DNA from: Acidimicrobiia bacterium
GTDB lineage: Bacteria > Actinomycetota > Acidimicrobiia > Spongiisociales > JAHEDJ01
Length of the DNA stretch: 64,000 bases
Direction of reading: 5' to 3'
NCBI GenBank assembly: GCA_035471805.1
Contig: DATIPS010000007.1
Coordinates: 1-64,000, forward strand
The notes under the pieces: model-generated
Seen by the model: the letters and a program-made list of their open reading frames with translations, nothing else
The model's database searches: none
Told to the model about the DNA's origin: nothing
Translations under genes and position numbers: made by a program
Shown here: positions 1-64,000 of the stretch, piece after piece
Layout of the letters: each line of letters begins with the position of its first letter
How positions within the stretch are numbered: the first letter of the stretch is position 1

Positions 1-1
1 G

Positions 2-115
2 TGGGAGGCGATAGTGCCGCGCCTCGTCACAGAAGCCGGGCTTCTGCCGCCGGACTTCACCCCCCCGCCTGCCCACGAGGACCTGGTCGCAGCAGGTGCC
101 GGAGCGAAACGGTGA
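2..115 (+). CDS. C-terminal end of an unidentified protein (5' truncated)
   Basis: An open frame enters from the left edge and stops at TGA 113-115, giving 37 residues that begin WEAIVPRLV and end VAAGAGAKR. Its stop overlaps the GTG of the next gene (GTGA), the same coupling used by the following two genes, so it is very likely the upstream member of the same operon. The tail is proline-rich and carries no motif I recognise. From the neighbours it could be a nickel or corrinoid enzyme subunit or another maturation factor, but that is inference only. Confidence 0.6.
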   Translation, partial: WEAIVPRLVTEAGLLPPDFTPPPAHEDLVAAGAGAKR

Positions 116-963
116 AGATCGCCATCGGCGGCAAAGGCGGAGCAGGCAAGACAACACTGTGCGCGCTGCTGGCAGAGACCTATTCCGAGACGGGCCGGCG
201 GGTACTCGCAGTCGACACGGATCCATCGCCGTCCCTGGCGCAGGCTCTGGCGGTTCCGGACCAGGTGCGGTCGGCGCTGCATCCCATCGCCGAAATGGGA
301 GACCTGATCGAGGACCGTACCGGCGCCCGACCCGGCGCAACGGGCAGCTTCTTCACATTGAACCCGCGCGTGGATGATCTGCCCGATCGCTTCAGCGTGG
401 TTCATCGCGGGATCAGGCTCCTGGAAATGGGGAGGGTCGAGTCGGGCGGCTCCGGCTGCATCTGCCCGGAGAGCGCCCTACTGCGAGCCCTGCTGGCCCA
501 GCTCCTCTACCGGCCGGATGAGGTGCTGCTGCTCGACATGTATGCAGGCGTCGAGCATCTCAGCCGGTCGACCGTCGACTTCGTCGATGCACTGGTCGTC
601 GTCATCGAACCGACCAGGCGAAGCCTCTTGGTAGCTGCTCAGATCGAGACAATGGCTCGTGACATCGGCCTCGACCGGATCTGGCCGGTCGGCAATCGAA
701 TCCGCAACAGGGAGGACCGGGAGTTCCTCGAGAGTGCCGTCGGCCCCCTCCTCGGATACCTCCCGGACGACCCAGCCGCCATCGACGCAGATCGCGACCG
801 CACGCCCGTCTACCAGGCTTCCGGGCAGCTGCGCACGGCGGCCGCCGCGATCGCCGGTGAGCTCGATCGAGTCGTGCGGAGCGAGCAACAAGGCATCTCT
901 GCTCCGGGCGGCGCAGCCTCTCCATTCCTCACCGCCGGCGGGTCGACGGGAGACGGGCGATGA
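112..963 (+). CDS. CooC-like nickel-insertion ATPase (first copy)
   Basis: MinD/ParA-type P-loop ATPase of the CooC family (283 residues), which matures the nickel site of carbon monoxide dehydrogenase and related enzymes in the cytosol. Visible features are the deviant Walker A GGKGGAGKTT at residues 6-15, a VDTDPSPSL segment at about 35-43, and the CxC pair C116/C118 (GSGCICPE) that in CooC dimers binds the metal. The start is GTG 112, because the P-loop normally sits at the very N-terminus; a longer reading to the window edge adds unrelated sequence. The gene overlaps its upstream neighbour by 4 bases and the next gene by ATGA at 960. Which enzyme it serves is not visible here. Confidence 0.88.
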   Translation: MKIAIGGKGGAGKTTLCALLAETYSETGRRVLAVDTDPSPSLAQALAVPDQVRSALHPIAEMGDLIEDRTGARPGATGSFFTLNPRVDDLPDRFSVVHRGIRLLEMGRVESGGSGCICPESALLRALLAQLLYRPDEVLLLDMYAGVEHLSRSTVDFVDALVVVIEPTRRSLLVAAQIETMARDIGLDRIWPVGNRIRNREDREFLESAVGPLLGYLPDDPAAIDADRDRTPVYQASGQLRTAAAAIAGELDRVVRSEQQGISAPGGAASPFLTAGGSTGDGR

Positions 964-1742
964 CTACCACGATTGCAGTGGCAGGCAAGGGCGGCGTCGG
1001 CAAGACGACGTTGGCCGCATTGATCGTCAAGTACCTGGGCGCCGTGAATGGTCCGGTCCTCGCCATCGACGCCGACCCGAGCAGCAACCTCAACATGCTG
1101 CTCGGTCTCGACCTCGAATCAACGGTCGGGGACATTCGAGAAGGCCTACTCGCGCAGGTGAGAGGTGGCGTTTCGAACATGGGAGGCGGGAACGCCGGGC
1201 CTCCGGCGGGAATGGCCAAGGGCGACTATCTCGATTACGAGATCCGCTCGTCGTTGGCCGAGGGTGTCGACTTCGACCTCATCGTGATGGGGCGCCCGGA
1301 AGGACCCGGCTGCTACTGCGCGGTCAACAACACGCTGCGCCGGGTGATCGATTCCATCAGCGAGAACTACCGCTACGTCGTCGTGGACAACGAGGCAGGA
1401 ATGGAGCATCTCAGCCGCCGGACGACCCGCGACGTTGACTTTCTGCTGATCGTTTCGGATCCGACCCGCCAGGGGGTGGTCGCCGCCAACCGGATCGCCG
1501 CCCTTCGTCGCGAACTGGACATTCAGGTCGCAGAGGCATATCTGATCGTCAACAAGCTGCGCGGCGAAATGCCGCCTGCTTTGGAGGACCTCATCGGAAA
1601 CCCGGATTGCCCTCTCCTGGGCACAGTCCCATACACCCCCGCAATCACCGACTTCGAGTTGTCCGGACGGCCGCTGGTCGAACTCGACACCGATTCGAGC
1701 TCCTATGCCTCCCTGGCCGCCCTGCTCGGAACGATCCTGTGA
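960..1742 (+). CDS. CooC-like nickel-insertion ATPase (second copy)
   Basis: Second CooC/MinD-type ATPase, 260 residues, with Walker A AGKGGVGKTT at 8-17, IDADPSSN at about 36-43 and the metal-binding CxC C118/C120 (GPGCYCAVNN). It is clearly a diverged paralogue of the preceding gene rather than a recent duplicate, differing in the insert around residues 60-90 (glycine-rich VSNMGGGNAG). Start ATG 960 overlaps the previous stop and its own TGA overlaps the GTG of the DUF166 gene, so translation is coupled. The two ATPases may form a heterodimer or serve two client enzymes; both are inference. Confidence 0.88.
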   Translation: MTTTIAVAGKGGVGKTTLAALIVKYLGAVNGPVLAIDADPSSNLNMLLGLDLESTVGDIREGLLAQVRGGVSNMGGGNAGPPAGMAKGDYLDYEIRSSLAEGVDFDLIVMGRPEGPGCYCAVNNTLRRVIDSISENYRYVVVDNEAGMEHLSRRTTRDVDFLLIVSDPTRQGVVAANRIAALRRELDIQVAEAYLIVNKLRGEMPPALEDLIGNPDCPLLGTVPYTPAITDFELSGRPLVELDTDSSSYASLAALLGTIL

Positions 1743-2506
1743 GCGAACCCGGCTTGCGAATCCTGGCGATCGTGACAGGCGAATACGGGAAACGTCAGGT
1801 CGCCAACATCCTCGAGCGCGGCCCCTCGACCTGGCTGGTGAACGATTGGCGGCCCCCGTCCCCACTTCCCCATATGATCGACGATCCGGATGAGCTGGTA
1901 CCGGAAACACTGCCGCCCTCGGATCTGCTCCTGTCTTTCGCCGAGACACCGGCCGTCGCACAGCTGCTACCCAGAATCGCAGCGATCACCGGCGCCGGAT
2001 CGGTGATCGCCGGGGTCGACAACGAAACCTGGTTGCCCAGGGGCCTGGCCGCCCAGCTCATCGGTTGGCTGGGCGAGATGGGTGTCACCTGCATCACGCC
2101 CAAGCCGTGGTGCTCGCTGACCCAGACCCAATACGGCGTCAGTCGAAGGCATCAGGAGCCCTATGACGACCGCCATATCGCCGCCTTCGCGCGCTGGTTC
2201 GGCAAACCCGACCTCCGCGTGTCGGTCGATCCGGCAACACGGACCATCACCGCGGTCGAAGTGCTGCGGGACGCCGTCTGCGGAAGCGCCGCCTTCGTGG
2301 CCGCGCAACTCAAAGGCATGCCGGTGGACGACGCCGAACAGGCGGCCGGGTTGCTGCATCATCACTATCCCTGCCTGGCCGGCATGAACGTGGACGCAGA
2401 TTTCAACGACACTCTCATGCACGTTTCCGGCAATGCCTTGAAAGAATGCATTGCGGAACAGACCCGGTCGTTCAAGCTCGTCAACTTCATCGTGCCCGGT
2501 CGGTGA
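1739..2506 (+). CDS. dfsP: DUF166 family protein DfsP-like
   Basis: 255-residue cytosolic protein of the DUF166 family, best known from methanogens and acetogens, where homologues are sometimes selenoproteins; biochemical role unknown. Diagnostic pieces are CITPKPWC (C118, C125), a cysteine at 181 (VCGSAAFVA) and HHHYPCLAGM (C212). The four cysteines look like ligands for a metal or cluster. All positions are ordinary cysteine codons and no in-frame TGA is seen. Start GTG 1739 overlaps the CooC stop; the open frame extends further upstream but only inside the CooC gene. Its place directly behind two CooC ATPases suggests a part in metalloenzyme maturation or C1 metabolism. Confidence 0.75.
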   Translation: MSEPGLRILAIVTGEYGKRQVANILERGPSTWLVNDWRPPSPLPHMIDDPDELVPETLPPSDLLLSFAETPAVAQLLPRIAAITGAGSVIAGVDNETWLPRGLAAQLIGWLGEMGVTCITPKPWCSLTQTQYGVSRRHQEPYDDRHIAAFARWFGKPDLRVSVDPATRTITAVEVLRDAVCGSAAFVAAQLKGMPVDDAEQAAGLLHHHYPCLAGMNVDADFNDTLMHVSGNALKECIAEQTRSFKLVNFIVPGR

Positions 2507-2590
2507 TCCGATCGGAGCATGCCCGGACCCGCCGGCCGACCGCGTGGAGATACCCGATTCCGGACGCCGGTGCATCTACCATCCGCGGCG

Positions 2591-3538
2591 ATGGCGAACC
2601 CAACATCGAGACGAAAAGCCGCGGAGACCGATGCACGCGAGGACGCCGTCAGGCAATACCTGGACGAGATCGGCAAATATCCGCTGCTGGACGCAGACGA
2701 CGAAGTCGACCTGGCCAAGCGCATCGAACGCGGCAACCGCGCCGCCGATGCCCTGGAGCAAACCGAACTGAGTCCCACCGAGCGGGCCAAACTTCAGGCC
2801 CTGGCCAAGCGTGGAGTGGACGCCCGGCGCCAGTTCATCAACTCGAACCTTCGTCTGGTCGTCTCAATCGCCAAACGGTATGCGAAGTCCGACCTGCCTT
2901 TCCTGGATCTCGTGCAGGAAGGAAACCTCGGACTCATCAGAGCTGTTGAGAAGTTCGAATATCGGAAAGGCTTCAAGTTCTCCACCTACGCCACCTGGTG
3001 GATCCGCCAGGCCATCACCCGGGCCATCGCCGACAAGGGCCGGACCATCCGCGTGCCGGTCCACATGATGGACACGATCGGTCAAGTGCGCACAACCGAG
3101 AATCACCTGTTCAAAATGCTGGGACGCATTCCCACGGCCGACGAGATCGCCCTCGAATCCGGGCTGACGGCCGCCCGTGTACGCGAAGCGCAAAAGGTGG
3201 CACCGGAACCCGTGTCGCTGTTCGAGCCGGTCGGCGAAGACGACGCCGTCCTGGGTGACTTCATCGAGGATCACGACGCGACCACACCGTTTGAGATGGT
3301 TGCCGCCGGTTTCGGCCGTGCGGATCTCGAACGGGTCATGATGAAGTTGAACGACCGTGAACGCACTGTTCTGGCAATGCGCTACGGGCTCGAGTCCGGA
3401 ATCCCCCAGACGCTCGACGAAGTCGGCCGCCATTTCAACCTCACCCGCGAACGTATTCGACAGATCGAGGCAAAGGCCCTCGCCAAGCTGCGGCATCCGT
3501 CTGCACCGGGAAGTCTCCGCCACCTGCTGGCCAGATAG
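2591..3538 (+). CDS. RNA polymerase sigma factor, sigma-70 family (primary-like, group 2)
   Basis: 315-residue sigma factor with regions 1.2 through 4 in order: [16 protein letters not shown] (1.2), core-binding and -10 recognition block [11 protein letters not shown] to [12 protein letters not shown] (2.1-2.4), region 3 around [14 protein letters not shown], and region 4 ending [18 protein letters not shown]. It lacks the long acidic region 1.1 of housekeeping sigma, so it is a group 2 (HrdB/SigB-like) factor rather than the main SigA. Start ATG 2591 (MANPTSRRK) is chosen because upstream codons do not match the family. A perfect 10-bp hairpin follows the stop, separating it from the convergent WhiB gene. 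Confidence 0.92.
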
Positions 3539-3549
3539 GACAGACGCGG

Positions 3550-3580
3550 TTCGGCCCGGATGTCACACACCCGGGCCGAA
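3550..3580. terminator. Bidirectional hairpin between sigma and whiB
   Basis: Perfect 10-bp inverted repeat TTCGGCCCGG / CCGGGCCGAA with an 11-base loop, lying in the 57-base gap between two convergent genes. There is no clear T tract, so termination may be hairpin-only or Rho-assisted. Confidence 0.7.
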
Positions 3581-3595
3581 TCCTGAGGATGGGCC

Positions 3596-3901
3596 TCACG
3601 CAGTTCTGACCAGATCCCACAACTCGTTGCGGTTCGCCTCGAGTGGCAGTTCGACATCGTCCTTGCGGGGGCGCCCTCTGGTCCGTTTCCGGTAGAACGG
3701 TGCACCGTCCCAGAAGATGACGCCGCCCCAGACGCCCCAATCCTCGCTGTTTTCCAGGGCGGCCTCCAGGCACTCGATACGAACCCTACATCGGAAACAT
3801 ATCGCCTGAGCCGCCGTCAACTCATCAGGTTGCTCACTGAAGAACAAGTCTCCCTGTCCCCCATCGACGCATAACCCTTGCTGGTAGATCTCGTACACCA
3901 T
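3596..3901 (-). CDS. WhiB-family iron-sulfur transcriptional regulator
   Basis: 101-residue Wbl protein, a class restricted to actinobacteria and their phages. The four cluster ligands are C11, C35, C38 and C44 (CFRCRVRIEC), followed by GVWGG at 56-60 and a basic tail with GRPRK at about 76-80 that resembles an AT-hook. Such proteins bind a 4Fe-4S cluster and work on sigma region 4 at promoters. Start ATG 3901 is chosen because AAAGGG at 3907-3912 is well spaced from it; a TTG 15 bases upstream lacks this. Sits convergent to a sigma-70 gene. The specific Wbl class is not clear to me. Confidence 0.93.
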   Translation of the reverse strand: MVYEIYQQGLCVDGGQGDLFFSEQPDELTAAQAICFRCRVRIECLEAALENSEDWGVWGGVIFWDGAPFYRKRTRGRPRKDDVELPLEANRNELWDLVRTA

Positions 3902-4317
3902 GATGTGCCCTTTCAAGAAAAAAACCGCCTTGCTTGCGCTTGGCGGCCTTGCTCGTTGAGGTTTGAAAGTCCTACATCATGAAACGAGCGGCCGCTCACG
4001 CGCGCCGGAAACCGTCGGGAGCATCCCGAACAGCTTCGTTGCGTTGTGTGACGACCGAATAATCATCAACCCTGCCTTGGTTACGTCAGGTCAACATATC
4101 GAAAACGAGCGCAAGCGTCAAGGTAATAAAGTCCATAGGTTCTAGGTTCTAGGTTCTAGGTTCTAGGTTCTAGGTTCTAGGTTCTAGGGCAGTAGGCCAT
4201 CGGCAACCGGCAACGACAGGCGGCCGGTTGGTTCTTCCCGGGTATTGCGGCCGAATGCTGGTACCGCTTGGCCCGCAGCCGTTAGTGTTCGTCCCGACTC
4301 ATCTGGAGGAACACGCG
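3902..4317. other. Long intergenic region with leader of whiB and heptamer array
   Basis: About 416 bases without a convincing gene. The left third is the upstream region of whiB (minus strand), with an A-rich run at 3916-3923 and a C/G-rich palindrome-like stretch TTGCGCTTGGCGG. The middle is comparatively AT-rich (AATAATCATCAACC, AAGGTAATAAAG). The right third holds the TAGGTTC array and then the leader of the DUF4870 gene. Weak open frames here have no Shine-Dalgarno or family similarity. Confidence 0.7.
4136..4188. repeat. Tandem heptamer array, TAGGTTC x7.6
   Basis: Seven exact copies of TAGGTTC plus a partial TAGG run without a break from 4136 to 4188. The same heptamer recurs at 20969-21010. 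No spacers are present, so it is not CRISPR. Both arrays lie between genes. Confidence 0.97.
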
Positions 4318-4875
4318 ATGGCCACGTGCAAGAACTGCAAGGCAGAACTCACGGAGGGATACGATTTCTGCCTGGCGTGCGGCATGCCGGTCCCGACCGA
4401 TATTGCGGTCCCGAATCTCGGCGAGCGACCCGAACCCGAGGTCCTCCCTCCACCGCCGCCGGCCGAGCAACCCCCTTTCATGCCGCCCCCACCGCCGGCC
4501 GGCCGGGAATCCCCGCCCGCCTATGCCGGCGGGGGCATGCGTGCGGAGGACGAACGCACCTGGTCGATGGCCGCCCACCTATCGGCGTTCGTGCAACTCG
4601 TCGGCATCCCCTCAGTCGTCGGGCCGCTCGTGGTGTGGTTGATCAAGAAGGACTCGTCGCCGATGGTCGACGCCCACGGCAAGGAAGCTGTCAACTTCAA
4701 CATCTCGATCATGCTGTACGGGGTGATCTCGTTCCTGCTGTTGTTCGTGCTGATCGGCTTCCTGCTGCTGCCGGTGATCGGGGTCGCCTGGTTCGTCCTG
4801 GTGCTGGTCGCCACCGCGAAGGCCACCAACAACGAGTTCTACCGCTACCCGCTGACGATTCGTTTCATCAAGTAG
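4318..4875 (+). CDS. DUF4870 membrane protein with N-terminal zinc ribbon
   Basis: 185 residues. The N-terminus is a zinc ribbon with C4, C7, C18 and C21 (CKNCK...CLACG), then a proline-rich linker at about 40-75 (PPPPPAEQPPF and similar), then a DUF4870/Tic20-like membrane domain: an amphipathic segment WSMAAHLSAFVQL and three hydrophobic stretches around 105-120, 135-155 and 155-172, ending in YPLTIRFIK. Start ATG 4318 is preceded by CTGGAGGAA, a good ribosome site. The family is common in actinobacteria but its role is unknown. The gene stands alone, convergent to the GMC oxidase. Confidence 0.85.
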   Translation: MATCKNCKAELTEGYDFCLACGMPVPTDIAVPNLGERPEPEVLPPPPPAEQPPFMPPPPPAGRESPPAYAGGGMRAEDERTWSMAAHLSAFVQLVGIPSVVGPLVVWLIKKDSSPMVDAHGKEAVNFNISIMLYGVISFLLLFVLIGFLLLPVIGVAWFVLVLVATAKATNNEFYRYPLTIRFIK

Positions 4876-4879
4876 CCGG

Positions 4880-6541
4880 CTACATCCATCCGATTGACCC
4901 GCCGGCTGAAGCGGGAACGATCGGCGCGTTGGGCGGGACGGGATCGATCCTCGAGTATCCGGCGCCCAGATCGGGCCTCCGGTCCTCCTCACCGCGGTTG
5001 GGCCACAGCGCTACCGCCCGCTCGGCCATCGCCGTTATTGAGAGAGAAGGGTTGACCCCCAGATTGGCACCCACCGCCGCTCCGTCGATGACGTGCAACC
5101 CGGGATACCCGAAAACACGGTGATAGGGATCGACCACGCCCTCTGCGTCGGTAGCACCGATCGGCGCCCCTCCCAGAATGTGGGCCGTCAGGGGCACGTC
5201 GAGAAGCGCCTCGTTGATGGAGCTGCCGGGGTACCCGCCGATGGCGGCGGCCGCCGCCCGGGCCGCCTCATTGGCGATTGGAATGTATGTGGGGTTCGGT
5301 TTCCCCTGGTCCGGGGTGGTCGTGAACCGGCCATTCCGGCGCAGCAACCGCAGACTGTTGTCGAGACTCTGCATCACGAGCAGGATCACCGTCCGCTCCG
5401 ACCAGTGCCTCAGGTTCATGGCGCGCAGGACCTTGAGCGGACTCGCCAGGGCCGCACCGACGAACCTCATCCAGCGAGGCATCTTTCCACCGCCGTCCAC
5501 GAGGATCGTTGTCAGCAGTCCCATCGAGTTGCTGCCGACCGGATAACGCACCGGTTCAATATGAGTATGTGGTTCCGGGTGGATCGAGGAAGTGATCGCC
5601 ACTCCCTCGCTGTAGTCGACTGACGTGTCGCGCGCGCTGGCCCCGAGGATCGCCTCGCTGTTGGTGCGGAACTGATATCCGAGGCGATCAGACAGGCCGG
5701 GCAGGCTCCCCTCTTTCAACCGCAGCAGAAGCTTCGACGTTCCCAACGCTCCGGCTGCGAACACCACCTGCTCGGCCGTCAGCGTCTTCGGCTTCTTGTT
5801 GAACCAGGAGCCGGGTTTCTCTGCGACAACCGAGTATCCGCCGCCGGCCAGCGGAATCACGTTTGTCACCTGGTGGAGCGGATGTACCTCGGCACCGTGT
5901 CGTTCTGCCATATAGAGGTAGTTGCTGTCGAGGGTGTTCTTGGCGTTGAAACGGCATCCGACCATGCAACCGCCGCATTGCCGGCATCCCGTCCGGGTCG
6001 GTCCCTCGCCTCCGAAATAGGGGTCGGGAACCTCGACCTTCTCCTCACCGAAATAGACGGCGACCGGCGTGGGACGGAATGTCTCCTCGACGCCGAAATG
6101 GGCCGCGACCTCCTTGACCACCCGATCCGAGTTTGTTTCGGTCGGGTTGTCCTCGACCCCGAGCATCCGTTCTGCCTGGTCGTAGAAGGGATCGAGTTCA
6201 TCTGCCCAGTCGGTTATGTCACCCCACTGTGGGTCTGTGAAGAAGGCCTCGTGCGGACGGTACGAGACGTTGGCCCAAACGAGTGACCCCCCGCCGACAC
6301 CCGCACCCGAGAGGATCATGACGTGTTTCAACAGCGAGATTCTCTGGATGCCGCGCATTCCCAGTCGCGGGAACCAGAAGAAGCGACGCGAGTCCCAGTT
6401 CGTCTTGGGGAGCGTGTCGGCGCTCCACCGTTTGCCGGCTTCGAGTACGCCTACCCGATATCCCTTCTCGGTGAGTCGCATGGCTGCGACACTGCCACCG
6501 AACCCGCTACCGATGATGATGACGTCGTAATCGTGGCTCAC
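4880..6541 (-). CDS. GMC-family FAD oxidoreductase, cholesterol-oxidase-like
   Basis: 553 residues. The N-terminal FAD motif DVIIIGSGFGGSVAAMRL (about 6-23) and EAGKRW are followed by GAGVGGGSLVW, the cysteine cluster CRQCGGCMVGC (about 187-197) and AKNTLDSNYL, which mark the bacterial cholesterol-oxidase/steroid branch. The C-terminal part has AHILGGAPIG and IDGAAVGANLGVNPSLSITAMAE, the usual GMC closing motifs. It probably oxidises a sterol-like or other alcohol with oxygen or a quinone. Start is GTG 6541, placed 6 bases after TAGGAT, so probably a leaderless transcript. It follows the adenine deaminase gene on the same strand but has its own promoter-like box. Confidence 0.85.
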   Translation of the reverse strand: MSHDYDVIIIGSGFGGSVAAMRLTEKGYRVGVLEAGKRWSADTLPKTNWDSRRFFWFPRLGMRGIQRISLLKHVMILSGAGVGGGSLVWANVSYRPHEAFFTDPQWGDITDWADELDPFYDQAERMLGVEDNPTETNSDRVVKEVAAHFGVEETFRPTPVAVYFGEEKVEVPDPYFGGEGPTRTGCRQCGGCMVGCRFNAKNTLDSNYLYMAERHGAEVHPLHQVTNVIPLAGGGYSVVAEKPGSWFNKKPKTLTAEQVVFAAGALGTSKLLLRLKEGSLPGLSDRLGYQFRTNSEAILGASARDTSVDYSEGVAITSSIHPEPHTHIEPVRYPVGSNSMGLLTTILVDGGGKMPRWMRFVGAALASPLKVLRAMNLRHWSERTVILLVMQSLDNSLRLLRRNGRFTTTPDQGKPNPTYIPIANEAARAAAAAIGGYPGSSINEALLDVPLTAHILGGAPIGATDAEGVVDPYHRVFGYPGLHVIDGAAVGANLGVNPSLSITAMAERAVALWPNRGEEDRRPDLGAGYSRIDPVPPNAPIVPASAGGSIGWM

Positions 6542-6547
6542 GGCACG

Positions 6548-6553
6548 ATCCTA
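6548..6553 (-). promoter_or_regulatory. -10 box of a leaderless promoter (GMC oxidase)
   Basis: TAGGAT read on the minus strand, 6 bases before GTG 6541, with no Shine-Dalgarno between. The spacing puts the transcription start at or next to the start codon. Confidence 0.55.
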
Positions 6554-6596
6554 GGAGAGAAGTCACGGGCGGCGGGTCGTCGGTCGCGAACAGTTC

Positions 6597-7604
6597 TCAT
6601 CGGCTTCCGGCGACGTATTCGTTCAACTTGGCGAGAAGACCCTGTTTCTCGTCTTCCGGCAGGAACGTCGCCTCGATCGAGTTGCGGGCGATGCCTGCCA
6701 GTTCCTCGTCGGTCAACTCGAGGGCAGTCTGAACTCTCTCGTAGTTGGCACCTATGTAGCCGCCGAAATAGGAAGGGTCATCACTGTTGATCGAGACGTT
6801 GAGCCCGAGCTGGAGCATGTCGCGTAACGGATGATCCTCGAGCCGCCCGACCACCCGGAGTTTCAGGTTCGAGAGCGGACAGACGGTCAGCGGCACCTGC
6901 TCGGCGACCAGCCGATTCACCAGGGCTTCGTCTTCGAGTGCACGATTGCCGTGATCTATCCTCTCGGCTCCGAGAATATCGAGCGCCTCCCATACGTACT
7001 CAGGAGGGCCTTCCTCGCCGGCGTGTGCCACAACCCTCAAGTCCTCGTCTCGAGCCGCGGCGAACACTTCTGCGAAATCTCCGGGTGGATGACCGACTTC
7101 CGAAGAGTCGAGCCCGACGCCCAGCAACAGATGTCGATAGGGAAGGGCAGCCTCGAGAGTCGCCATTGCCTCCGCCGCGGGCAGATGACGGAGGAAACAC
7201 AGGATGAGACCGGACGAGATCCCGAGGCTTTCCGTCGCTGCATCCAGTGCATCTGTGATGCCGCCGATGACGGTACCGATCGGCACGCCCCGCTCCGTGT
7301 GGGTCTGCGGATCGAAGAAGATCTCGGCTCTCGCCACCCCGTCCTTCGCCACACGGTCGAGATACTCGAAGGTCAAGTCGAAGAAATCCCGACGTGTGAG
7401 CAGCGTTCGGGCGGCCTCGTAGTAGACGTCGAGAAACGACTGGAGGTTCGTGAACTCATAGGCGGCTTCGACTTCCGAGACGTTCGAGTAGCTCAACTGC
7501 ACCCCGTTGCGTTCACCGAGCGCCAGCATGAGGTCCGGCTCGAGAGTACCTTCGATATGCACATGTAACTCGGCCTTGGGCAAACCCTTCACGAACTCAG
7601 TCAC
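6597..7604 (-). CDS. Adenine deaminase (adenosine deaminase family)
   Basis: 335-residue zinc hydrolase that deaminates adenine to hypoxanthine in the cytosol. Zinc ligands H14 and H16 are in ELHVHIEG; HAGEEG provides the next histidine and the catalytic glutamate; RIDHG and INSDDPSYFGGY hold the remaining histidine/aspartates. The SDDPSYFGGY form is typical of the adenine-specific branch rather than adenosine deaminase, hence the call. Divergent from 8-oxoguanine deaminase and close to xanthine dehydrogenase, consistent with purine salvage or breakdown. Confidence 0.85.
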   Translation of the reverse strand: MTEFVKGLPKAELHVHIEGTLEPDLMLALGERNGVQLSYSNVSEVEAAYEFTNLQSFLDVYYEAARTLLTRRDFFDLTFEYLDRVAKDGVARAEIFFDPQTHTERGVPIGTVIGGITDALDAATESLGISSGLILCFLRHLPAAEAMATLEAALPYRHLLLGVGLDSSEVGHPPGDFAEVFAAARDEDLRVVAHAGEEGPPEYVWEALDILGAERIDHGNRALEDEALVNRLVAEQVPLTVCPLSNLKLRVVGRLEDHPLRDMLQLGLNVSINSDDPSYFGGYIGANYERVQTALELTDEELAGIARNSIEATFLPEDEKQGLLAKLNEYVAGSR

Positions 7605-7694
7605 GGTACCCCTTTCGGTTCTCTTGGAGTGAGACTATCCGGCCGACCGCGCCAAATGCGTCCTCGACTACCGCGCAGCCGGTGGTCGGGCCAC

Positions 7695-7700
7695 TAACTT
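7695..7700 (+). promoter_or_regulatory. -10 box of a leaderless promoter (8-oxoguanine deaminase)
   Basis: TAACTT, followed by 7 bases (CGAAGCT) and ATG 7708; no Shine-Dalgarno. The 103-base divergent gap also must hold the adenine deaminase promoter. Confidence 0.6.
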
Positions 7701-7707
7701 CGAAGCT

Positions 7708-9075
7708 ATGAGCACACTTCTTGTCCGCAACGCGGCCGTCGTCGCCACCATGGACGACGAGCGGCGAGAGATCCCCGACGGCGGTTTGTTCGCCAGAGAT
7801 GGATGGATCGAACAGGTAGGTCCCACCGATCAACTTCCCACCTCGGCCGACGAGATACTCGACGCCCGCCACCATGTCGTTCTGCCCGGTCTGATCAACA
7901 CACACCATCACCTCTACCAAACCTTGACCAGAGCGGTCCCGGCTGCGCAGGACGCCGGTCTCTTCGGTTGGCTGAAGACCCTCTATCCGATCTGGGCCCG
8001 AATGACCGGCGCCGACGTGTTCATCTCCACACAGGTGGGGTTGGCGGAACTCGCATTGTCCGGTTGCACCACCGCCTTCGACCATCTCTATCTGTTTCCG
8101 AACGACGCCAGACTGGATGATGAGATCGAGGCTGCGGGCACCGTGGGCATTCGGCTGCACGCCTCCCGCGGGTCGATGAGCCTCGGAGAGACGGACGGTG
8201 GACTCCCCCCCGATTCGGTCGTCGAGTCGGAGGATTCAATCCTGGAAGACACACGTCGCCTGATCGAGACTCACCACGATGCGGAACGCGGCGCCATGGT
8301 CAGGATCGTGGTCGCTCCGTGCTCCCCGTTCTCCGTCACAAGCGCCGGGATGCGGGAGTCGGCCGAGTTGGCCAGGCAGTACGGAGTGCACCTCCACACC
8401 CATCTGGCCGAAACGATCGACGAGCAGGAGTTCTGTCTCGAGATGTTCGGGTTGCCTCCGCTGGCCTATGCGGAGAGCGTGAACTGGGCGGGGCCGGACG
8501 TATGGTTCGCCCATGCCGTGCACATCGACGGGCCGGGCGTCGAATGGATGGCTTCCACAGGTACGGGCGCCGCGCACTGTCCTACTTCGAACATGCGGCT
8601 CGCCTCGGGTATCGCTCCGGTTCGCTCCTACCTCCAGGCCGGTGTTCGTCTCGGCCTGGGCGTTGATGGTTCGGCATCCAACGACGGATCACATCTCCTC
8701 GGGGAGGTTCGCCAGGCGATGCTCTTGAGCAGGCTGGCGGCGTCCCCGACGCTCGAGGGCGGCCCGCTTCTGACCGCCCGCACCGCCCTCGAGCTGGCCA
8801 CCCGGGGCGGAGCCGAGGTTCTCGGCCGCAACGACGTCGGTTTCCTGGCGCCGGGATTGGCCGCCGATTTCATCGCCATCGATCTGAATCGCCTCAGCTA
8901 TGCAGGGGCGCTGCACGACCCCGTCGCCGCAGTCGTGTTCTGTCAACCAGGCACCGTCGACTTCTCGTTCGTTCACGGCCGCCGCATCGTCGACCGGGGA
9001 CGGTTGACCACACTCGAACTCGGGCCGGTCGTGGAGAGCCACAACGCAGCGGCCCGGCGCCTGGTGAACGGCTGA
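7708..9075 (+). CDS. 8-oxoguanine deaminase (amidohydrolase family)
   Basis: 455 residues, full length for the ATZ/TRZ-like amidohydrolases. Metal ligands: NTHHHLYQTL at about 71-80 (HxH), HTHLAET at about 231-237, HAVHIDG at about 271-277 and the aspartate of LGVDGSASNDGS at about 315-326. The combination NTHHHLYQTLTRA and GSASNDGS is characteristic of 8-oxoguanine deaminase, converting the oxidised base to urate. Start ATG 7708 with a leaderless-type promoter. Urate would be the shared end point with the xanthine dehydrogenase encoded immediately downstream on the other strand. Cytosine deaminase-like activity is the main alternative. Confidence 0.85.
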   Translation: MSTLLVRNAAVVATMDDERREIPDGGLFARDGWIEQVGPTDQLPTSADEILDARHHVVLPGLINTHHHLYQTLTRAVPAAQDAGLFGWLKTLYPIWARMTGADVFISTQVGLAELALSGCTTAFDHLYLFPNDARLDDEIEAAGTVGIRLHASRGSMSLGETDGGLPPDSVVESEDSILEDTRRLIETHHDAERGAMVRIVVAPCSPFSVTSAGMRESAELARQYGVHLHTHLAETIDEQEFCLEMFGLPPLAYAESVNWAGPDVWFAHAVHIDGPGVEWMASTGTGAAHCPTSNMRLASGIAPVRSYLQAGVRLGLGVDGSASNDGSHLLGEVRQAMLLSRLAASPTLEGGPLLTARTALELATRGGAEVLGRNDVGFLAPGLAADFIAIDLNRLSYAGALHDPVAAVVFCQPGTVDFSFVHGRRIVDRGRLTTLELGPVVESHNAAARRLVNG

Positions 9076-9091
9076 GCACTCCCCACCGGCG

Positions 9092-11314
9092 CTATAGAGC
9101 GATGTCCTCGGGGCGAACCGGGACTCTGGTGAGTGCCTTGCCGGTCGCGTCGCGAATCGCCGCGACGACCGCCGGAGTGGAACTGATGGTCGGCAGCTCG
9201 GCAAAGCCTTTCGCTCCGAAAGGCCCCCAACTGGAAGGCTGCTCGATCAGGACTGCCTCGACCGGAGGAGCATCGAGGAACGTCGGCAGCAGGTAGTCGG
9301 TGAAGTTGGGGTTTCGAACGATGCCGCGGTCGACGATCAGTTCCTCCATGATGGCGAGGCCGATGCCCTGCATCGTCCCCCCTTCGATCTGCCCTATCAC
9401 GGACATCGGGTTGAGCGCGAAGCCAACGTCCTGCGCCGTGTCGATCTTGACCACCCTGACCAGGCCGAGCACCGGATCGACGTCCACGACGGCCCGATGC
9501 GCCGAGACGGCGAAGTCGACGTGGAGGTTTCCCTGTCCGTTCTCATCCGGTTCATCCGATCCCCGATGCCGGTGCCGGACATGGGCGGAGAAGTCTCCGG
9601 CAAGACACGCCTCCGGCAAAGTCGCCACGAGCCGGTCCCCGCGCCAGATGCCGTCTCTCGAAAGGCCGTCTGCGTCGAAGTGCTCGAGAAGTTCGCTCCT
9701 GAGTTGCTCGGCTGCTTTCAACACGGCACCACCCGACATCTGCGTCTGTCGGGAGGCAGACGTGGAGCCGGCCGAGCCGATCTTGGAGGTGTCGGCGAAC
9801 ACGACCCGGACGTCCTCGATACCGGTAACGCTCCTCGCAATCTGCTCCAGCACGGTCACCATTCCCTGCCCGACCTCGATGGCCGCCGTGTGAATATCCA
9901 GGCCGACCGGTGTCAAGGTGACCCGCGCCTCCGCGTAGTCGTCGAATCCTTCAGAGAACGCCAGGTTCTTGAAACCCACCGCGTAGCCGACACCGCGGAC
10001 AACGGCAGAGGCGGGAGTGGTCAGTCCGGTTCCCCCCGGAAGTTCTCGAGGATCGATGGAGATCGCCTCATCGGGAAGCGGCATCGCCCGCACCGATTCG
10101 ATCACCTCTCGGGTCGGAAGAGGTTCGGTTATCAGTTGTCCCGTTGTGGAGAGCACGTCGCCCGGACCGATCGCGTTGCGCAACCGGAACTCGAGGGGAT
10201 CCATGCCGAGTTCCTCGGCGAGTCGATCCATCTGCGATTCGACGGCGAAGCCCACCTGCACGGCCCCGAATCCTCGCATCGCACCGGCCGGCGGATTGTT
10301 GGTTCGTAGGGCGAATCCGTCCACGAACACATTCGGACACCGGTAGGGCCCTACGGCAAAACCCACCGCGTTGGCGATGACCGCCGGGCTCGTCATCGAG
10401 TACGCCCCGCCGTCGAGCAGCAGTTTCGCATCCACACGCACGAGATTCCCGGCGCGGTCCGCCTCGTGCCGGTAGTACATACGCGCCGAATGTCGCTTCA
10501 CGTGGGCGGCGAAGCTCTCCTCCCGTCCGAACACCATCCGCACCGGCCGCCCCGTCCGGAGGGCCAGCAGGCACAAGTGCGTCTGGAGGCTCAAGTCCTC
10601 GCGGGCACCGAACGCTCCGCCGAGCCCGGTCGGGTGAACCCGCACCTCTGCGGGTTGAAGCCCGAGGCACTCGACGATCTGCTCGTGATCGACATGTGTC
10701 CACTGGGTCGGCCCGTAGACGTCGACGCCGCCTGCGCCGTCCGGCACTGCGATACCCGCCTCGTTGCCGAGCGGCGCCTGATCCTGTGTGGCGGTCTCAT
10801 AGGTGGCCTCGACCACCACTTCGCCGTGCACGCCCCGGTCACCGCGATAGGAGACGGCCTTCCTCAAAACCTCGTCGCGCGCCAGAGCCTCATCCACATC
10901 CGTCAAAGGGTCGAGAGGCTCATAGGCCACATCGATTGCCTGCGCCGCTTGCGCGGCGGTCGTGGGATCGTCGGCCGCCACGATTGCCACCACTTCGCCC
11001 CAGTAGCGGATGGTTCCATCGGCCAGTACTGGTTGGTCGGCGACTATCTGACCCTGGAACCGCTTGGCGGGAAGATCATCGTACGTGAGGACCGCCTGCA
11101 CGCCGCTCATGGCAAGGGCCGGACCGACGTCCAGATGCGTCACCCTGGCATGAGCCAGCGGACCGCGTCGCGCCGCGCCCCACAACATGTCCTGGGCATA
11201 GAGGTCGGAGGCATAGGCGAAGCTCCCGGTCACCTTCGGAATCGAATCAGGACGGGGAACCGATTCACCCACGCCCCTGCGTACCTTTCCGGCGGTCTCG
11301 GTTCGCGTGGTCAT
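9092..11314 (-). CDS. Xanthine dehydrogenase, molybdenum-binding subunit
   Basis: 740-residue large subunit of the xanthine oxidase family. It carries the N-terminal aldehyde-oxidase hammerhead domain (IPKVTGSFAYASDLY), the cofactor loop GLGGAFGARED, the motif GAMRGFGAVQ, ASRQTQMSGGA and the C-terminal GAKGFAELP with the catalytic glutamate position. Together with the next two genes it hydroxylates hypoxanthine and xanthine to urate. Last gene of a three-gene operon transcribed leftward (FAD, 2Fe-2S, Mo); its ATG 11314 overlaps the iron-sulfur subunit stop. The neighbouring adenine and 8-oxoguanine deaminases favour xanthine over CO or nicotinate as substrate. Confidence 0.88.
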   Translation of the reverse strand: MTTRTETAGKVRRGVGESVPRPDSIPKVTGSFAYASDLYAQDMLWGAARRGPLAHARVTHLDVGPALAMSGVQAVLTYDDLPAKRFQGQIVADQPVLADGTIRYWGEVVAIVAADDPTTAAQAAQAIDVAYEPLDPLTDVDEALARDEVLRKAVSYRGDRGVHGEVVVEATYETATQDQAPLGNEAGIAVPDGAGGVDVYGPTQWTHVDHEQIVECLGLQPAEVRVHPTGLGGAFGAREDLSLQTHLCLLALRTGRPVRMVFGREESFAAHVKRHSARMYYRHEADRAGNLVRVDAKLLLDGGAYSMTSPAVIANAVGFAVGPYRCPNVFVDGFALRTNNPPAGAMRGFGAVQVGFAVESQMDRLAEELGMDPLEFRLRNAIGPGDVLSTTGQLITEPLPTREVIESVRAMPLPDEAISIDPRELPGGTGLTTPASAVVRGVGYAVGFKNLAFSEGFDDYAEARVTLTPVGLDIHTAAIEVGQGMVTVLEQIARSVTGIEDVRVVFADTSKIGSAGSTSASRQTQMSGGAVLKAAEQLRSELLEHFDADGLSRDGIWRGDRLVATLPEACLAGDFSAHVRHRHRGSDEPDENGQGNLHVDFAVSAHRAVVDVDPVLGLVRVVKIDTAQDVGFALNPMSVIGQIEGGTMQGIGLAIMEELIVDRGIVRNPNFTDYLLPTFLDAPPVEAVLIEQPSSWGPFGAKGFAELPTISSTPAVVAAIRDATGKALTRVPVRPEDIAL

Positions 11315-11775
11315 AGCTCATCCACCTCGATCAGGCTCATGATCGCCCGCTCGATGGCACCGTATCCGGTGCATCGACAGAGATTCCCCGACAGTGCTTC
11401 CCGGATCTCACCGGAAGTAGGCGAAGGATTGCGCTCCAGCAGGTCGACGCCGGCGACTACGAACCCGGGAGTGCAGAAACCACATTGCACGCCTCCATGG
11501 TCGATCAGCGCTTGTTGCAGCGGGTGGAGCTCGCCGTCGGAGACGATCCCCTCGACCGTCGTCACCGGCAGATCGTGAGCGTCGGCCGCCATGACCAGGC
11601 AGGAACACACCAGGTCACCATCGAGGAGCACCGAGCAGGAGCCGCACTCCCCCTGCTCACAGGCGTCCTTCGTGCCGAGCAGATTCAGTTCATCCCGCAG
11701 CACCTTCAACAGGCTGATCGGCGTGGTCACTTCCGCGTCGAGGACCTCTCCGTTGACTATCAACCGGACGTTCAT
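11311..11775 (-). CDS. Xanthine dehydrogenase, 2Fe-2S subunit
   Basis: 154-residue small subunit with two 2Fe-2S clusters: plant-ferredoxin type C39, C44, C47 and C59 (CEQGECGSC...C) and the second cluster C98, C101, C133 and C135 (CGFC...CRC). Start ATG 11775 is preferred over GTG 11784 because GGAGAGG lies 9 bases upstream of the ATG. Overlaps ATGA-wise with the FAD subunit upstream and 4 bases with the Mo subunit downstream. It passes electrons from molybdopterin to FAD. Confidence 0.92.
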   Translation of the reverse strand: MNVRLIVNGEVLDAEVTTPISLLKVLRDELNLLGTKDACEQGECGSCSVLLDGDLVCSCLVMAADAHDLPVTTVEGIVSDGELHPLQQALIDHGGVQCGFCTPGFVVAGVDLLERNPSPTSGEIREALSGNLCRCTGYGAIERAIMSLIEVDEL

Positions 11776-12572
11776 GCCAGGCACCTCTCCAGAGCACGGC
11801 GGGCGAGCACACCGACGGCCATCCTTCTGTACTCCTCTGTCGATCGATGATCGGTGATGGGTCGCGCTTCCTCCGAAACGAGCCGCTGAAACTCATCGAG
11901 TGCTGTTTCACCGGGCGCAGCTTCTCCGGTGATCATCTCCTCGGCCCGCCGGGCACGGAGAACCGTGGGTCCGACTGCGCCCATCGCCACCGTCGTTGCT
12001 CCCGCTCGATCCCTGGTGACACAGACGGAGGCAATCGCGATCACCATCGCTTGTCTCACCCCTATCTTGGCGAACGCCGTCCGCTCCGGCACGACCTCCG
12101 GAAGGTGGGCGCCGAGGATCACCTCGCCCGGCTGCAATGCGTTCTTCTTCGGCCCCGTGAGGAACTCGTCCCATCTAATCAGTCGAGATCCGGCACTCGA
12201 GACCAGCTCGACCGTGGCGTCGATTGCAGCCAGGAACGGCAGGGCATCTCCTGCCGGACTGGCGGTTCCGAGATTTCCCCCGATGGTGCCGGCCGCTCGA
12301 ATCTGCGGTGAACCGACCGTCCTGGACAGCTGGGCAAGGGCCTCTGTTTCACTGTGCTCCAGCCGTGCGTAGGTGACGCCGGAACCGATGAACGTGCTGT
12401 TCCAGATCTTGAGTTCCTGCACATTCCTGAGCGAGATGACGTTGTCCGGTCGCAAAACTCCTGCATTGACCAGAACCATGGAATCCGTGCCTCCGGCGAG
12501 GAGCAGAGCGTCCGGGAACGACGCGAGTGCATCAAACACGCCGGCCAGGTCCTGGGGTCGAACGATCTCCAT
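11772..12572 (-). CDS. Xanthine dehydrogenase, FAD-binding subunit
   Basis: 266-residue medium subunit (CO dehydrogenase flavoprotein type). FAD-binding motifs LLLAGGTDSM at about 24-33 and AAGTIGGNLGTASPAGD at about 92-108 are intact, and a C-terminal CO_deh_flav_C domain follows. First gene of the operon. ATG 12572 lies 7 bases after TAGCGT with no Shine-Dalgarno, a leaderless arrangement; a GTG 9 bases upstream is an alternative start. No dedicated XdhC chaperone is visible in this window. Confidence 0.9.
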   Translation of the reverse strand: MEIVRPQDLAGVFDALASFPDALLLAGGTDSMVLVNAGVLRPDNVISLRNVQELKIWNSTFIGSGVTYARLEHSETEALAQLSRTVGSPQIRAAGTIGGNLGTASPAGDALPFLAAIDATVELVSSAGSRLIRWDEFLTGPKKNALQPGEVILGAHLPEVVPERTAFAKIGVRQAMVIAIASVCVTRDRAGATTVAMGAVGPTVLRARRAEEMITGEAAPGETALDEFQRLVSEEARPITDHRSTEEYRRMAVGVLARRALERCLA

Positions 12573-12579
12573 GAGTGAC

Positions 12580-12585
12580 ACGCTA
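12580..12585 (-). promoter_or_regulatory. -10 box of a leaderless promoter (xanthine dehydrogenase operon)
   Basis: TAGCGT on the minus strand, then GTCACTC and ATG 12572 (7-base spacer). Confidence 0.6.
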
Positions 12586-12665
12586 GTGGGCCGTCGGCAC
12601 GACTGTGGAACAAGACCCGTCCGGCACCGGCTAGCTTCGTATCGAGCGATTCGGAGGTGACGCAC

Positions 12666-13352
12666 GTGGCCGACATCGAGGCAGTTCTGGAAACATGCGA
12701 GAGGCGGTTGGAGGCCGGTTCACCCGTTCAACTGGGGGCAGAGGGATTCTGGACGGTGATCGGGCGGGTCAAGCGGGATCCGGCACTCGTAGAGAAGTAC
12801 GCCGATCGGATCGGCCACATCGACAGACTCGCCTTCGAGGCCTGGGTGTTCCGCAGTTTTTCGATACGGTTCGGCGAGGTCTTGCTCTGGTTCGGAACGA
12901 TCGTCGGTCTGGCGATCATCTCGGCGGGCTATTACGTCGACGAACCCTGGAGCGCCTTGCTGCTCCTTGCCGGCACCGGAGTGCTTCTCACCACTACACA
13001 CGGACTCGGCCACCTGATCGTCGGCCGGATGGTCGGTATCCGGTTCACGCACTGGTTCATCGCGGGATTGAGCCGCCCGCAACCGGGCGTCAAGACCGAC
13101 TACGCCAGCTACTTGCGGGTCCCGGCTCGCAAGCGGGCCTGGATGCATGCCTCGGGTGCCCTCGTCACCAAGGCTATGCCCTTTCTGATGCTGGGTGCTG
13201 CCTGGGGCATGGAAGCCCCCGGCTGGTCGTGGATTGCGCTCATCGGACTCGGCCTGGTGTTGATCACTACCGATGTGACGTTGTCGACCAAGCAATCGGA
13301 TTGGAAGAAGTACGGGCGAGAAATGGCTATTGCACGGGAACTCGGCGAATAG
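12666..13352 (+). CDS. Membrane protein resembling M50 metalloprotease, catalytic Glu missing
   Basis: 228 residues with four or five hydrophobic segments (about 70-90, 96-112, 165-182, 186-203). Residues 112-116 read HGLGH in a hydrophobic helix followed by LIVGRMVGI, which is the position and context of the HELGH zinc motif of site-2/M50 proteases, but with glycine for the catalytic glutamate. Another M50-like feature is the aspartate in TTDVTLS near the C-terminus. Start GTG 12666 is set by GGAGG at 12653-12657; GTG 12657 lies inside that site. No partner gene is obvious; it is divergent from the xanthine dehydrogenase operon. Function unknown. Confidence 0.7.
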   Translation: MADIEAVLETCERRLEAGSPVQLGAEGFWTVIGRVKRDPALVEKYADRIGHIDRLAFEAWVFRSFSIRFGEVLLWFGTIVGLAIISAGYYVDEPWSALLLLAGTGVLLTTTHGLGHLIVGRMVGIRFTHWFIAGLSRPQPGVKTDYASYLRVPARKRAWMHASGALVTKAMPFLMLGAAWGMEAPGWSWIALIGLGLVLITTDVTLSTKQSDWKKYGREMAIARELGE

Positions 13353-13385
13353 CAGAGGGGGTCAGACTCTCCGCGAATGCTCGAA

Positions 13386-14384
13386 CTAACCCATCAGAAG
13401 GACGGCTGTACCTCCAAGAGACCCGGCCCGCAGCGCACCGAGTGCCTCATTGGCTCCGGCCAGAGGATATCCGTCCGTTGTGGTGACAACCGGAATCCGG
13501 ACCGCCAGATCGAGGAACTCCAGCGCATCGCGCCGCGTGTAGTTGGCAACGCTGCGTATCTGCCGCTCCAACCACAGGTCGTCGTAGTCGAACCGGGGAA
13601 CCTCGTCGAGGTGGATGGCGTTTATCGCCACCACTCCTCCCCTTTCCAGCGCCCGGAGGGCCTGGACGACCACGGAGCCGGCCGGTGCAAAGGTGATTGC
13701 CGCGTCGAGCCGTTCGGGCGCCCGGTCGGCATAGCTTCCGGCCCAAACTGCCCCGAGTTCGATGGCCCGCCGTTGTTCGGACTCAGATCTGGTGAAGACG
13801 TATGTCTCACAACCCCAGTGGGCAGCCACCTGAATGGTTAGTGATGCCGACGCCCCGAAGCCGAACAGGCCGAGCCGCCCCCCGGGCTGGATCCCCGCAA
13901 CCCGCAGTGACCGGTAACCGATCACACCGCCGCACAACAGGGGGGCGAGCTGCGGGCCGGTCGGTCCGGCTGGAAGCGGAAATGCGAAGTCGGCCCTCAC
14001 CTTCACCTGGTCGGCGAATCCACCGTCCCGATCCCAACCGGTGAAGCGGGCGAACCTGCACAGATTCTCACGTCCGCCGGCACAGAACACACATTCCCCG
14101 CACGCCCCGGCCACCCATCCGACGCCGGCCCGGTCACCGATCTTCCAGCCCGCCACACCCGCCCCGAGCGCGGCGACGGTCCCGACTATCTGATGACCCG
14201 GCGTGACGGGTAGCCGGTGTGCCTCGATGTCGCCCTCGACCAGTTGAAGATCCGTCCGGCAAACCGCGCAAGCTTCGACCTCGATGGCCAGCTCGAGTGG
14301 GGCGGGCTCGAGGTCGGGCAGTTCGACGAGCTGCAGAGGCGAATCCTCGACGGATGACTGCCGGACGAGTCGCATGGCGCGCAT
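13386..14384 (-). CDS. Zinc-dependent alcohol dehydrogenase (MDR family)
   Basis: 332 residues. Catalytic zinc ligands are in CAVCRTDLQ and TPGHQIVG; the structural zinc lobe CGECVFCAGGRENLC has all four cysteines. The nucleotide-binding region is LGLFGFGASASLTIQVA. The sequence is closest in style to AdhP/AdhA-like NAD(P)-dependent enzymes with TGWDRDGGFADQ and GVIGYRSLR. Start ATG 14384 (MRAMRLV) is preceded by CAGACT and a 6-base spacer, a leaderless-like layout. Substrate not predictable. Confidence 0.85.
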   Translation of the reverse strand: MRAMRLVRQSSVEDSPLQLVELPDLEPAPLELAIEVEACAVCRTDLQLVEGDIEAHRLPVTPGHQIVGTVAALGAGVAGWKIGDRAGVGWVAGACGECVFCAGGRENLCRFARFTGWDRDGGFADQVKVRADFAFPLPAGPTGPQLAPLLCGGVIGYRSLRVAGIQPGGRLGLFGFGASASLTIQVAAHWGCETYVFTRSESEQRRAIELGAVWAGSYADRAPERLDAAITFAPAGSVVVQALRALERGGVVAINAIHLDEVPRFDYDDLWLERQIRSVANYTRRDALEFLDLAVRIPVVTTTDGYPLAGANEALGALRAGSLGGTAVLLMG

Positions 14385-14470
14385 GCCTTGAGTCTGCCAC
14401 GGTCGAACCGCGTTCAATGAAGAATCGGCCTTAGACCAGGCGGATGCGAAGGTGGATCAAAACGCGGCGA

Positions 14471-14501
14471 GGCCCGGCGATACCGAACGCATCGCCGGGC
14501 C
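14471..14501 (-). terminator. Terminator of the TRAP transporter operon
   Basis: Perfect 11-bp stem GGCCCGGCGAT / ATCGCCGGGCC with a 9-base loop, 18 bases beyond the DctP stop. On the minus strand it is followed by TCGCCGCGTTTTG, a short T run. Confidence 0.75.
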
Positions 14502-14518
14502 CACCGTTGATTAGGCCG

Positions 14519-15736
14519 TTACAGAGTGAAGGCTCGGAGCATCGATGACTCGGCCAGAGCATGCCACTCCTGCACCGAGTCGCGGAACTGACGCCACGGG
14601 CCGAGAATCTCGTTGAACCGGCCGTCGGTAGCGGCAACCTCGTCGAGCACACCCTCGAAGTCGGTCTTGAAGGCCGTCAAGACGTCCTCGGGGAACTCCC
14701 TGATCTCGGCAACCTGCTTGACCTGGGCGAGGGCATCCGAGTTGAGCACGTCGTAGTTGGCCATCGTGCCGAGATTGGCTGCTTTGGCGGCGTTCTCCAC
14801 GGCGGCTTGATACTCCTCTGGCAGTTCATTCCACAAAGTCAGCGGCATCTGAACCTCGAGCGTCGAGCCAGGCTCCCACCACCCCGGGTGGTAGTAGTAG
14901 AGCTGGCTGCCGAGTTCACCCAATCCGAGGATGAGATCGTCGTACGGTCCCACCCACTCGGCCGCGTCGATCGCCCCTGTTTCGATCGATGTGATGATGT
15001 CGCCACCGGCCACAGTCACCTGCTCGGCTCCGAGATTGTTGAAGCTGCGGCCTGCCAGACCGGGAATCCTCATCTTGAGGCCCTGGAGATCGGCGACCGA
15101 ATTGATCTCCTTGGTGAACCAGCCACCCATCTGCACGCCTGTGTTGCCGGCCGGGAACTGGATGAGGCCGAACTCTTCCGCGTAGTACTCGCGCAGCATC
15201 TCCAGACCGCCGCCCGCGTAGAGCCATGCGTTCTGCTGGCGTGAGGTGAGGCCGAAAGGCACAGCCGTTCCGAACTGCGTCGCCGGGCTGAGGCCTACGT
15301 AGTAGTAGGACGCGGTGTGGCCTGCCTCGGCGCCACCGTCGCGCACCGTCGGCAGAACCTCGAGGCCACCGACCAGCTCGCCGGCCACGCGCGGAGTCAC
15401 GGTGAACTTTCCACCCGTCATCTTCTTCAGTTCGTCGGAGAAGATCTGGGCTCCGGCTCCAATGGTCCCGATCAGCGATCCGGGCCAGCTCGTCGGCATC
15501 TGCCAGTTGAGAACCGGCAGGTCGGATTGCGACAGAATGACTTCGGTGATCTCCGTGGTGTCATCGGCCAGGGTGGTGCTGACCGCGGCGTCTTCGTCAC
15601 TGCTGCATGCTGCCAGGATCGATCCGGCAGCAGCAAGTCCGGCGACGCCGATGCCACTCTTGATGAAATGGCGTCGACTTACGCTTAGGTCTTCGACTCT
15701 TTCGTCCGTCTCCTGCGGAGATACGTGCTGAGACAT
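14519..15736 (-). CDS. dctP: TRAP transporter substrate-binding lipoprotein, DctP family
   Basis: 405 residues. The N-terminus has a twin-arginine motif RRHFIK (21-26) leading to a lipobox LAAC with C44, so the protein is probably exported folded and anchored. The binding domain has the conserved arginine region LKMRIPGLAG and DAAEWVGPYDD, the latter typical of the TakP-like branch that binds 2-oxo acids. Start ATG 15736 has GGAGGACC upstream. Third gene of a leftward DctQ-DctM-DctP operon. The actual ligand is inferred from family only. Confidence 0.9.
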   Translation of the reverse strand: MSQHVSPQETDERVEDLSVSRRHFIKSGIGVAGLAAAGSILAACSSDEDAAVSTTLADDTTEITEVILSQSDLPVLNWQMPTSWPGSLIGTIGAGAQIFSDELKKMTGGKFTVTPRVAGELVGGLEVLPTVRDGGAEAGHTASYYYVGLSPATQFGTAVPFGLTSRQQNAWLYAGGGLEMLREYYAEEFGLIQFPAGNTGVQMGGWFTKEINSVADLQGLKMRIPGLAGRSFNNLGAEQVTVAGGDIITSIETGAIDAAEWVGPYDDLILGLGELGSQLYYYHPGWWEPGSTLEVQMPLTLWNELPEEYQAAVENAAKAANLGTMANYDVLNSDALAQVKQVAEIREFPEDVLTAFKTDFEGVLDEVAATDGRFNEILGPWRQFRDSVQEWHALAESSMLRAFTL

Positions 15737-15821
15737 GTCGCGGTCCTCCTCCGATCGCTCGAACCGTTTTAGCACGCCGCCGTAGGTGATGTCGACCGAT
15801 CGCGAGAAAAAATGATCCGGT

Positions 15822-17231
15822 CTATCCGCTCGGCACGAAGAGATTGAAGGACGCCTCGACGATTCCGGGGAAGAAACCCAGAACCAGGAGCGCGAGCCCC
15901 TGAAGGGCCATGAAGGGCAGAGCACCCTTGTGGATGTCTGCAGTTTTGACCTCGGGCGGAGCGACGCTCTGCAGGTAGAACAAGGAGAAACCAACCGGCG
16001 GCGAGATGAAGGCCATGTTCAGGTTCACCGCCATCATCACCGTGAACCAGATCTTCTCCTGGATGGTGAACCCGAGCGTGTCCATCGCCGGCAGGAATAT
16101 CGGGACGACTATGAACGTGATCTCGAGGAACTCGAGGTTGATCCCGAGCAAGAAGACGGCAATCATCGCCACGATCACGAAGCCCGTCTTGCCGCCGCCT
16201 ATGCCGGCCAGGAAATCGGCAGTGGCGTCGGACCCTCCGAGCTGGAGAAACATCAGCGAGAAGAAAGAAGACGCAAACAGAAGTGTCATCACCAGGACGC
16301 TGATGTTGGCGGTCGATCTGGCAGCTTCCCGGAGCGCTTTGGGTGTCAACCGCCAGCGCGGTGTGATGTGCTGCGCACCAGCCTTGATGAGTATCTTGTC
16401 GAACAGGTAGGCGAGCACGGCCAGAAGGAGAGCTCCGAAGACGCCGACGGCTCCGGATTCCGAGGGAGTCGCAATGCCCGCGAAGATCGAGTACAGGACC
16501 CCGATTATCAACATGATGATCGGCACCACGGAGAACAGGACCTCGAGAGCCAGCACCTTGCCGGTCAGAGTCCTCTCCTCGATCGGCATGGCCGGACCGA
16601 CGCCGGGACGGAGGTAGGAGATGCCCACCGCGTATGCGATATACAGGCCGCTGAGGATGAGGCCCGGTATCAATGCACCGGCGAACAAGCCGAGAATGCC
16701 GACGCCCATCTGCTGAGCCAGCAAGATCAGCACCAGGCTCGGGGGAAGCAACTGCGCGAGGGTTCCGGACGCGGTGATGACCCCTGTCGCCAGCTTGTGG
16801 TCGTAACCCAGGCGGACCATCGTCGGCAAAGACAGCAGGCCCATCACGATCACCGTGGCGGCGACGACACCGGTTGCAGCTGCCAGCAAGGTGCCGACCA
16901 GCACAACTGCGGCGGCGACCCCTCCCTTGAGCGGTCCGAGCAGCATCCCTATTGCATCGAGCAGCCGCTCGGCCAGGCCCGATCGCTCGAGAATCGCTCC
17001 CATCAATACGAAGAACGGAACCGCCAGCAATGTGGAGTCCGACACGGCTCCGAACCACCTGCCCGGCAGCACGTTGAGAGTGCCGGGATCAAAAGTCCCG
17101 GTGAGATCACCGATGAAAGAGAAGAGAAGGGCGGTCGAGGCGAATGAGAACGCCACGTTGTATCCGATGAGGATCAACACCAGGAATATGAGGAACATGA
17201 CGAGTGAGAGGGCGACGCCGAGTTCCATCAT
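15822..17231 (-). CDS. dctM: TRAP transporter large permease, DctM family
   Basis: 469-residue integral membrane protein with about twelve hydrophobic helices, the size usual for DctM. Family pieces include FFVLMGAILERSGLAERLLD, TASGTLAQLLPPSLVLIL, GIATPSESGAVGVFG and the closing NMAFISPPVGFSLFYLQ. It uses the Na gradient to move the ligand delivered by DctP. ATG 17231 overlaps the DctQ stop (ATGA), fixing the start. Confidence 0.92.
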   Translation of the reverse strand: MMELGVALSLVMFLIFLVLILIGYNVAFSFASTALLFSFIGDLTGTFDPGTLNVLPGRWFGAVSDSTLLAVPFFVLMGAILERSGLAERLLDAIGMLLGPLKGGVAAAVVLVGTLLAAATGVVAATVIVMGLLSLPTMVRLGYDHKLATGVITASGTLAQLLPPSLVLILLAQQMGVGILGLFAGALIPGLILSGLYIAYAVGISYLRPGVGPAMPIEERTLTGKVLALEVLFSVVPIIMLIIGVLYSIFAGIATPSESGAVGVFGALLLAVLAYLFDKILIKAGAQHITPRWRLTPKALREAARSTANISVLVMTLLFASSFFSLMFLQLGGSDATADFLAGIGGGKTGFVIVAMIAVFLLGINLEFLEITFIVVPIFLPAMDTLGFTIQEKIWFTVMMAVNLNMAFISPPVGFSLFYLQSVAPPEVKTADIHKGALPFMALQGLALLVLGFFPGIVEASFNLFVPSG

Positions 17232-17959
17232 TCCACCCGCAAAGGCGCTTCGTAGGCAGCGACTCCGGCCAGTTCCTCGTGCCCGAGCAGGACCAGGATC
17301 TGCTTGATGATCTCGGCAACGATCTGAGTGGCCATCAGGAAGAATCCAATGAGGATGAGCAACTTGATCGGACCCCTGGGGAGCCCGCCGGCATCTGTCG
17401 ACTGCTCCCAGATCTCCCACACCTTCCAGGTCGACCACGATCCGTTGAAAGACCGACCCATTCCGGACAAGGACCAGGCCCACAGGACCTTCATCGACAG
17501 GACCAGGAACGGCAGGAAGAGAAACACGTGTATGAACAGATCGATGACGGCTTTCGTCTTGTTGGAGAAGTCGGCCCACCAGAAGTCGATACGGGGATTG
17601 ACCCCTTCACGGACGCCGTAGTTGAAACCGAGGAGGAAGAGGGCCCCGAACAGCATCCATTGGAGGTCGAAGATCTCACCGACGATCACATCGCGTTGTA
17701 TGAACCGCGCCGCATAACGCGTGACGACGTTGAAGAGACCAAGAAGGAAAACAACCCATACCAGCCCCAGCGAAACGCTTCCGGTGAAGGAAGTGAACGC
17801 CTCGATGGCACGACGCAACCGGAAAAGCAGGCCCACCATCCCGCCGGGAATCTCTATGGGTTCCGCCAGTTCGCGATGCCTGGCAAGTCCCTCCAGAAGG
17901 TCCTCGGCAGCCTGCGTAGCGTCGGATTTCGAGCCCGTTTCGCTCAATAGCCTCTCCAT
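17228..17959 (-). CDS. dctQ: TRAP transporter small permease, DctQ family
   Basis: 243 residues with four hydrophobic segments after a roughly 55-residue soluble N-terminus: SLGLVWVVFLLGLFNVV, LQWMLFGALFLLGFNYGVREG, LFIHVFLFLPFLVLSMKVLW and IKLLILIGFFLMATQIVAE. The VREGVNPRIDFW segment is typical of the larger DctQ type that accompanies TakP-like systems. First gene of the operon; the promoter lies in the 83-base divergent gap to the lipoprotein protease. Confidence 0.9.
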   Translation of the reverse strand: MERLLSETGSKSDATQAAEDLLEGLARHRELAEPIEIPGGMVGLLFRLRRAIEAFTSFTGSVSLGLVWVVFLLGLFNVVTRYAARFIQRDVIVGEIFDLQWMLFGALFLLGFNYGVREGVNPRIDFWWADFSNKTKAVIDLFIHVFLFLPFLVLSMKVLWAWSLSGMGRSFNGSWSTWKVWEIWEQSTDAGGLPRGPIKLLILIGFFLMATQIVAEIIKQILVLLGHEELAGVAAYEAPLRVE

Positions 17960-18042
17960 GCGTGTGATACGTTGGGATTCTCACGTTACCGCAAACGGTT
18001 CTCCGGAGCGCTCAAAAGTGGAGGGACTCTCTCATACGCAAG

Positions 18043-18747
18043 TTGCGAGTAGCCAGAGCGTTGACGTTTGCGGCTTTTCTCCTTGCGGCGAACGGCTGCG
18101 GATCAGACACCCCCGCCGCCAGCGGCGAACCTACCGCGAATGAGTTCAATGCCGCCCGGCGAGCCGCTCGAATCGAAACGACCGGATGCGGCCTGGCCCC
18201 GGACCGGACCGGGTCCGGAGTGGCGGTCGGCGATGGTCTTGTGATCACCGTCGCCCACCTGGTTGCCCGCGCCGACACCATCGAGGTGACGGTCGGGAAC
18301 GGCGAGGCAGTCGAAGCCGCCGTCACGGCCGTCGACCTGAATCTGGACCTGGCCGCCCTTCGGATACCGTCCAACGGAATACCCGACATCGAACTGGCGG
18401 ATGCAGCCAGAGGAACAACGGGGCTCATCGTCGGCGGAGCGGCCTCGGGCACGGTGGCGTTCGAGGTGAAAGATGTGGTCAGCTTGTCGATCGAGGAGGT
18501 TCTCGGCAGCGCCCGGCACAGCCGATCGGGCTATGAGCTCCGGTCCGTCACCACCACGGGAGATTCGGGAGCGGGAGTCTACGATCCCGAACACCGACTG
18601 ATCGGTATCGTGTTCGCCACAGGACGTGACGGTGAGTCCACCTGGATCACATCCAGCGCCGAGGTCGCGGGTTTCCTCGCCGAAACCGGTGGCGACCGCA
18701 CACCGATAGCCTGCAACGCAGAGAGTTCCCGGCTCGAACTCCCCTAG
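18043..18747 (+). CDS. Trypsin-like serine protease lipoprotein
   Basis: 234 residues. A short signal with lipobox AANGC (C19) is followed by a compact chymotrypsin-fold protease with the full triad: H72 in VITVAHLV, D102 in DLNLDLAALRI and S175 in TTGDSGAGV. It has neither a PDZ domain nor a membrane helix beyond the lipid anchor, so it acts outside the membrane. Start TTG 18043 is chosen because it gives a complete signal peptide; the nearest ribosome site (GTGGAGGG) is unusually far upstream, so the start is uncertain. Its 3' end overlaps the convergent gene by 4 bases. Confidence 0.78.
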   Translation: MRVARALTFAAFLLAANGCGSDTPAASGEPTANEFNAARRAARIETTGCGLAPDRTGSGVAVGDGLVITVAHLVARADTIEVTVGNGEAVEAAVTAVDLNLDLAALRIPSNGIPDIELADAARGTTGLIVGGAASGTVAFEVKDVVSLSIEEVLGSARHSRSGYELRSVTTTGDSGAGVYDPEHRLIGIVFATGRDGESTWITSSAEVAGFLAETGGDRTPIACNAESSRLELP

Positions 18748-19196
18748 GGTCCGGCCCGGCCGGCAATTCGGTTGATGGCTTGTTCGGACGACCTGGGAAC
18801 CGTGTAGACCGATCCGGCAATCTCCCAGTCGGCGGCGAGCACGGTGCCCCCGACCGGCTCGATCGCAACGTCCGCCGGCAGCTTCTCGATCATTCTGGTG
18901 GCCGCTTGTCTGATCCGGCTGGCCTGCAGCAGGATCACCCCCGTGGAGGTCAAGGCCACCACCTTGTAGTCGGTTGAAGCCGCCACGGCGAGCGCGGCAC
19001 CCGCCAGACCGATCACGACACGCGTCGCCCAGTCTTCCCAGCCGACCCATTCCGCCACGATCACCATCCCCACGAAGGAGGCTATCCCGAAAGGCAGCAT
19101 GAGCCGGTGACGTCTCCACATGTACGCCGCGTCGATCACATAGGTTCCGTCGTCGAGGAACCGCGCGATCGATCGAAGAAGATTGGCCTTGCGCAC
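18744..19196 (-). CDS. Conserved membrane protein, PH-like C-terminus
   Basis: 150 residues with two hydrophobic helices (about 32-50 and 57-75) followed by a soluble part rich in short strands (YKVVALTSTGVILLQ, GTVLAADWEIAGSVYTVPR), which resembles bacterial PH-like domains. Start GTG 19196 follows TAACCT by 9 bases, suggesting a leaderless transcript. Function unknown. Single gene between a convergent protease and the NUDIX gene. Confidence 0.6.
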   Translation of the reverse strand: MRKANLLRSIARFLDDGTYVIDAAYMWRRHRLMLPFGIASFVGMVIVAEWVGWEDWATRVVIGLAGAALAVAASTDYKVVALTSTGVILLQASRIRQAATRMIEKLPADVAIEPVGGTVLAADWEIAGSVYTVPRSSEQAINRIAGRAGP

Positions 19197-19225
19197 CGTC
19201 GGGTCAGGTTACCCGAGCACAGGCG

Positions 19226-20026
19226 TCACATTTCCTCGACTACCCCGAACGACTCATGGCGAACGACGACCCGATCCCCCAGGCGGACGATCTCGGGGCC
19301 GATCCTCAGCGGGGTCCGGCCGGCGGCCCACTCCACGGCAGCCCGAGCCGTCGGGTGTCCTGCCAGTTGCTCCAGGTTCTTGCGGGTGGGGAGGATGACC
19401 GTTGCCCTGCCCTCGGCGGCCGCCGCCAGCGCCCGATTCGGCGTGGTCCAGACGGAATGCACGGTCTCGACCCGGTCGTGCCCGGCCTGCTGATCCTCTG
19501 GAGCCACCGCAACGAAGAAACGCGTATCGAATCGGCGGTGAACACCGATGGGGGTCACCCACCACGACCACCAGACCAGCGAACCGAGATCCAGGGTGAG
19601 GTTCTCCGAGCGAAGCCAGTCTGCCCAGTCCCAGTGCGCTTGCCTCGCGTTGAGACGCTCCCTTGCCGCGCTGAACGACGTCGACGCCAGATCTTCAGCA
19701 GCCAATCGCTCCCCGGCGCGGGTGGCGAACAAGAGTCCGGCTTCCTCGAAGGTCTCACGCACCGCCGCCACGTAGAGGCGGAGAGCGAGATCAGGCGCGA
19801 CACTCATCCGCTCACCTTCCGAATGCGGGTCTATCCCGCTCCACAAGTCGGCGTCCAGATCGTCGGAAGCGTCCAGCTTTCCCCCCGGAAACACGTATGC
19901 GCCTCCGACGAAATCGGAATCGAGGTGGCGCTCCAGCATGAGGACTTCGACGCCGTCCACTCCATCTCGCAGCACCATCACCGTTGACGAGTCGACGGCG
20001 GGAACGGGCGGGCTGGATTGGCTCAT
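19226..20026 (-). CDS. NUDIX hydrolase
   Basis: 266 residues. The NUDIX box is recognisable as GGKLDASDD and, after an insertion of some 30 residues, RETFEEAGLLF, the split form seen in the NUDT19/RppA-like group that acts on CoA esters or similar diphosphates. YVFPGGK at about 44-50 is also typical. Start ATG 20026 is placed 7 bases after TACACT with no Shine-Dalgarno. Substrate not predictable from the sequence; CoA derivatives are a reasonable guess. Confidence 0.82.
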   Translation of the reverse strand: MSQSSPPVPAVDSSTVMVLRDGVDGVEVLMLERHLDSDFVGGAYVFPGGKLDASDDLDADLWSGIDPHSEGERMSVAPDLALRLYVAAVRETFEEAGLLFATRAGERLAAEDLASTSFSAARERLNARQAHWDWADWLRSENLTLDLGSLVWWSWWVTPIGVHRRFDTRFFVAVAPEDQQAGHDRVETVHSVWTTPNRALAAAAEGRATVILPTRKNLEQLAGHPTARAAVEWAAGRTPLRIGPEIVRLGDRVVVRHESFGVVEEM

Positions 20027-20033
20027 GACCCGC

Positions 20034-20039
20034 AGTGTA
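20034..20039 (-). promoter_or_regulatory. -10 box of a leaderless promoter (NUDIX gene)
   Basis: TACACT on the minus strand, then GCGGGTC and ATG 20026 (7-base spacer). The same hexamer and spacer length precede ATG 45609. Confidence 0.65.
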
Positions 20040-20140
20040 TTGACAGTCTGCTTCGTGCGGTGCGGATGCGAAGACAGATCGGAATGGATCGGGCCGGCCG
20101 ATGGTTGAACGCACCGGACCGCCGACACCGGAGCAGATCG

Positions 20141-20932
20141 ATGACATACCCAACCCTGACGGACCGATCACCGACGATCGTTTCGATGCACGCGTACAGC
20201 AGGATTCTCGGATCCATCCGTGGCGCACAGTCGGAGCCTCATCCCCGCTGGTGGCATGCTTCCCTGCAGGTCACGCCCGAAGGTCTGGCCACCGGGGACT
20301 TTCCGCTGGAAGGGTCGACCGGCCGCCTCGTGCTCCAACCGGGCGGCCGGGTGATCAGTGGAACGGGAACCAACGGCGATTTCACCGTCGCACTTGCCGG
20401 TTCGGCCGCCACCGTGGGCCGACAGGTCCTGGACGGACTCGGCGCAACGATCGACGTCGACCCTGAGAGCTGGAATGCCATCGCAGCCGGCGAATATGAT
20501 GCCGCCGTCGCAGATCACTATCACCGGGCGCTGCTGACGGTCTGGGAGACGCTGGAGGAGAGCGCAGGTTGGATCGCGGTAGATACGGGTCCACTGAATC
20601 TGTGGCCGCATCACTTCGACGTCTCCTTCGAATGGTTCAGCAATGCGGTCGAGGTCTACCAGGAAGAAGGCGGCCCGAAGGAGTACAACAAGCAGGTCGG
20701 CTTCGGCTTCAGCCCGGGAGACGACGGCGACCCGCAGCCCTACTTCTATGCCAACCCGTGGCCGTTCGACGAGGCGTTCCGAGCGGTGGAGCTTCCGGAA
20801 GGGGCCTCATGGCACGCGGAAGGATGGTCGGGTGCGTTCCTGCCCTACTCCGCGGTCGTCCAACGTGGGTCGGGGCTCCTGGCGGAATTCTTCAGCGTGG
20901 TCTTCGACGGAACGCGTGAGGCGTTGAGCTGA
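20141..20932 (+). CDS. DUF5996 family protein
   Basis: 263 residues matching the DUF5996 pattern: PRWWHASLQVTPEGLATG near the N-terminus, DFTVALAGS, LWPHHFDVSFEWFS in the middle and YFYANPWPFDEAFR/ELPEGASWHAEGWSGAFLPY towards the end. The family is soluble, of unknown function and widespread in actinobacteria. Start ATG 20141 has GGAG at 20131-20134. Followed by the second heptamer array. Confidence 0.82.
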   Translation: MTYPTLTDRSPTIVSMHAYSRILGSIRGAQSEPHPRWWHASLQVTPEGLATGDFPLEGSTGRLVLQPGGRVISGTGTNGDFTVALAGSAATVGRQVLDGLGATIDVDPESWNAIAAGEYDAAVADHYHRALLTVWETLEESAGWIAVDTGPLNLWPHHFDVSFEWFSNAVEVYQEEGGPKEYNKQVGFGFSPGDDGDPQPYFYANPWPFDEAFRAVELPEGASWHAEGWSGAFLPYSAVVQRGSGLLAEFFSVVFDGTREALS

Positions 20933-20968
20933 GACCCAAATACGCCCGTGGTCCGAAGTCCTGGGTCC

Positions 20969-21010
20969 TGGGTTCTAGGTTCTAGGTTCTAGGTTCTAGG
21001 TTCTAGGTTG
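20969..21010. repeat. Tandem heptamer array, TAGGTTC-type, six units
   Basis: Four exact TAGGTTC units (20976-21003) flanked by the variants TGGGTTC and TAGGTTG. The unit is the same as the array at 4136-4188. The array sits in the 141-base gap between convergent genes; CAGAACCTGGAACAGG at 21045-21060 looks like a degenerate inverted copy. Confidence 0.93.
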
Positions 21011-21073
21011 CAGGTGCAGGTTCGAGGTCGTGGAGCGCAGCACTCAGAACCTGGAACAGGCCGCCGCCGGCGC

Positions 21074-21706
21074 CTACACGATCCTTCGGTCGCTGGCCCA
21101 GCGCGCCAGCTCGTAGCGGCTGGAGAGCTGCAGCTTCCTGAGCACGGCGGACACGTGTGATTCCACCGTCTTGACGGAGATGGACAGCTTGGTAGCCACC
21201 TGCTTGTACGCGTAGCCGCGGGCGATCAGACGCAAGACCTCGCGTTCGCGAGAGGTCAGCTGATCCAACTCCGGGTCGGCCGGCGCAGGCACGGTGTCGG
21301 CGAAGGCGTCCAGCACGAAGCCTGCCAGGCGCGGCGAGAAGACCGCGTCGCCGTCGTTGACACGGCGGATCGCATCGGCCAGTTCCGCAGGCGCAATCGA
21401 CTTCGTCACATAGCCCCTGGCACCGGCCCGGATCATGGCGATAACGTCTTCGGCTGCATCGGACACAGACAGGGCCAGGAACTTGATGTCGGGGTTGGTC
21501 TCGAGCACTGCGTTGACGACTGCCAGACCTCCGCCGCCCGGCATGTGGACGTCGACCAGCACGACGTCCGGCAGCGTGGAGCGGATCCGTTCGATCGCGT
21601 CGTCGACGTCCGAAGACACACCGGCCAGGGCGAACACCTCGCTCAACTCGGCCTTGACTCCCGACAGGAAGAGCTGATGGTCGTCGACCAGGAATACGTC
21701 GATCAC
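21074..21706 (-). CDS. LuxR-type (NarL/FixJ) response regulator
   Basis: 210 residues. Receiver domain at about 1-120 with acidic pocket DD (8-9), phosphorylation site D52 in LVDVHMP, S80 in ALSVSD and K102 in YVTKS. C-terminal GerE/LuxR HTH LTSREREVLRLIARGYAYKQVATKL to SVKTVESHVSAVLRKL. Start GTG 21706 overlaps the sensor kinase stop (GTGA), so it is co-translated with its kinase. Likely targets are the divergent PspC/LiaF-like genes, by analogy with LiaRS-type envelope-stress systems. Confidence 0.92.
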   Translation of the reverse strand: MIDVFLVDDHQLFLSGVKAELSEVFALAGVSSDVDDAIERIRSTLPDVVLVDVHMPGGGGLAVVNAVLETNPDIKFLALSVSDAAEDVIAMIRAGARGYVTKSIAPAELADAIRRVNDGDAVFSPRLAGFVLDAFADTVPAPADPELDQLTSREREVLRLIARGYAYKQVATKLSISVKTVESHVSAVLRKLQLSSRYELARWASDRRIV

Positions 21707-22959
21707 GTTAGCCTCACAGACATATGTACTTCGGTTCCTTCCCCGGGGCCGCTGCTGATGACGGCTTCGCCACCGGCTCTCTCCATCCGACCGATGATCG
21801 ACTCTGAAATGCCTTTACGATCCGGGTCGGTTCCCTCGAGAGCGAAGCCGCACCCCTGATCAGAAACGAACACGTCGGCCGTGCCGTCGGAGGCTTCGGC
21901 AAACACCGAGATCAGCCCGGCTCCCGAGTGTTTGGCCGCATTCGTGATCGCCTCGCCGGCCGCGGCTACCAAGGCTCGCACCGCCTCGTCCATCGGGGCG
22001 TCACCGACTACCACGACATCGATCGGGACCTGATGGACCGATTCGAGCCGGGCCGCCGAACCCTCGAGGGCCGACCGCATGGTCTCGCCGTCCGCCGAAG
22101 GCTCGGGGCCGTACAGCCAGCCGCGCAGTTCACGCTCCTGCTGACGGGCCAGCATCGCCATCGATTTCGGATCATCCGTTCGCTGCATGAGAGCAAGGGT
22201 CTGCAGGACCGAATCGTGGAGATGAGCGGCCATCTCGGCCCGCTCTTCAGACCTGATGCGCTCACCACGTTCCGCCCCCAACTGACCGACCAGCCTCCAC
22301 ACCCACGGACCAAAGATGAGCAGAATACCGGCGATCGTCAACCCCACAGCCAGAGAAACACTTCCCACCAGTGCGTAGGCATCTACGGAGTTGAGATAGA
22401 TGGCCAGACCACCGGTCATGAGTACCCCGCCGGCCATGATTCGGACCGCCACCGATCGCCAGTTGCCGCCTTCCCCCACGAATGTCTGTGTCGCCCATCG
22501 GCTCCGCCGTGACGGATCGACCCGCGACCAGGTCAGGGCAAAGCCGAACGAGATGAAAGTCGCCGACCAGACAAGCGAGTCGCCGAACCAGGATCCCAGG
22601 CTCCTCAACGTCAGAAGCACTCCGGCGAAGAGTATCCAGAGCGCCAACCTCTGACGCGGGAGCCGAGCCGCGAATCGCTCGCGCATCACGTCGACCCTCT
22701 CGGCGGGGACCTCATCGAGTGACAGGACCCACAGGACGCCGTACAACAGCAGTCCGATTCCGCCGGCAAATGCCAGCGAGACAAAGGCGGCCCGGACGTA
22801 GACGACCTCGATCTCGAGCACGTCGGCGATGCCGCCGCTCAGGCCGGCGACCATGCGGTCGTCGACGCTGCGCACGAAGGCGAAGCGCCGGCGCTGCGTT
22901 TGCTCGACTGTCTGGTCGGTGATCGAATCCTCCTCGGGCTTACGCGAGAATGATCCCAC
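21703..22959 (-). CDS. Sensor histidine kinase with N-terminal PspC domain
   Basis: About 418 residues. An N-terminal PspC segment (VRSVDDRMVAGLSGGIADVL, then a helix) is followed by further hydrophobic helices, a HisKA_3 dimerisation motif with the phospho-accepting histidine (AAHLHDSVLQTL), and a HATPase with N-box EAITNAAKHSG and G-box DQGCGF. It should sense the envelope and phosphorylate the adjacent regulator. No ATG exists near the N-terminus. GTG 22959 is chosen for GGTGGAG nine bases upstream; however a perfect AGGAGG at 22929-22934 precedes ATC 22923, so initiation further in is possible. Confidence 0.88.
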   Translation of the reverse strand: MGSFSRKPEEDSITDQTVEQTQRRRFAFVRSVDDRMVAGLSGGIADVLEIEVVYVRAAFVSLAFAGGIGLLLYGVLWVLSLDEVPAERVDVMRERFAARLPRQRLALWILFAGVLLTLRSLGSWFGDSLVWSATFISFGFALTWSRVDPSRRSRWATQTFVGEGGNWRSVAVRIMAGGVLMTGGLAIYLNSVDAYALVGSVSLAVGLTIAGILLIFGPWVWRLVGQLGAERGERIRSEERAEMAAHLHDSVLQTLALMQRTDDPKSMAMLARQQERELRGWLYGPEPSADGETMRSALEGSAARLESVHQVPIDVVVVGDAPMDEAVRALVAAAGEAITNAAKHSGAGLISVFAEASDGTADVFVSDQGCGFALEGTDPDRKGISESIIGRMERAGGEAVISSGPGEGTEVHMSVRLT

Positions 22960-23071
22960 AGCAGAGAACTCCACCCAACAAGGGATCACCCTCACAAAAC
23001 CCTGATCTCTCAGGGAATCGGTGGGGCCATACCTCATAGACGGGACCGACGCAGTGCAGGACGATGCGGGC

Positions 23072-24244
23072 ATGTCAAACGAAACGAATCTCCAGCAGCC
23101 GCCCGCCGGCACCGAAGGACAGCCGGTTGGTGGTGGTGTAAGGGGTTCCCGCCCACCCCTCCGTCGAACCGACGGGATCCTGGGCGGCGTCGCGGCAGGC
23201 ACGGCCCGCTACTTCGACGTGGAACCATGGATCATTCGGCTGCTCTTCTTGCTGCTGATATTCCCGGGTGTCGGCATATTGCTGTATGCAGCCGGGTGGC
23301 TCCTGATTCCGGCCGAGGGAACCGACCACTCGATCGGCGAGCGGTGGCTCTCGAAATTGGGCGGTGACAGCATGATCGGGACGATCCTGATTGTCCTCGC
23401 CGCCATCTGGCTGGTGGCCCTGCTCTCCGATGGAATCGGCGGGTTCGGACTCGCCGTTGCTCTGCTCATCATCGGCATCCTCCTCTACAAAGGAGAAATC
23501 GGGCAGAGCAAAGGTTCCCGAGACCCGGCAGCACCCGTATCTGCCGGGATGCAACAGACGACACCGAAGGTTGAAACGAGAGAAATCATGCCCCCACTTC
23601 CGCCGACACCCGCATACCAGACACCTCCACCTCCCCCCAGGCCGAAGAGACCGCGCTCGATGCTCGGCCGGTTGACGTTCGCGGCGATTCTGGTCGGGGT
23701 CGGGAGCATGGCGATCCTTGATACCGCCGGCGCCATCGAACCCTCCAGCCGGCACTATCTGGGACTTGCACTCGCAGTAACGGCCGCCGGCCTCCTCGTA
23801 GGAACCTTCTGGGGCCGGTCGCGGGCGCTCATCGCTCTCGGTCTGGTGCTCCTGTTCGCTATGGGTGGTGCGGTGATCACCGACGTGGTGACCGACATCG
23901 AAGCCACCACAGAGCTGTATTCGCCGGCCTTCGTCAACGAGATCCAGGCGGACTACCACCTCGATGCGGGCAAACTGGTGCTCGACTTCACAGACCTGGA
24001 CCTTGCCGGCGAGACCGTCGACGTCAGAGCCGACATCGGCGCCGGACAAATCGAGGTCAGATTGGCGGCCGACCAGGGAGCCGACGTCGAAGCCCGCACG
24101 GGCATCGGACGGGTGGAAGTCTTCGGACGCTCGAGCGAAGGCCTCGGAGTCGGTCGAAGCGACGACTTCGCCGGCACGTCCGGAACATTGATTCTCGATC
24201 TCGACGCAGGCGTGGGCGAGATCGTCGTGACGCAGGAGAGATGA
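23072..24244 (+). CDS. PspC domain protein with LiaF-like C-terminal domain
   Basis: 390 residues. PspC domain at about 30-85 (LRRTDGILGGVAAGTARYFDVEPWIIRLLFLL), further helices to about 145, a proline-rich stretch (PPLPPTPAYQTPPPPPRPKRP), another block of four helices, then a soluble beta-rich domain (VDVRADIGAGQIEVRL...VEVFGRSSEG...GVGEIVVTQE) resembling the LiaF/toastrack C-terminal fold. Start ATG 23072. Divergent from the kinase/regulator pair and so probably its target and modulator in an envelope-stress circuit. Confidence 0.82.
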   Translation: MSNETNLQQPPAGTEGQPVGGGVRGSRPPLRRTDGILGGVAAGTARYFDVEPWIIRLLFLLLIFPGVGILLYAAGWLLIPAEGTDHSIGERWLSKLGGDSMIGTILIVLAAIWLVALLSDGIGGFGLAVALLIIGILLYKGEIGQSKGSRDPAAPVSAGMQQTTPKVETREIMPPLPPTPAYQTPPPPPRPKRPRSMLGRLTFAAILVGVGSMAILDTAGAIEPSSRHYLGLALAVTAAGLLVGTFWGRSRALIALGLVLLFAMGGAVITDVVTDIEATTELYSPAFVNEIQADYHLDAGKLVLDFTDLDLAGETVDVRADIGAGQIEVRLAADQGADVEARTGIGRVEVFGRSSEGLGVGRSDDFAGTSGTLILDLDAGVGEIVVTQER

Positions 24245-24510
24245 CGATGCAAGAACGACACCAAATGGACATCCTTTCCCTCGTATTCGGCCTTCTGTTT
24301 GCAGCGCTGGCGTTCCCGGTTCTGGTAACCGACACACCGCTGGACTTCGAGGCCGGCTGGGTGGTGCCGGCCGTGATCGTCGCCATCGGCGTCGTCCTCG
24401 GCGCCAGCGCCTTCCGCAGGCGTCCGGACGAAGCGACGCTCGAATCCTCGGCCGACCCGGCCGTGGCCGCCGCCATGGGTGAACTCCCCGACTCACCCGA
24501 GTTCGAATAG
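24241..24510 (+). CDS. Small two-helix membrane protein
   Basis: 89 residues, two hydrophobic helices (about 10-29 and 38-56) and an acidic tail ending in PDSPEFE. ATG 24241 overlaps the stop of the PspC/LiaF-like gene (ATGA), so it is co-translated. Not assignable to a family; its coupling suggests an accessory role in the PspC system. A strong terminator follows. Confidence 0.75.
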   Translation: MTMQERHQMDILSLVFGLLFAALAFPVLVTDTPLDFEAGWVVPAVIVAIGVVLGASAFRRRPDEATLESSADPAVAAAMGELPDSPEFE

Positions 24511-24546
24511 CGGTCGCGCAGCGGTAACTCCGCCAAGACCAATACC

Positions 24547-24578
24547 GAGAGGCCGGTGCCCACAGGCACCGGCCTCTC
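24547..24578 (+). terminator. Terminator after the PspC operon
   Basis: Perfect 14-bp stem GAGAGGCCGGTGCC / GGCACCGGCCTCTC with loop CACA, followed by CCTT. It lies just before the promoter of the next gene. Confidence 0.85.
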
Positions 24579-24584
24579 CCTTGC

Positions 24585-24590
24585 TATCGT
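24585..24590 (+). promoter_or_regulatory. -10 box of a leaderless promoter (LLM oxidoreductase)
   Basis: TATCGT, then CGCAACC and ATG 24598 (7-base spacer); directly behind the preceding terminator. Confidence 0.6.
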
Positions 24591-24597
24591 CGCAACC

Positions 24598-25587
24598 ATG
24601 CGTTTTGGAGCTTTCATACCCCAGGGCTGGCGTCTCGATCTCGTCGGACTCCCGGCTGAAGAACAATGGCCGGCGATGGTCACCGCCGCGAAGACGATCG
24701 AGCGACTCGGGTTCGAGTCTGCCTGGGTCTACGACCATTTCCACACGGTGCCGAAACCCACCCAGGAAGCGACCTACGAGGCGTGGACGCTCATGGCCGC
24801 ACTGGCTGCCGTCACCGACACGGTTCGCCTCGGCCAGATGTGCACGTGCAACTCGTACCGCCCGCCGTCCTACCTCGCCAAAGTGGCAGCCAACATAGAC
24901 GTCATCTCGGGCGGCCGTCTGGAGATGGGCATTGGAGCCGGCTGGTACGAGCACGAGTATCTCGGGTACGGGTACGGGTTCGACAAACCGTCGGTGCGAA
25001 TCGGCATGCTGCGCGAGAGCGTTGAGATCATGCAACGGATGTGGACGGAAGAAGAGGTCACCTACGAAGGCAAGTATTACCGGCTCGCCGGCGCGATCAA
25101 CCAGCCCAAACCGGTGCAGGATCCGCACATCCCATTCTGGATCGCCGGCGGTGGAGAGAAACTGACCCTGAACGTGGCTGCCCGGTATGCCGGGTACACG
25201 AACTTCGGTGGCACGATCGAGAACTTCAAACACAAATCCGAGGTACTGGCCGGTCACTGCCGCGAGGTAGGCCGCGACTTCGACGCGATCACTCGGTCGG
25301 CGAACTTCAACGTGATCATTGGAGAAACTGAAGCCGACGTGAAGGACAAGTACGACTGGCACCTCGACCACTACACCCCGCTGATCGGCGCCGAGCGGGC
25401 CGAGAGAACCATGCGGAACTTCGATGGACCGGGAGGACTCGCAGGCACGCCGGAGCAAATCGTCCGGAGCCTCCAATCCTGGGAGGCAGCCGGTATGGGC
25501 TACTCGATCGTGTACTTCGCCGATGCCGCCTACGACACCTCCAGCATGGAACTGTTCATGCGGGAGGTCGTCCCGCATCTGCGCTGA
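24598..25587 (+). CDS. LLM-class F420-dependent oxidoreductase
   Basis: 329 residues with the luciferase-like TIM barrel. Typical pieces are MRFGAFIPQGW, ESAWVYDHFHTVP, TDTVRLGQMCTCNSYRPPSYLAK, DVISGGRLEMGIGAGWYEHEY and the C-terminal GTPEQIV. These are the hallmarks of actinobacterial F420-dependent flavin-free reductases; substrate unknown. Co-transcribed with the following acetyltransferase (7-base gap). Confidence 0.87.
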   Translation: MRFGAFIPQGWRLDLVGLPAEEQWPAMVTAAKTIERLGFESAWVYDHFHTVPKPTQEATYEAWTLMAALAAVTDTVRLGQMCTCNSYRPPSYLAKVAANIDVISGGRLEMGIGAGWYEHEYLGYGYGFDKPSVRIGMLRESVEIMQRMWTEEEVTYEGKYYRLAGAINQPKPVQDPHIPFWIAGGGEKLTLNVAARYAGYTNFGGTIENFKHKSEVLAGHCREVGRDFDAITRSANFNVIIGETEADVKDKYDWHLDHYTPLIGAERAERTMRNFDGPGGLAGTPEQIVRSLQSWEAAGMGYSIVYFADAAYDTSSMELFMREVVPHLR

Positions 25588-25594
25588 GGAACAG

Positions 25595-26785
25595 ATGTCC
25601 GACCATGAGGAGCTGGTCGTCAGGGTCGGACGGCCCGAGGACGCCGACGGAATCGTCGCCCTGGTCAACGAACGGATCGGCACGGAGGACGGGCCGGAAG
25701 CTCGCCTGACGCTCGACGATCCGCGCTTCGGTCCCGGCGGCTGGACGGTAGCGGCAGACGGCGACCGGATAGTCTCGGTTCTCGGACTGTTTCCCGCCTC
25801 GACGCGTGTCGGGAGCGTCGCGGTGCAGTCCGCCTTCATCGAGTTCGTGGCCACAGCGCGAGACTACGAAGGCCGTGGACTAGTCCGGGACCAAATGGAG
25901 CTGGCGCATCGGATATCGGCTGAACGCGGCGACCTCATCATGTGGATGGTCGGCATTCCCTACTTCTACCGGCAGTTCGGATACGAGTACGCAGTGCCAA
26001 CGCCGCCCACGATCGCCGTCACGGGATCGGGGGTTGGGGCTGCCCCGGACCTGTCCTTCCGGGTGGCAACCGCAGACGACATCGACACGGTCACAGCTCT
26101 GCAAGGCCACATGGCGGCCTCCGCCGTGATCGTCGCTGAGCACGATCAACTCCTGTGGTCTTGGTATATCGCCTCACCCGTCTACCGGGTGGTGATAGCC
26201 GAGCGGCAGGGAACGCCGGTGGGAATGATGCGCATCTACGACGATGACGGTCACCCGCTCGTATTCGACGTGGCAGCCGGGGACCCGGCCACGTTTCTCG
26301 CCCTGGCAGGGGAGGCTGCCGGGCCGGGCGGCACAGCCACCGTGGCGTTGAGACCCGGCCTCGAGGACTTCGCAAGTGGCCTGGGCGAGACCGACCGGGA
26401 CGGTTACGCCTACTACACGCGCGTCCCCGACCCCTGCGCGCTACTAGAGGCGGTGCTGCCGGAACTCAACTTCCGGATGGCCGACTCAGGGGCAGAGTTC
26501 GAGGACGGCGAGCTCCTCATCTCCCTGTACAGAGAGTCGATAACCGCGCAGATACGCAACGGACAACTCGAGTCGTTCGGGCGCGGCGGCACCGTGCAAG
26601 CACCCGTTTCGCAAGGAGGCTGCGGCGTTCCCCCGGATCTGATCGCTCACCTCATCCTGGGACCGCTCGGCGCCCTGGAACTGGAGCGGCGCCACGCAGA
26701 CGTCCTCCTGGGCAGACGACGGGAGTTGATGGATGTTCTGTTTCCGCCGCAGACGGTCGACGTTCAATCGTGGGTGTGGCCGTAG
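25595..26785 (+). CDS. Eis-like GNAT N-acetyltransferase with SCP2-like C-terminus
   Basis: 396 residues, length and layout as in the Eis family: an N-terminal GNAT domain (VRVGRPEDADGIVALVNER, then EFVATARDYEGRGLVRDQM for acetyl-CoA binding and GIPYFYRQFGYEYAV), a second GNAT-like unit (about 140-280) and a C-terminal part resembling SCP2 sterol-carrier folds. ATG 25595 has GAGGAA upstream, 7 bases after the F420 enzyme's stop. Acceptor unknown; Eis relatives acetylate amines, including aminoglycosides and histone-like proteins. Confidence 0.78.
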   Translation: MSDHEELVVRVGRPEDADGIVALVNERIGTEDGPEARLTLDDPRFGPGGWTVAADGDRIVSVLGLFPASTRVGSVAVQSAFIEFVATARDYEGRGLVRDQMELAHRISAERGDLIMWMVGIPYFYRQFGYEYAVPTPPTIAVTGSGVGAAPDLSFRVATADDIDTVTALQGHMAASAVIVAEHDQLLWSWYIASPVYRVVIAERQGTPVGMMRIYDDDGHPLVFDVAAGDPATFLALAGEAAGPGGTATVALRPGLEDFASGLGETDRDGYAYYTRVPDPCALLEAVLPELNFRMADSGAEFEDGELLISLYRESITAQIRNGQLESFGRGGTVQAPVSQGGCGVPPDLIAHLILGPLGALELERRHADVLLGRRRELMDVLFPPQTVDVQSWVWP

Positions 26786-26818
26786 GAAGAGAACACGGGC
26801 ACCCGGCGTGAGAGAACC

Positions 26819-27793
26819 TCAGACGGTGAGGACTACTTTGCCTCTGGCCCTTCGCCCGGTGAGCGACCCGAACGCCTCTTCGTAATCCTCGAGCCGAAAT
26901 ACGTCGGTGACCCTTGGATGCAACTTGCCCTCGTCCACCATCGAGAACAGCTCACCGAAGTTCTGCATCGAGGCGGCCGGGTCACGGCCGGCCCAACTCC
27001 CCCAGAAGACGCCGACAATCGAGAGTCCTTTCAGAAGGGCCAGGTTCAAAGCGATCTCAGGAATGGGCCCTGCTGCAAAGCCGATGACCAGGAAGCGACC
27101 GTTCCACGCTGTGGAACGCAGGGCAGGTTCGGAGAGATCTCCCCCGACCGGGTCGTACACGACGTCCGCTCCGGCACCGCCGGTGAGCTCCTTGATGCGG
27201 CCGCGCAGATCCTCGGTCGTGTAGTTGATGCCCTCGTCGGCGCCCATGTCGGCGGCGAAGACGAGTTTCTCGTCTGTAGACGCGGCGGCGATCACCCTCG
27301 CCCCCATCGCCTTGCCGATCTCCACCGCCGACGAACCGACGCCGCCTGCCGCACCGAGCACGAGCAGCGTCTCACCCGGCTGCAGACCGGCACGCTGCTT
27401 GAGCGCGTAGTAGGAAGTCCCGTAGGTGAGACCGAATGCGGCGGCTTCTTCGAAACTGAGCTTGTCCGGCTTCGGCATCAGCGAGTGAGCCGGAACCTTC
27501 CATTTATCGGCGAACGCTCCGACGAGGCCCATCGAGATGAAGGGAGCTCCGATCGGAACGCCGGCAACACCTTCACCGACCGCCGAAACGACTCCGGATG
27601 CCTCACCGCCCGGGATGAACGGCAACTCCGGCTTCATCTGGTACTTGCCCTCGATGACAAGCGTGTCCGGGAAGTTGAGGGCGGCCGCCCGAACGTCGAG
27701 GACGACTTCGCCCGGCCCGGGAACCGGATCCGGCAAGTCGACGAGAGAGAGCTTCTCCGCCGGCCCGAGCTCAGAACAGACCACTGCCCTCAT
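26819..27793 (-). CDS. NADPH:quinone oxidoreductase family protein (MDR)
   Basis: 324 residues of the zinc-free medium-chain reductases. Motifs: AALNFPDTLVIEGKYQ, PFIPGGEASGVV and the cofactor loop LVLGAAGGVGSSAVEIGKAMGA; the zinc-binding cysteines are absent. Last gene of a five-gene leftward operon, starting 3 bases after the thiolase stop. Probably reduces an enoyl or quinone intermediate. Confidence 0.86.
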   Translation of the reverse strand: MRAVVCSELGPAEKLSLVDLPDPVPGPGEVVLDVRAAALNFPDTLVIEGKYQMKPELPFIPGGEASGVVSAVGEGVAGVPIGAPFISMGLVGAFADKWKVPAHSLMPKPDKLSFEEAAAFGLTYGTSYYALKQRAGLQPGETLLVLGAAGGVGSSAVEIGKAMGARVIAAASTDEKLVFAADMGADEGINYTTEDLRGRIKELTGGAGADVVYDPVGGDLSEPALRSTAWNGRFLVIGFAAGPIPEIALNLALLKGLSIVGVFWGSWAGRDPAASMQNFGELFSMVDEGKLHPRVTDVFRLEDYEEAFGSLTGRRARGKVVLTV

Positions 27794-27796
27794 GAG

Positions 27797-28978
27797 CTAT
27801 GCCACCTCGAACAGGCCGGCTGCGCCCATACCGCCGCCGACACACATTGTGTTGACGACATACCTGGCGCCGCGGCGCTTTCCCTCGATGAGTGAGTGTG
27901 CGACCATTCGCGATCCGCTCATGCCGTACGGGTGCCCGATCGAAATGGCGCCACCGTTGACGTTGTAGATCTCGTTGTCGATACCGAGTTCGTCGCGGCA
28001 GTAGATGGTTTGCACGGCGAATGCCTCGTTGAGCTCCCACAGATCGATGTCGTCGATCGTCAGATTGAAGCGCTCGAGGAGTTTTGGAACGGCGAACACG
28101 GGGCCGATTCCCATGATGTCGGGATCGGTGCCGGCCACCGCGATTCCCCGGTAGTAGCCGAGTGGCGACAGGCCGCGACGCTCGGCCTCCCCGGCTTCCA
28201 TCAGGACACATGCCGATGATCCGTCGGAGAGCTGACTGGCGTTGCCGGCGGTGATGGTTCCGTCTGGAAGGACGACCTTCAGGGAGGCAAGGCCTTCGAG
28301 CGTCGTGTCGGCCCGGTTGCCTTCATCCTTGCTCAGCGTGACTTCATCGATGCCGACTTCGCCGGTCTCTTTGTCCATGACCATCTTCTGAGCCGTCATC
28401 GGCACGATCTCGTCATCGAACTTCCCGGCTGCCTGAGCAGCGGCCACTCGCTGCTGGCTCTGCAGGCCGTACTCGTCCTGCGCCTCACGGGCGATTCCGA
28501 ACCGCGCGGCAACTACCTCGGCCGTCTGCAACATCGGCATGTAGGCGTGCGGGTAGTTGGCGATTACGTTCGGATCGATGAACCTATCGAGCCGCATGTC
28601 GTTGGTCTGAACGAGGCTGATCGACTCGACGCCGCCACCAACGACGATGTCCATCTGGTCGTGAATGATCTGCTTGGCGGCGGTGGCGATCGCCATCATG
28701 CCCGAGGAGCACTGACGGTCGATTGTCATGCCGGGAACGGTCGACGGGAATCCGGCGGCCAGGACCGTGGTCCGCCCCAGGTTGTATCCCTGGGTGCCCT
28801 GTGCCTGCGCACAGCCCATGATCACGTCGTCGACCTCGCCCGGTTCGATACCTGCCCGCTCAACGGCGTGACGCAGGCTGTGTGCGGCCAGCGTCGGCGC
28901 CTCGGTGTTGTTGAAAGCTCCCCGATAGGCCCTTCCGATAGGTGTGCGCGCAGTCGATACGATTACCGCTTCTCTCAT
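27797..28978 (-). CDS. Acetyl-CoA C-acyltransferase (thiolase)
   Basis: 393 residues, full-length thiolase with nucleophile C90 in DRQCSSG, the motif [17 protein letters not shown] with the catalytic histidine, and [10 protein letters not shown] with the second cysteine. The tetrameric degradative form is likely. It cleaves 3-ketoacyl-CoA in beta-oxidation, acting after the SDR and MaoC enzymes encoded upstream in the same operon. Confidence 0.93.
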
Positions 28979-29019
28979 GAAACTCTCCTCATGTTCTCGT
29001 CGTGGACCTATTCGTTTGT

Positions 29020-29934
29020 CTAGAGGGAGAGGCCCAGCTTGGCGGCAGCCTGTCCGAGGAACTTCTGCGTTTGCAGGCCTCCCATCTCCAGGGCCAGCTG
29101 CCCTTCTTCGTCGGCGATTTCCGCCCAGTGCTGTGCGACTCCTTCAGGCGTGACCTCATCCGGCAGCAGGCTCACGCCGGTTGTCTCGTGGATCCTGGCG
29201 ACTGCGAACGAACCTGCGCCTGCCGAGAGAATCGTCCGGCTGGGCGCGTCCTCTGATACGAGGTAGACCAAACCGGCGGAAACCGACTCTGGAGTCAGGA
29301 GAGGGGCAATCGCATCGGGAATCAGGCCTTCCAGCATCCGCGTGGCAGCCGCCGGTGCAAGGCAGTTGACCCGGATGTTGTACTTGGCCCCCTCGAGATG
29401 AAGAGTATTCATCAGGCCGACGACGCCCAGCTTGGCCGCCCCGTAGTTGGCCTGGCCGAAGTTGCCGTACAGGCCGCTCGAAGAGGTCGTCATGACGACC
29501 CGCCCGTAGCTCTGTTCACGCATCAGGGGCCAGACGGCCTTGGTGGCGTTGACCGAACCCATCAGGTGGACGTCCACGACGGTCTGGAAGTCGGACAGCT
29601 CAACGTTGGCGAAGGACTTGTCACGCAGGATGCCGGCGTTGTTGACCAGGATGTCGACGGAACCCCACTTCTCCTTGGCTTCCGCCACCATCGCCGTCAC
29701 CTGATCGAAGTCGGTGACGCTGGCCCCGCTGGCCATTGCTTCGCCACCCCTCTCGACGATGAGAGACACGACTTCCTGCGCAGCATCGCTGGATGATCCC
29801 GTTCCGTCCAGAGACCCGCCGAGATCGTTGACAACGACTCTTGCCCCACGTTCGGCCAGAGCCAGAGCGTGGGCCCTTCCCAGGCCTCGTCCCGCCCCGG
29901 TGACTATCGCTACCCGTCCGTCGAAATTGAGCAT
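29020..29934 (-). CDS. SDR family 3-hydroxyacyl-CoA dehydrogenase-like
   Basis: 304 residues. Cofactor motif [18 protein letters not shown] (a mark of the peroxisomal multifunctional-enzyme type 2 SDR group), [11 protein letters not shown] and active site [19 protein letters not shown]. The extra C-terminal 60 residues are typical of this group. Start ATG 29934. Together with MaoC next door it forms the hydratase/(3R)-hydroxyacyl-CoA dehydrogenase pair fused in MFE-2 of other organisms. Confidence 0.88.
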
Positions 29935-29948
29935 TGCTGTTTCCTCCG

Positions 29949-30407
29949 TTACTGAACTACGAACAGTGAGAGCGTTTCGGCGACCAGGGCGGGTTTGTCG
30001 GAACCCTTGATCTCGATGGTGACGTTGGACTTGAAGAGAAACCGGCCCGGTCCCTTCGGCGTCACCTCGGCGAGATGAATCCTGGCGCGCACGTCGCTTC
30101 CCACCTTCACGGGTTCCAGGAATCGCACCTTGTCGGACCCGTAGTTGATGGCCATCACGAGCCCCTCCGGAATGATCCCGGCGGCGGCCGTGAGGTAGGG
30201 AATCAGTGAAAGGGTGAGGAACCCGTGTGCGATCGTCGTCCCCCACGGGGTCATCTTGGCCGCCTCCGGGTCGACGTGTATGAACTGGTGATCGTTGGTG
30301 GCTTCCGCGAACGCGTCGATACGGTCCTGATCCACGGTGAACCAGTCGGACTCTCCGATGTCTGTGCCTACGTAGTCGGCCAGCTGGTCGACGGGTACAA
30401 CCTTCAT
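29949..30407 (-). CDS. MaoC-like (R)-specific enoyl-CoA hydratase
   Basis: 152-residue hot-dog protein. The hydratase-2 motif is DRIDAFAEATNDHQFIHVDPEAA with the aspartate and histidine in place, then GTTIAHGFLTLSLIPYL. ATG 30407 is chosen because AGGAG at 30415-30419 stands 7 bases before it; ATG 30413 would be 1 base away. Works with the adjacent SDR. Confidence 0.92.
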   Translation of the reverse strand: MKVVPVDQLADYVGTDIGESDWFTVDQDRIDAFAEATNDHQFIHVDPEAAKMTPWGTTIAHGFLTLSLIPYLTAAAGIIPEGLVMAINYGSDKVRFLEPVKVGSDVRARIHLAEVTPKGPGRFLFKSNVTIEIKGSDKPALVAETLSLFVVQ

Positions 30408-30417
30408 CGTCATACTC

Positions 30418-31458
30418 CTATCTCGAATCTCTCAACTTGTCTGCGGCGGCTTCGGCGAGCGAGACGGCCTGGGCGGCGAATAGTTCCTCGGTCGCCGGGT
30501 CCACCTCGCCGTACGCGCCCCCTGCGTACCGCGTGTAAACACCCTCCATGATCATCGCCAGCTTCCAGGTGGAGAAGGCGACGTAGAAATCGATCTGGCT
30601 CACGTCCAGGCCCGAACTCTGCGCGTAACGCTCGATGAGCGCGGCGCGGGGTGGGAACCCCTCGATGCGGCTCGGCGAAGGCGGGAACGGCGCCGGTGGA
30701 TCGCCGGCCTCCTGCCAGGCCGACAGGACGGTCCCGAGATCGGCGAGCGGGTCACCGAGTGTGCACAGTTCCCAATCGAGGACTGCCAGGACGTTGCCTT
30801 CCGCATCCACCCGGACGTTGTCGATCCGGTAATCACCGTGAACGACCGAAACTCGCTGCTGGGCGGGGATGGTGGCGGCGAGGATGTCGTGGGCCTCCCT
30901 GGCACCGGGCAGCTCCCTGGTCTTGGCCGCCTGCCACTGATGATGCCAGCGACGGAGTTGCCGCTCGAAATAGCCATCGTGGCGACCGAGATCCCCGAGT
31001 CCGACTTCGTGAACGTCGAATGCATGCAACTCCGCCAGCGTGTCCATCAGCTGCATCGAGACACGATGGCGTGACTCGATGGGCAGGTCGCGCTCGGCGT
31101 CCTCTGCCAGTTCCACGGTGAAACCGTCAACGTATTCGGTCACATAGAACTCCGCACCGGTCACCGACTCGTCATCACAGAATCCGATGGTTGCCGGCAC
31201 TCGATAGCCACTGCCTGCCAGGGCCGTGATTATCCGGTACTCCCTGCCCATGTCGTGCGCGGAAGGCAGCCTGCCGGACAGAGGGGGCCGCCGGAGCACC
31301 CATCGCCTGTCGGCGGCATCGGTCACGACGTAGGTGAGGTTGGAGCGGCCGACGCTCGGACGATCGAAGCGGAGCGGTTGGTTCACGTCGGGAACCCGGG
31401 CGGCCAGCCAACGGGTCACCTCCGCGACGTCTACTCCGGTCGACGCTTCGTCTGCCAC
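30418..31458 (-). CDS. APH-fold phosphotransferase of the ACAD10 type
   Basis: 346 residues with kinase-like motifs RWVLRRPP, the catalytic loop VVHGDYRIDNV and the metal-binding LDWELCTLGDPLADLG. This subgroup is fused or linked to acyl-CoA dehydrogenases and is thought to phosphorylate hydroxyacyl-CoA intermediates. First gene of the leftward operon; GTG 31458 is preceded by GGGAG at an 8-base spacing. A palindrome at 31550-31565 lies about 90 bases upstream. Confidence 0.87.
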   Translation of the reverse strand: MADEASTGVDVAEVTRWLAARVPDVNQPLRFDRPSVGRSNLTYVVTDAADRRWVLRRPPLSGRLPSAHDMGREYRIITALAGSGYRVPATIGFCDDESVTGAEFYVTEYVDGFTVELAEDAERDLPIESRHRVSMQLMDTLAELHAFDVHEVGLGDLGRHDGYFERQLRRWHHQWQAAKTRELPGAREAHDILAATIPAQQRVSVVHGDYRIDNVRVDAEGNVLAVLDWELCTLGDPLADLGTVLSAWQEAGDPPAPFPPSPSRIEGFPPRAALIERYAQSSGLDVSQIDFYVAFSTWKLAMIMEGVYTRYAGGAYGEVDPATEELFAAQAVSLAEAAADKLRDSR

Positions 31459-31549
31459 CGTCGCTACTCCCTTTCGCCGTACTCGACACTAGTGACCGCG
31501 CCACTGCGTGCGATCGCCCCACTCCGGGGTCGATCGGCATGCTCTTCAT

Positions 31550-31565
31550 ATTAGTGATCGTTAAC
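31550..31565. promoter_or_regulatory. Putative TetR-type operator upstream of the APH-thiolase operon
   Basis: ATTAGTGATCGTTAAC is a near-palindrome (TTA..GATC..TAA) and shares TTAGTG-NN-CGTTAAC with 40047-40062 at the divergent acyl-CoA dehydrogenase promoter. Two occurrences of a 13-base-matched site upstream of related operons make a common regulator likely; the TetR gene at 37025-37627 is the local candidate. Confidence 0.65.
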
Positions 31566-31574
31566 TTGCATTTG

Positions 31575-31606
31575 CTCAGCGCGCCGGCGAGACGGCGCGA
31601 GCTGAG
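31575..31606 (-). terminator. Hairpin downstream of the secreted-protein gene
   Basis: CTCAGCGCGCCG / CGGCGC-GA-GCTGAG forms a 12-bp stem with a 2-base bulge and 6-base loop. It lies 64 bases past the 31670 gene on the minus strand. Between them (31607-31650) short direct repeats of GAGTTAC occur. Confidence 0.6.
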
Positions 31607-31669
31607 GGTTTCGAGTTACCAATCGGGAGTTACGAAGTACAAGACGCCGGGTGCGGATCCCGAGTTGGG

Positions 31670-32176
31670 TCAGTCGTCGCCGTCGGTGCCCTTGTCGTTG
31701 CGACCGAGGCCGCGACCCGGCTTCTCGACGGTGAAAGCCTCAACGGCCTTGACCATTCTCAGCGCCTTGTCCCCGCTCGGAGCAAGCGTTGATGGGCTGA
31801 GCTCGTGCGACAAAGCAGCATGGACCAGCTCGGCGTGGCCACGCCCGTACGCATTGCCTTTACCGCTGTCGTTCTTCTCGTAGCCCTTCAGCTTCAGGGC
31901 TGCGGCCTCCACCCTTTGCTGCGCTCGTGCCAGACCGGTTGCATGATCAGGATTGCCCAGCGCGTGGATCGGTATGCCCGTATCGGGGTTGCGAGTCTCG
32001 GCCGCTTCCAACATGGCCAGGGCTTTCGAACTGCCACGAACGAGTCCCTCAATCGCCTTGTCGAGGACATGCTGCGCCGGCCCGGTTTGACTGTCTGCCG
32101 TTGCTGCCGGCGCCGGTCCCACGACCAGTGCGATCGATAGTCCGGCTGCTGCCACTGTGAGTGCTGTTTTTCCCAT
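31670..32176 (-). CDS. Secreted protein of unknown function
   Basis: 168 residues. Signal peptide at 1-27 (MGKTALTV...APAATA). The mature part is helical and charged, with no cysteine and no recognised domain; it includes ARAQQRVEAAALKLKGYEK and a C-terminus ending in GTDGDD. ATG 32176 has AGGAGCGA upstream. Second gene after the lipoprotein at 32230, 53 bases apart, so possibly co-transcribed. Confidence 0.7.
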   Translation of the reverse strand: MGKTALTVAAAGLSIALVVGPAPAATADSQTGPAQHVLDKAIEGLVRGSSKALAMLEAAETRNPDTGIPIHALGNPDHATGLARAQQRVEAAALKLKGYEKNDSGKGNAYGRGHAELVHAALSHELSPSTLAPSGDKALRMVKAVEAFTVEKPGRGLGRNDKGTDGDD

Positions 32177-32229
32177 ATCTCGCTCCTGTGAGTGAAGTCG
32201 CAGCAAGGCGCCGGACGTTACGCCGATAC

Positions 32230-32682
32230 TCAGCGGTGTTCCGGACAGACGATTTCGATCGATGCGCCCAGCAGCACTCCGGCCATCAGCCCGTCCTCTT
32301 CGTCGACGTCCACGAGTCCACCGTCTGAAAGCCGGTCGAGGTATTCGGTTAGGAGTTCTTCTGCGGTCATGCCCTCCTCCAGGAGATCACAGAACAACTC
32401 CGCCGTGGCTATGAAGACCTCCGGATCCTCGAGGGCGGCACCCTCGTATGTGGTTGATTCCATGGCGCTTTCGACGGCCGCGATGAGAGCTGCATAGTCG
32501 GGTACGAACTCGTCAACCGGCGAAGACGTAGCAGTCGTCGAGGGAGCCGGCGTGGTGCTCGACGGGAGCCCGGCTGCCGTGGGCGAGGTTGCAGTGCCTT
32601 GCTCATTCGCTTGCCCGGCACACGCGCTGAAGAGCACGAGAGTGGCGATCAGGAGCGAAGGGCGATGACGGGCACTGGCCAT
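32230..32682 (-). CDS. Small lipoprotein with threonine/serine-rich linker
   Basis: 150 residues. Lipobox LFSAC (C21) after a hydrophobic signal; a low-complexity linker at about 30-55 (PSSTTPAPSTTATSSP); then an acidic helical domain with two cysteines (AELFCDLLEEG and EIVCPEHR) that could form a disulfide, resembling DUF732-like actinobacterial secreted domains. Function unknown. Divergent from oligopeptidase B. Confidence 0.7.
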   Translation of the reverse strand: MASARHRPSLLIATLVLFSACAGQANEQGTATSPTAAGLPSSTTPAPSTTATSSPVDEFVPDYAALIAAVESAMESTTYEGAALEDPEVFIATAELFCDLLEEGMTAEELLTEYLDRLSDGGLVDVDEEDGLMAGVLLGASIEIVCPEHR

Positions 32683-32766
32683 AGTGAATGATCGGCGGGA
32701 CCTCTGGTGAACTCAAGCACTCTCTGCCGAACACCTCCGGTTGCCGCCGGTTAGGCTCGGTCGCCG

Positions 32767-34857
32767 ATGTCACACGAGGGAGCCATGTCCGTCCAACCGC
32801 CGGTTGCCGATCGCAGACCCCATTCAACGACCAGCCACGGCCATACGAGAGAGGATCCGTATGCCTGGCTGAAAGACGTGAACTGGCAGCAGGTGATGCG
32901 AGACCCATCCCTCCTCGATCCCGACATCCGCGCTCATCTCGAGGCGGAGAACGACTACGCCGACAGTCGGCTCGACGGTGCATCCGGTCTCCGCGACGAG
33001 CTCTTCACCGAGATGAAGGGACGGATCAAGGAAGACGACAGTTCGGTCCCTACCCCGGACGGGCCGTGGGAGTACTACCGCCGCTTCGATACGGGCGGTC
33101 AGTATCCGATCTTCTGCCGCAGACCTCTGGATTCAGACGAGGAAGAGATCCTCTTCAACGGGGATCTCGAGGCGGAGGGCAAGGAGTTCTTCCGTATTCA
33201 CACGCTCGAGCCGAGCCCCGATCACCGGTTGCTCGCCTACTCGGTCGACGTTCACGGGAGCGAGTTCTACACCATCCGGGTACGCGATCTCGACAACCTC
33301 GAGGACCTCGATGATCTTGTCGAGGATGCGAACGGCACAATCGAATGGTCGGCCGACTCCACGGCCTTCATGTACCTGAAGCTCGATCAGAGCAACCGCC
33401 CCGTCTGGGCCTACTTGCACGGGCTCGGGACCGATCAAGCCGAGGACGGACTCATCTACGAGGAACCCGACGCGGGTTTCTACGTAGGACTCGGCAGGAC
33501 CGAGAGTGGCAAGTACATCGAGATCGCGGCAGGAGACCACGAAACCTCCGAAGTCAGGCTTCTGGATGCGGCCCGGCCAACCGGCCCGCCGGTCCTGATC
33601 GCCGCACGCCACCCGGGCGTCCTCTACTCGATCAGCGAGCAAGGCGACCGGCTCTACATCAACACGAACGCGGACGGAGCCGAAGATTTCCAGATAGTCA
33701 CCGCCGAAGCATCGGCCCCCGGACGCTGGTCGACTCTGATTCCACATCGGCCCGGCACCCTCATCCTGGGCGCGGTCGCCTTTCGGAACCACCTTGTCCG
33801 CCTGGAAACCGAGGAGGGTCTGCCGCGAATAGTCATCCGTGACATCGATTCAGGCGATGAGCGCTCGATCGCGATGGACGATGCCGCCTACGACCTGGGA
33901 TTCGCCCCTTTGCGGGAGTACACCGACACACTCCGATTCACCTACAGCTCGCCGTCTACCCCGCTGCGGGTCTACGACTTCGATCTGGAGACCGGCGACC
34001 AGACACTGCGCAAGGAACAGGAAGTACCGAGCGGACACGATCCCAAGGACTACACGACCGCACGGGTCTTCGCGACCAGCCACGACGGCGAGCGTATCCC
34101 GGTAACACTCCTGTACAGGAGCGGCCTGGACCTGGACGGTTCGGCACCCTGCCTGTTGTACGGATACGGATCGTACGGATACAGCATGCCGGCTTCCTTC
34201 AGTACGAATCGATTGAGCCTCGTCGATCGGGGCTTCGTCTACGCGATCGCCCACGTCCGCGGTGGCAAAGAGGGCGGTTATCGCTGGTACACGACGGGCA
34301 AGCGAGAGCACAAGCTCAACACGTTCCTCGACTTCCTGGCCGCTGCCGGGGCCCTGATCGAGATGGGTTTCACATCGGCCGGCAAGATCGTCGTCTTCGG
34401 AGGAAGCGCCGGAGGGCTCCTGGTCGGGGCCACCGTGAACATGGCTCCTCCCGGATTGCTGGCGGGCGCCATCGCCGAGGTTCCGTTCGTCGATGTGCTC
34501 ACGACGATGCACGACCTGGATCTGCCGCTCACTCCGATGGAGTGGCCGGAGTGGGGCAACCCGATCCAGGATCCGGCCGCATACGAATACATCGCCTCGT
34601 ACTCGCCCTACGACAACGTCGAAGCGAAGGAATACCCTCCGATGCTGGTCACCGCCGGACTGACGGACCCGCGGGTCACCTACTGGGAGCCGGCCAAGTG
34701 GGTCGCCAGGTTGCGTGAGATGAAGACCGACGACAACCTGCTGGTATTGCGCACCCGTATGGGAGCCGGCCACGCCGGAGCCTCCGGCCGCTTCGACGCC
34801 TTGAAAGAGCTGGCAGAGGACTACGCATTCGCATTGATGGTGACGGACTCAGGCTGA
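32767..34857 (+). CDS. ptrB: Oligopeptidase B (S9A serine peptidase)
   Basis: 696 residues, the usual length. N-terminal seven-bladed propeller preceded by the family signature REDPYAWLKDV, then an alpha/beta hydrolase domain with LLYGYGSYGYSMPASF, HVRGGKEGGYRWY, the nucleophile S547 in VFGGSAGGLL, the aspartate in TDPRV and the histidine in GAGHAGASGRF. It cleaves short peptides after basic residues in the cytosol. ATG 32767 follows TAGGCT by 9 bases (leaderless-like); ATG 32785 is an alternative. The stop codon is embedded in a terminator palindrome. Confidence 0.9.
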   Translation: MSHEGAMSVQPPVADRRPHSTTSHGHTREDPYAWLKDVNWQQVMRDPSLLDPDIRAHLEAENDYADSRLDGASGLRDELFTEMKGRIKEDDSSVPTPDGPWEYYRRFDTGGQYPIFCRRPLDSDEEEILFNGDLEAEGKEFFRIHTLEPSPDHRLLAYSVDVHGSEFYTIRVRDLDNLEDLDDLVEDANGTIEWSADSTAFMYLKLDQSNRPVWAYLHGLGTDQAEDGLIYEEPDAGFYVGLGRTESGKYIEIAAGDHETSEVRLLDAARPTGPPVLIAARHPGVLYSISEQGDRLYINTNADGAEDFQIVTAEASAPGRWSTLIPHRPGTLILGAVAFRNHLVRLETEEGLPRIVIRDIDSGDERSIAMDDAAYDLGFAPLREYTDTLRFTYSSPSTPLRVYDFDLETGDQTLRKEQEVPSGHDPKDYTTARVFATSHDGERIPVTLLYRSGLDLDGSAPCLLYGYGSYGYSMPASFSTNRLSLVDRGFVYAIAHVRGGKEGGYRWYTTGKREHKLNTFLDFLAAAGALIEMGFTSAGKIVVFGGSAGGLLVGATVNMAPPGLLAGAIAEVPFVDVLTTMHDLDLPLTPMEWPEWGNPIQDPAAYEYIASYSPYDNVEAKEYPPMLVTAGLTDPRVTYWEPAKWVARLREMKTDDNLLVLRTRMGAGHAGASGRFDALKELAEDYAFALMVTDSG

Positions 34858-34866
34858 GTCCGTCAC
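34840..34866. terminator. Bidirectional terminator overlapping the ptrB stop codon
   Basis: Perfect 12-bp stem GTGACGGACTCA / TGAGTCCGTCAC with a 3-base loop GGC. The TGA of ptrB (34855-34857) is the first part of the right arm. It serves convergent genes. Confidence 0.8.
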
Positions 34867-34885
34867 GCCCCCTCACCAAACCCGT

Positions 34886-35752
34886 TCACCCAAACTCCGC
34901 TCCGATGCCCAGGCGGGCGGCATTGCGCAACGCGGTCACGGCGGCGGCCACGTCCTGGCTGGCGATGCCCACCGACTTGAAGACCGTCGTGCCCTGGGGC
35001 GCCTCGAGCCTGCCCTCCAGCACATCGGTGATCGTGGCATCGGGGGTGCGTCGCACCCGGATCAGATCTCCGGCTTCGGCGGCGGCTGCATCCAGATCGT
35101 CGACGACCACGAACGCCTCGCTCAACAAAGCGCCCGGCAGCTCCACCATTTCGGGTGTGAACGCCCCGACCGCGTTCACGTGGGTTCCCGGCCTCACCGC
35201 AGAAGCGGAGAACAGCGGTTCACGAGCGGGCGTAGCGCAGGAGACCACGTCCGCCTGCTCGACCGCCGCATTGGCGTCCGGCTCCACCTCACCTCCCACG
35301 CGCTCGGCCAGAGCACGCGCCCGGGAAAGCGACCTGCTCCACACGATCACTCGCTCGATGCGCCGGACCTCCCTCACGGCGGCCACCTGATCGAACGCCA
35401 TAGCTCCGGCACCCAGCATGGCCATGGTCGCGGTCTGCTCGGACGCAAGTAATCGCGTGGCGAGCCCGCAGGCCGCACCGGTCCTGATCGAAGTCAAGGT
35501 CGATCCGTCGACCATGCCCAACGGAGTTCCCCGCTCGTCGAAGACCGCCACCACACCGATCGGGTTGCCGGGCACGATCGAGACGACTTTGACCCCTGTC
35601 GTTTCACCCACCCTTCCCGGCATGAACAGCGAACCCCCGAGCAGCCGGCGGAGCGGCACTTCCCGGTTCGATGCGAACGCGGCCTCCATCGACTCGATAG
35701 CTTCCGACATCGGCAGCGCCAGCCGCAAGTCCTCCGGGCCCAGCCAGTACAT
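34886..35752 (-). CDS. Ornithine cyclodeaminase / mu-crystallin family protein
   Basis: 288 residues. Family motifs: GVKVVSIVPGNP, GTPLGMVDGSTLTSIRTGAA (substrate lysine/arginine region), cofactor loop AMLGAGAMAFDQ and VVSCATPAREPLF, GTHVNAVGAF. Members include ornithine cyclodeaminase, alanine dehydrogenase and ketimine reductases. ATG 35752 overlaps the stop of the flavin oxidase upstream, so the two act together, perhaps oxidising an amino acid to an imine and reducing or cyclising it. Confidence 0.87.
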   Translation of the reverse strand: MYWLGPEDLRLALPMSEAIESMEAAFASNREVPLRRLLGGSLFMPGRVGETTGVKVVSIVPGNPIGVVAVFDERGTPLGMVDGSTLTSIRTGAACGLATRLLASEQTATMAMLGAGAMAFDQVAAVREVRRIERVIVWSRSLSRARALAERVGGEVEPDANAAVEQADVVSCATPAREPLFSASAVRPGTHVNAVGAFTPEMVELPGALLSEAFVVVDDLDAAAAEAGDLIRVRRTPDATITDVLEGRLEAPQGTTVFKSVGIASQDVAAAVTALRNAARLGIGAEFG

Positions 35753-36990
35753 CAAGCGAGCACACTCTTGGCGGCCACATCGATCGGATCCCTGTCGACG
35801 GAGAGCAGAGACATCGGCACATCGGTGTCGAATGAGGCCCGCTCCCCGGTGATCGCCTGGGCGACCATCGATCCGATCATGGGTGCGAGTTTGAATCCGT
35901 GCCCGCTCAACCCGTTGGCCAGCCAGTATCCGTCCATTCCACTGGGACCGACAACGGGATGCACATCGGTGCGGTTGATTGTGTAGAGGCCGGCGATACC
36001 GGTCACTCCCCCGCGATGAGGAAGCCCGGGAATCCGATGATGAAGACCGTGGATCTTGATGTCGCGAAACGCCGCGTCGGCACTCGTCTTGAAGTGGTCT
36101 GGGTCTTCCACCCGCTCTCGCTCGTCTTCCTCCAGGACCGAACCGAACAGGATCCGGCTGCCGGCTGCGTCGGGCCGTAGGTAGATGCCGGTCGACGCTT
36201 CCACGACTATCGGAAGCGAACCGAGCTCCTGGGGCCAGTCCCGATAGACAACCTGAACCCGGGTTGGTTCCAACGGCCAATGAAGATCGAGTCCGGCCAG
36301 CTGGTTCAGCCGATTGCACCATGGACCGGCCGCATTGACGACCAGACCGGCTTCGATCGCACTTCCGTCGGCGAGTTCGATCCCGGCGACCCGTTCTCCG
36401 TCCTTGCGGATGCCGGTGACCCCGGAGCGGAAACGGACGGATCCTCCCCAGTTGCGGGTCGCTTCGATGAGATCCGCGTTGGCTGCGGACGGATCGGCGT
36501 AGCCGGCATCCTCTTCGAAGACCGCCAGTTCGATCTGACGGCACTCGTGTTCCACCGCGCCGGTCAGGTCGAAAGGTGCAACGCAAGTCGAGAGGCTGGG
36601 AAACCGCGCGGTGATTTCGTCGGAGGAGAGCAGCGAGATCGCCACTCCTGCTTCTCCGAGGCGGTCACGCTCCGCTTCGAGACGGGCCCTGTCCTCGTTG
36701 AGCAGCCACAACACCCCCGTGTGCGTGAACTCGTTCCCCGGCCGCTTCAGTCCCGTGAACTCCGCCCAGTTGCGATAGGCGGCCAGTCCGTCACGCGCCA
36801 GGCGGATGACGTCCGGATTGGAGTAGCGGCAACGGCAGATGGACGAGGAAGCGCCGGTCGAGCCCTCCGCCGGCCCGGCTCCCTTGTCGAGCAACGTGAC
36901 GCTCAGCGAGGACCGGCGAGCGATCTGATAGGCGATCGCGCTCCCGACGATCCCGGCCCCGACGACGACGACATCAGCGGTTTCACTCAT
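35752..36990 (-). CDS. FAD-dependent amino-acid/amine oxidase (DAO family)
   Basis: 412 residues. N-terminal FAD motif VVVVGAGIVGSAIAYQIA, then GASSSICRCRYSNPD near the expected flavin-contact site, VVNAAGPWCNRL and the C-terminal GYWLANGLSGHGFKLAPMIG. It resembles sarcosine-oxidase beta/dimethylglycine-oxidase-type enzymes. Starts 34 bases after the TetR stop and is coupled to the OCD gene. Substrate unknown. Confidence 0.87.
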   Translation of the reverse strand: MSETADVVVVGAGIVGSAIAYQIARRSSLSVTLLDKGAGPAEGSTGASSSICRCRYSNPDVIRLARDGLAAYRNWAEFTGLKRPGNEFTHTGVLWLLNEDRARLEAERDRLGEAGVAISLLSSDEITARFPSLSTCVAPFDLTGAVEHECRQIELAVFEEDAGYADPSAANADLIEATRNWGGSVRFRSGVTGIRKDGERVAGIELADGSAIEAGLVVNAAGPWCNRLNQLAGLDLHWPLEPTRVQVVYRDWPQELGSLPIVVEASTGIYLRPDAAGSRILFGSVLEEDERERVEDPDHFKTSADAAFRDIKIHGLHHRIPGLPHRGGVTGIAGLYTINRTDVHPVVGPSGMDGYWLANGLSGHGFKLAPMIGSMVAQAITGERASFDTDVPMSLLSVDRDPIDVAAKSVLA

Positions 36991-37024
36991 GGAGCCAGGC
37001 TACCCGTCACCCGCCGGATTCCAC

Positions 37025-37627
37025 CTAGAACGCCTCAAGTGATTTCCTGGCCATGTCGTGGAGGATCATGCGGTGCCGCGGGTTGGCGATGCTGTAGACG
37101 ACGTTGTCACGGGCGGCCGATCCGATCAGTCCCATCACTGCGTGCGCCGCAGCTCTCGCCTCGTCGAGAGTCAGTTTCGGGTGCAGCTTGATGATCACTT
37201 CAGCCCAGGTGTCCGTGTAGCGCGCATCGTTGCGTTCCGCGGCACGCTGGTAGTAGTCGGGAACGTGACGGAGCTCCCGCACGAGCAACATCAGCGCTTC
37301 CCCTTGTTCCAGGGCCAGGGTCATGTGAGTTTCGATCAGCACGTCGAGCGCGTCCTCGGGTTCGAGACCCTCGAGCCGTTCAATGGCACCGCGCAAGAGT
37401 TCCCAGATGCGGTCGAACACGGCGAGCAGTATGTCGTCCTTGCCGGCGAAATGCCTGTAGAGGCCCGGTCCTGTGATCCCGGACGCGGCGCCGATCTCGT
37501 CGATGGAAGTGGCGTGAAAACCGCGATCGTCGAAGAGTCCCATGGCCGCATCGACGATCTGTTCCCGGCGCTTTCTACCCCGCTCGGTCGGCGCTTCCTG
37601 GGTGGCGGCTTCGCTGGATTCCATCAT
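37025..37627 (-). CDS. TetR family transcriptional regulator
   Basis: 200 residues. HTH at about 33-58 (TSIDEIGAASGITGPGLYRHFAGKDDILLAVF) and a helical ligand domain with LALEQGEALMLLVRELRHVP and YYQRAAERNDARY, the pattern of the KstR2/FadR-like acyl-CoA-sensing actinobacterial TetRs. ATG 37627 or 37624 are equally possible (GGAG 5 or 8 bases upstream). It follows the acyl-CoA dehydrogenase genes and is the likely binder of the palindromes at 40047 and 31550. Confidence 0.88.
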   Translation of the reverse strand: MMESSEAATQEAPTERGRKRREQIVDAAMGLFDDRGFHATSIDEIGAASGITGPGLYRHFAGKDDILLAVFDRIWELLRGAIERLEGLEPEDALDVLIETHMTLALEQGEALMLLVRELRHVPDYYQRAAERNDARYTDTWAEVIIKLHPKLTLDEARAAAHAVMGLIGSAARDNVVYSIANPRHRMILHDMARKSLEAF

Positions 37628-37680
37628 CGGTTCTCCGGGGCACCGGCCCAGAGGCCGGGGCCCGGGGAGTCCCCCTTCGC

Positions 37681-38817
37681 TCAGATTCCGATAGCCTCGG
37701 CCAGTAGCCGGCGCTGGTGGTGGACGCCACCAAACATCAACGACGTGCTCTTGGCGCGCTTGAAGTACATGTGCGTGTCGTGTTCCCATGTGAACCCGGT
37801 TCCTCCGAGAACCTGGATCGTGTCCGACGCAGCCGTCAGATATGCCTCGGAAGCCACGGACTTCGCCAGCGGTGCAGCAATCAGCATCTCGCCGGGATCA
37901 TCGACCACACGGGCCGCGTGGTATGCGGCCGATCTGGCGTGCTCGACCGAGACCAGCATGTCGGCGAGACGGTGTTTGATCGCCTGGAACGAGCCGATCG
38001 CCCGGCCGAACTGGAAGCGGGTCTGCGCATGCTCGACTGAGGTCTGAAGGCACCACTGGGCACCGCCGACCTGCTCCAGGGCCAGTGCCACCGAAGTGAG
38101 ACGGAGAACGCGGTCGAGGACCGGTCCGGCCGAGCCTTCTTCGCCGAGCAACGCCTCATCGCCCAGACGAACACCGGAGAAAGTGACGGTTGCCTGCTTT
38201 CGCGTCGCATCGAGCGTGTGGACGGGCTCCACCGACACGCCCTCCGCGTCGGCCGGAACCAGGAAGAAGCTCAAGCCGCCCGGAGTGTTCGCCGCGGTGA
38301 TGATCGTTCCGGCAACTCCGCCGAAGAGGACGTGTTGCTTGACTCCGTCGAGGACCCAGGCGTCGCCGTGGCGACCGGCGACCATGGAGATGTCGCCGGG
38401 ACCTGCACCCCGCGGCCCCTCAAACAGGGCCATTGTCATGACCGACTCGCCCATCGCAATGCCGGGGAGTAACTCTTTCTTCTGCGCATCGTTCCCACCG
38501 AGGAGAATGGCGTTGGCAGCCATGACCACCGTCGAAACGAACGGCCCCGGGAAGAGACTGCGTCCCATCTCCTCGAGTACCACGCTCAACTCGGCGAAGG
38601 TGTATCCGGCACCGCCGTACTCCTCCGGAATCGCCAGCGAATGCCAGCCGAGTTCGGCACCGGATTGCCACAGCGCGGCGTCGAACCCCGTTGTCGAGTC
38701 GGCCATCTCCCGGACTTTCGCGGCAGGTACCCGATCCTCGAGGAACTGACGGGTGGTCCGGCGAAGCATCTCCTGTTCCTCCGTGAGTGCGAAGGTCACG
38801 CGGGGTGTTTCAGCCAC
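37681..38817 (-). CDS. Acyl-CoA dehydrogenase, second subunit
   Basis: 378 residues. N-terminal ACAD helix bundle (LTEEQEMLRRTTRQFLEDRVP, IPEEYGGAGYTFAELSVVLEEMG), middle part and C-terminal domain with FQAIKHRLADMLVSVEHARSAAY and QVLGGTGFTWEHDTHMYFKRAKS. The catalytic glutamate is not at the usual IYEGT site. Start GTG 38817 follows AAGGAGGTG and lies 8 bases inside the previous gene, a tight coupling typical of paired ACADs (FadE26/27-like heterotetramers that act on sterol side chains). Confidence 0.87.
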   Translation of the reverse strand: MAETPRVTFALTEEQEMLRRTTRQFLEDRVPAAKVREMADSTTGFDAALWQSGAELGWHSLAIPEEYGGAGYTFAELSVVLEEMGRSLFPGPFVSTVVMAANAILLGGNDAQKKELLPGIAMGESVMTMALFEGPRGAGPGDISMVAGRHGDAWVLDGVKQHVLFGGVAGTIITAANTPGGLSFFLVPADAEGVSVEPVHTLDATRKQATVTFSGVRLGDEALLGEEGSAGPVLDRVLRLTSVALALEQVGGAQWCLQTSVEHAQTRFQFGRAIGSFQAIKHRLADMLVSVEHARSAAYHAARVVDDPGEMLIAAPLAKSVASEAYLTAASDTIQVLGGTGFTWEHDTHMYFKRAKSTSLMFGGVHHQRRLLAEAIGI

Positions 38818-40009
38818 GGGGCACCTCCTTCCACGGTAGGTCTTTGTCGACGCGCGGCTCTCCGGGGAGACCCAGGACCCGCTCGCCGAGGATGTTGCGC
38901 ATGATCTCCGAGGTCCCGCCTTCGATCGAGTTGGCACGGGCCCGCAGGAAATTGCGCTGCGGGGTTCCTTCGGCTTCGAACTCGGTCGGACGGTGGAGTA
39001 CGTACCCGCCCGGATACAGAGTGCCGTCCCATCCCATGAGCTCGACGGTGAAAGCGGTGATCGCCTTGTTCAGGTCGGCCCACGCCAGCTTGCCGGTGGA
39101 GCCCTCAGGACCGGGGACGCCCGCCTTGCGCATCTGGTTGGCCCGCTCGACGGTCAGCCGGAGCGCTTCCCACTCCGCCCAGTAGCGGGTGAGCTGATCG
39201 CGTAGCGCCGGATCGTCGTGGCCGTATTCCTTCCAGGCCTTCAGAGCGTCTTTGATCGATCCGCTTCCCCGCGGCAGCGAGCGGCTGCCTATGGCCACCC
39301 GCTCGTTCATGAGCGTCGTCATCGACACCCGCCACCCGGCACCCACCTCATCGAGACGATAAGCATCCGGGATACGCACATCGTCGAAGAAGACCTCGTT
39401 GAACTCGGCCTCACCGGTGATCTGATAGAAGGGACGAACGTCGACGCCTTCGGCTTCCATATCGACGATGAAGTAGGTGATGCCTTTGTGCTTGGGGACA
39501 TCCGGGTCGGTCCGGACGGGCAACATCCCCCACTTGGCGATGTGGGCAAGGGTGGTCCACACCTTCTGTCCGTTGACGATCCATTCGTCTCCGTCGCGCA
39601 CCGCTTTGGCAGAGAGGTTGGCGAGGTCGGATCCGGCACCGGGTTCACTGAACAGCTGACACCACATGTCCTCCGTTGTGAACATGGGCCTCAACCACAT
39701 GCGCTTCTGTTCGTCTGTGCCGTGGGCGGAGATCACTCCGGCGCCCATGCCGATTCCGAGCAGATTGACTTCTCTGTTCCAGGTCGGCGCCCCGGCTGCG
39801 GCGATGCTGCGCTGCACGAGACCCTGGTACTTGGGGCTGACCCCGAGACCACCGAAACCCTCCGGATATTGCACCCATGCCAGGCCCAGGTCGTATTGCC
39901 TGCCCCAGAACTCCTGGGGTTCCACGGACGGGTCGTATCCGCTGAGAAGCTCTTCGATCCTCTCGGTGACCAGCGCCTCCGCCTTGTCGACGGCGATCGT
40001 ATCGCTCAT
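38810..40009 (-). CDS. Acyl-CoA dehydrogenase, first subunit
   Basis: 399 residues. Motifs: WCQLFSEPGAGSDLANL, GQKVWTTLAHIAKWGMLPVRTDP, FNEVFFDDVRIPD and the terminal RANSIEGGTSEIMRNILGERVLGLP with the catalytic-site glutamate region. ATG 40009 has AGGAGCGCC upstream. It is likely the partner of the following gene in an alpha2beta2 enzyme. Its promoter shares an 84-base divergent region with the SDR gene at 40093. Confidence 0.9.
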   Translation of the reverse strand: MSDTIAVDKAEALVTERIEELLSGYDPSVEPQEFWGRQYDLGLAWVQYPEGFGGLGVSPKYQGLVQRSIAAAGAPTWNREVNLLGIGMGAGVISAHGTDEQKRMWLRPMFTTEDMWCQLFSEPGAGSDLANLSAKAVRDGDEWIVNGQKVWTTLAHIAKWGMLPVRTDPDVPKHKGITYFIVDMEAEGVDVRPFYQITGEAEFNEVFFDDVRIPDAYRLDEVGAGWRVSMTTLMNERVAIGSRSLPRGSGSIKDALKAWKEYGHDDPALRDQLTRYWAEWEALRLTVERANQMRKAGVPGPEGSTGKLAWADLNKAITAFTVELMGWDGTLYPGGYVLHRPTEFEAEGTPQRNFLRARANSIEGGTSEIMRNILGERVLGLPGEPRVDKDLPWKEVPRG

Positions 40010-40046
40010 TTGGCGCTCCTCCATCGTGACGGCTATTCGTCCACCA

Positions 40047-40062
40047 GTTAGTGTACGTTAAC
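40047..40062. promoter_or_regulatory. Putative TetR-type operator in the divergent ACAD/SDR promoter
   Basis: GTTAGTGTACGTTAAC is palindromic at its edges and centre (GTTA..GTAC..TAAC). It shares 13 of 15 bases with the site at 31550-31565 and lies between divergent catabolic operons. Confidence 0.65.
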
Positions 40063-40092
40063 AATAACAGCGCGAAGCATACTGGAGGAAGG

Positions 40093-40878
40093 GTGAGGGT
40101 CGCGGGCAAGACGATCGTGGTTACCGGAGGAGGAAACGGGATCGGCGCGGCACTCGCGGCGAAGTTCGCGGACGAGGGCGCCGGTGGTGTTCTGGTGGCC
40201 GACATCGACGGAGCGGCAGCCCGGGAAGTTGCAGGCCGCATCGGCGGACTTGCCGTCGAAGCCGACGTCGGCGATGAGGCAGCCGTGCGGCACATCGTTT
40301 CGTCGGCCGAGGACGCGTTCGGCCCCATAGATCTGTTCTGTTCGAATGCCGGAATCGGACCTATCGGAGGTCTCGAGATGCCCAATGAGGCATGGCAGGA
40401 GATCTGGAACGTGAATCTCATGGCCCATGTTTTCGCGGCACGAGCCGTCCTGCCGTCGATGCTGGCACGCGGCGACGGCTACCTCCTCCAGACTTCGTCG
40501 GCAGCCGGACTGCTGACGAACATCGGAGCAGCCGCCTACTCGGTCACCAAACACGCCGCGGTGGCCCTGGCGGAGTGGATGTCGGTCACCTACGGCGACG
40601 GCGGCATCAAGGTTTCGGCGCTGTGCCCGCAGTTCGTGAATACTGCGATGTTGGACGCTCCCGATGCCGATCCGGCCATCTCGGCGTGGGTGCGCCAGAA
40701 CACCATCGAGCCCGAGGAAGTAGCCGAGATCGTCGTACAGGGCCTGCAGGAGGAACGCTTCCTGATACTGCCCCACCCCGAGGTCGGAGAGTTCTTCCTC
40801 CGCAAGGCAACCGACTACGACCGCTGGCTGCACGGCATGCGACGCCTGCAGAGACAGATCACGCTCCCGGCGCAGTGA
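40093..40878 (+). CDS. SDR family oxidoreductase
   Basis: 261 residues. TGGGNGIG near the N-terminus, NAGIG, the catalytic S and YSVTK. The pattern [24 protein letters not shown] is that of classical SDRs. GTG 40093 has GGAGGAAGG directly upstream. Divergent from the acyl-CoA dehydrogenases under a shared putative operator, so probably handles a hydroxy intermediate of the same pathway. Confidence 0.88.
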
Positions 40879-40944
40879 CGTTGGCCCCTAGCCGGACCGC
40901 CGCAGAGCAGGCATCGTAGAACCCGCACAACAGAAGGAAGGTTC

Positions 40945-41919
40945 ATGAAGACCAGAATCACGGAAATGTTCGGGGTGGAGCATCCGATCGTCCAGGGTGG
41001 ACTGATGTGGATTGCCAACGCCGATCTCACCTCGGCGGTCGCCAACGCCGGGGCGATGGGATTCATGACGGCCCTGAGTTTCGAAACGCCGGACAAGCTG
41101 CGCGAGGAAATCCGTCGCTGCCGCGACCTCACCGACAAACCCTTCGGCATCAACCTCACCTTTCTCCCGACGCTCCGGCAGCCGGACTATCCGGCGTACC
41201 TCATGGCATGCGCGGAAGAAGGCATCGAGTTCATCGAGACGGCCGGACGAAATCCGGAGCCGTACATGGAGCACCTCAAAGCGGCCGGGATGAAAGTGAT
41301 CCACAAGTGCACGTCCGTCCGTCATGCGCTGAAGGCGCAGGCGATCGGATGCGACGCGGTTTCGATCGATGGGTTCGAGTGCGCAGGCCACCCCGGCGAG
41401 GACGACGTCACGTCGCTGATCCTCATCCCCATCACGGCCGACGCCTTGGATATCCCGATCGTGGCTTCCGGAGGTTTCGGAGACGGCCGCGGCCTGGCCG
41501 CCGCGCTGGCGCTCGGCGCCGACGGCATGAACATGGGGACGCGGTTCGTCGCCACCCGGGAGGCCCCCCTGCACCAGAACTTGAAGCAGGCGATGGTCGA
41601 TTACGGCGAAACAGACACCTCCCTCGTAATGCGCTCCCTGCGCAACACGGAACGCGTCCTCACGACCGAGACGGCCAGGAAGGTCATCGAGATCGAGTCG
41701 ACCGGAACGGCGACAATCGCCGACATCGCCCAGTATGTCTCCGGCAAACGCGGCTACGAACAGGTTCTGAAACAGGGCAATGTGCAAGAGGGCGTGATGG
41801 CAGCCGGCCAGGTGATGGGCCTGATCCACGACATCCCCACGGTGAAGGAACTGATCGACAGGATCATGGCCGAAGCCGAAGAGGTCATCGCCGGCCGTCT
41901 GGCATCCATCAACGCCTGA
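40945..41919 (+). CDS. Nitronate monooxygenase-like FMN enzyme
   Basis: 324 residues. FMN-dependent TIM barrel: PIVQGGLMWIANADLTSAVANAGAMG, DKPFGINLTFLP, the histidine of FECAGHPGEDD and IVASGGFGDGRGLAAALALGADGMNMGTRF. This group includes 2-nitropropane dioxygenase and FMN reductases that accompany acyl-CoA catabolism. 66 bases after the SDR. ATG 40945 has AAGGAAGG upstream. Substrate not assignable; enoyl-CoA reductase is an alternative. Confidence 0.84.
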   Translation: MKTRITEMFGVEHPIVQGGLMWIANADLTSAVANAGAMGFMTALSFETPDKLREEIRRCRDLTDKPFGINLTFLPTLRQPDYPAYLMACAEEGIEFIETAGRNPEPYMEHLKAAGMKVIHKCTSVRHALKAQAIGCDAVSIDGFECAGHPGEDDVTSLILIPITADALDIPIVASGGFGDGRGLAAALALGADGMNMGTRFVATREAPLHQNLKQAMVDYGETDTSLVMRSLRNTERVLTTETARKVIEIESTGTATIADIAQYVSGKRGYEQVLKQGNVQEGVMAAGQVMGLIHDIPTVKELIDRIMAEAEEVIAGRLASINA

Positions 41920-41924
41920 TAGCT

Positions 41925-41938
41925 ACCCGTTCTCGGGT
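41925..41938 (+). terminator. Weak hairpin after the nitronate monooxygenase gene
   Basis: ACCCG-TTCT-CGGGT, a 5-bp stem starting 5 bases after the stop; no T tract. Low confidence. Confidence 0.35.
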
Positions 41939-42046
41939 GAGCTGGCACCGGAGGCCGCACTTCGAGCGGGCCGGCCGGAGGAGCCAGAACGGCGCCCGCC
42001 GCGCTCACGAACTACGGTGCAGTCGCCCGACTAGAAGGAGCAAGGG

Positions 42047-42802
42047 ATGTTCGACCTCACCGGCAAAACGGCAATCGTCACCGGCGGCAATGGTGGTATC
42101 GGGCTGGGCTTCGCCCGCGGCCTCGCCAAGGCCGGCGCCAATTTGGCGATCTGGGGACGGAACGCCCAGAAGAACGAGAGCGCAAGAGCCGAACTGGGAG
42201 CACTGACCGACGTACTGGCGCTGCAATGCGATGTCGGTGACGAGGCTGAGATCGAACACGCCTTCGCCGAGACCGTTGACAGGTTCGGCCGGGTGGACTC
42301 GGTGTTCGCCAACGCCGGGATCGGTGCACCTGCCAACCGGTTCACGGAAATGACCCTCGACGAATGGCGAAGCATTTTCCGTGTGAACATGGAGGGCGTT
42401 TTCATCACGTTCCGGACGGCCGTTCGCCACATGATGGAGCACGGGCAGGGCGGTTCGCTGGTCGTGACCAGCAGCGGATCTGCGGTCTTCGGCATGCCGC
42501 GCGGACAGCACTACGCGGCGACGAAAGCAGGAGTCAACGCTCTGATCCGCGGGCTGGCGGTGGAGTACGGCAAGCACGGGATACGGGCCAACGCGGTTAT
42601 GCCCGGTTGGATCGATACCGACATGACCGCTGAACTGCTGGCCAGCGAGCGCTTCGAGCGCGGCGTCCTGCCGCGCATTCCCAGGAAGCGCTGGGGCCTT
42701 CCCGAGGATTTCGAGGCGATCGCCGTCTATCTGGCCGCCGACGAGAGCGCCTGGCACACCGGCGACGTGATCAACATCGACGGCGGCTACGCCGTCGCCT
42801 GA
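42047..42802 (+). CDS. SDR family oxidoreductase
   Basis: 251 residues. TGGNGGIGLGFARGLAKAG cofactor motif, NAGIGAP, active site SSGSAVFGMPRGQHYAATK, and the C-terminal LAADESAWHTGDVINIDGGYAV typical of 3-oxoacyl-ACP-reductase-like/gluconate dehydrogenase-type SDRs. ATG 42047 follows AAGGAGCAAGGG. Likely the last gene of the rightward cluster. Confidence 0.9.
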   Translation: MFDLTGKTAIVTGGNGGIGLGFARGLAKAGANLAIWGRNAQKNESARAELGALTDVLALQCDVGDEAEIEHAFAETVDRFGRVDSVFANAGIGAPANRFTEMTLDEWRSIFRVNMEGVFITFRTAVRHMMEHGQGGSLVVTSSGSAVFGMPRGQHYAATKAGVNALIRGLAVEYGKHGIRANAVMPGWIDTDMTAELLASERFERGVLPRIPRKRWGLPEDFEAIAVYLAADESAWHTGDVINIDGGYAVA

Positions 42803-42815
42803 CCCCCATACAACC

Positions 42816-42863
42816 TTTTCGCGCGACATTCGGCAGCCATAGGCTCGGAATGTCGCGCGAAAA
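42816..42863. terminator. Long bidirectional hairpin terminator
   Basis: Perfect 16-bp inverted repeat TTTTCGCGCGACATTC / GAATGTCGCGCGAAAA with a 16-base loop that itself contains AGCC-ATA-GGCT. The A/T ends provide a T run on either strand. It lies between convergent genes; the right arm nearly touches the thioesterase stop. Confidence 0.88.
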
Positions 42864-42873
42864 CGGGGAACAA

Positions 42874-43332
42874 CTACCAGCGGTGGTAAGCCGGGTGGCC
42901 CTCTTCGACGGCCACGAAGGTGGCCCGGGATGTGGCACAGACCCGTCCGCCGGAGAGCAGTTCGGTCTCGATTACGGCCTTAGGGTCCTTCGATTCGACG
43001 ACTCTTGCTATCAGACGCACGGGCTGATCCGACGGCGTCGGGCGGATGAACCCGACCTGGAGATCGGCCGTAACGGTGACCGGGGGACGATCGGCTCCGC
43101 GCTCGTTCATCAGGTGGATCGCGGCGGTCCAGTTCGAATGGCAGTCGAGCAGCGCCCCGATGATCCCGCCGTTGAGAGCACCTTCGAAAGCCTGGTGGTG
43201 CGGCTGCGGTGTCCAGTCGGCCACCACGGTGTCGCCGTCGACGAAGCTCTTTATCCGGAGGCCGAGCCCGTTGGCGGGTCCGCAGCCGAAACAGATGGTG
43301 GCCGGACCGAACGTATCCTGGAGGCTCTTCAT
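42874..43332 (-). CDS. PaaI-type hot-dog thioesterase
   Basis: 152 residues. CFGCGPANGLGLRI near the N-terminus and QAFEGALNGGIIGALLDCHSNW, in which the aspartate and glycines match the PaaI/HGG-type active site. It hydrolyses acyl-CoA or aryl-CoA esters in the cytosol. Single gene, convergent with the SDR, 54 bases after the penicillin-acylase-like gene start side. Specific substrate unknown. Confidence 0.87.
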   Translation of the reverse strand: MKSLQDTFGPATICFGCGPANGLGLRIKSFVDGDTVVADWTPQPHHQAFEGALNGGIIGALLDCHSNWTAAIHLMNERGADRPPVTVTADLQVGFIRPTPSDQPVRLIARVVESKDPKAVIETELLSGGRVCATSRATFVAVEEGHPAYHRW

Positions 43333-43386
43333 CAGAGCGAGAGTAACTGATTACTCACCGCGACCGGCAGGTGGGTCGCTTCTGCC

Positions 43387-45513
43387 TCACTCCCCCGGCC
43401 GGTACTCCGATTCGAGGTTGGCGAGAATGTCGGCCTCGTTGAACCAGACCGGCCGGAGCCGGCGCTCTGCGAACAGCGCCGCCTGGTCTGCGAAGTGGGG
43501 GGAAGCGCCGTCGTGTACGGCGGACCCGAACTGATGCACTGCCTCGGAGGTCACAGAGCCGTCCGAGTGGAACGTGACGATCAATACGTAGGCGTCGCCG
43601 GCGATTCCCTCGAATCGACCGTCTTCCAGGTCACCGTAGACGGCGTGGAGCAGGTCTGGACCTCCGCCGATTCCGATGTCGAGGTCACCGCGTACGAGGC
43701 GGTTCACTTCCGACCACTTCGGAGCTATCGACCCCCGGCTCTCCTCGAGCCTTGCCACGACAGCCCGCATGGCCGCCTCGAGTTCGGTATCGCCCACCTC
43801 GAGCGCCGACCCCATCTGCGACGGATCGAAGTCGACATCGGCCTCCAGAAGCTGCGCCAGGAGCATGATGACGAGGCCCGTGGCCGGATCGTCGGGATCA
43901 GCCTCCCGATCCCACGAGGCGAGAAGATCCAGTGCCCCGTCCAGGTCCGCGGCCCACTCACTTCCCAGGATCCGGTCGACGAGGAGGGCCGGAAGTGAAT
44001 CCTCGTCGTATGTCATGTCCCATTTGATGGCCTTCAACTCCTCCGGCGTGATCGATTCATCGGCCGCGAACAACTCGAGGGATCGAAGCGACCTGTTGGT
44101 CTCCTGATCCTCAACTCCCATGAAGGCCGGGAAGTCCAACGGATCGAGCCCTTCGGGTCCGGCGGTGAAGGGCGTCGAGTTGGAGTTCTGGATGAAGCCG
44201 CCGGCCGGGTCCACGACCCACGGCAACCGGTCGAGCGGGACGTAGCCGTCCCACAGGGTCGCCCGCGTGTTGCCCGGCACGTATCCGGACCAGTCGAAGG
44301 CCGGGTCGCGGTCGGGAATCAAACCGTGATAGAGATAGGCGATCTTGCCTGTACGGTCGGCGTATCCGACGGAGAACGAAGGCAGCCCATCCTGGCGTTT
44401 CAGGGCCGCCTCCCAATCTTCGAATGTCTTTGCCTTGTTCATTTCGAAGAGTTGCTCGACCAGGCCGGTTTCACCCATGCCCGCATAACGGATCGCGTAC
44501 GTGCCGTGGTCCCGGCGCACGACCGGGCCGTAGATGGACCACAGGACTTCCTGGGAGAATGTCCATCGCAGGCGCCCCAGCAGGCGCACCTCGATCGGGG
44601 CCTCTCCTACTTCGAGGGTCAGCCATTCTCCGTCCACCCGGTATCTGTCGGGGTCGTCCGGGTCGATGTCGAGTTCGTAGACGTCGATCAGGTCGGGACG
44701 GTTGACGGTGAACGACCAGGCGAGGTCGCGATTGTGCCCGAGTGCCAGCACCGGCATGCCCGGAAACAACGCCCCGGTCATGTCCCAACCCTCATCGCTG
44801 GTGACGTGGGCTTCGTACCATGCAACCGGGCCGGTCCAGGGTTGATGTGAGTTCGATACCAGCATCGTCTCGCCGCCCGCGCTCCGATTGGGCGAGACGG
44901 CGAACACGTTGGATCCGTATCTGACCGCAGGTGATCCGGCGGCCGACAGGTCGGGACGCTCATCCTCGAAAAGGGATCCGATTGTTGCCTCGAGTCCGAA
45001 GAAGAGCGGGACCTTCTGTGTGAAGCCGGCCACTATGTCTCGCCCGGACATCGGAAACAATCCGACCAGTGCCTCATCGGGATGGAGTTGCGCGTAATGG
45101 TTGACCCCGTCGGCGTACGCCTCGCAGATTGCCCGGATTTCCGGCGAGAGCTGCGCCCAGCCGGCTTCCACAGTTTGCGGGATGCGCAATAACTGGACGA
45201 AGTAGTCGACGGGGGCAGAGTCCGGCCCGTACACGGAGGCGAGTTTCCCCCGTGCGGCGAGGGCGGTCTGCTGGATAGTCAGGAAATCGTCTTCTGCGTG
45301 GGCAAAGGCGAGCCCGTATGCCGCGTCGGCGTCGGTCGCTCCCCATACATGCGGTATGCCGTAGGTGTCGCGCCGGATGACCGTGTCGTATGTGCCGGGG
45401 GCCGGAGCGACACCATCGACCTCCCCTGCCGCCGATTCGGGCCAAAACAGCCAGGCCGACAAGACGACCAGGACCCCGGCAGTCGAGAGAAGCCACCTTT
45501 TCCAACGAGACAT
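43387..45513 (-). CDS. Penicillin acylase family hydrolase (exported)
   Basis: 708 residues. N-terminal membrane anchor or signal (WKRWLLSTAGVLVVLSAWLFWP), alpha chain with VIRRDTYGIPHVWGATDADAAYGLAFAHAEDDF, spacer, then the N-terminal nucleophile S201 in RYGSNVFAVSP with SNSHQPW following, which would be exposed by self-cleavage. The acylase/peptidase S45 fold cleaves amides such as N-acyl-homoserine lactones or penicillins. ATG 45513 gives the signal; an upstream GTG would add 29 residues. No lactone-signalling genes are nearby. Confidence 0.88.
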   Translation of the reverse strand: MSRWKRWLLSTAGVLVVLSAWLFWPESAAGEVDGVAPAPGTYDTVIRRDTYGIPHVWGATDADAAYGLAFAHAEDDFLTIQQTALAARGKLASVYGPDSAPVDYFVQLLRIPQTVEAGWAQLSPEIRAICEAYADGVNHYAQLHPDEALVGLFPMSGRDIVAGFTQKVPLFFGLEATIGSLFEDERPDLSAAGSPAVRYGSNVFAVSPNRSAGGETMLVSNSHQPWTGPVAWYEAHVTSDEGWDMTGALFPGMPVLALGHNRDLAWSFTVNRPDLIDVYELDIDPDDPDRYRVDGEWLTLEVGEAPIEVRLLGRLRWTFSQEVLWSIYGPVVRRDHGTYAIRYAGMGETGLVEQLFEMNKAKTFEDWEAALKRQDGLPSFSVGYADRTGKIAYLYHGLIPDRDPAFDWSGYVPGNTRATLWDGYVPLDRLPWVVDPAGGFIQNSNSTPFTAGPEGLDPLDFPAFMGVEDQETNRSLRSLELFAADESITPEELKAIKWDMTYDEDSLPALLVDRILGSEWAADLDGALDLLASWDREADPDDPATGLVIMLLAQLLEADVDFDPSQMGSALEVGDTELEAAMRAVVARLEESRGSIAPKWSEVNRLVRGDLDIGIGGGPDLLHAVYGDLEDGRFEGIAGDAYVLIVTFHSDGSVTSEAVHQFGSAVHDGASPHFADQAALFAERRLRPVWFNEADILANLESEYRPGE

Positions 45514-45595
45514 CGGCGGAACGGTATCAGGTGCAGGTTCGTTGCCGGGAACCCAAGGTGGCGCCGGACCGGCCCACCGGTCCCGTACCGCCCAA

Positions 45596-45601
45596 TACAC
45601 T
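45596..45601 (+). promoter_or_regulatory. -10 box of a leaderless promoter (PPOX-family gene)
   Basis: TACACT, then CCCCCGC and ATG 45609 (7-base spacer), the same hexamer and spacer as at 20034-20039. Confidence 0.65.
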
Positions 45602-45608
45602 CCCCCGC

Positions 45609-45998
45609 ATGAAGCTCACACCGGCACAACTCGAGTTCCTCTCGGAACGGCACCTCGGCACGCTCACGACCCTCCGTCGCGACGGCAGCCCGCATGTAGT
45701 CGCAATCGCCTTCACTTACCTCCCCGGAGACGGATCGGTCAGCATCATCACGAATGAGGGATCGCAGAAGGTCAGGAATGTCGAGGGATCGGCCCGCGCC
45801 GCAGTGTGCCAGGTGGACGGGGGCCGCTGGCTCACGCTGGAAGGCCCGGCAACCGTGCACCGCAGCGCGACCGAGATCGCCAGAGCGGAAGCCGCCTTCG
45901 AATCCCGCTACCGGCCGCCCTCCGACAATCCAAAGCGCGTGGCGATCGAGATCTCTGTCGACCGAGTTCTCGGATCCGGAAGCCTCGGGCATGCGTGA
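45609..45998 (+). CDS. PPOX-class F420/FMN-dependent flavoenzyme
   Basis: 129 residues of the split beta-barrel family (pyridoxamine-phosphate-oxidase-like): LSERHLGTLTTLRRDGSPHVVAIAFTY at about 10-36, then KVRNVEGSARAAVCQVDGGRWLTLEGPATV. Proteins of this size in actinobacteria bind F420 and include F420-dependent biliverdin reductases. Overlaps the aminotransferase start by 8 bases, so the two are translated together. Confidence 0.82.
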   Translation: MKLTPAQLEFLSERHLGTLTTLRRDGSPHVVAIAFTYLPGDGSVSIITNEGSQKVRNVEGSARAAVCQVDGGRWLTLEGPATVHRSATEIARAEAAFESRYRPPSDNPKRVAIEISVDRVLGSGSLGHA

Positions 45999-47166
45999 AC
46001 ACTGGGATCTCGAGGAGGGGATCAGCTTCCTCAACCATGGATCCTTCGGGGCGACACCGCGCGCCGTGCTGGAAAGCCAATCCGCTCTCCGGCGGCGCAT
46101 GGAACTGGAACCCGTCCGCTTCTTTCGAGATGAGCTCGAAACGCTCGGAGAATCGGCCCGCGCCGAACTCGGCCGCTTCGTCGGTGCCCATCCCGCCGAC
46201 CTGGCTTTCGTCCCCAACGCCACCACCGGCGTCAACGCCGTCTTACGATCGCTCCCCCTGGACGCCCGCGACGAGATCCTGATCACCAACCACGGCTACA
46301 ACGCATGCTCCAATGCAGCCCGGTTCGCGGCTTCCCGAGCGGGTGCGACTGTGGTGACCGCACGCATCCCGTTCCCTCTCGACGATGAGGACCAGATCGT
46401 GGAAGGCGTCCTGGAAGCGGTGAGTCCTCGAACCCGGCTGGCCGTGATCGACCACGTCACCAGTCCCACCGCCTTGATCTTCCCGATAAAGGAAATCGTC
46501 GCCTCCCTCGCCGACGCCGGCATCGACACACTGGTCGATGGAGCCCACGCCCCGGGCATGCTGGATCTGGACATCGAGGCGATCGGAGCCGCCTACTACA
46601 CCGGCAACTGCCACAAGTGGATGTGCGCACCGAAGGGAGCGGCCTTCCTCCATGTACGTCCGGACCGGCAGGATGGGATCGTCCCAACGACCATCAGCCA
46701 CGGCGCCAACTCCACGCGATCCGATGTCTCGAAGTTCCGACTGCTGTTCGACTGGACCGGCACCCACGACCCGAGTTCCTATCTCTCGATTCCCGCCGCC
46801 ATCGCAACCGTCGATGCGATGGTCGACGGCGGCTGGGCGCAAGTGATGCAACGAAACAGGGAGCTGGCGCGTTCGGCCCGTGATCTGTTGGTCGAAACCC
46901 TGGGCATTCCCAGTCCGGCCCCCGACAGAGTTCTCGGATCGATGGCCGCAGTTCCGTTGCCTGATGACGGCGCTCCTTCATCGACCGACGGGAGCCAGCC
47001 TCTGCGGGACCGGCTGCTTCGCGACCATCACATCGAGGTTCCCGTCCCCGATTGGCCGGCGTGGCCACACCGGCTGCTGCGTGTTTCTGCCCACCTGTAC
47101 AACCGGCCGGATGAGTTCCACCGACTGGTCGATGCCCTCCGAGCGCTCGACATCGCCGTCCACTGA
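45991..47166 (+). CDS. Class V aminotransferase (isopenicillin-N-epimerase-like)
   Basis: 391 residues, fold-type I PLP enzyme. FLNHGSFGATP at about 13-23, VPNATTGVNAVL, D183 in LVDGAHAPGM and the PLP lysine K209 in NCHKWMCAPKG. That signature matches the isopenicillin N epimerase/cysteine-desulfurase-like branch. Start ATG 45991 lies within the previous gene. Substrate not predictable. Confidence 0.88.
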   Translation: MREHWDLEEGISFLNHGSFGATPRAVLESQSALRRRMELEPVRFFRDELETLGESARAELGRFVGAHPADLAFVPNATTGVNAVLRSLPLDARDEILITNHGYNACSNAARFAASRAGATVVTARIPFPLDDEDQIVEGVLEAVSPRTRLAVIDHVTSPTALIFPIKEIVASLADAGIDTLVDGAHAPGMLDLDIEAIGAAYYTGNCHKWMCAPKGAAFLHVRPDRQDGIVPTTISHGANSTRSDVSKFRLLFDWTGTHDPSSYLSIPAAIATVDAMVDGGWAQVMQRNRELARSARDLLVETLGIPSPAPDRVLGSMAAVPLPDDGAPSSTDGSQPLRDRLLRDHHIEVPVPDWPAWPHRLLRVSAHLYNRPDEFHRLVDALRALDIAVH

Positions 47167-47229
47167 TCGGGTCGAGCACCGGGAGGACGGTCGGAACCGT
47201 CAACTGGGCCGACGAGGCCGGAAGGGACG

Positions 47230-47247
47230 ATGGGGGCAAACCCCCAT
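47230..47247 (+). terminator. Hairpin after the aminotransferase gene
   Basis: Perfect 7-bp stem ATGGGGG / CCCCCAT with loop CAAA, 63 bases after the stop. Its distance from the gene and lack of T run make termination plausible rather than certain. Confidence 0.5.
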
Positions 47248-47303
47248 AGCAACTCTTCCCAAGGTTTCGGACAATCGCGGCAGGCTTCGAACAAGGAGTT
47301 GCG

Positions 47304-48512
47304 ATGACCGATAGCCGACATCCCGCACATCGACGCCGGACGAGACGCACGCTGATAGGCCTGGTGGTGTTCGTGGTCTTGTTCCACCTGGCCGGAGGGT
47401 GGTACTTCTCGGGCCTGATCAAGACGGACGGCCTCGAACCGCGTGCCTCGGAGCACAACTTCGGCGTACGGGTAGTCGAAGTCTCCAACCACTCGATCAC
47501 GCTCGACGGAACAGACCGCCGAGCCATCGACCACCCCGGAATCATCGGATTGTGGTGGGAGGACGGCTACGGCCAGGTCGGCCGAATCCGCTCGACCGAC
47601 GGCACCACCGTCAAACGTGACCTCACCATCTTCTATGGAGATCCGCCGCCGCTCTGCACAGCCGGAGATCTGGAACAATGCCCCGGGGTCGATCTCGAAG
47701 GCTTTGCATTTCCGAAGGACCCGTCCGATGTGGGCCTGACATTCGAGGAAATCACTTTCGAGTCCCCGCTTGGCCCGATGGGTGCCTGGCTGGTATCCCC
47801 GCCCGGTGAAGCCGGATCAATATGGGCGATTCATATGCACGGGTGGCGAACAGACAGACGGGAAGCTGTGCGGATGCTGCCTGCATACGCAGAATCCGGA
47901 GTCACGTCCCTCGTGATCGACTATCGAAACGACCCGGGTGCCCCCGCCGACCCGAGCGGCCTGTACAGGTTCGGGCGAACGGAGTGGGAGGACACCGAAG
48001 CGGCGGTTCAATACGCGCTCGACAACGGCGCCGACCGGGTCGTCCTCAGCGGTTACAGCACCGGAGCCACAGCCGAAATGGCTTTCCTCGCTTACTCTCC
48101 GCTCGCCGACCGCGTAGTCGGGGTGGTGTTCGACTCGCCCAACATAGACTTCGGGCGAGTGGTTTCCGACCAAGCGTCCAGGCGGACGATCCCCGGAACA
48201 CCTATCCCGCTCCCGCCCTCGTTGACGGCAACGGCGAAGTGGATCGCCGATCTACGCTTCGATGTCGATTGGGACGCCATCAATTACGTGGACCGGGAGG
48301 ACATCCTGCAGGTTCCGGCTCTGGTCTTCCACGGGATGAACGACCAGAGGGTGCCCGTTGCGGTCTCCGAGGACCTGAAGGCTGCCTACCCGCATCTGGT
48401 GACTCTGATTTCAGATCCGGAGGCCGATCACGTCCAAACCTGGAATGTCGATCCCGCACGCTACGAGGCTCATATTGGCGAGTTCCTTGCGGCGCTGGCA
48501 GAGGCGGGCTGA
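47304..48512 (+). CDS. Alpha/beta hydrolase with N-terminal membrane anchor
   Basis: 402 residues. One transmembrane helix at about 17-37 (LIGLVVFVVLFHLAGGWYF), then a roughly 110-residue extracellular region with two cysteines (C118, C126), then the hydrolase: oxyanion HMHGWRTDRRE, nucleophile S252 in LSGYSTGAT, aspartate in GMNDQRVP, histidine in EADHVQTW. ATG 47304 has AAGGAG upstream. It acts outside the membrane; substrate unknown. Confidence 0.84.
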   Translation: MTDSRHPAHRRRTRRTLIGLVVFVVLFHLAGGWYFSGLIKTDGLEPRASEHNFGVRVVEVSNHSITLDGTDRRAIDHPGIIGLWWEDGYGQVGRIRSTDGTTVKRDLTIFYGDPPPLCTAGDLEQCPGVDLEGFAFPKDPSDVGLTFEEITFESPLGPMGAWLVSPPGEAGSIWAIHMHGWRTDRREAVRMLPAYAESGVTSLVIDYRNDPGAPADPSGLYRFGRTEWEDTEAAVQYALDNGADRVVLSGYSTGATAEMAFLAYSPLADRVVGVVFDSPNIDFGRVVSDQASRRTIPGTPIPLPPSLTATAKWIADLRFDVDWDAINYVDREDILQVPALVFHGMNDQRVPVAVSEDLKAAYPHLVTLISDPEADHVQTWNVDPARYEAHIGEFLAALAEAG

Positions 48513-48713
48513 TGGTTCGACATGGGACTGATCGGGTGCCGCAGCACAGAACCGGTCCACCGATGCCACCTATTCGGGCCCTTCGGCTCTATACATCCGG
48601 CCGGCTCACCTCCAGTGTGGCTTCTGGGAGCGCCAGACCCACCGCCCGTTATCGCCGGCCCGCCGGCTCGGGCCGGAGGGGAGGGCTTTCAGAGCTGGAC
48701 CACCCGGAGAGTC

Positions 48714-52713
<4,000 letters not shown>

Positions 52714-52864
52714 TCTGAGCCGACGGAGGTCCGGTTGACGGATTACCCGGTTCCCTAGGCTCGGCTGAGGCGCCTACGGCCCGGCTCCGGCGTCCGGAGG
52801 CCGCAGCGCGCCGGACTCCCTGCTGGCGCCATCGCCGCGTCCGGACGGCCATAATGTGTCGCAT

Positions 52865-54469
52865 ATGGACCTCGTGCTGCTGGTCGTAGCCTTCGGCTTT
52901 GGATTCGCAGCCACCCGTATGCGACTTCCGGCCCTGGTGGGTTATCTGGCCGCCGGTTTCGTGCTTCATGCCGGCGGGTTCGAGGCGAGCGAGGCGCTCG
53001 AGACCATTTCAGAACTCGGCGTCCAGTTGCTGCTGTTCGGGATCGGACTCAAGCTGAGGATCGGTACCCTGGCTCGTCCGGAGGTGTGGGGAACGGCCAC
53101 GATTCACCTTGCCTCCACCACGGCCCTGTTGACCGCCGTGCTGCTCGTCGCCGGGGCGCTGGGGGTCCCGATGGCTTCGACACTCGACCTGGGGCAGGTC
53201 GCTTTGATCGGCCTGGCATTCTCCTTCTCGAGCACCGTCTTCGCGGTCAAGACCCTCGAGGAGATGAACGAGTCCGGGTCGCTTTCGGGGCGAGTGGCGG
53301 TGGGTGTGCTGATCGTCCAGGACGTGGCCGCCGTCGCCTTTCTGGCATTGTCGACCGGAGAGTTGCCGACGTTGTGGGCGCTGCCGGTGGTGCTGGTGAT
53401 CCTGGCGCTGCGACCTGCCGTCGGATGGCTGCTGGCACGGACCGGACACGGCGAGCTCCTGGTTCTGCTCGGCTTCGCACTCGCACTGGGGGTTGGTGCG
53501 GGAGGTTTTGATCTGGTGGGCCTGAAACCGGAGCTCGGTGCGCTGGTGACCGGGATTGTGGTCTCGTCGCACACTCGAGCGGATGAGATGGCCGACCGGT
53601 TGCTGGACTTCAAGGACCTCTTCCTGGTCGGCTTCTTCCTCTCGATCGGGTTGGCGGGGACTCCTCCGCTCGGCTCGTACGCTATGGCGACCTTGATACT
53701 CATGCTCATCCCGATCAAGGGGGCCCTGTTCTTCCTGGTTTTCACGCGATTCCGGCTGAGATCCCGCACCGCCCTCCACTCCTCGTTGACCCTGTCCACG
53801 TACAGCGAATTCGGGCTGATCGTGGCCTCGGCCGGCCTTGCCGGCGGGCATCTCGACCAAGCGTGGGTGTCGGCGATCGCAGTCGCCGTAGCCGCCTCCT
53901 TCGTCGTGGCCTCCGCGGCCAACTCGGCCCGCTACCGCATGTACGGCTCTCTGTCGGGTCGACTCGCCCGCCTGGAACGACACCCACCCCTACCAGACGA
54001 TGCAGTTGTCGACTGCGGATACGCCCGGATCGTCATCTTCGGAATGGGCCGGGTAGGGACCGGCGCATACGATGAAATCATCGCCCGCCGCGGCGCCATA
54101 GTTGTGGGCGTGGACCGCAGCGACGAAACCATCGCCCGACACGACAGACACGGACGGAACGTGGTGCGTGGTGATGCGCTCGACCGAGATTTCTGGGATC
54201 GACTTCGTTTCCGGCACGATGTGGAACTGATCCTGGTGGCGATGGACAACCACCGCTCGAACCTCGAGTGCGTCCACCGAGCAAAGGAGTTCCTGCCGGA
54301 GGCCCACATAGCTGCGATCGCCACCTACCCGGACCAGGTCGCCGAGCTCAGGACCGCCGGTGTCGACGTCGCCAGGGATTTGTACGAGGAGGCCGGTCAG
54401 GGTCTCGCCGACGACGCCGTCGCGTCGGCGTGGGAGCGGTCTGCGGAACCGGAAGAACCGGACGTGTAG
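52865..54469 (+). CDS. Kef-type cation:proton antiporter (CPA2) with TrkA-N domain
   Basis: 534 residues. About twelve hydrophobic helices (residues 1-350) with LVGYLAAGFVLHAGG, GVLIVQDVAAVAFLAL and GFFLSIGLAG typical of CPA2, followed by a cytosolic Rossmann domain starting ARIVIFGMGRVGTGAYDEI (GxGxxG) and RHGRNVVRGDALDRDFW. It exports K or Na in exchange for protons under nucleotide control. ATG 52865 follows CATAAT by 9 bases; a GTG at 52856 is an alternative start. Confidence 0.88.
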   Translation: MDLVLLVVAFGFGFAATRMRLPALVGYLAAGFVLHAGGFEASEALETISELGVQLLLFGIGLKLRIGTLARPEVWGTATIHLASTTALLTAVLLVAGALGVPMASTLDLGQVALIGLAFSFSSTVFAVKTLEEMNESGSLSGRVAVGVLIVQDVAAVAFLALSTGELPTLWALPVVLVILALRPAVGWLLARTGHGELLVLLGFALALGVGAGGFDLVGLKPELGALVTGIVVSSHTRADEMADRLLDFKDLFLVGFFLSIGLAGTPPLGSYAMATLILMLIPIKGALFFLVFTRFRLRSRTALHSSLTLSTYSEFGLIVASAGLAGGHLDQAWVSAIAVAVAASFVVASAANSARYRMYGSLSGRLARLERHPPLPDDAVVDCGYARIVIFGMGRVGTGAYDEIIARRGAIVVGVDRSDETIARHDRHGRNVVRGDALDRDFWDRLRFRHDVELILVAMDNHRSNLECVHRAKEFLPEAHIAAIATYPDQVAELRTAGVDVARDLYEEAGQGLADDAVASAWERSAEPEEPDV

Positions 54470-54518
54470 ACCGGAGCGAGTGAGCCCGGAGCCGGTACAC
54501 GAGAGCACGGGCAGGCAG

Positions 54519-54535
54519 TCTCGACCCGGTCGAGA
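54519..54535 (+). terminator. Hairpin after the antiporter gene
   Basis: Perfect 7-bp stem TCTCGAC / GTCGAGA with a 3-base loop, 49 bases past the stop; a second hairpin follows closely. Confidence 0.5.
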
Positions 54536-54538
54536 CCA

Positions 54539-54563
54539 CCCGGTTCGACATTATTGAGCCGGG
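54539..54563. terminator. Second hairpin upstream of the ECF module
   Basis: CCCGGTTC / GAGCCGGG, 8-bp stem with one G-T pair and a 9-base AT-rich loop. Could be a terminator for the antiporter or an operator near the ECF promoter. The sequence between 54564 and 54636 must hold that promoter. Confidence 0.45.
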
Positions 54564-54636
54564 CTACGCCGCGCGGGCTTGTGGTAAGAACCCCGCCGCC
54601 GGACCTCTTCTAGATTGAGAGGACGGAGAGGCAGGG

Positions 54637-55107
54637 TTGTTGGAGATCCGGACAAGCTCGTTCACAGAATTCGTTCGAGCCGCGGAGCCGAAGCTCCGCC
54701 ACGCGTTGATCTCCGCCTACGGCCGTCAGGAAGGTTGGGAAGCTGTGGCCGAGGCCCTTGCCTACGCCTGGGAACACTGGGACCGGATCCAGACCATGGA
54801 GAACCCGATCGGCTACCTATACCGGGTCGGCCGGAGCCGGGGTCGCTGGGGTTTCCGGCGGCCCCGCATCGTTCACGAGATGTACCCGGCGGCCGATGAT
54901 TCGCCCTGGATCGAACCTGCCCTGCCGGCTGCCCTGCGACGGCTGTCACAGCGACAGAGGACGGCGGTGATGCTGGTCAAGGGGTTTGGGTGGACGTATC
55001 AGGAGGTTGCCGATCTGACCGGCATCTCGCTGAGTTCCGTCCAGAACCACGTGGAACGAGCTCTCAGCAAGCTGCGAGCGGACCTGGAGGTGGCCGATGG
55101 TCTTTGA
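54637..55107 (+). CDS. ECF-type sigma factor A
   Basis: 156 residues with region 2 (FTEFVRAAEPKLRHALISAYG to AYAWEHWDRIQTMENPIGYLYRVGRSR) and region 4 (LRRLSQRQRTAVMLVKGFGWTYQEVADLTGISLSSVQNHVERALSKL). It is short for an ECF factor and lacks any extra domain. Start TTG 54637 (or TTG 54640) follows GGAGAGGCAGGG. The gene overlaps the propeller gene by 11 bases, the arrangement of a sigma/anti-sigma pair. Confidence 0.88.
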   Translation: MLEIRTSSFTEFVRAAEPKLRHALISAYGRQEGWEAVAEALAYAWEHWDRIQTMENPIGYLYRVGRSRGRWGFRRPRIVHEMYPAADDSPWIEPALPAALRRLSQRQRTAVMLVKGFGWTYQEVADLTGISLSSVQNHVERALSKLRADLEVADGL

Positions 55108-56605
55108 CCTGGAGGATCGGATTCGCGCCTATGCCGAACATCTGGATGACACCACACCGAGCGTTGGACCCGAGACGGCTCGGCGGATCGCAGAGCACCG
55201 GCCGCGCTCGACACGGTTGACGGCCGCGGTTGCTGCGGCAGGACTCGTTGTTCTGGCTCTTGCTTTGGTCGTAGTCCTGAATCCGTTGGGTTCGGAGTCG
55301 CCTGTTGTCGAGCAACCGGCGACCGTGTCCACGGCCGTCGCATCGGAACCCACGACGAACTCAGAAGCGGGCCCGACCGCTACCACAGGGACAGCCCCGA
55401 CCACCACCACCGAGGCCCCCACGCCACCGGTGACGATGACCTGGACCCGCATCGAGTCCGACGTCTTCGGTGGATCCGGGCAGCAGTGGATCAGAGACAT
55501 TGCCGCCGGTGGGTCGAGATTGGTGGCGGTCGGTGCGGACGGCTCGGGCGGTGATCTCGATGCTGCCGTCTGGTATTCGACCGACGGAAGTACCTGGAGC
55601 AAGGTCGTGCACGACGAGGCCGTCTTCGGTGGTCCGGGGGATCAGTACATGATGGCGGTCACGGCGGGCGGACCGGGGTTCGTGGCCGTGGGTGAAGATA
55701 CGTCGGAGGATGGATCTTCCGGCATCTCGGCTGTGTGGATCTCCGAGGACGGGATCAGCTGGAGCCGGGTCCCTCACGACGAGGCCGCCTTCGGCGGTAC
55801 GGAACAGACCAATGTCTTCATGAAGGACGTCACTGTGTTTGGGTCGGAGCTGGTCGCGGTAGGGGTGGAAGTCACTGAAGGCTCCGCCGACGCGGTGGCG
55901 TGGATCTCGGCAGACGGGATCAGCTGGGAGCGGGTCCCTCACGACGAGGCGGTGTTCGGAGGGCCACAATTCCAGGTCATGTGGGCAGTGGTGCCGGCCG
56001 GTCCCGGACTCGTGGCGGTCGGACAAGGCGGCGACCTGGCGGGGGAAAGCGGACCGGGCCAGCCGGCGGCAGTGTGGACTTCCACCGACGGCCGCGACTG
56101 GTCGCGAGTACCCGAACAGGCCGGATTGCTGAGCGGATACCCGGCCCGAGGACCCGACAACGGAGACTGGGCACGCATGGACGACGTGATCGTCGGTGGT
56201 CCCGGTCTGGTGGCCGCAGGTCGCGTGGGCAGATGTCAGGATCTCGCCTGCACCGAGGACGCAGCAGTCTGGACGTCGGTAGATGGGGTGACATGGGGAC
56301 GAAGCACCATCGAGGAGGCAGTCGGCATGAACTTCGACCGGATCTTCGGAGTGAGCAGTTTCGGCGACCTCCTGGTTGCCACCGGAGTAGGCCGCGCCGC
56401 CGACGTGAACCTTGGGCCGGCCGTGGTCCGGACCTCGACCGACGGAGGCCGGACCTGGGATCGCGTAATGAGCGCCGCCGCCTTCGGAAAACTGAACGAA
56501 GGGCCGAATGCCATATATGCGTCGGTCGAGGTCGAGTCCAGCTTGATCGCAGTCGGCAGCTGGGGGTCGGACGCCGCCATATGGATCGCCACCAACGAAG
56601 AGTGA
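55097..56605 (+). CDS. Single-pass membrane protein with BNR/Asp-box beta-propeller, putative anti-sigma sensor (module A)
   Basis: 502 residues. Cytosolic part 1-41 (MVFDLEDRIRAYAEHLDD...), transmembrane helix at about 42-62, a threonine-rich linker (about 75-110), then an extracytoplasmic propeller of about seven repeats. Repeats end in W-[ST]-x-DG-x-x-W-x-RV and open with AGGPGLVAVG or similar; three carry HDEAVFGG-like blocks. Asp-box S-TDGGRTW occurs near the end. No ZAS histidine/cysteine motif is present, so anti-sigma function rests on coupling with the ECF gene (ATG 55097, GGAGG 6 bases upstream, inside the sigma gene). An exported protein follows. Confidence 0.72.
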   Translation: MVFDLEDRIRAYAEHLDDTTPSVGPETARRIAEHRPRSTRLTAAVAAAGLVVLALALVVVLNPLGSESPVVEQPATVSTAVASEPTTNSEAGPTATTGTAPTTTTEAPTPPVTMTWTRIESDVFGGSGQQWIRDIAAGGSRLVAVGADGSGGDLDAAVWYSTDGSTWSKVVHDEAVFGGPGDQYMMAVTAGGPGFVAVGEDTSEDGSSGISAVWISEDGISWSRVPHDEAAFGGTEQTNVFMKDVTVFGSELVAVGVEVTEGSADAVAWISADGISWERVPHDEAVFGGPQFQVMWAVVPAGPGLVAVGQGGDLAGESGPGQPAAVWTSTDGRDWSRVPEQAGLLSGYPARGPDNGDWARMDDVIVGGPGLVAAGRVGRCQDLACTEDAAVWTSVDGVTWGRSTIEEAVGMNFDRIFGVSSFGDLLVATGVGRAADVNLGPAVVRTSTDGGRTWDRVMSAAAFGKLNEGPNAIYASVEVESSLIAVGSWGSDAAIWIATNEE

Positions 56606-56627
56606 CTCATACCGATAGGGGAAGACG

Positions 56628-57170
56628 ATGAGAAAGACGACGAGCGTGATCCTGGCACTGGGAATACTGATGACTTTGCAGGCGCCGGTGAGTGCCAAGA
56701 AGCCGGTGCCGCCACCGGGACCGGAACCGATGATAGGCCTCACCTGCGAACAGTGGGCCGTCGAGCATCCCCAGTTCGCGCAGATTGGTGGCGCCGACAA
56801 CGACTTTGAGCTGGTCCTCGACGCCGACCAACCGTCAGCCTGCATCGACGTCGCCTCGCTGCAAGGCACCTGGCGGATCGCCATCGATGCGGAGTCGGCG
56901 GCGTCTCTGGAGGTGCAAGTGAAGGACAGTGTCCCCGGCGACTTCTGCTATCGCGGGAGCTTCGGAAAGAAGAAGAACCCCATTCCCGACTCGCCGTGGA
57001 TGATCGACGTCGAGATCCCCGCCGCCGCTATCGATGGCTGCACCCCCGGCGAAGTCGGCCTGGCGGCAGATCAAGATCCTGCCCTGGTGTTCGCGGTGGC
57101 CTACAGCCCCGAGAGGGGGACGACCGGCTCAAAGGTGACGATCCACGTCGACCTTCCGTCTCAGCCCTAG
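56628..57170 (+). CDS. Exported protein of unknown function
   Basis: 180 residues with signal peptide MRKTTSVILALGILMTLQAPVSA. The mature protein begins with a proline-rich stretch (KKPVPPPGPEPMIG), then a beta-rich part with four cysteines (LTCEQW, SACIDV, DFCYRG, DGCTPG), enough for two disulfides. ATG 56628 follows GGGGAAG, 22 bases after the propeller gene's stop, so likely the third gene of the module. No family recognised. The start of this gene resembles the 31-codon remnant at 58401-58496. Confidence 0.68.
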   Translation: MRKTTSVILALGILMTLQAPVSAKKPVPPPGPEPMIGLTCEQWAVEHPQFAQIGGADNDFELVLDADQPSACIDVASLQGTWRIAIDAESAASLEVQVKDSVPGDFCYRGSFGKKKNPIPDSPWMIDVEIPAAAIDGCTPGEVGLAADQDPALVFAVAYSPERGTTGSKVTIHVDLPSQP

Positions 57171-57321
57171 TCGTCTCACCGCGCCGCCACGATACATAGA
57201 AGCCGGGGTTGCAGTTCATCCCAGCATTCGCCGAGCGGGTGTTTTCCAGGCTCGGGGCTTTGGCCTCTTCCCCATTCGCGTTGGATTTGGAACGATGCAG
57301 GAGAGGTGAAAGGAGTTGGTC

Positions 57322-58359
57322 GTGCGAAGGCACACAGCGGTGTATGCACTGGCGGGACTGATTCTTGTCTTGTCAGCGTGCATTGCAACCGACACACGAG
57401 CTGATTCATCGATCTCGCCGACTAGTGGCTCCCAACCCCAGCCGACCACAACGCCCGTTACGGAGACTACAAACGAACTGTCGAACATGAGCGTTGCGGA
57501 ACTGCACGCACATGCGGTTGAGTTCTCAGACACCTACCACCGGTCATGGCCCGACATCGAGTTTGCTCTCGAACGATTCGCCGATGATGTCGTCTTCTAC
57601 GACCCAGCCGATGGAGATTTCATCATCGAGGGCAGCACCGTGATCGTGCCCATACTCCGCAACTTCGTACGCCACTTCCCGAACGTTGCACCAGTTGTCG
57701 AAGAGGTCTTCGTCTCTGCCGACGGGGCTGCCTATCGGTCCGTGTACGGTCACGGCTATTGGCCTCCGTGGTCAACGGAACCATCAGGTCATCGTCCGGT
57801 AGTGGATCTCAATGTGTTCCACTTCGAGGGCGACTCGGTCACAGGTTTCGACATCTGGTTTGAGGATGACAGTCTTGAAACGATGGGCTTCGGCTGCTTC
57901 GCCAACAACGGCTGCCCCGAACTCGGGGTAATCGTGGAACGTTATGTCACGGCGTGGACATCAGGAGACCCCGACCAGATCGCCGCACTGTACGCCGATA
58001 ACGCCACATTCGTCGACAACTTGAACGGGATCTCAGCAGTCGGCCCCTCGGAGATCAACGGCACCTCCAGAGCACGGTTCGGCCAGGGCGACTTCATCCT
58101 CGAAGTGATTGCGGTATACGCACAGACCAACGGACCGGGCCTGCCGACTGAAGCTGATCTCGACCTCGGTGAATTGATCGCAGTCGGCCTCCACTACCGG
58201 GTCTCCTCACCAAATGGGGACTATGCCGCCTCTGACAGCCTGACCACATTCGAGTTCGGTACCCCTCGAACGGACGGTTTCACCCCCCACCCGCAGGATC
58301 TCATCACCCGCGAAGAGGTGTTCCACAACCCCGACACGTTCGCCAACATCGCTGGATGA
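57322..58359 (+). CDS. Lipoprotein with two SnoaL-like domains
   Basis: 345 residues. Lipobox LVLSAC with C20, then a threonine/proline linker, then two SnoaL/NTF2-like units: HAHAVEFSDTYHRSWPDIEFALERFADDVVFYDPADGD to about 180, and VIVERYVTAWTSGDPDQIAALYADNATFVDNLNG to the end. Such folds bind or isomerise small hydrophobic ligands. GTG 57322 is set by AGGAG 6 bases upstream. Sits between the two ECF/propeller modules on the plus strand; a 151-base upstream gap suggests its own promoter. Confidence 0.72.
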   Translation: MRRHTAVYALAGLILVLSACIATDTRADSSISPTSGSQPQPTTTPVTETTNELSNMSVAELHAHAVEFSDTYHRSWPDIEFALERFADDVVFYDPADGDFIIEGSTVIVPILRNFVRHFPNVAPVVEEVFVSADGAAYRSVYGHGYWPPWSTEPSGHRPVVDLNVFHFEGDSVTGFDIWFEDDSLETMGFGCFANNGCPELGVIVERYVTAWTSGDPDQIAALYADNATFVDNLNGISAVGPSEINGTSRARFGQGDFILEVIAVYAQTNGPGLPTEADLDLGELIAVGLHYRVSSPNGDYAASDSLTTFEFGTPRTDGFTPHPQDLITREEVFHNPDTFANIAG

Positions 58360-58360
58360 C

Positions 58361-58375
58361 ACGCCAAATAGGCGT
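58361..58375 (+). terminator. Hairpin after the SnoaL-like lipoprotein
   Basis: ACGCC-AAATA-GGCGT, a perfect 5-bp stem two bases after the stop codon, followed by TCTGC. Small but well placed. Confidence 0.5.
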
Positions 58376-58400
58376 TCTGCGCTACTCAGCCTTCCCGCCC

Positions 58401-58496
58401 TCAGGTCACAGCACAGCCCCGTGGGCGAGTGTTCGCCGCTGAACCAACCGCACAACAAGAGATAACCGCGAGTATCACGACGCCAGTTCTTCTCAT
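58401..58496 (-). pseudogene. 31-codon remnant or micro-ORF with signal peptide (module B)
   Basis: ATG 58496 lies four bases beyond the propeller gene's stop, with GAGGAG (the last two Glu codons) as ribosome site. It encodes MRRTGVVILAVISCCAVGSA and ends after 31 residues at TGA 58401. The beginning resembles the exported protein of module A (MRKTTSVILA): 7 of 10 residues match. The most economical reading is that module B once had the same third gene and lost its body. A real micropeptide cannot be excluded. Confidence 0.5.
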
Positions 58497-58499
58497 GGT

Positions 58500-59981
58500 C
58501 TACTCCTCTGTGGTTGGGTTCGCCCACCGGGCGATCCACACGGTTGCCGTGCCTTCATGGGATCCGACGGCGACCAGCCTCTCGCCGAACGCGACGACGT
58601 CGTCGATCACGGAATCGGGCAAGCCGTTCACCGTTTCGAAGACTGAATCGGTTGAAGTCTCGTCCCAGGTGGTTCCACCATCAGTCGAGTACCAGGCGGC
58701 GGGGCGAGATTTCGGCGTGTCGTCTTCGGACTTGACTGTGTGTATCCAGGCACCGGCTGCCACCAGACCCTGGTCGGTGACGGCGAGTCCTGGGATATAC
58801 GCTTCGGGGCGGACCAGTCCACCGACATAGGCAGGATCGAGGATGTGCTCGGCCCAGTTGGACCCGCCGCTGGAGGTCCAGAAGGCCGGGCGCGCGTCGA
58901 ACTTCGACGGGCAGGTAGCGGCGCTGCTGCCTGCGATGACTACATCGCCGTTGCGAGCAATCACGGTACGTGCATACATCGCGACCCATTCATTCCCCAT
59001 TGTCGGATGGAGAGCGACCCGCGTCCAGTCCGTTCCGTTGGGGGAGATGAAGGCATACGGCTTCACCGTCGATCCGGCCTCTCCACTGACGCAGACTCCG
59101 AACCCCTGTCTCCATCCGACGGCGACGAACCCCCAGTCGGCGTAGGCCACGTCTGCCAGCACTCCGACTTCCTCGAGTCCCTCGATCCTGTTCCACTCGA
59201 TTCCGTCGACCGAGAACCAGATCGCCCCAAAGCCCACCGCTACCAGGCCGGGATCGCCTTCTGCAACGGCGAGCATCATCGTGTCGTCGGGACCGGACGA
59301 CATCACTCGTTCCCAATCCGTGCCGTTGGTTGAGACCCACACCGCGGCGCCGGATTCCTCCCCGGCTCCCCCGACGGCTACGAACCCTGGCCCTCCGGCA
59401 ACGAGGTCCTCGATCAATGCACCACCCGGCGCCCCAAACACAGACTCGTCGTGCTGAACTCGATCCCAGCTATAGCCGTCCTCAGAGGTCCAAACGGCGG
59501 CGACCCCACCGGAGATCGGAAGGCCGCCGTTGAACTCGCCGCCAGCTGGTCGTACTTCACCGGCCCCGATCAAACCGGGCCCACCGGCTACGACCGTGTG
59601 CATCTGGTACTCGCGGGTCTGGTCGTTTGCGCCAAGAGCCTCTTGAGCAGGGACAGTTGCCCAAGAGATCGGCGACGCGGATTCTGCCCCCTCTGGGAAC
59701 ACAGTTGTCTCTGGTGCTGGGGCTCCGCTCTGCACGGTCGGGGGTGTGTCGGACACTTCCGAGATCTCGCTGCTGAGGACCAGGGCCGCCGCGCCCACAA
59801 TCACCAACACCAGCACCGCTGTGGCGCCAGCTAATCCGGCCGGGCGCCAAGGCGACGTTGGGGCCTTCCTCGTGGAGCGGGTGGTCCGTCGAGAGGGATT
59901 GTCCAGCGTAGGAACCTCGACGGTCTCACTGAACCGTCGTACCTCGTTGGCGGCCAGATTCAGCTTGCGATCGACAGTCAT
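58500..59981 (-). CDS. Single-pass membrane protein with BNR/Asp-box beta-propeller, putative anti-sigma sensor (module B)
   Basis: 493 residues. Cytosolic part 1-47, transmembrane helix at about 48-69 (LAGATAVLVLVIVGAAALVL), linker to about 105, then repeats of the same type as module A: AVWTSEDGYSWDRVQHDESVFG, AGGPGFVAVG, WVSTNGTDWERV, FSVDGIEWNRI, AWYSTDGGTTWDETS (Asp-box), ending VWIARWANPTTEE. It contains three scattered cysteines in the propeller. ATG 59981 overlaps the ECF sigma stop (ATGA). No zinc-type anti-sigma motif is seen, so the anti-sigma role is inferred from coupling. Confidence 0.72.
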   Translation of the reverse strand: MTVDRKLNLAANEVRRFSETVEVPTLDNPSRRTTRSTRKAPTSPWRPAGLAGATAVLVLVIVGAAALVLSSEISEVSDTPPTVQSGAPAPETTVFPEGAESASPISWATVPAQEALGANDQTREYQMHTVVAGGPGLIGAGEVRPAGGEFNGGLPISGGVAAVWTSEDGYSWDRVQHDESVFGAPGGALIEDLVAGGPGFVAVGGAGEESGAAVWVSTNGTDWERVMSSGPDDTMMLAVAEGDPGLVAVGFGAIWFSVDGIEWNRIEGLEEVGVLADVAYADWGFVAVGWRQGFGVCVSGEAGSTVKPYAFISPNGTDWTRVALHPTMGNEWVAMYARTVIARNGDVVIAGSSAATCPSKFDARPAFWTSSGGSNWAEHILDPAYVGGLVRPEAYIPGLAVTDQGLVAAGAWIHTVKSEDDTPKSRPAAWYSTDGGTTWDETSTDSVFETVNGLPDSVIDDVVAFGERLVAVGSHEGTATVWIARWANPTTEE

Positions 59982-60478
59982 TGCGAATCCTCCTCGAATC
60001 GTTCTGCCAGGGTCGCCTTCGCCCTCTGTAGATGGGTCTTGACCGTGAACGGAGAGCAGCCAAGGATCTCGCCCACCTCTTGAATCGACCAACCTTCCAG
60101 ATAGGTCAGAACGATCACCTGCGCCTGCCGTCTCGGAAGACGCCGCACCGTCTCCCACACAGCGGCACCCTCTGCCGAGATCTCCGGCGGTGACACATCC
60201 TCCGCTCGCCGCCACAGGCGATGGAGTGACCGTCGCTCAGAGAGCAAACGCCGGAAGAGCGACACCGACCGGTTCGCCAATACCTTCCTGACCCATCCCT
60301 CAGGAGAATCGAGTTGGCTCACATCCGCCCAGTTCCGTCGAGCGGCCAGGAACGCATCCTGTGCAAGGTCTTCCGCTGCCCAACGATCCCCACACAGAAC
60401 GTAGGCCAAACCGACTAGCGGCCGATACTCTGCCTTGTAGAACTCATCGAACGAACCGACAATCGCCCGGTCGTTCAT
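59978..60478 (-). CDS. ECF-type sigma factor B
   Basis: 166 residues. Region 2 FDEFYKAEYRPLVGLAYVLCGDRWAAEDLAQDAFLAARRNW and region 4 LPRRQAQVIVLTYLEGWSIQEVGEILGCSPFTVKTHLQRAKATLAERF. It is more canonical (SigE/SigM-like) than factor A. ATG 60478 is favoured by GGGAGG 6 bases upstream; ATG 60499 is in frame but without a site. Divergent from a small HTH gene. Confidence 0.9.
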   Translation of the reverse strand: MNDRAIVGSFDEFYKAEYRPLVGLAYVLCGDRWAAEDLAQDAFLAARRNWADVSQLDSPEGWVRKVLANRSVSLFRRLLSERRSLHRLWRRAEDVSPPEISAEGAAVWETVRRLPRRQAQVIVLTYLEGWSIQEVGEILGCSPFTVKTHLQRAKATLAERFEEDSQ

Positions 60479-60569
60479 CTCCGCCCTCCCAAGCTCCATT
60501 CGAAAGACCTTCCCAATGGCTCACTCGACTAGTTACTCGCTCGGCGCCAGGAATCGAACTACAAGCAAA

Positions 60570-60932
60570 TCACCGAACCAGCACCCAACAGAAGCCAACG
60601 CCCTCACATCTACGGGTGACCCTATCGGCATCGGCTGACCCGGTAACCGAGCAGTTCGAACCAGTCACCGCAGATATGGCATTGGGTCCGGTCGCCGTCA
60701 ACTTGCCTTGTATGTCTCGGCCTCCTTTCCCTAGTTCCCGTTCCCATCGCCCCACCGTCGACCTGTCACATTCCCGTCCGGCGAGTTCGGCCACCACATC
60801 AGCAACCTGTTGCTGGGAGATTCCGAGTGCGATGCGGTGCTGGCGTCGCAGAGGCGGCGGGGGTAGCCGCTCCGGGGCGGCAGGGTTGAGGAGTCGGTCC
60901 AGAAGCCGTGTCGGATTGGGTGTTCGTGCCAT
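60570..60932 (-). CDS. Small HTH protein, possibly a remnant
   Basis: 120 residues. A helix-turn-helix is plausible at about 30-66: RRQHRIALGISQQQVADVVAELAG then DRSTVGRWERE, the XRE/Cro pattern. The C-terminal half lacks recognisable structure. ATG 60932 has no good ribosome site. It lies next to the tRNA gene in a region with no other genes, which fits a decayed integrated element, but no integrase is present. Confidence 0.45.
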   Translation of the reverse strand: MARTPNPTRLLDRLLNPAAPERLPPPPLRRQHRIALGISQQQVADVVAELAGRECDRSTVGRWERELGKGGRDIQGKLTATGPNAISAVTGSNCSVTGSADADRVTRRCEGVGFCWVLVR

Positions 60933-61127
60933 GAGGGCAGTGTCCCAACCGACGCCCTATGCCCGCTAGCACTCATTGGAAAGTGATACGGCTACCTCAT
61001 ATAGGCGCCCAATCGGCGGTGTCCCGACTACTGTCCCAAGTAGCGTCGATCAGGCGATGAAACGCCAACGACTGGCAGCGGAATGGGTGTTCAAGCCTGC
61101 GGGCGATGCACCACCACAAACAGAAAC

Positions 61128-61143
61128 CCCCGTATCCACGGGG
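61128..61143 (-). terminator. Terminator of the tRNA gene
   Basis: CCCCGT-ATCC-ACGGGG, perfect 6-bp stem; on the minus strand it is followed by TTTCTGTTTG, a T-rich tail. It starts 10 bases past the tRNA 3' end. Confidence 0.8.
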
Positions 61144-61153
61144 CAACTGTCGG

Positions 61154-61227
61154 TGGGCCCGGCAGGACTTGAACCTGCAACCAACGGATTATGAGTCCGC
61201 TGCTCTGACCGATTGAGCTACGGGCCC
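61154..61227 (-). tRNA. tRNA with CAT anticodon (Met or Ile2)
   Basis: 74 bases. Acceptor GGGCCCG / CGGGCCC, D arm GCTC..GAGC, anticodon arm CGGAC-TCATAAT-CCG with CAT, T arm GCAGG-TTCAAGT-CCTGC, discriminator A; CCA is not encoded. The C4-G69 and C5-G68 acceptor pairs are like those of the lysidine-modified tRNA-Ile2 rather than elongator tRNA-Met, so Ile2 is favoured, but the choice needs comparison with the genome's other CAT tRNAs. Confidence 0.95.
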
Positions 61228-61269
61228 GACGGAGTGGATACTACGACAAGACCGGGGAACGAGCATCGC

Positions 61270-62124
61270 CTAGGGGCGGCGGAACGTTCCACCCGATCGA
61301 GCGACTGCGACATCACATGGAGCCGTGCCCAACACGGCTTCGGCAACCGTGCCGAGCAAAACCATCGAATCCGCCGAGGCGCCGCGCGCTCCGACGACTA
61401 CCAGGTCGGCACTCCGTCGTCGAACGATCTCCTGAATGGTCTCACCCGGAGGACCATCAATGACGAGGCTTCTCACCCTGCCGGCCCACTGATCAACGAA
61501 GTCGTCGAGTGCTTTCTGCGCGTCGATGAGACGCCGCCGCCGACTGGCCACGACGTCACCGTCGTCGATTCCGGCGCCGGTGAGCATTGAGTCGAAACGA
61601 ACGGGAAGGGAGTAGACCGCCGTCAACTCGGCCTCCGGGGCGAGCTCGAAGGCGAACTCGATCGCCAGGCGGGACTCTTGCGAGAAGTCGACTCCAACGA
61701 GGACACGCCGATAGGGCACCCTCGGCTGACGTCGAACCGCAACGACATGCGCCCTCGATTTCCTGGCCACCCGGCGCGTCATCGGGCCGACCGACGACGG
61801 ATCCAACGAGGAAGTCCCGACGACGACGAGGTCGGCGCTTCTCGCCGCCCGAGCAACGACCCGCGCAGGGGGACCAACCTGAATGCTGATGTCGATGGGG
61901 ATGTCCGTTCGGTCTTGCAGCCATTCGAAGAGCCGTTCGGTCGATTCCCGTCTCAGCGAATGCATCGCTTTCAGTTCGACTTGATCGAAGAAGACACCGT
62001 TGAGCGGAGGGACGGCGTGCAGCAGTGTCAGGCCGGCGTCGTGCTCCTCTGCGATCAGCCGTGCCCGATCCGCCACCCGACGCTGCAAGCCGGACAGATC
62101 GACAGCTGCGACGACCCGGCGCAA
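61270..62124 (-). CDS. Universal stress protein, two tandem Usp domains
   Basis: 284 residues. Domain 1 (1-138) and domain 2 (139-284) each have the Usp fold. Domain 2 has the ATP motif GARGASADSMVLLGTVAEAVL; domain 1 has the degenerate GTSSLDPSSVGPMTRRVA. So probably one domain binds ATP. TTG 62124 follows GGAGG. Divergent from the single-domain Usp at 62212. Confidence 0.87.
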   Translation of the reverse strand: MRRVVAAVDLSGLQRRVADRARLIAEEHDAGLTLLHAVPPLNGVFFDQVELKAMHSLRRESTERLFEWLQDRTDIPIDISIQVGPPARVVARAARSADLVVVGTSSLDPSSVGPMTRRVARKSRAHVVAVRRQPRVPYRRVLVGVDFSQESRLAIEFAFELAPEAELTAVYSLPVRFDSMLTGAGIDDGDVVASRRRRLIDAQKALDDFVDQWAGRVRSLVIDGPPGETIQEIVRRRSADLVVVGARGASADSMVLLGTVAEAVLGTAPCDVAVARSGGTFRRP

Positions 62125-62211
62125 TTTTTCCTCCGCTCGATGTAGGCGCCGACTCTACTGATTCTCCCATGCCCACAGACCTCCTGGTACCTTGGAGCCC
62201 CGGAGGGATAC

Positions 62212-62688
62212 ATGACAGCCGACAACAACCGGCCGGTGCTGGTGCCGGTGGACTTCTCGGCCCCATCGGCAGAGGCTCTGGTTTGGGCCGGCAACTGGTC
62301 CGCCGGCCCCGGCTACCCACTCATCGTCCTACACGTCATCCATGACGTTGCGCCGGGCGCATACGTGAAAACCGACCACGGTCACTTCGATCGCTACGAA
62401 GCGGCGGCAACAGAAATGATGGAGCACTTCATAGAGAAGAACGCAACCCGGCAGCCTGCGGTGGCGTCGGCCGAGCGTCTGCTGGTCGAAGGCCTGCCGG
62501 TGACCCGCATTCTGGAGATCGCCGAAACCAGGGAAGTCCAGCACATCGTGATGGGGAGCCAGGGCCGCACCGGTCTGTCCCGCCTGATGCTCGGATCCAA
62601 AGCAGAACGTATCGTCCAGCTCGCTCCGATACCGGTGACGATCGTCAAGGGACCTCCGGCGGAGCCGGAGAGAGCATCCGAGAAGTGA
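62212..62688 (+). CDS. Universal stress protein, single domain
   Basis: 158 residues with the full ATP-binding motif GSQGRTGLSRLMLGSKAERIV and the N-terminal VLVPVDFSAPSAEAL. ATG 62212 has GGAGGG upstream. Its stop overlaps the GTG of the phosphate transporter (GTGA), suggesting a regulatory link between Usp and transport. Confidence 0.9.
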   Translation: MTADNNRPVLVPVDFSAPSAEALVWAGNWSAGPGYPLIVLHVIHDVAPGAYVKTDHGHFDRYEAAATEMMEHFIEKNATRQPAVASAERLLVEGLPVTRILEIAETREVQHIVMGSQGRTGLSRLMLGSKAERIVQLAPIPVTIVKGPPAEPERASEK

Positions 62689-64000
62689 TAGCTTCGCTGC
62701 ACCATCCGGGCCACACACTGGCGGCCGTTCAGGCTACTTCCGACGACCTGGCGGTCGGAACCTTGCTCATCGGCCTCCTCGGCGGCCTCGCCCTATTCCT
62801 GTTCGGCATGGAGCAAATGGCTAGTTCCCTCAAAGCGGTGGCCGGCGAACGCATGAAATCGACTCTCGCCCGCCTTACCGACAACCGGGTAATGGGAGTG
62901 CTCACGGGAGCAGGAGTCACCGCGGTCATCCAGTCATCTTCGGTGACGACCGTGCTGATCGTCGGCTTCATCTCGGCCGGGCTGATGTCATTCACGCAGT
63001 CCATCGGCGTGATCCTCGGTGCAGACATCGGCACAACGATCACCGCGCAGATCATTGCCTTCAAGGTGACGAAGTATGCCCTGGCACTCGTTGCCGCCGG
63101 ATTCGCCGCGCTCTTCTTCGCCAAGAAAGAGCGGTACCGCCTTCAAGGCGGGCTCGTAATGGGACTGGGCCTGGTGTTCTTCGGAATGAGCGTCATGGGT
63201 GAGGCAATGGAGCCCCTGCGGTCCTACGAACCGTTTCTGGACTTGATGGCGAACATGGAGAACCCGTTGCTGGGCATTCTCGTAGCAGCCCTGTTCACGG
63301 CGCTGATCCAGTCGTCCTCGGCGACGATCGGCATCATCATCGTGATGGCCGGCCAAGGTCTGGTGTCATTGCCGGCCGGCATCGCACTTCTCTTGGGAGC
63401 GAACATCGGCACAACGATCACCGCCGTCCTCGCCTCGATCGGACGGCCGCGCGAGGCACTCCGGTCGGCAGTTGCCCACGTTCTCTTCAAAGTGGTCGGG
63501 GTCATGATCTGGGTGTTCATAATCGATCAACTGGCGTCGCTTTCGAGCTCGATCTCTCCCACTGCCGCCGGCCTGACCGGCCTCGAGAAAGCTGCGGCCG
63601 AGACACCCCGACAGATCGCCAACGCCCACACGATCTTCAACGCCATCAACACACTGTTGTTCCTTCCGTTCGCCACCCAGTTCGCCCGCCTCATCGAAAG
63701 GTTCGTTCCCGACCGGCCGGTAGAAGAAGAGGCGGTCATTCGCGCCAAGTACCTGACTGCCGACCTGATCGACACACCGACACTCGCTCTCGATCGGGCC
63801 CGACTCGAGATCCTCCACATGGGCAATCGGGTAAGGGACATGTACGCAATGAACCTTCCGGCCATGCTCTCCGGATCGAACTCAGATCTGGATGAAGTCG
63901 AAGCCGCCGACGACGCAGTCGATGCTCTTCACGGCCAGATAATCCAGTACCTCGGTGTGATCAGCAAGACGACGCTCACGAACCGGGAAACCGATGAACT
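62685..64000 (+). CDS. Na/phosphate cotransporter (NptA/PNaS family), 3' end beyond the window
   Basis: 438 residues visible, no stop before the edge. The two family hallmark repeats are QSSSVTT at 83-89 and QSSSATI at 209-215, each in a helical half (TQSIGVILGADIGTTIT and LPAGIALLLGANIGTTIT). From about residue 345 a PhoU-like helical domain begins (LALDRARLEILHMGNRVRDM). GTG 62685 overlaps the Usp stop. It imports phosphate with sodium, or in some members exports it. Confidence 0.9.
   Translation, partial: MIASLHHPGHTLAAVQATSDDLAVGTLLIGLLGGLALFLFGMEQMASSLKAVAGERMKSTLARLTDNRVMGVLTGAGVTAVIQSSSVTTVLIVGFISAGLMSFTQSIGVILGADIGTTITAQIIAFKVTKYALALVAAGFAALFFAKKERYRLQGGLVMGLGLVFFGMSVMGEAMEPLRSYEPFLDLMANMENPLLGILVAALFTALIQSSSATIGIIIVMAGQGLVSLPAGIALLLGANIGTTITAVLASIGRPREALRSAVAHVLFKVVGVMIWVFIIDQLASLSSSISPTAAGLTGLEKAAAETPRQIANAHTIFNAINTLLFLPFATQFARLIERFVPDRPVEEEAVIRAKYLTADLIDTPTLALDRARLEILHMGNRVRDMYAMNLPAMLSGSNSDLDEVEAADDAVDALHGQIIQYLGVISKTTLTNRETDE

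Follow-up and report, generated by a model that had tools for sequence, protein, structure and literature searches.

The two facing modules described here, each made up of an ECF-type sigma gene that overlaps a gene for a membrane-anchored beta-propeller protein, most likely encode short, zinc-free anti-sigma sensors of the membrane that carry exchangeable propellers and work as self-contained, autoregulated circuits (probability about 0.78). Our computations show the overlaps of the genes, the architecture of the tails, the strict pairing of tail and sigma factor, the exchange of outer domains, a promoter-like motif common to the A-type sigma genes and the link between a third gene, orfC, and the propellers. 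We infer that the tail binds the sigma factor and inhibits it instead of activating it, as well as how the sigma factor is released, what the propeller binds and what orfC does.

The modules lie in a window of 64,000 nucleotides, i.e. the whole stretch of DNA that was analysed. The four sigma and propeller genes, their two overlaps and the single membrane helix of each propeller protein (by hydropathy) were recovered as an earlier sequence-only reading had described them (Table 1). Both propeller proteins share one layout: a tail of about 40-48 residues leads into a single hydrophobic helix, after which come a Thr/Pro-rich stalk and the outer domain. The hydropathy of propA peaks at 2.97 at residues 43-61, and the AlphaFold2 model has a helix at residues 40-61. 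The start codon of sigB is the ATG at 60478, which follows GGGAGG, and a second in-frame ATG is present at 60499. Between the modules, a putative lipoprotein with two SnoaL-like domains is encoded at 57316-58359 on the plus strand, convergent with propB.

Table 1. Features of the two modules and their surroundings, in window coordinates
Feature	Position	Strand	Description
Probable autoregulatory promoter, sigA operon	54580..54610	+	TGTGGTAA-N15-ACCTCTTC, -35/-10-like
sigA	54637-55107	+	ECF-type sigma factor, 156 aa, TTG start, A-type family
propA	55097-56605	+	Overlaps sigA by 11 nt
propA cytosolic tail, residues 1-40	55097..55216	+	A-type tail family; putative anti-sigma role
propA membrane helix, residues about 41-61	55217..55279	+	Hydropathy and AlphaFold2 model
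propA Thr/Pro/Ser-rich stalk, residues 62-112	55280..55432	+	From sequence; disordered in model
propA outer domain, residues 113-502	55433..56605	+	Predicted seven-bladed Asp-box-like beta-propeller
orfC	56628-57170	+	Secreted protein, 180 aa; third gene of propA module
Signal-peptide gene, 31 codons	58401..58496	-	Putative remnant; translation MRRTGVVILAVISCCAVGSAANTRPRGCAVT*
propB	58500-59981	-	Overlaps sigB by 4 nt (ATGA)
propB outer propeller	58518-59705	-	Homologous to propA ectodomain
propB membrane helix, residues about 49-70		-	Hydropathy
propB tail, residues 1-48	59838-59981	-	B-type tail family
sigB	59978-60478	-	ECF sigma factor, SigE-like type, B-type family
Weak B-type promoter-like site upstream of sigB	60531..60564	-	TTGTAGTTC-N17-GAGTAACT, 12.2 bits

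We refer to sigA-like sigma genes as A-type and to sigB-like ones as B-type. Both Sigma70_r2 and Sigma70_r4_2 of Pfam score above cut-off in sigB, and region 4 alone is matched by Pfam in sigA (Sigma70_r4_2, E = 7.5e-15). A profile of the sigA family aligns with sigB over its full length, so that both regions are covered (hhalign probability 98.3, E = 1.5e-14); hence sigA is an entire ECF factor whose region 2 has diverged. ECF factors are defined by having sigma regions 2 and 4 and no others, and this composition is found in both proteins, in sigA with region 2 recognised through the profile alignment. The SigE family (TIGR02983) is the best match of both, yet their scores of 74.0 bits (sigA) and 125.6 bits (sigB) stay below its membership cut-off of 141.55. 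The sigma-plus-tail heads of the two modules belong to two clearly separate families. The propellers of propA and propB are homologous (31% identity, E = 6e-30), so the proposal that the modules are paralogues stands for the outer domains and fails for the heads.

The zinc anti-sigma motif is absent from both tails, as had been noticed before, and neither HxxxCxxC nor a pair of cysteines occurs in any of 149 related tails. A class I (zinc) anti-sigma domain, which carries HxxxCxxC and is about 100 residues long, fits these tails on neither count and was consequently rejected. The median tail length is 47 residues for the A type and 39 residues for the B type. The tails are closely tied to their sigma factors: in 10-fold cross-validation, tail profiles assigned 107 of 107 A-type and 41 of 41 B-type tails to the correct sigma family (148/148), and the propB tail scores 15.7 bits with the B profile vs 7.0 bits with the A profile. 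The pairing reflects in part shared ancestry within each family; the chimera on contig C26 (see below) argues against ancestry alone but is a single event. For the propA tail, AlphaFold2 predicts two short helices at residues 5-19 and 25-32, with low confidence (tail pLDDT 46-66). The tail profile gave chance matches alone in the PDB (best E = 0.09), and no solved anti-sigma factor was among them. Neither propA nor propB matches CU044_5270 (NF038083; E up to 1, with membership above 100 bits), in contrast to the protein next to one A-type sigma gene (L205), which is a true member with 124 bits.

The architecture appears to be general among relatives. Our sample comprised A-type and B-type sigma genes found in 79 genomes belonging to the order, to which 80 loci were added after 85,000 species genomes had been scanned; these were mostly from Acidimicrobiia metagenome assemblies and also from the cultured Demequina pelophila (strain NBRC 109393), which has an A-type module (L184). 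One sigma family alone has 232 relatives in that scan. Every A-type (about 110) and B-type (about 43) sigma gene with enough downstream sequence is followed by an overlapping tailed gene, the sole exception being a truncated remnant on contig C26. The overlaps are mostly of 4, 8, 11 or 14 nt, and the encoded proteins have a tail of 23-73 residues, a membrane helix and an outer domain that differs among them. In the outer position we found Asp-box-like propellers, Reg_prop, PD40, PQQ, discoidin-like, PASTA, Ig-like, SnoaL, DUF4349 and redoxin domains, and because of this variation the sensor family is defined by the tail and not by the propeller. Where the sequence-only reading had inferred propeller-type anti-sigma sensors as a family, the zinc-free membrane sensors are supported, while the propeller turns out to be just one of many outer domains. 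Further ECF-propeller pairs, for which it had suggested a genome scan, occur both in the own genome (contig C26) and in relatives.

Several members depart from the common plan or repeat it. A few have extra membrane helices, for instance three in the A-type modules L057, L062, L067, L123, L126, L132 and others, and at least some of these three-helix second proteins probably end in a SnoaL-like outer domain. Three B-type sigma/propeller modules stand in tandem in genome G002 (contig C37, 15500-25300; L135), each followed by a gene for a secreted protein. In the own genome (G000), the minus strand of contig C11 (1-730; L007) carries an A-type sigma gene whose product is 68% identical to sigA; its overlapping tailed gene runs off the contig end, and a promoter-like site is present at 757-786.

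Outer domains have been exchanged between the sigma types. Among 333 pairs of similar outer domains, 70 join A and B modules, and the closest relative of propB in the set belongs to an A-type module (L038). The clearest case is found in the own genome (G000 contig C26, 1-3650; L002), where an A-type sigma gene with a truncated, 56-codon A-type tail remnant is followed by a B-type sigma gene and a B-type tail-propeller gene. This second sigma factor is 59% identical to sigB and its tail is clearly of the B type (20.9 vs 6.8 bits), with a propeller 82% identical to that of propA over 389 residues. It appears that a sigma-tail cassette took the place of the original head in a sensor that was already there, and of all the sequence evidence this chimera speaks most strongly for the tail as the part that fits the sigma factor. 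Downstream of the chimeric propeller lie an orfC remnant and then an intact orfC relative. In evolutionary terms, the sigma-tail pair would form one unit and the propeller, together with the secreted protein that accompanies it, another, and these units have been recombined.

The AlphaFold2 model of propA (mean pLDDT 79.1, pTM 0.74) shows a propeller of seven blades, most of them above 90 pLDDT, on a stalk with pLDDT below 50 at residues 62-107. A repeated W-x-S-x-DG-x-x-W motif and the propeller fold are shared by propA and propB with sortilin/VPS10, sialidase and other Asp-box propellers. Foldseek matched the propA model to many propellers of the PDB (best 7roo, E = 2e-11; also kelch proteins, sialidases and sortilin) and singled out no close relative, and neither propA nor propB reaches the cut-off of any Pfam family. 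The idea that the ligand is a glycan is unsupported: no CAZy-like or lectin family scores above cut-off in either protein, and the fold search yields a propeller and nothing more specific.

Outer domains of this type also occur apart from any sigma gene, in lipoproteins. These make up about half of the related propellers found in other genomes, and at least 14 Asp-box-like propellers without an upstream sigma gene start with a lipobox-like signal peptide (the lipobox being read by eye; L003, L020, L021, L023, L024, L026, L027, L032, L037, L040, L043 and others). All Asp-box-like propellers with a sigma gene directly upstream have a tail and a membrane helix. The sequence-only reading would be refuted, by one of its own criteria, if propeller genes usually did not adjoin ECF genes; about half of them do not, but these propellers lack the tail, except for L253 and L254, which have an inner segment and a membrane helix with no sigma gene adjacent. 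In L254 (G018:C24, 2470-4201) the inner segment ahead of the membrane helix is zinc-ribbon-like (CPHGHPVEQGRSYCTVCGAPV).

The third gene of the propA module, orfC, encodes a protein with a signal peptide, AKKPxPPP, a V[RK]DSxPGDxC motif and invariant cysteines. A profile search recovered 15 members of its family in 138 genomes of the order, all 15 directly downstream of a propeller gene (at one of these loci the contig begins within the propeller gene), and the modules concerned belong to several sigma types. No member was found in the further genomes of a class-wide sample of 395, in which eight candidates were scored per genome. More broadly, a secreted neighbour accompanies 15 of the 22 modules with at least three Asp-box motifs vs about 15 of 88 others (Fisher p = 7e-6, with counts partly compiled by hand and groups that are not fully independent). 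The model of orfC is all-beta (AlphaFold2, pLDDT 71), and its fold search was uninformative, the best matches having E of about 6e-4 and TM of about 0.4. By its place, which is that of the third gene in other modules, the 31-codon piece after propB would be a decayed third gene. At another of the 15 places, a decaying propA orthologue in G002 (contig C12, 6721-8701; L019) is frameshifted and has lost sigma gene and tail but retains its orfC neighbour.

The preferred reading has a version, in our judgement rather unlikely, in which the secreted orfC protein of the cell itself or of its neighbours is the ligand of the propeller and closes an autocrine or kin-sensing loop, in place of the sensing of an external compound. 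Genes of the orfC family are found only beside propeller genes (15/15) and stay with the propeller across sigma types, as indicated by the ECLWTP subfamily of orfC that is common to L113 (A-type) and L135/L136 (B-type). However, orfC could equally serve as an effector or as a shared component of the envelope, no secreted neighbour was detected in seven of the 22 modules with at least three Asp-box motifs, and the copy of propB is decayed. In its fullest form, about as unlikely, this version is a modular, self-contained circuit of a sigma factor with its own operon as main target, a propeller receptor and a dedicated secreted ligand, with receptor-plus-ligand units exchanged as cassettes between the sigma-plus-tail units of several ECF families.

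Upstream regions of A-type sigma genes share a TGTCGT-N17-GCTCTA-like motif at a nearly fixed place (two-block expectation maximisation, n = 112). It exceeds the 99th percentile of shuffled sequences in 84 of 112 A-type regions, compared with 4 of 336 shuffles and 2 of 43 B-type regions; the first count is somewhat optimistic because the model was fitted to the regions it scored. The fixed position and the contrast with the B type are independent support for the motif. Autoregulated ECF factors are expected to have a promoter specific to their family ahead of the sigma gene, and such a promoter is accordingly predicted for the A type. The B-type motif is different (29 of 43 B-type and 3 of 112 A-type regions) and comes mainly from one orthologous group; sites before the close relatives of sigB score poorly for it, and the one before sigB is weak. 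We also derived a strict pattern from three sites, namely those of sigA, of its close orthologue and of the C11 paralogue. In the own genome (2.85 Mb) this pattern matches twice, once ahead of sigA and once ahead of the C11 paralogue, and the reversed control gives no match; since it was written from those very sites, it shows the absence of others and is not a discovery of these. Over 79 genomes, the strict pattern is no commoner than the reversed control. Hence it marks sigma promoters and is no finder of regulons, and we claim no regulon beyond the own operon.

A single-pass protein encoded directly after an ECF gene and overlapping it is most often an anti-sigma factor. The short zinc-free tail that the overlapping gene encodes would accordingly hold the ECF factor at the membrane in an inactive state, with translational coupling balancing the amounts of sigma factor and tailed protein. 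The Thr/Pro-rich stalk would bear the beta-propeller outside the cell, where it may bind something extracellular, and binding or loss of this ligand would alter or cleave the membrane protein and set the sigma factor free. Proteolytic release may occur, as homologues of site-2 proteases exist in the own genome, but these are nearly universal (14 of 14 controls). The freed sigma factor would transcribe chiefly its own operon from the family-specific promoter, giving more sigma factor, sensor and secreted orfC protein, the last acting as an output or as a partner of the propeller.

The tail might instead recruit or stabilise the sigma factor, as a co-activator or membrane scaffold through which the sensor activates it positively. 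Strict tail-sigma pairing and overlap would suit any dedicated partner, and the tails match no known anti-sigma domain; we nonetheless consider this improbable, in view of the usual anti-sigma nature of such overlapping neighbours and because autoregulated promoters need a brake against runaway expression. That the overlap is functionless, with the propeller a surface binding protein that shares operon and anchor and the tail a positive-inside topogenic segment only, would agree with the sigma-free lipoproteins and with the two propellers whose inner segment has no adjoining sigma gene, but it is very improbable, as a tail that is only topogenic would not be expected to indicate the right sigma family in 148 of 148 cases and the C26 tail travelled with its sigma factor into a different propeller gene.

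Among known systems, the anti-sigma sensors proposed here would resemble the RsgI factors in logic and CnrY in tail size. The RsgI anti-sigma-I factors of Clostridium thermocellum are single-pass proteins with a short inner domain and interchangeable outer sensors, and several paralogous pairs occur per genome (PMC12203970). propA and propB are likewise single-pass, with a short inner domain and an exchangeable outer domain, and here too the genome carries several paralogous pairs. The partner of RsgI is sigma-I, whereas those of propA and propB match ECF models, and RsgI has a self-cleaving periplasmic domain and sensors that are CBM, PA14, glycosidase or peptidase-like (PMC12203970). Neither the RsgI N-terminal nor the self-cleaving domain was found in propA or propB, or among 25 of the 29 Pfam families listed for 106 members. 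CnrY is a class II anti-sigma factor, whose short domain wraps sigma4 and sigma2 with two helices (PMC7406223). A very short cytosolic domain with two helices predicted at low confidence, the lack of zinc, the membrane anchor and the ECF partner are features that propA has in common with CnrY/CnrH. In contrast, the outer part of propA is a large propeller, phylum and sigma family are different, and the tail profile matches no solved anti-sigma factor. RsbN, the partner of BldN in Streptomyces, is, like propA, actinobacterial, membrane-anchored and zinc-free. Its class III anti-sigma domain has three helices (PMC7406223, PMC8103513), as against two predicted for the propA tail at low confidence, and those descriptions report neither a propeller nor swapping. 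In the papers searched we found no description of ECF factors with propeller anti-sigmas, and the 2021 re-classification of ECF factors may already number these sigma factors.

Minimal zinc-free tails would be missed by standard anti-sigma searches, and one survey discarded anti-sigma domains of fewer than 50 residues (PMC7406223). The tailed genes described here suggest a large set of one-helix sensors in the little-studied and mostly uncultured Acidimicrobiia, with the third gene as a concrete candidate for the partner of the sensor. The natural chimera indicates which part may be required to fit the sigma factor and which part is free to vary, a design rule that could serve ECF-based biosensors.
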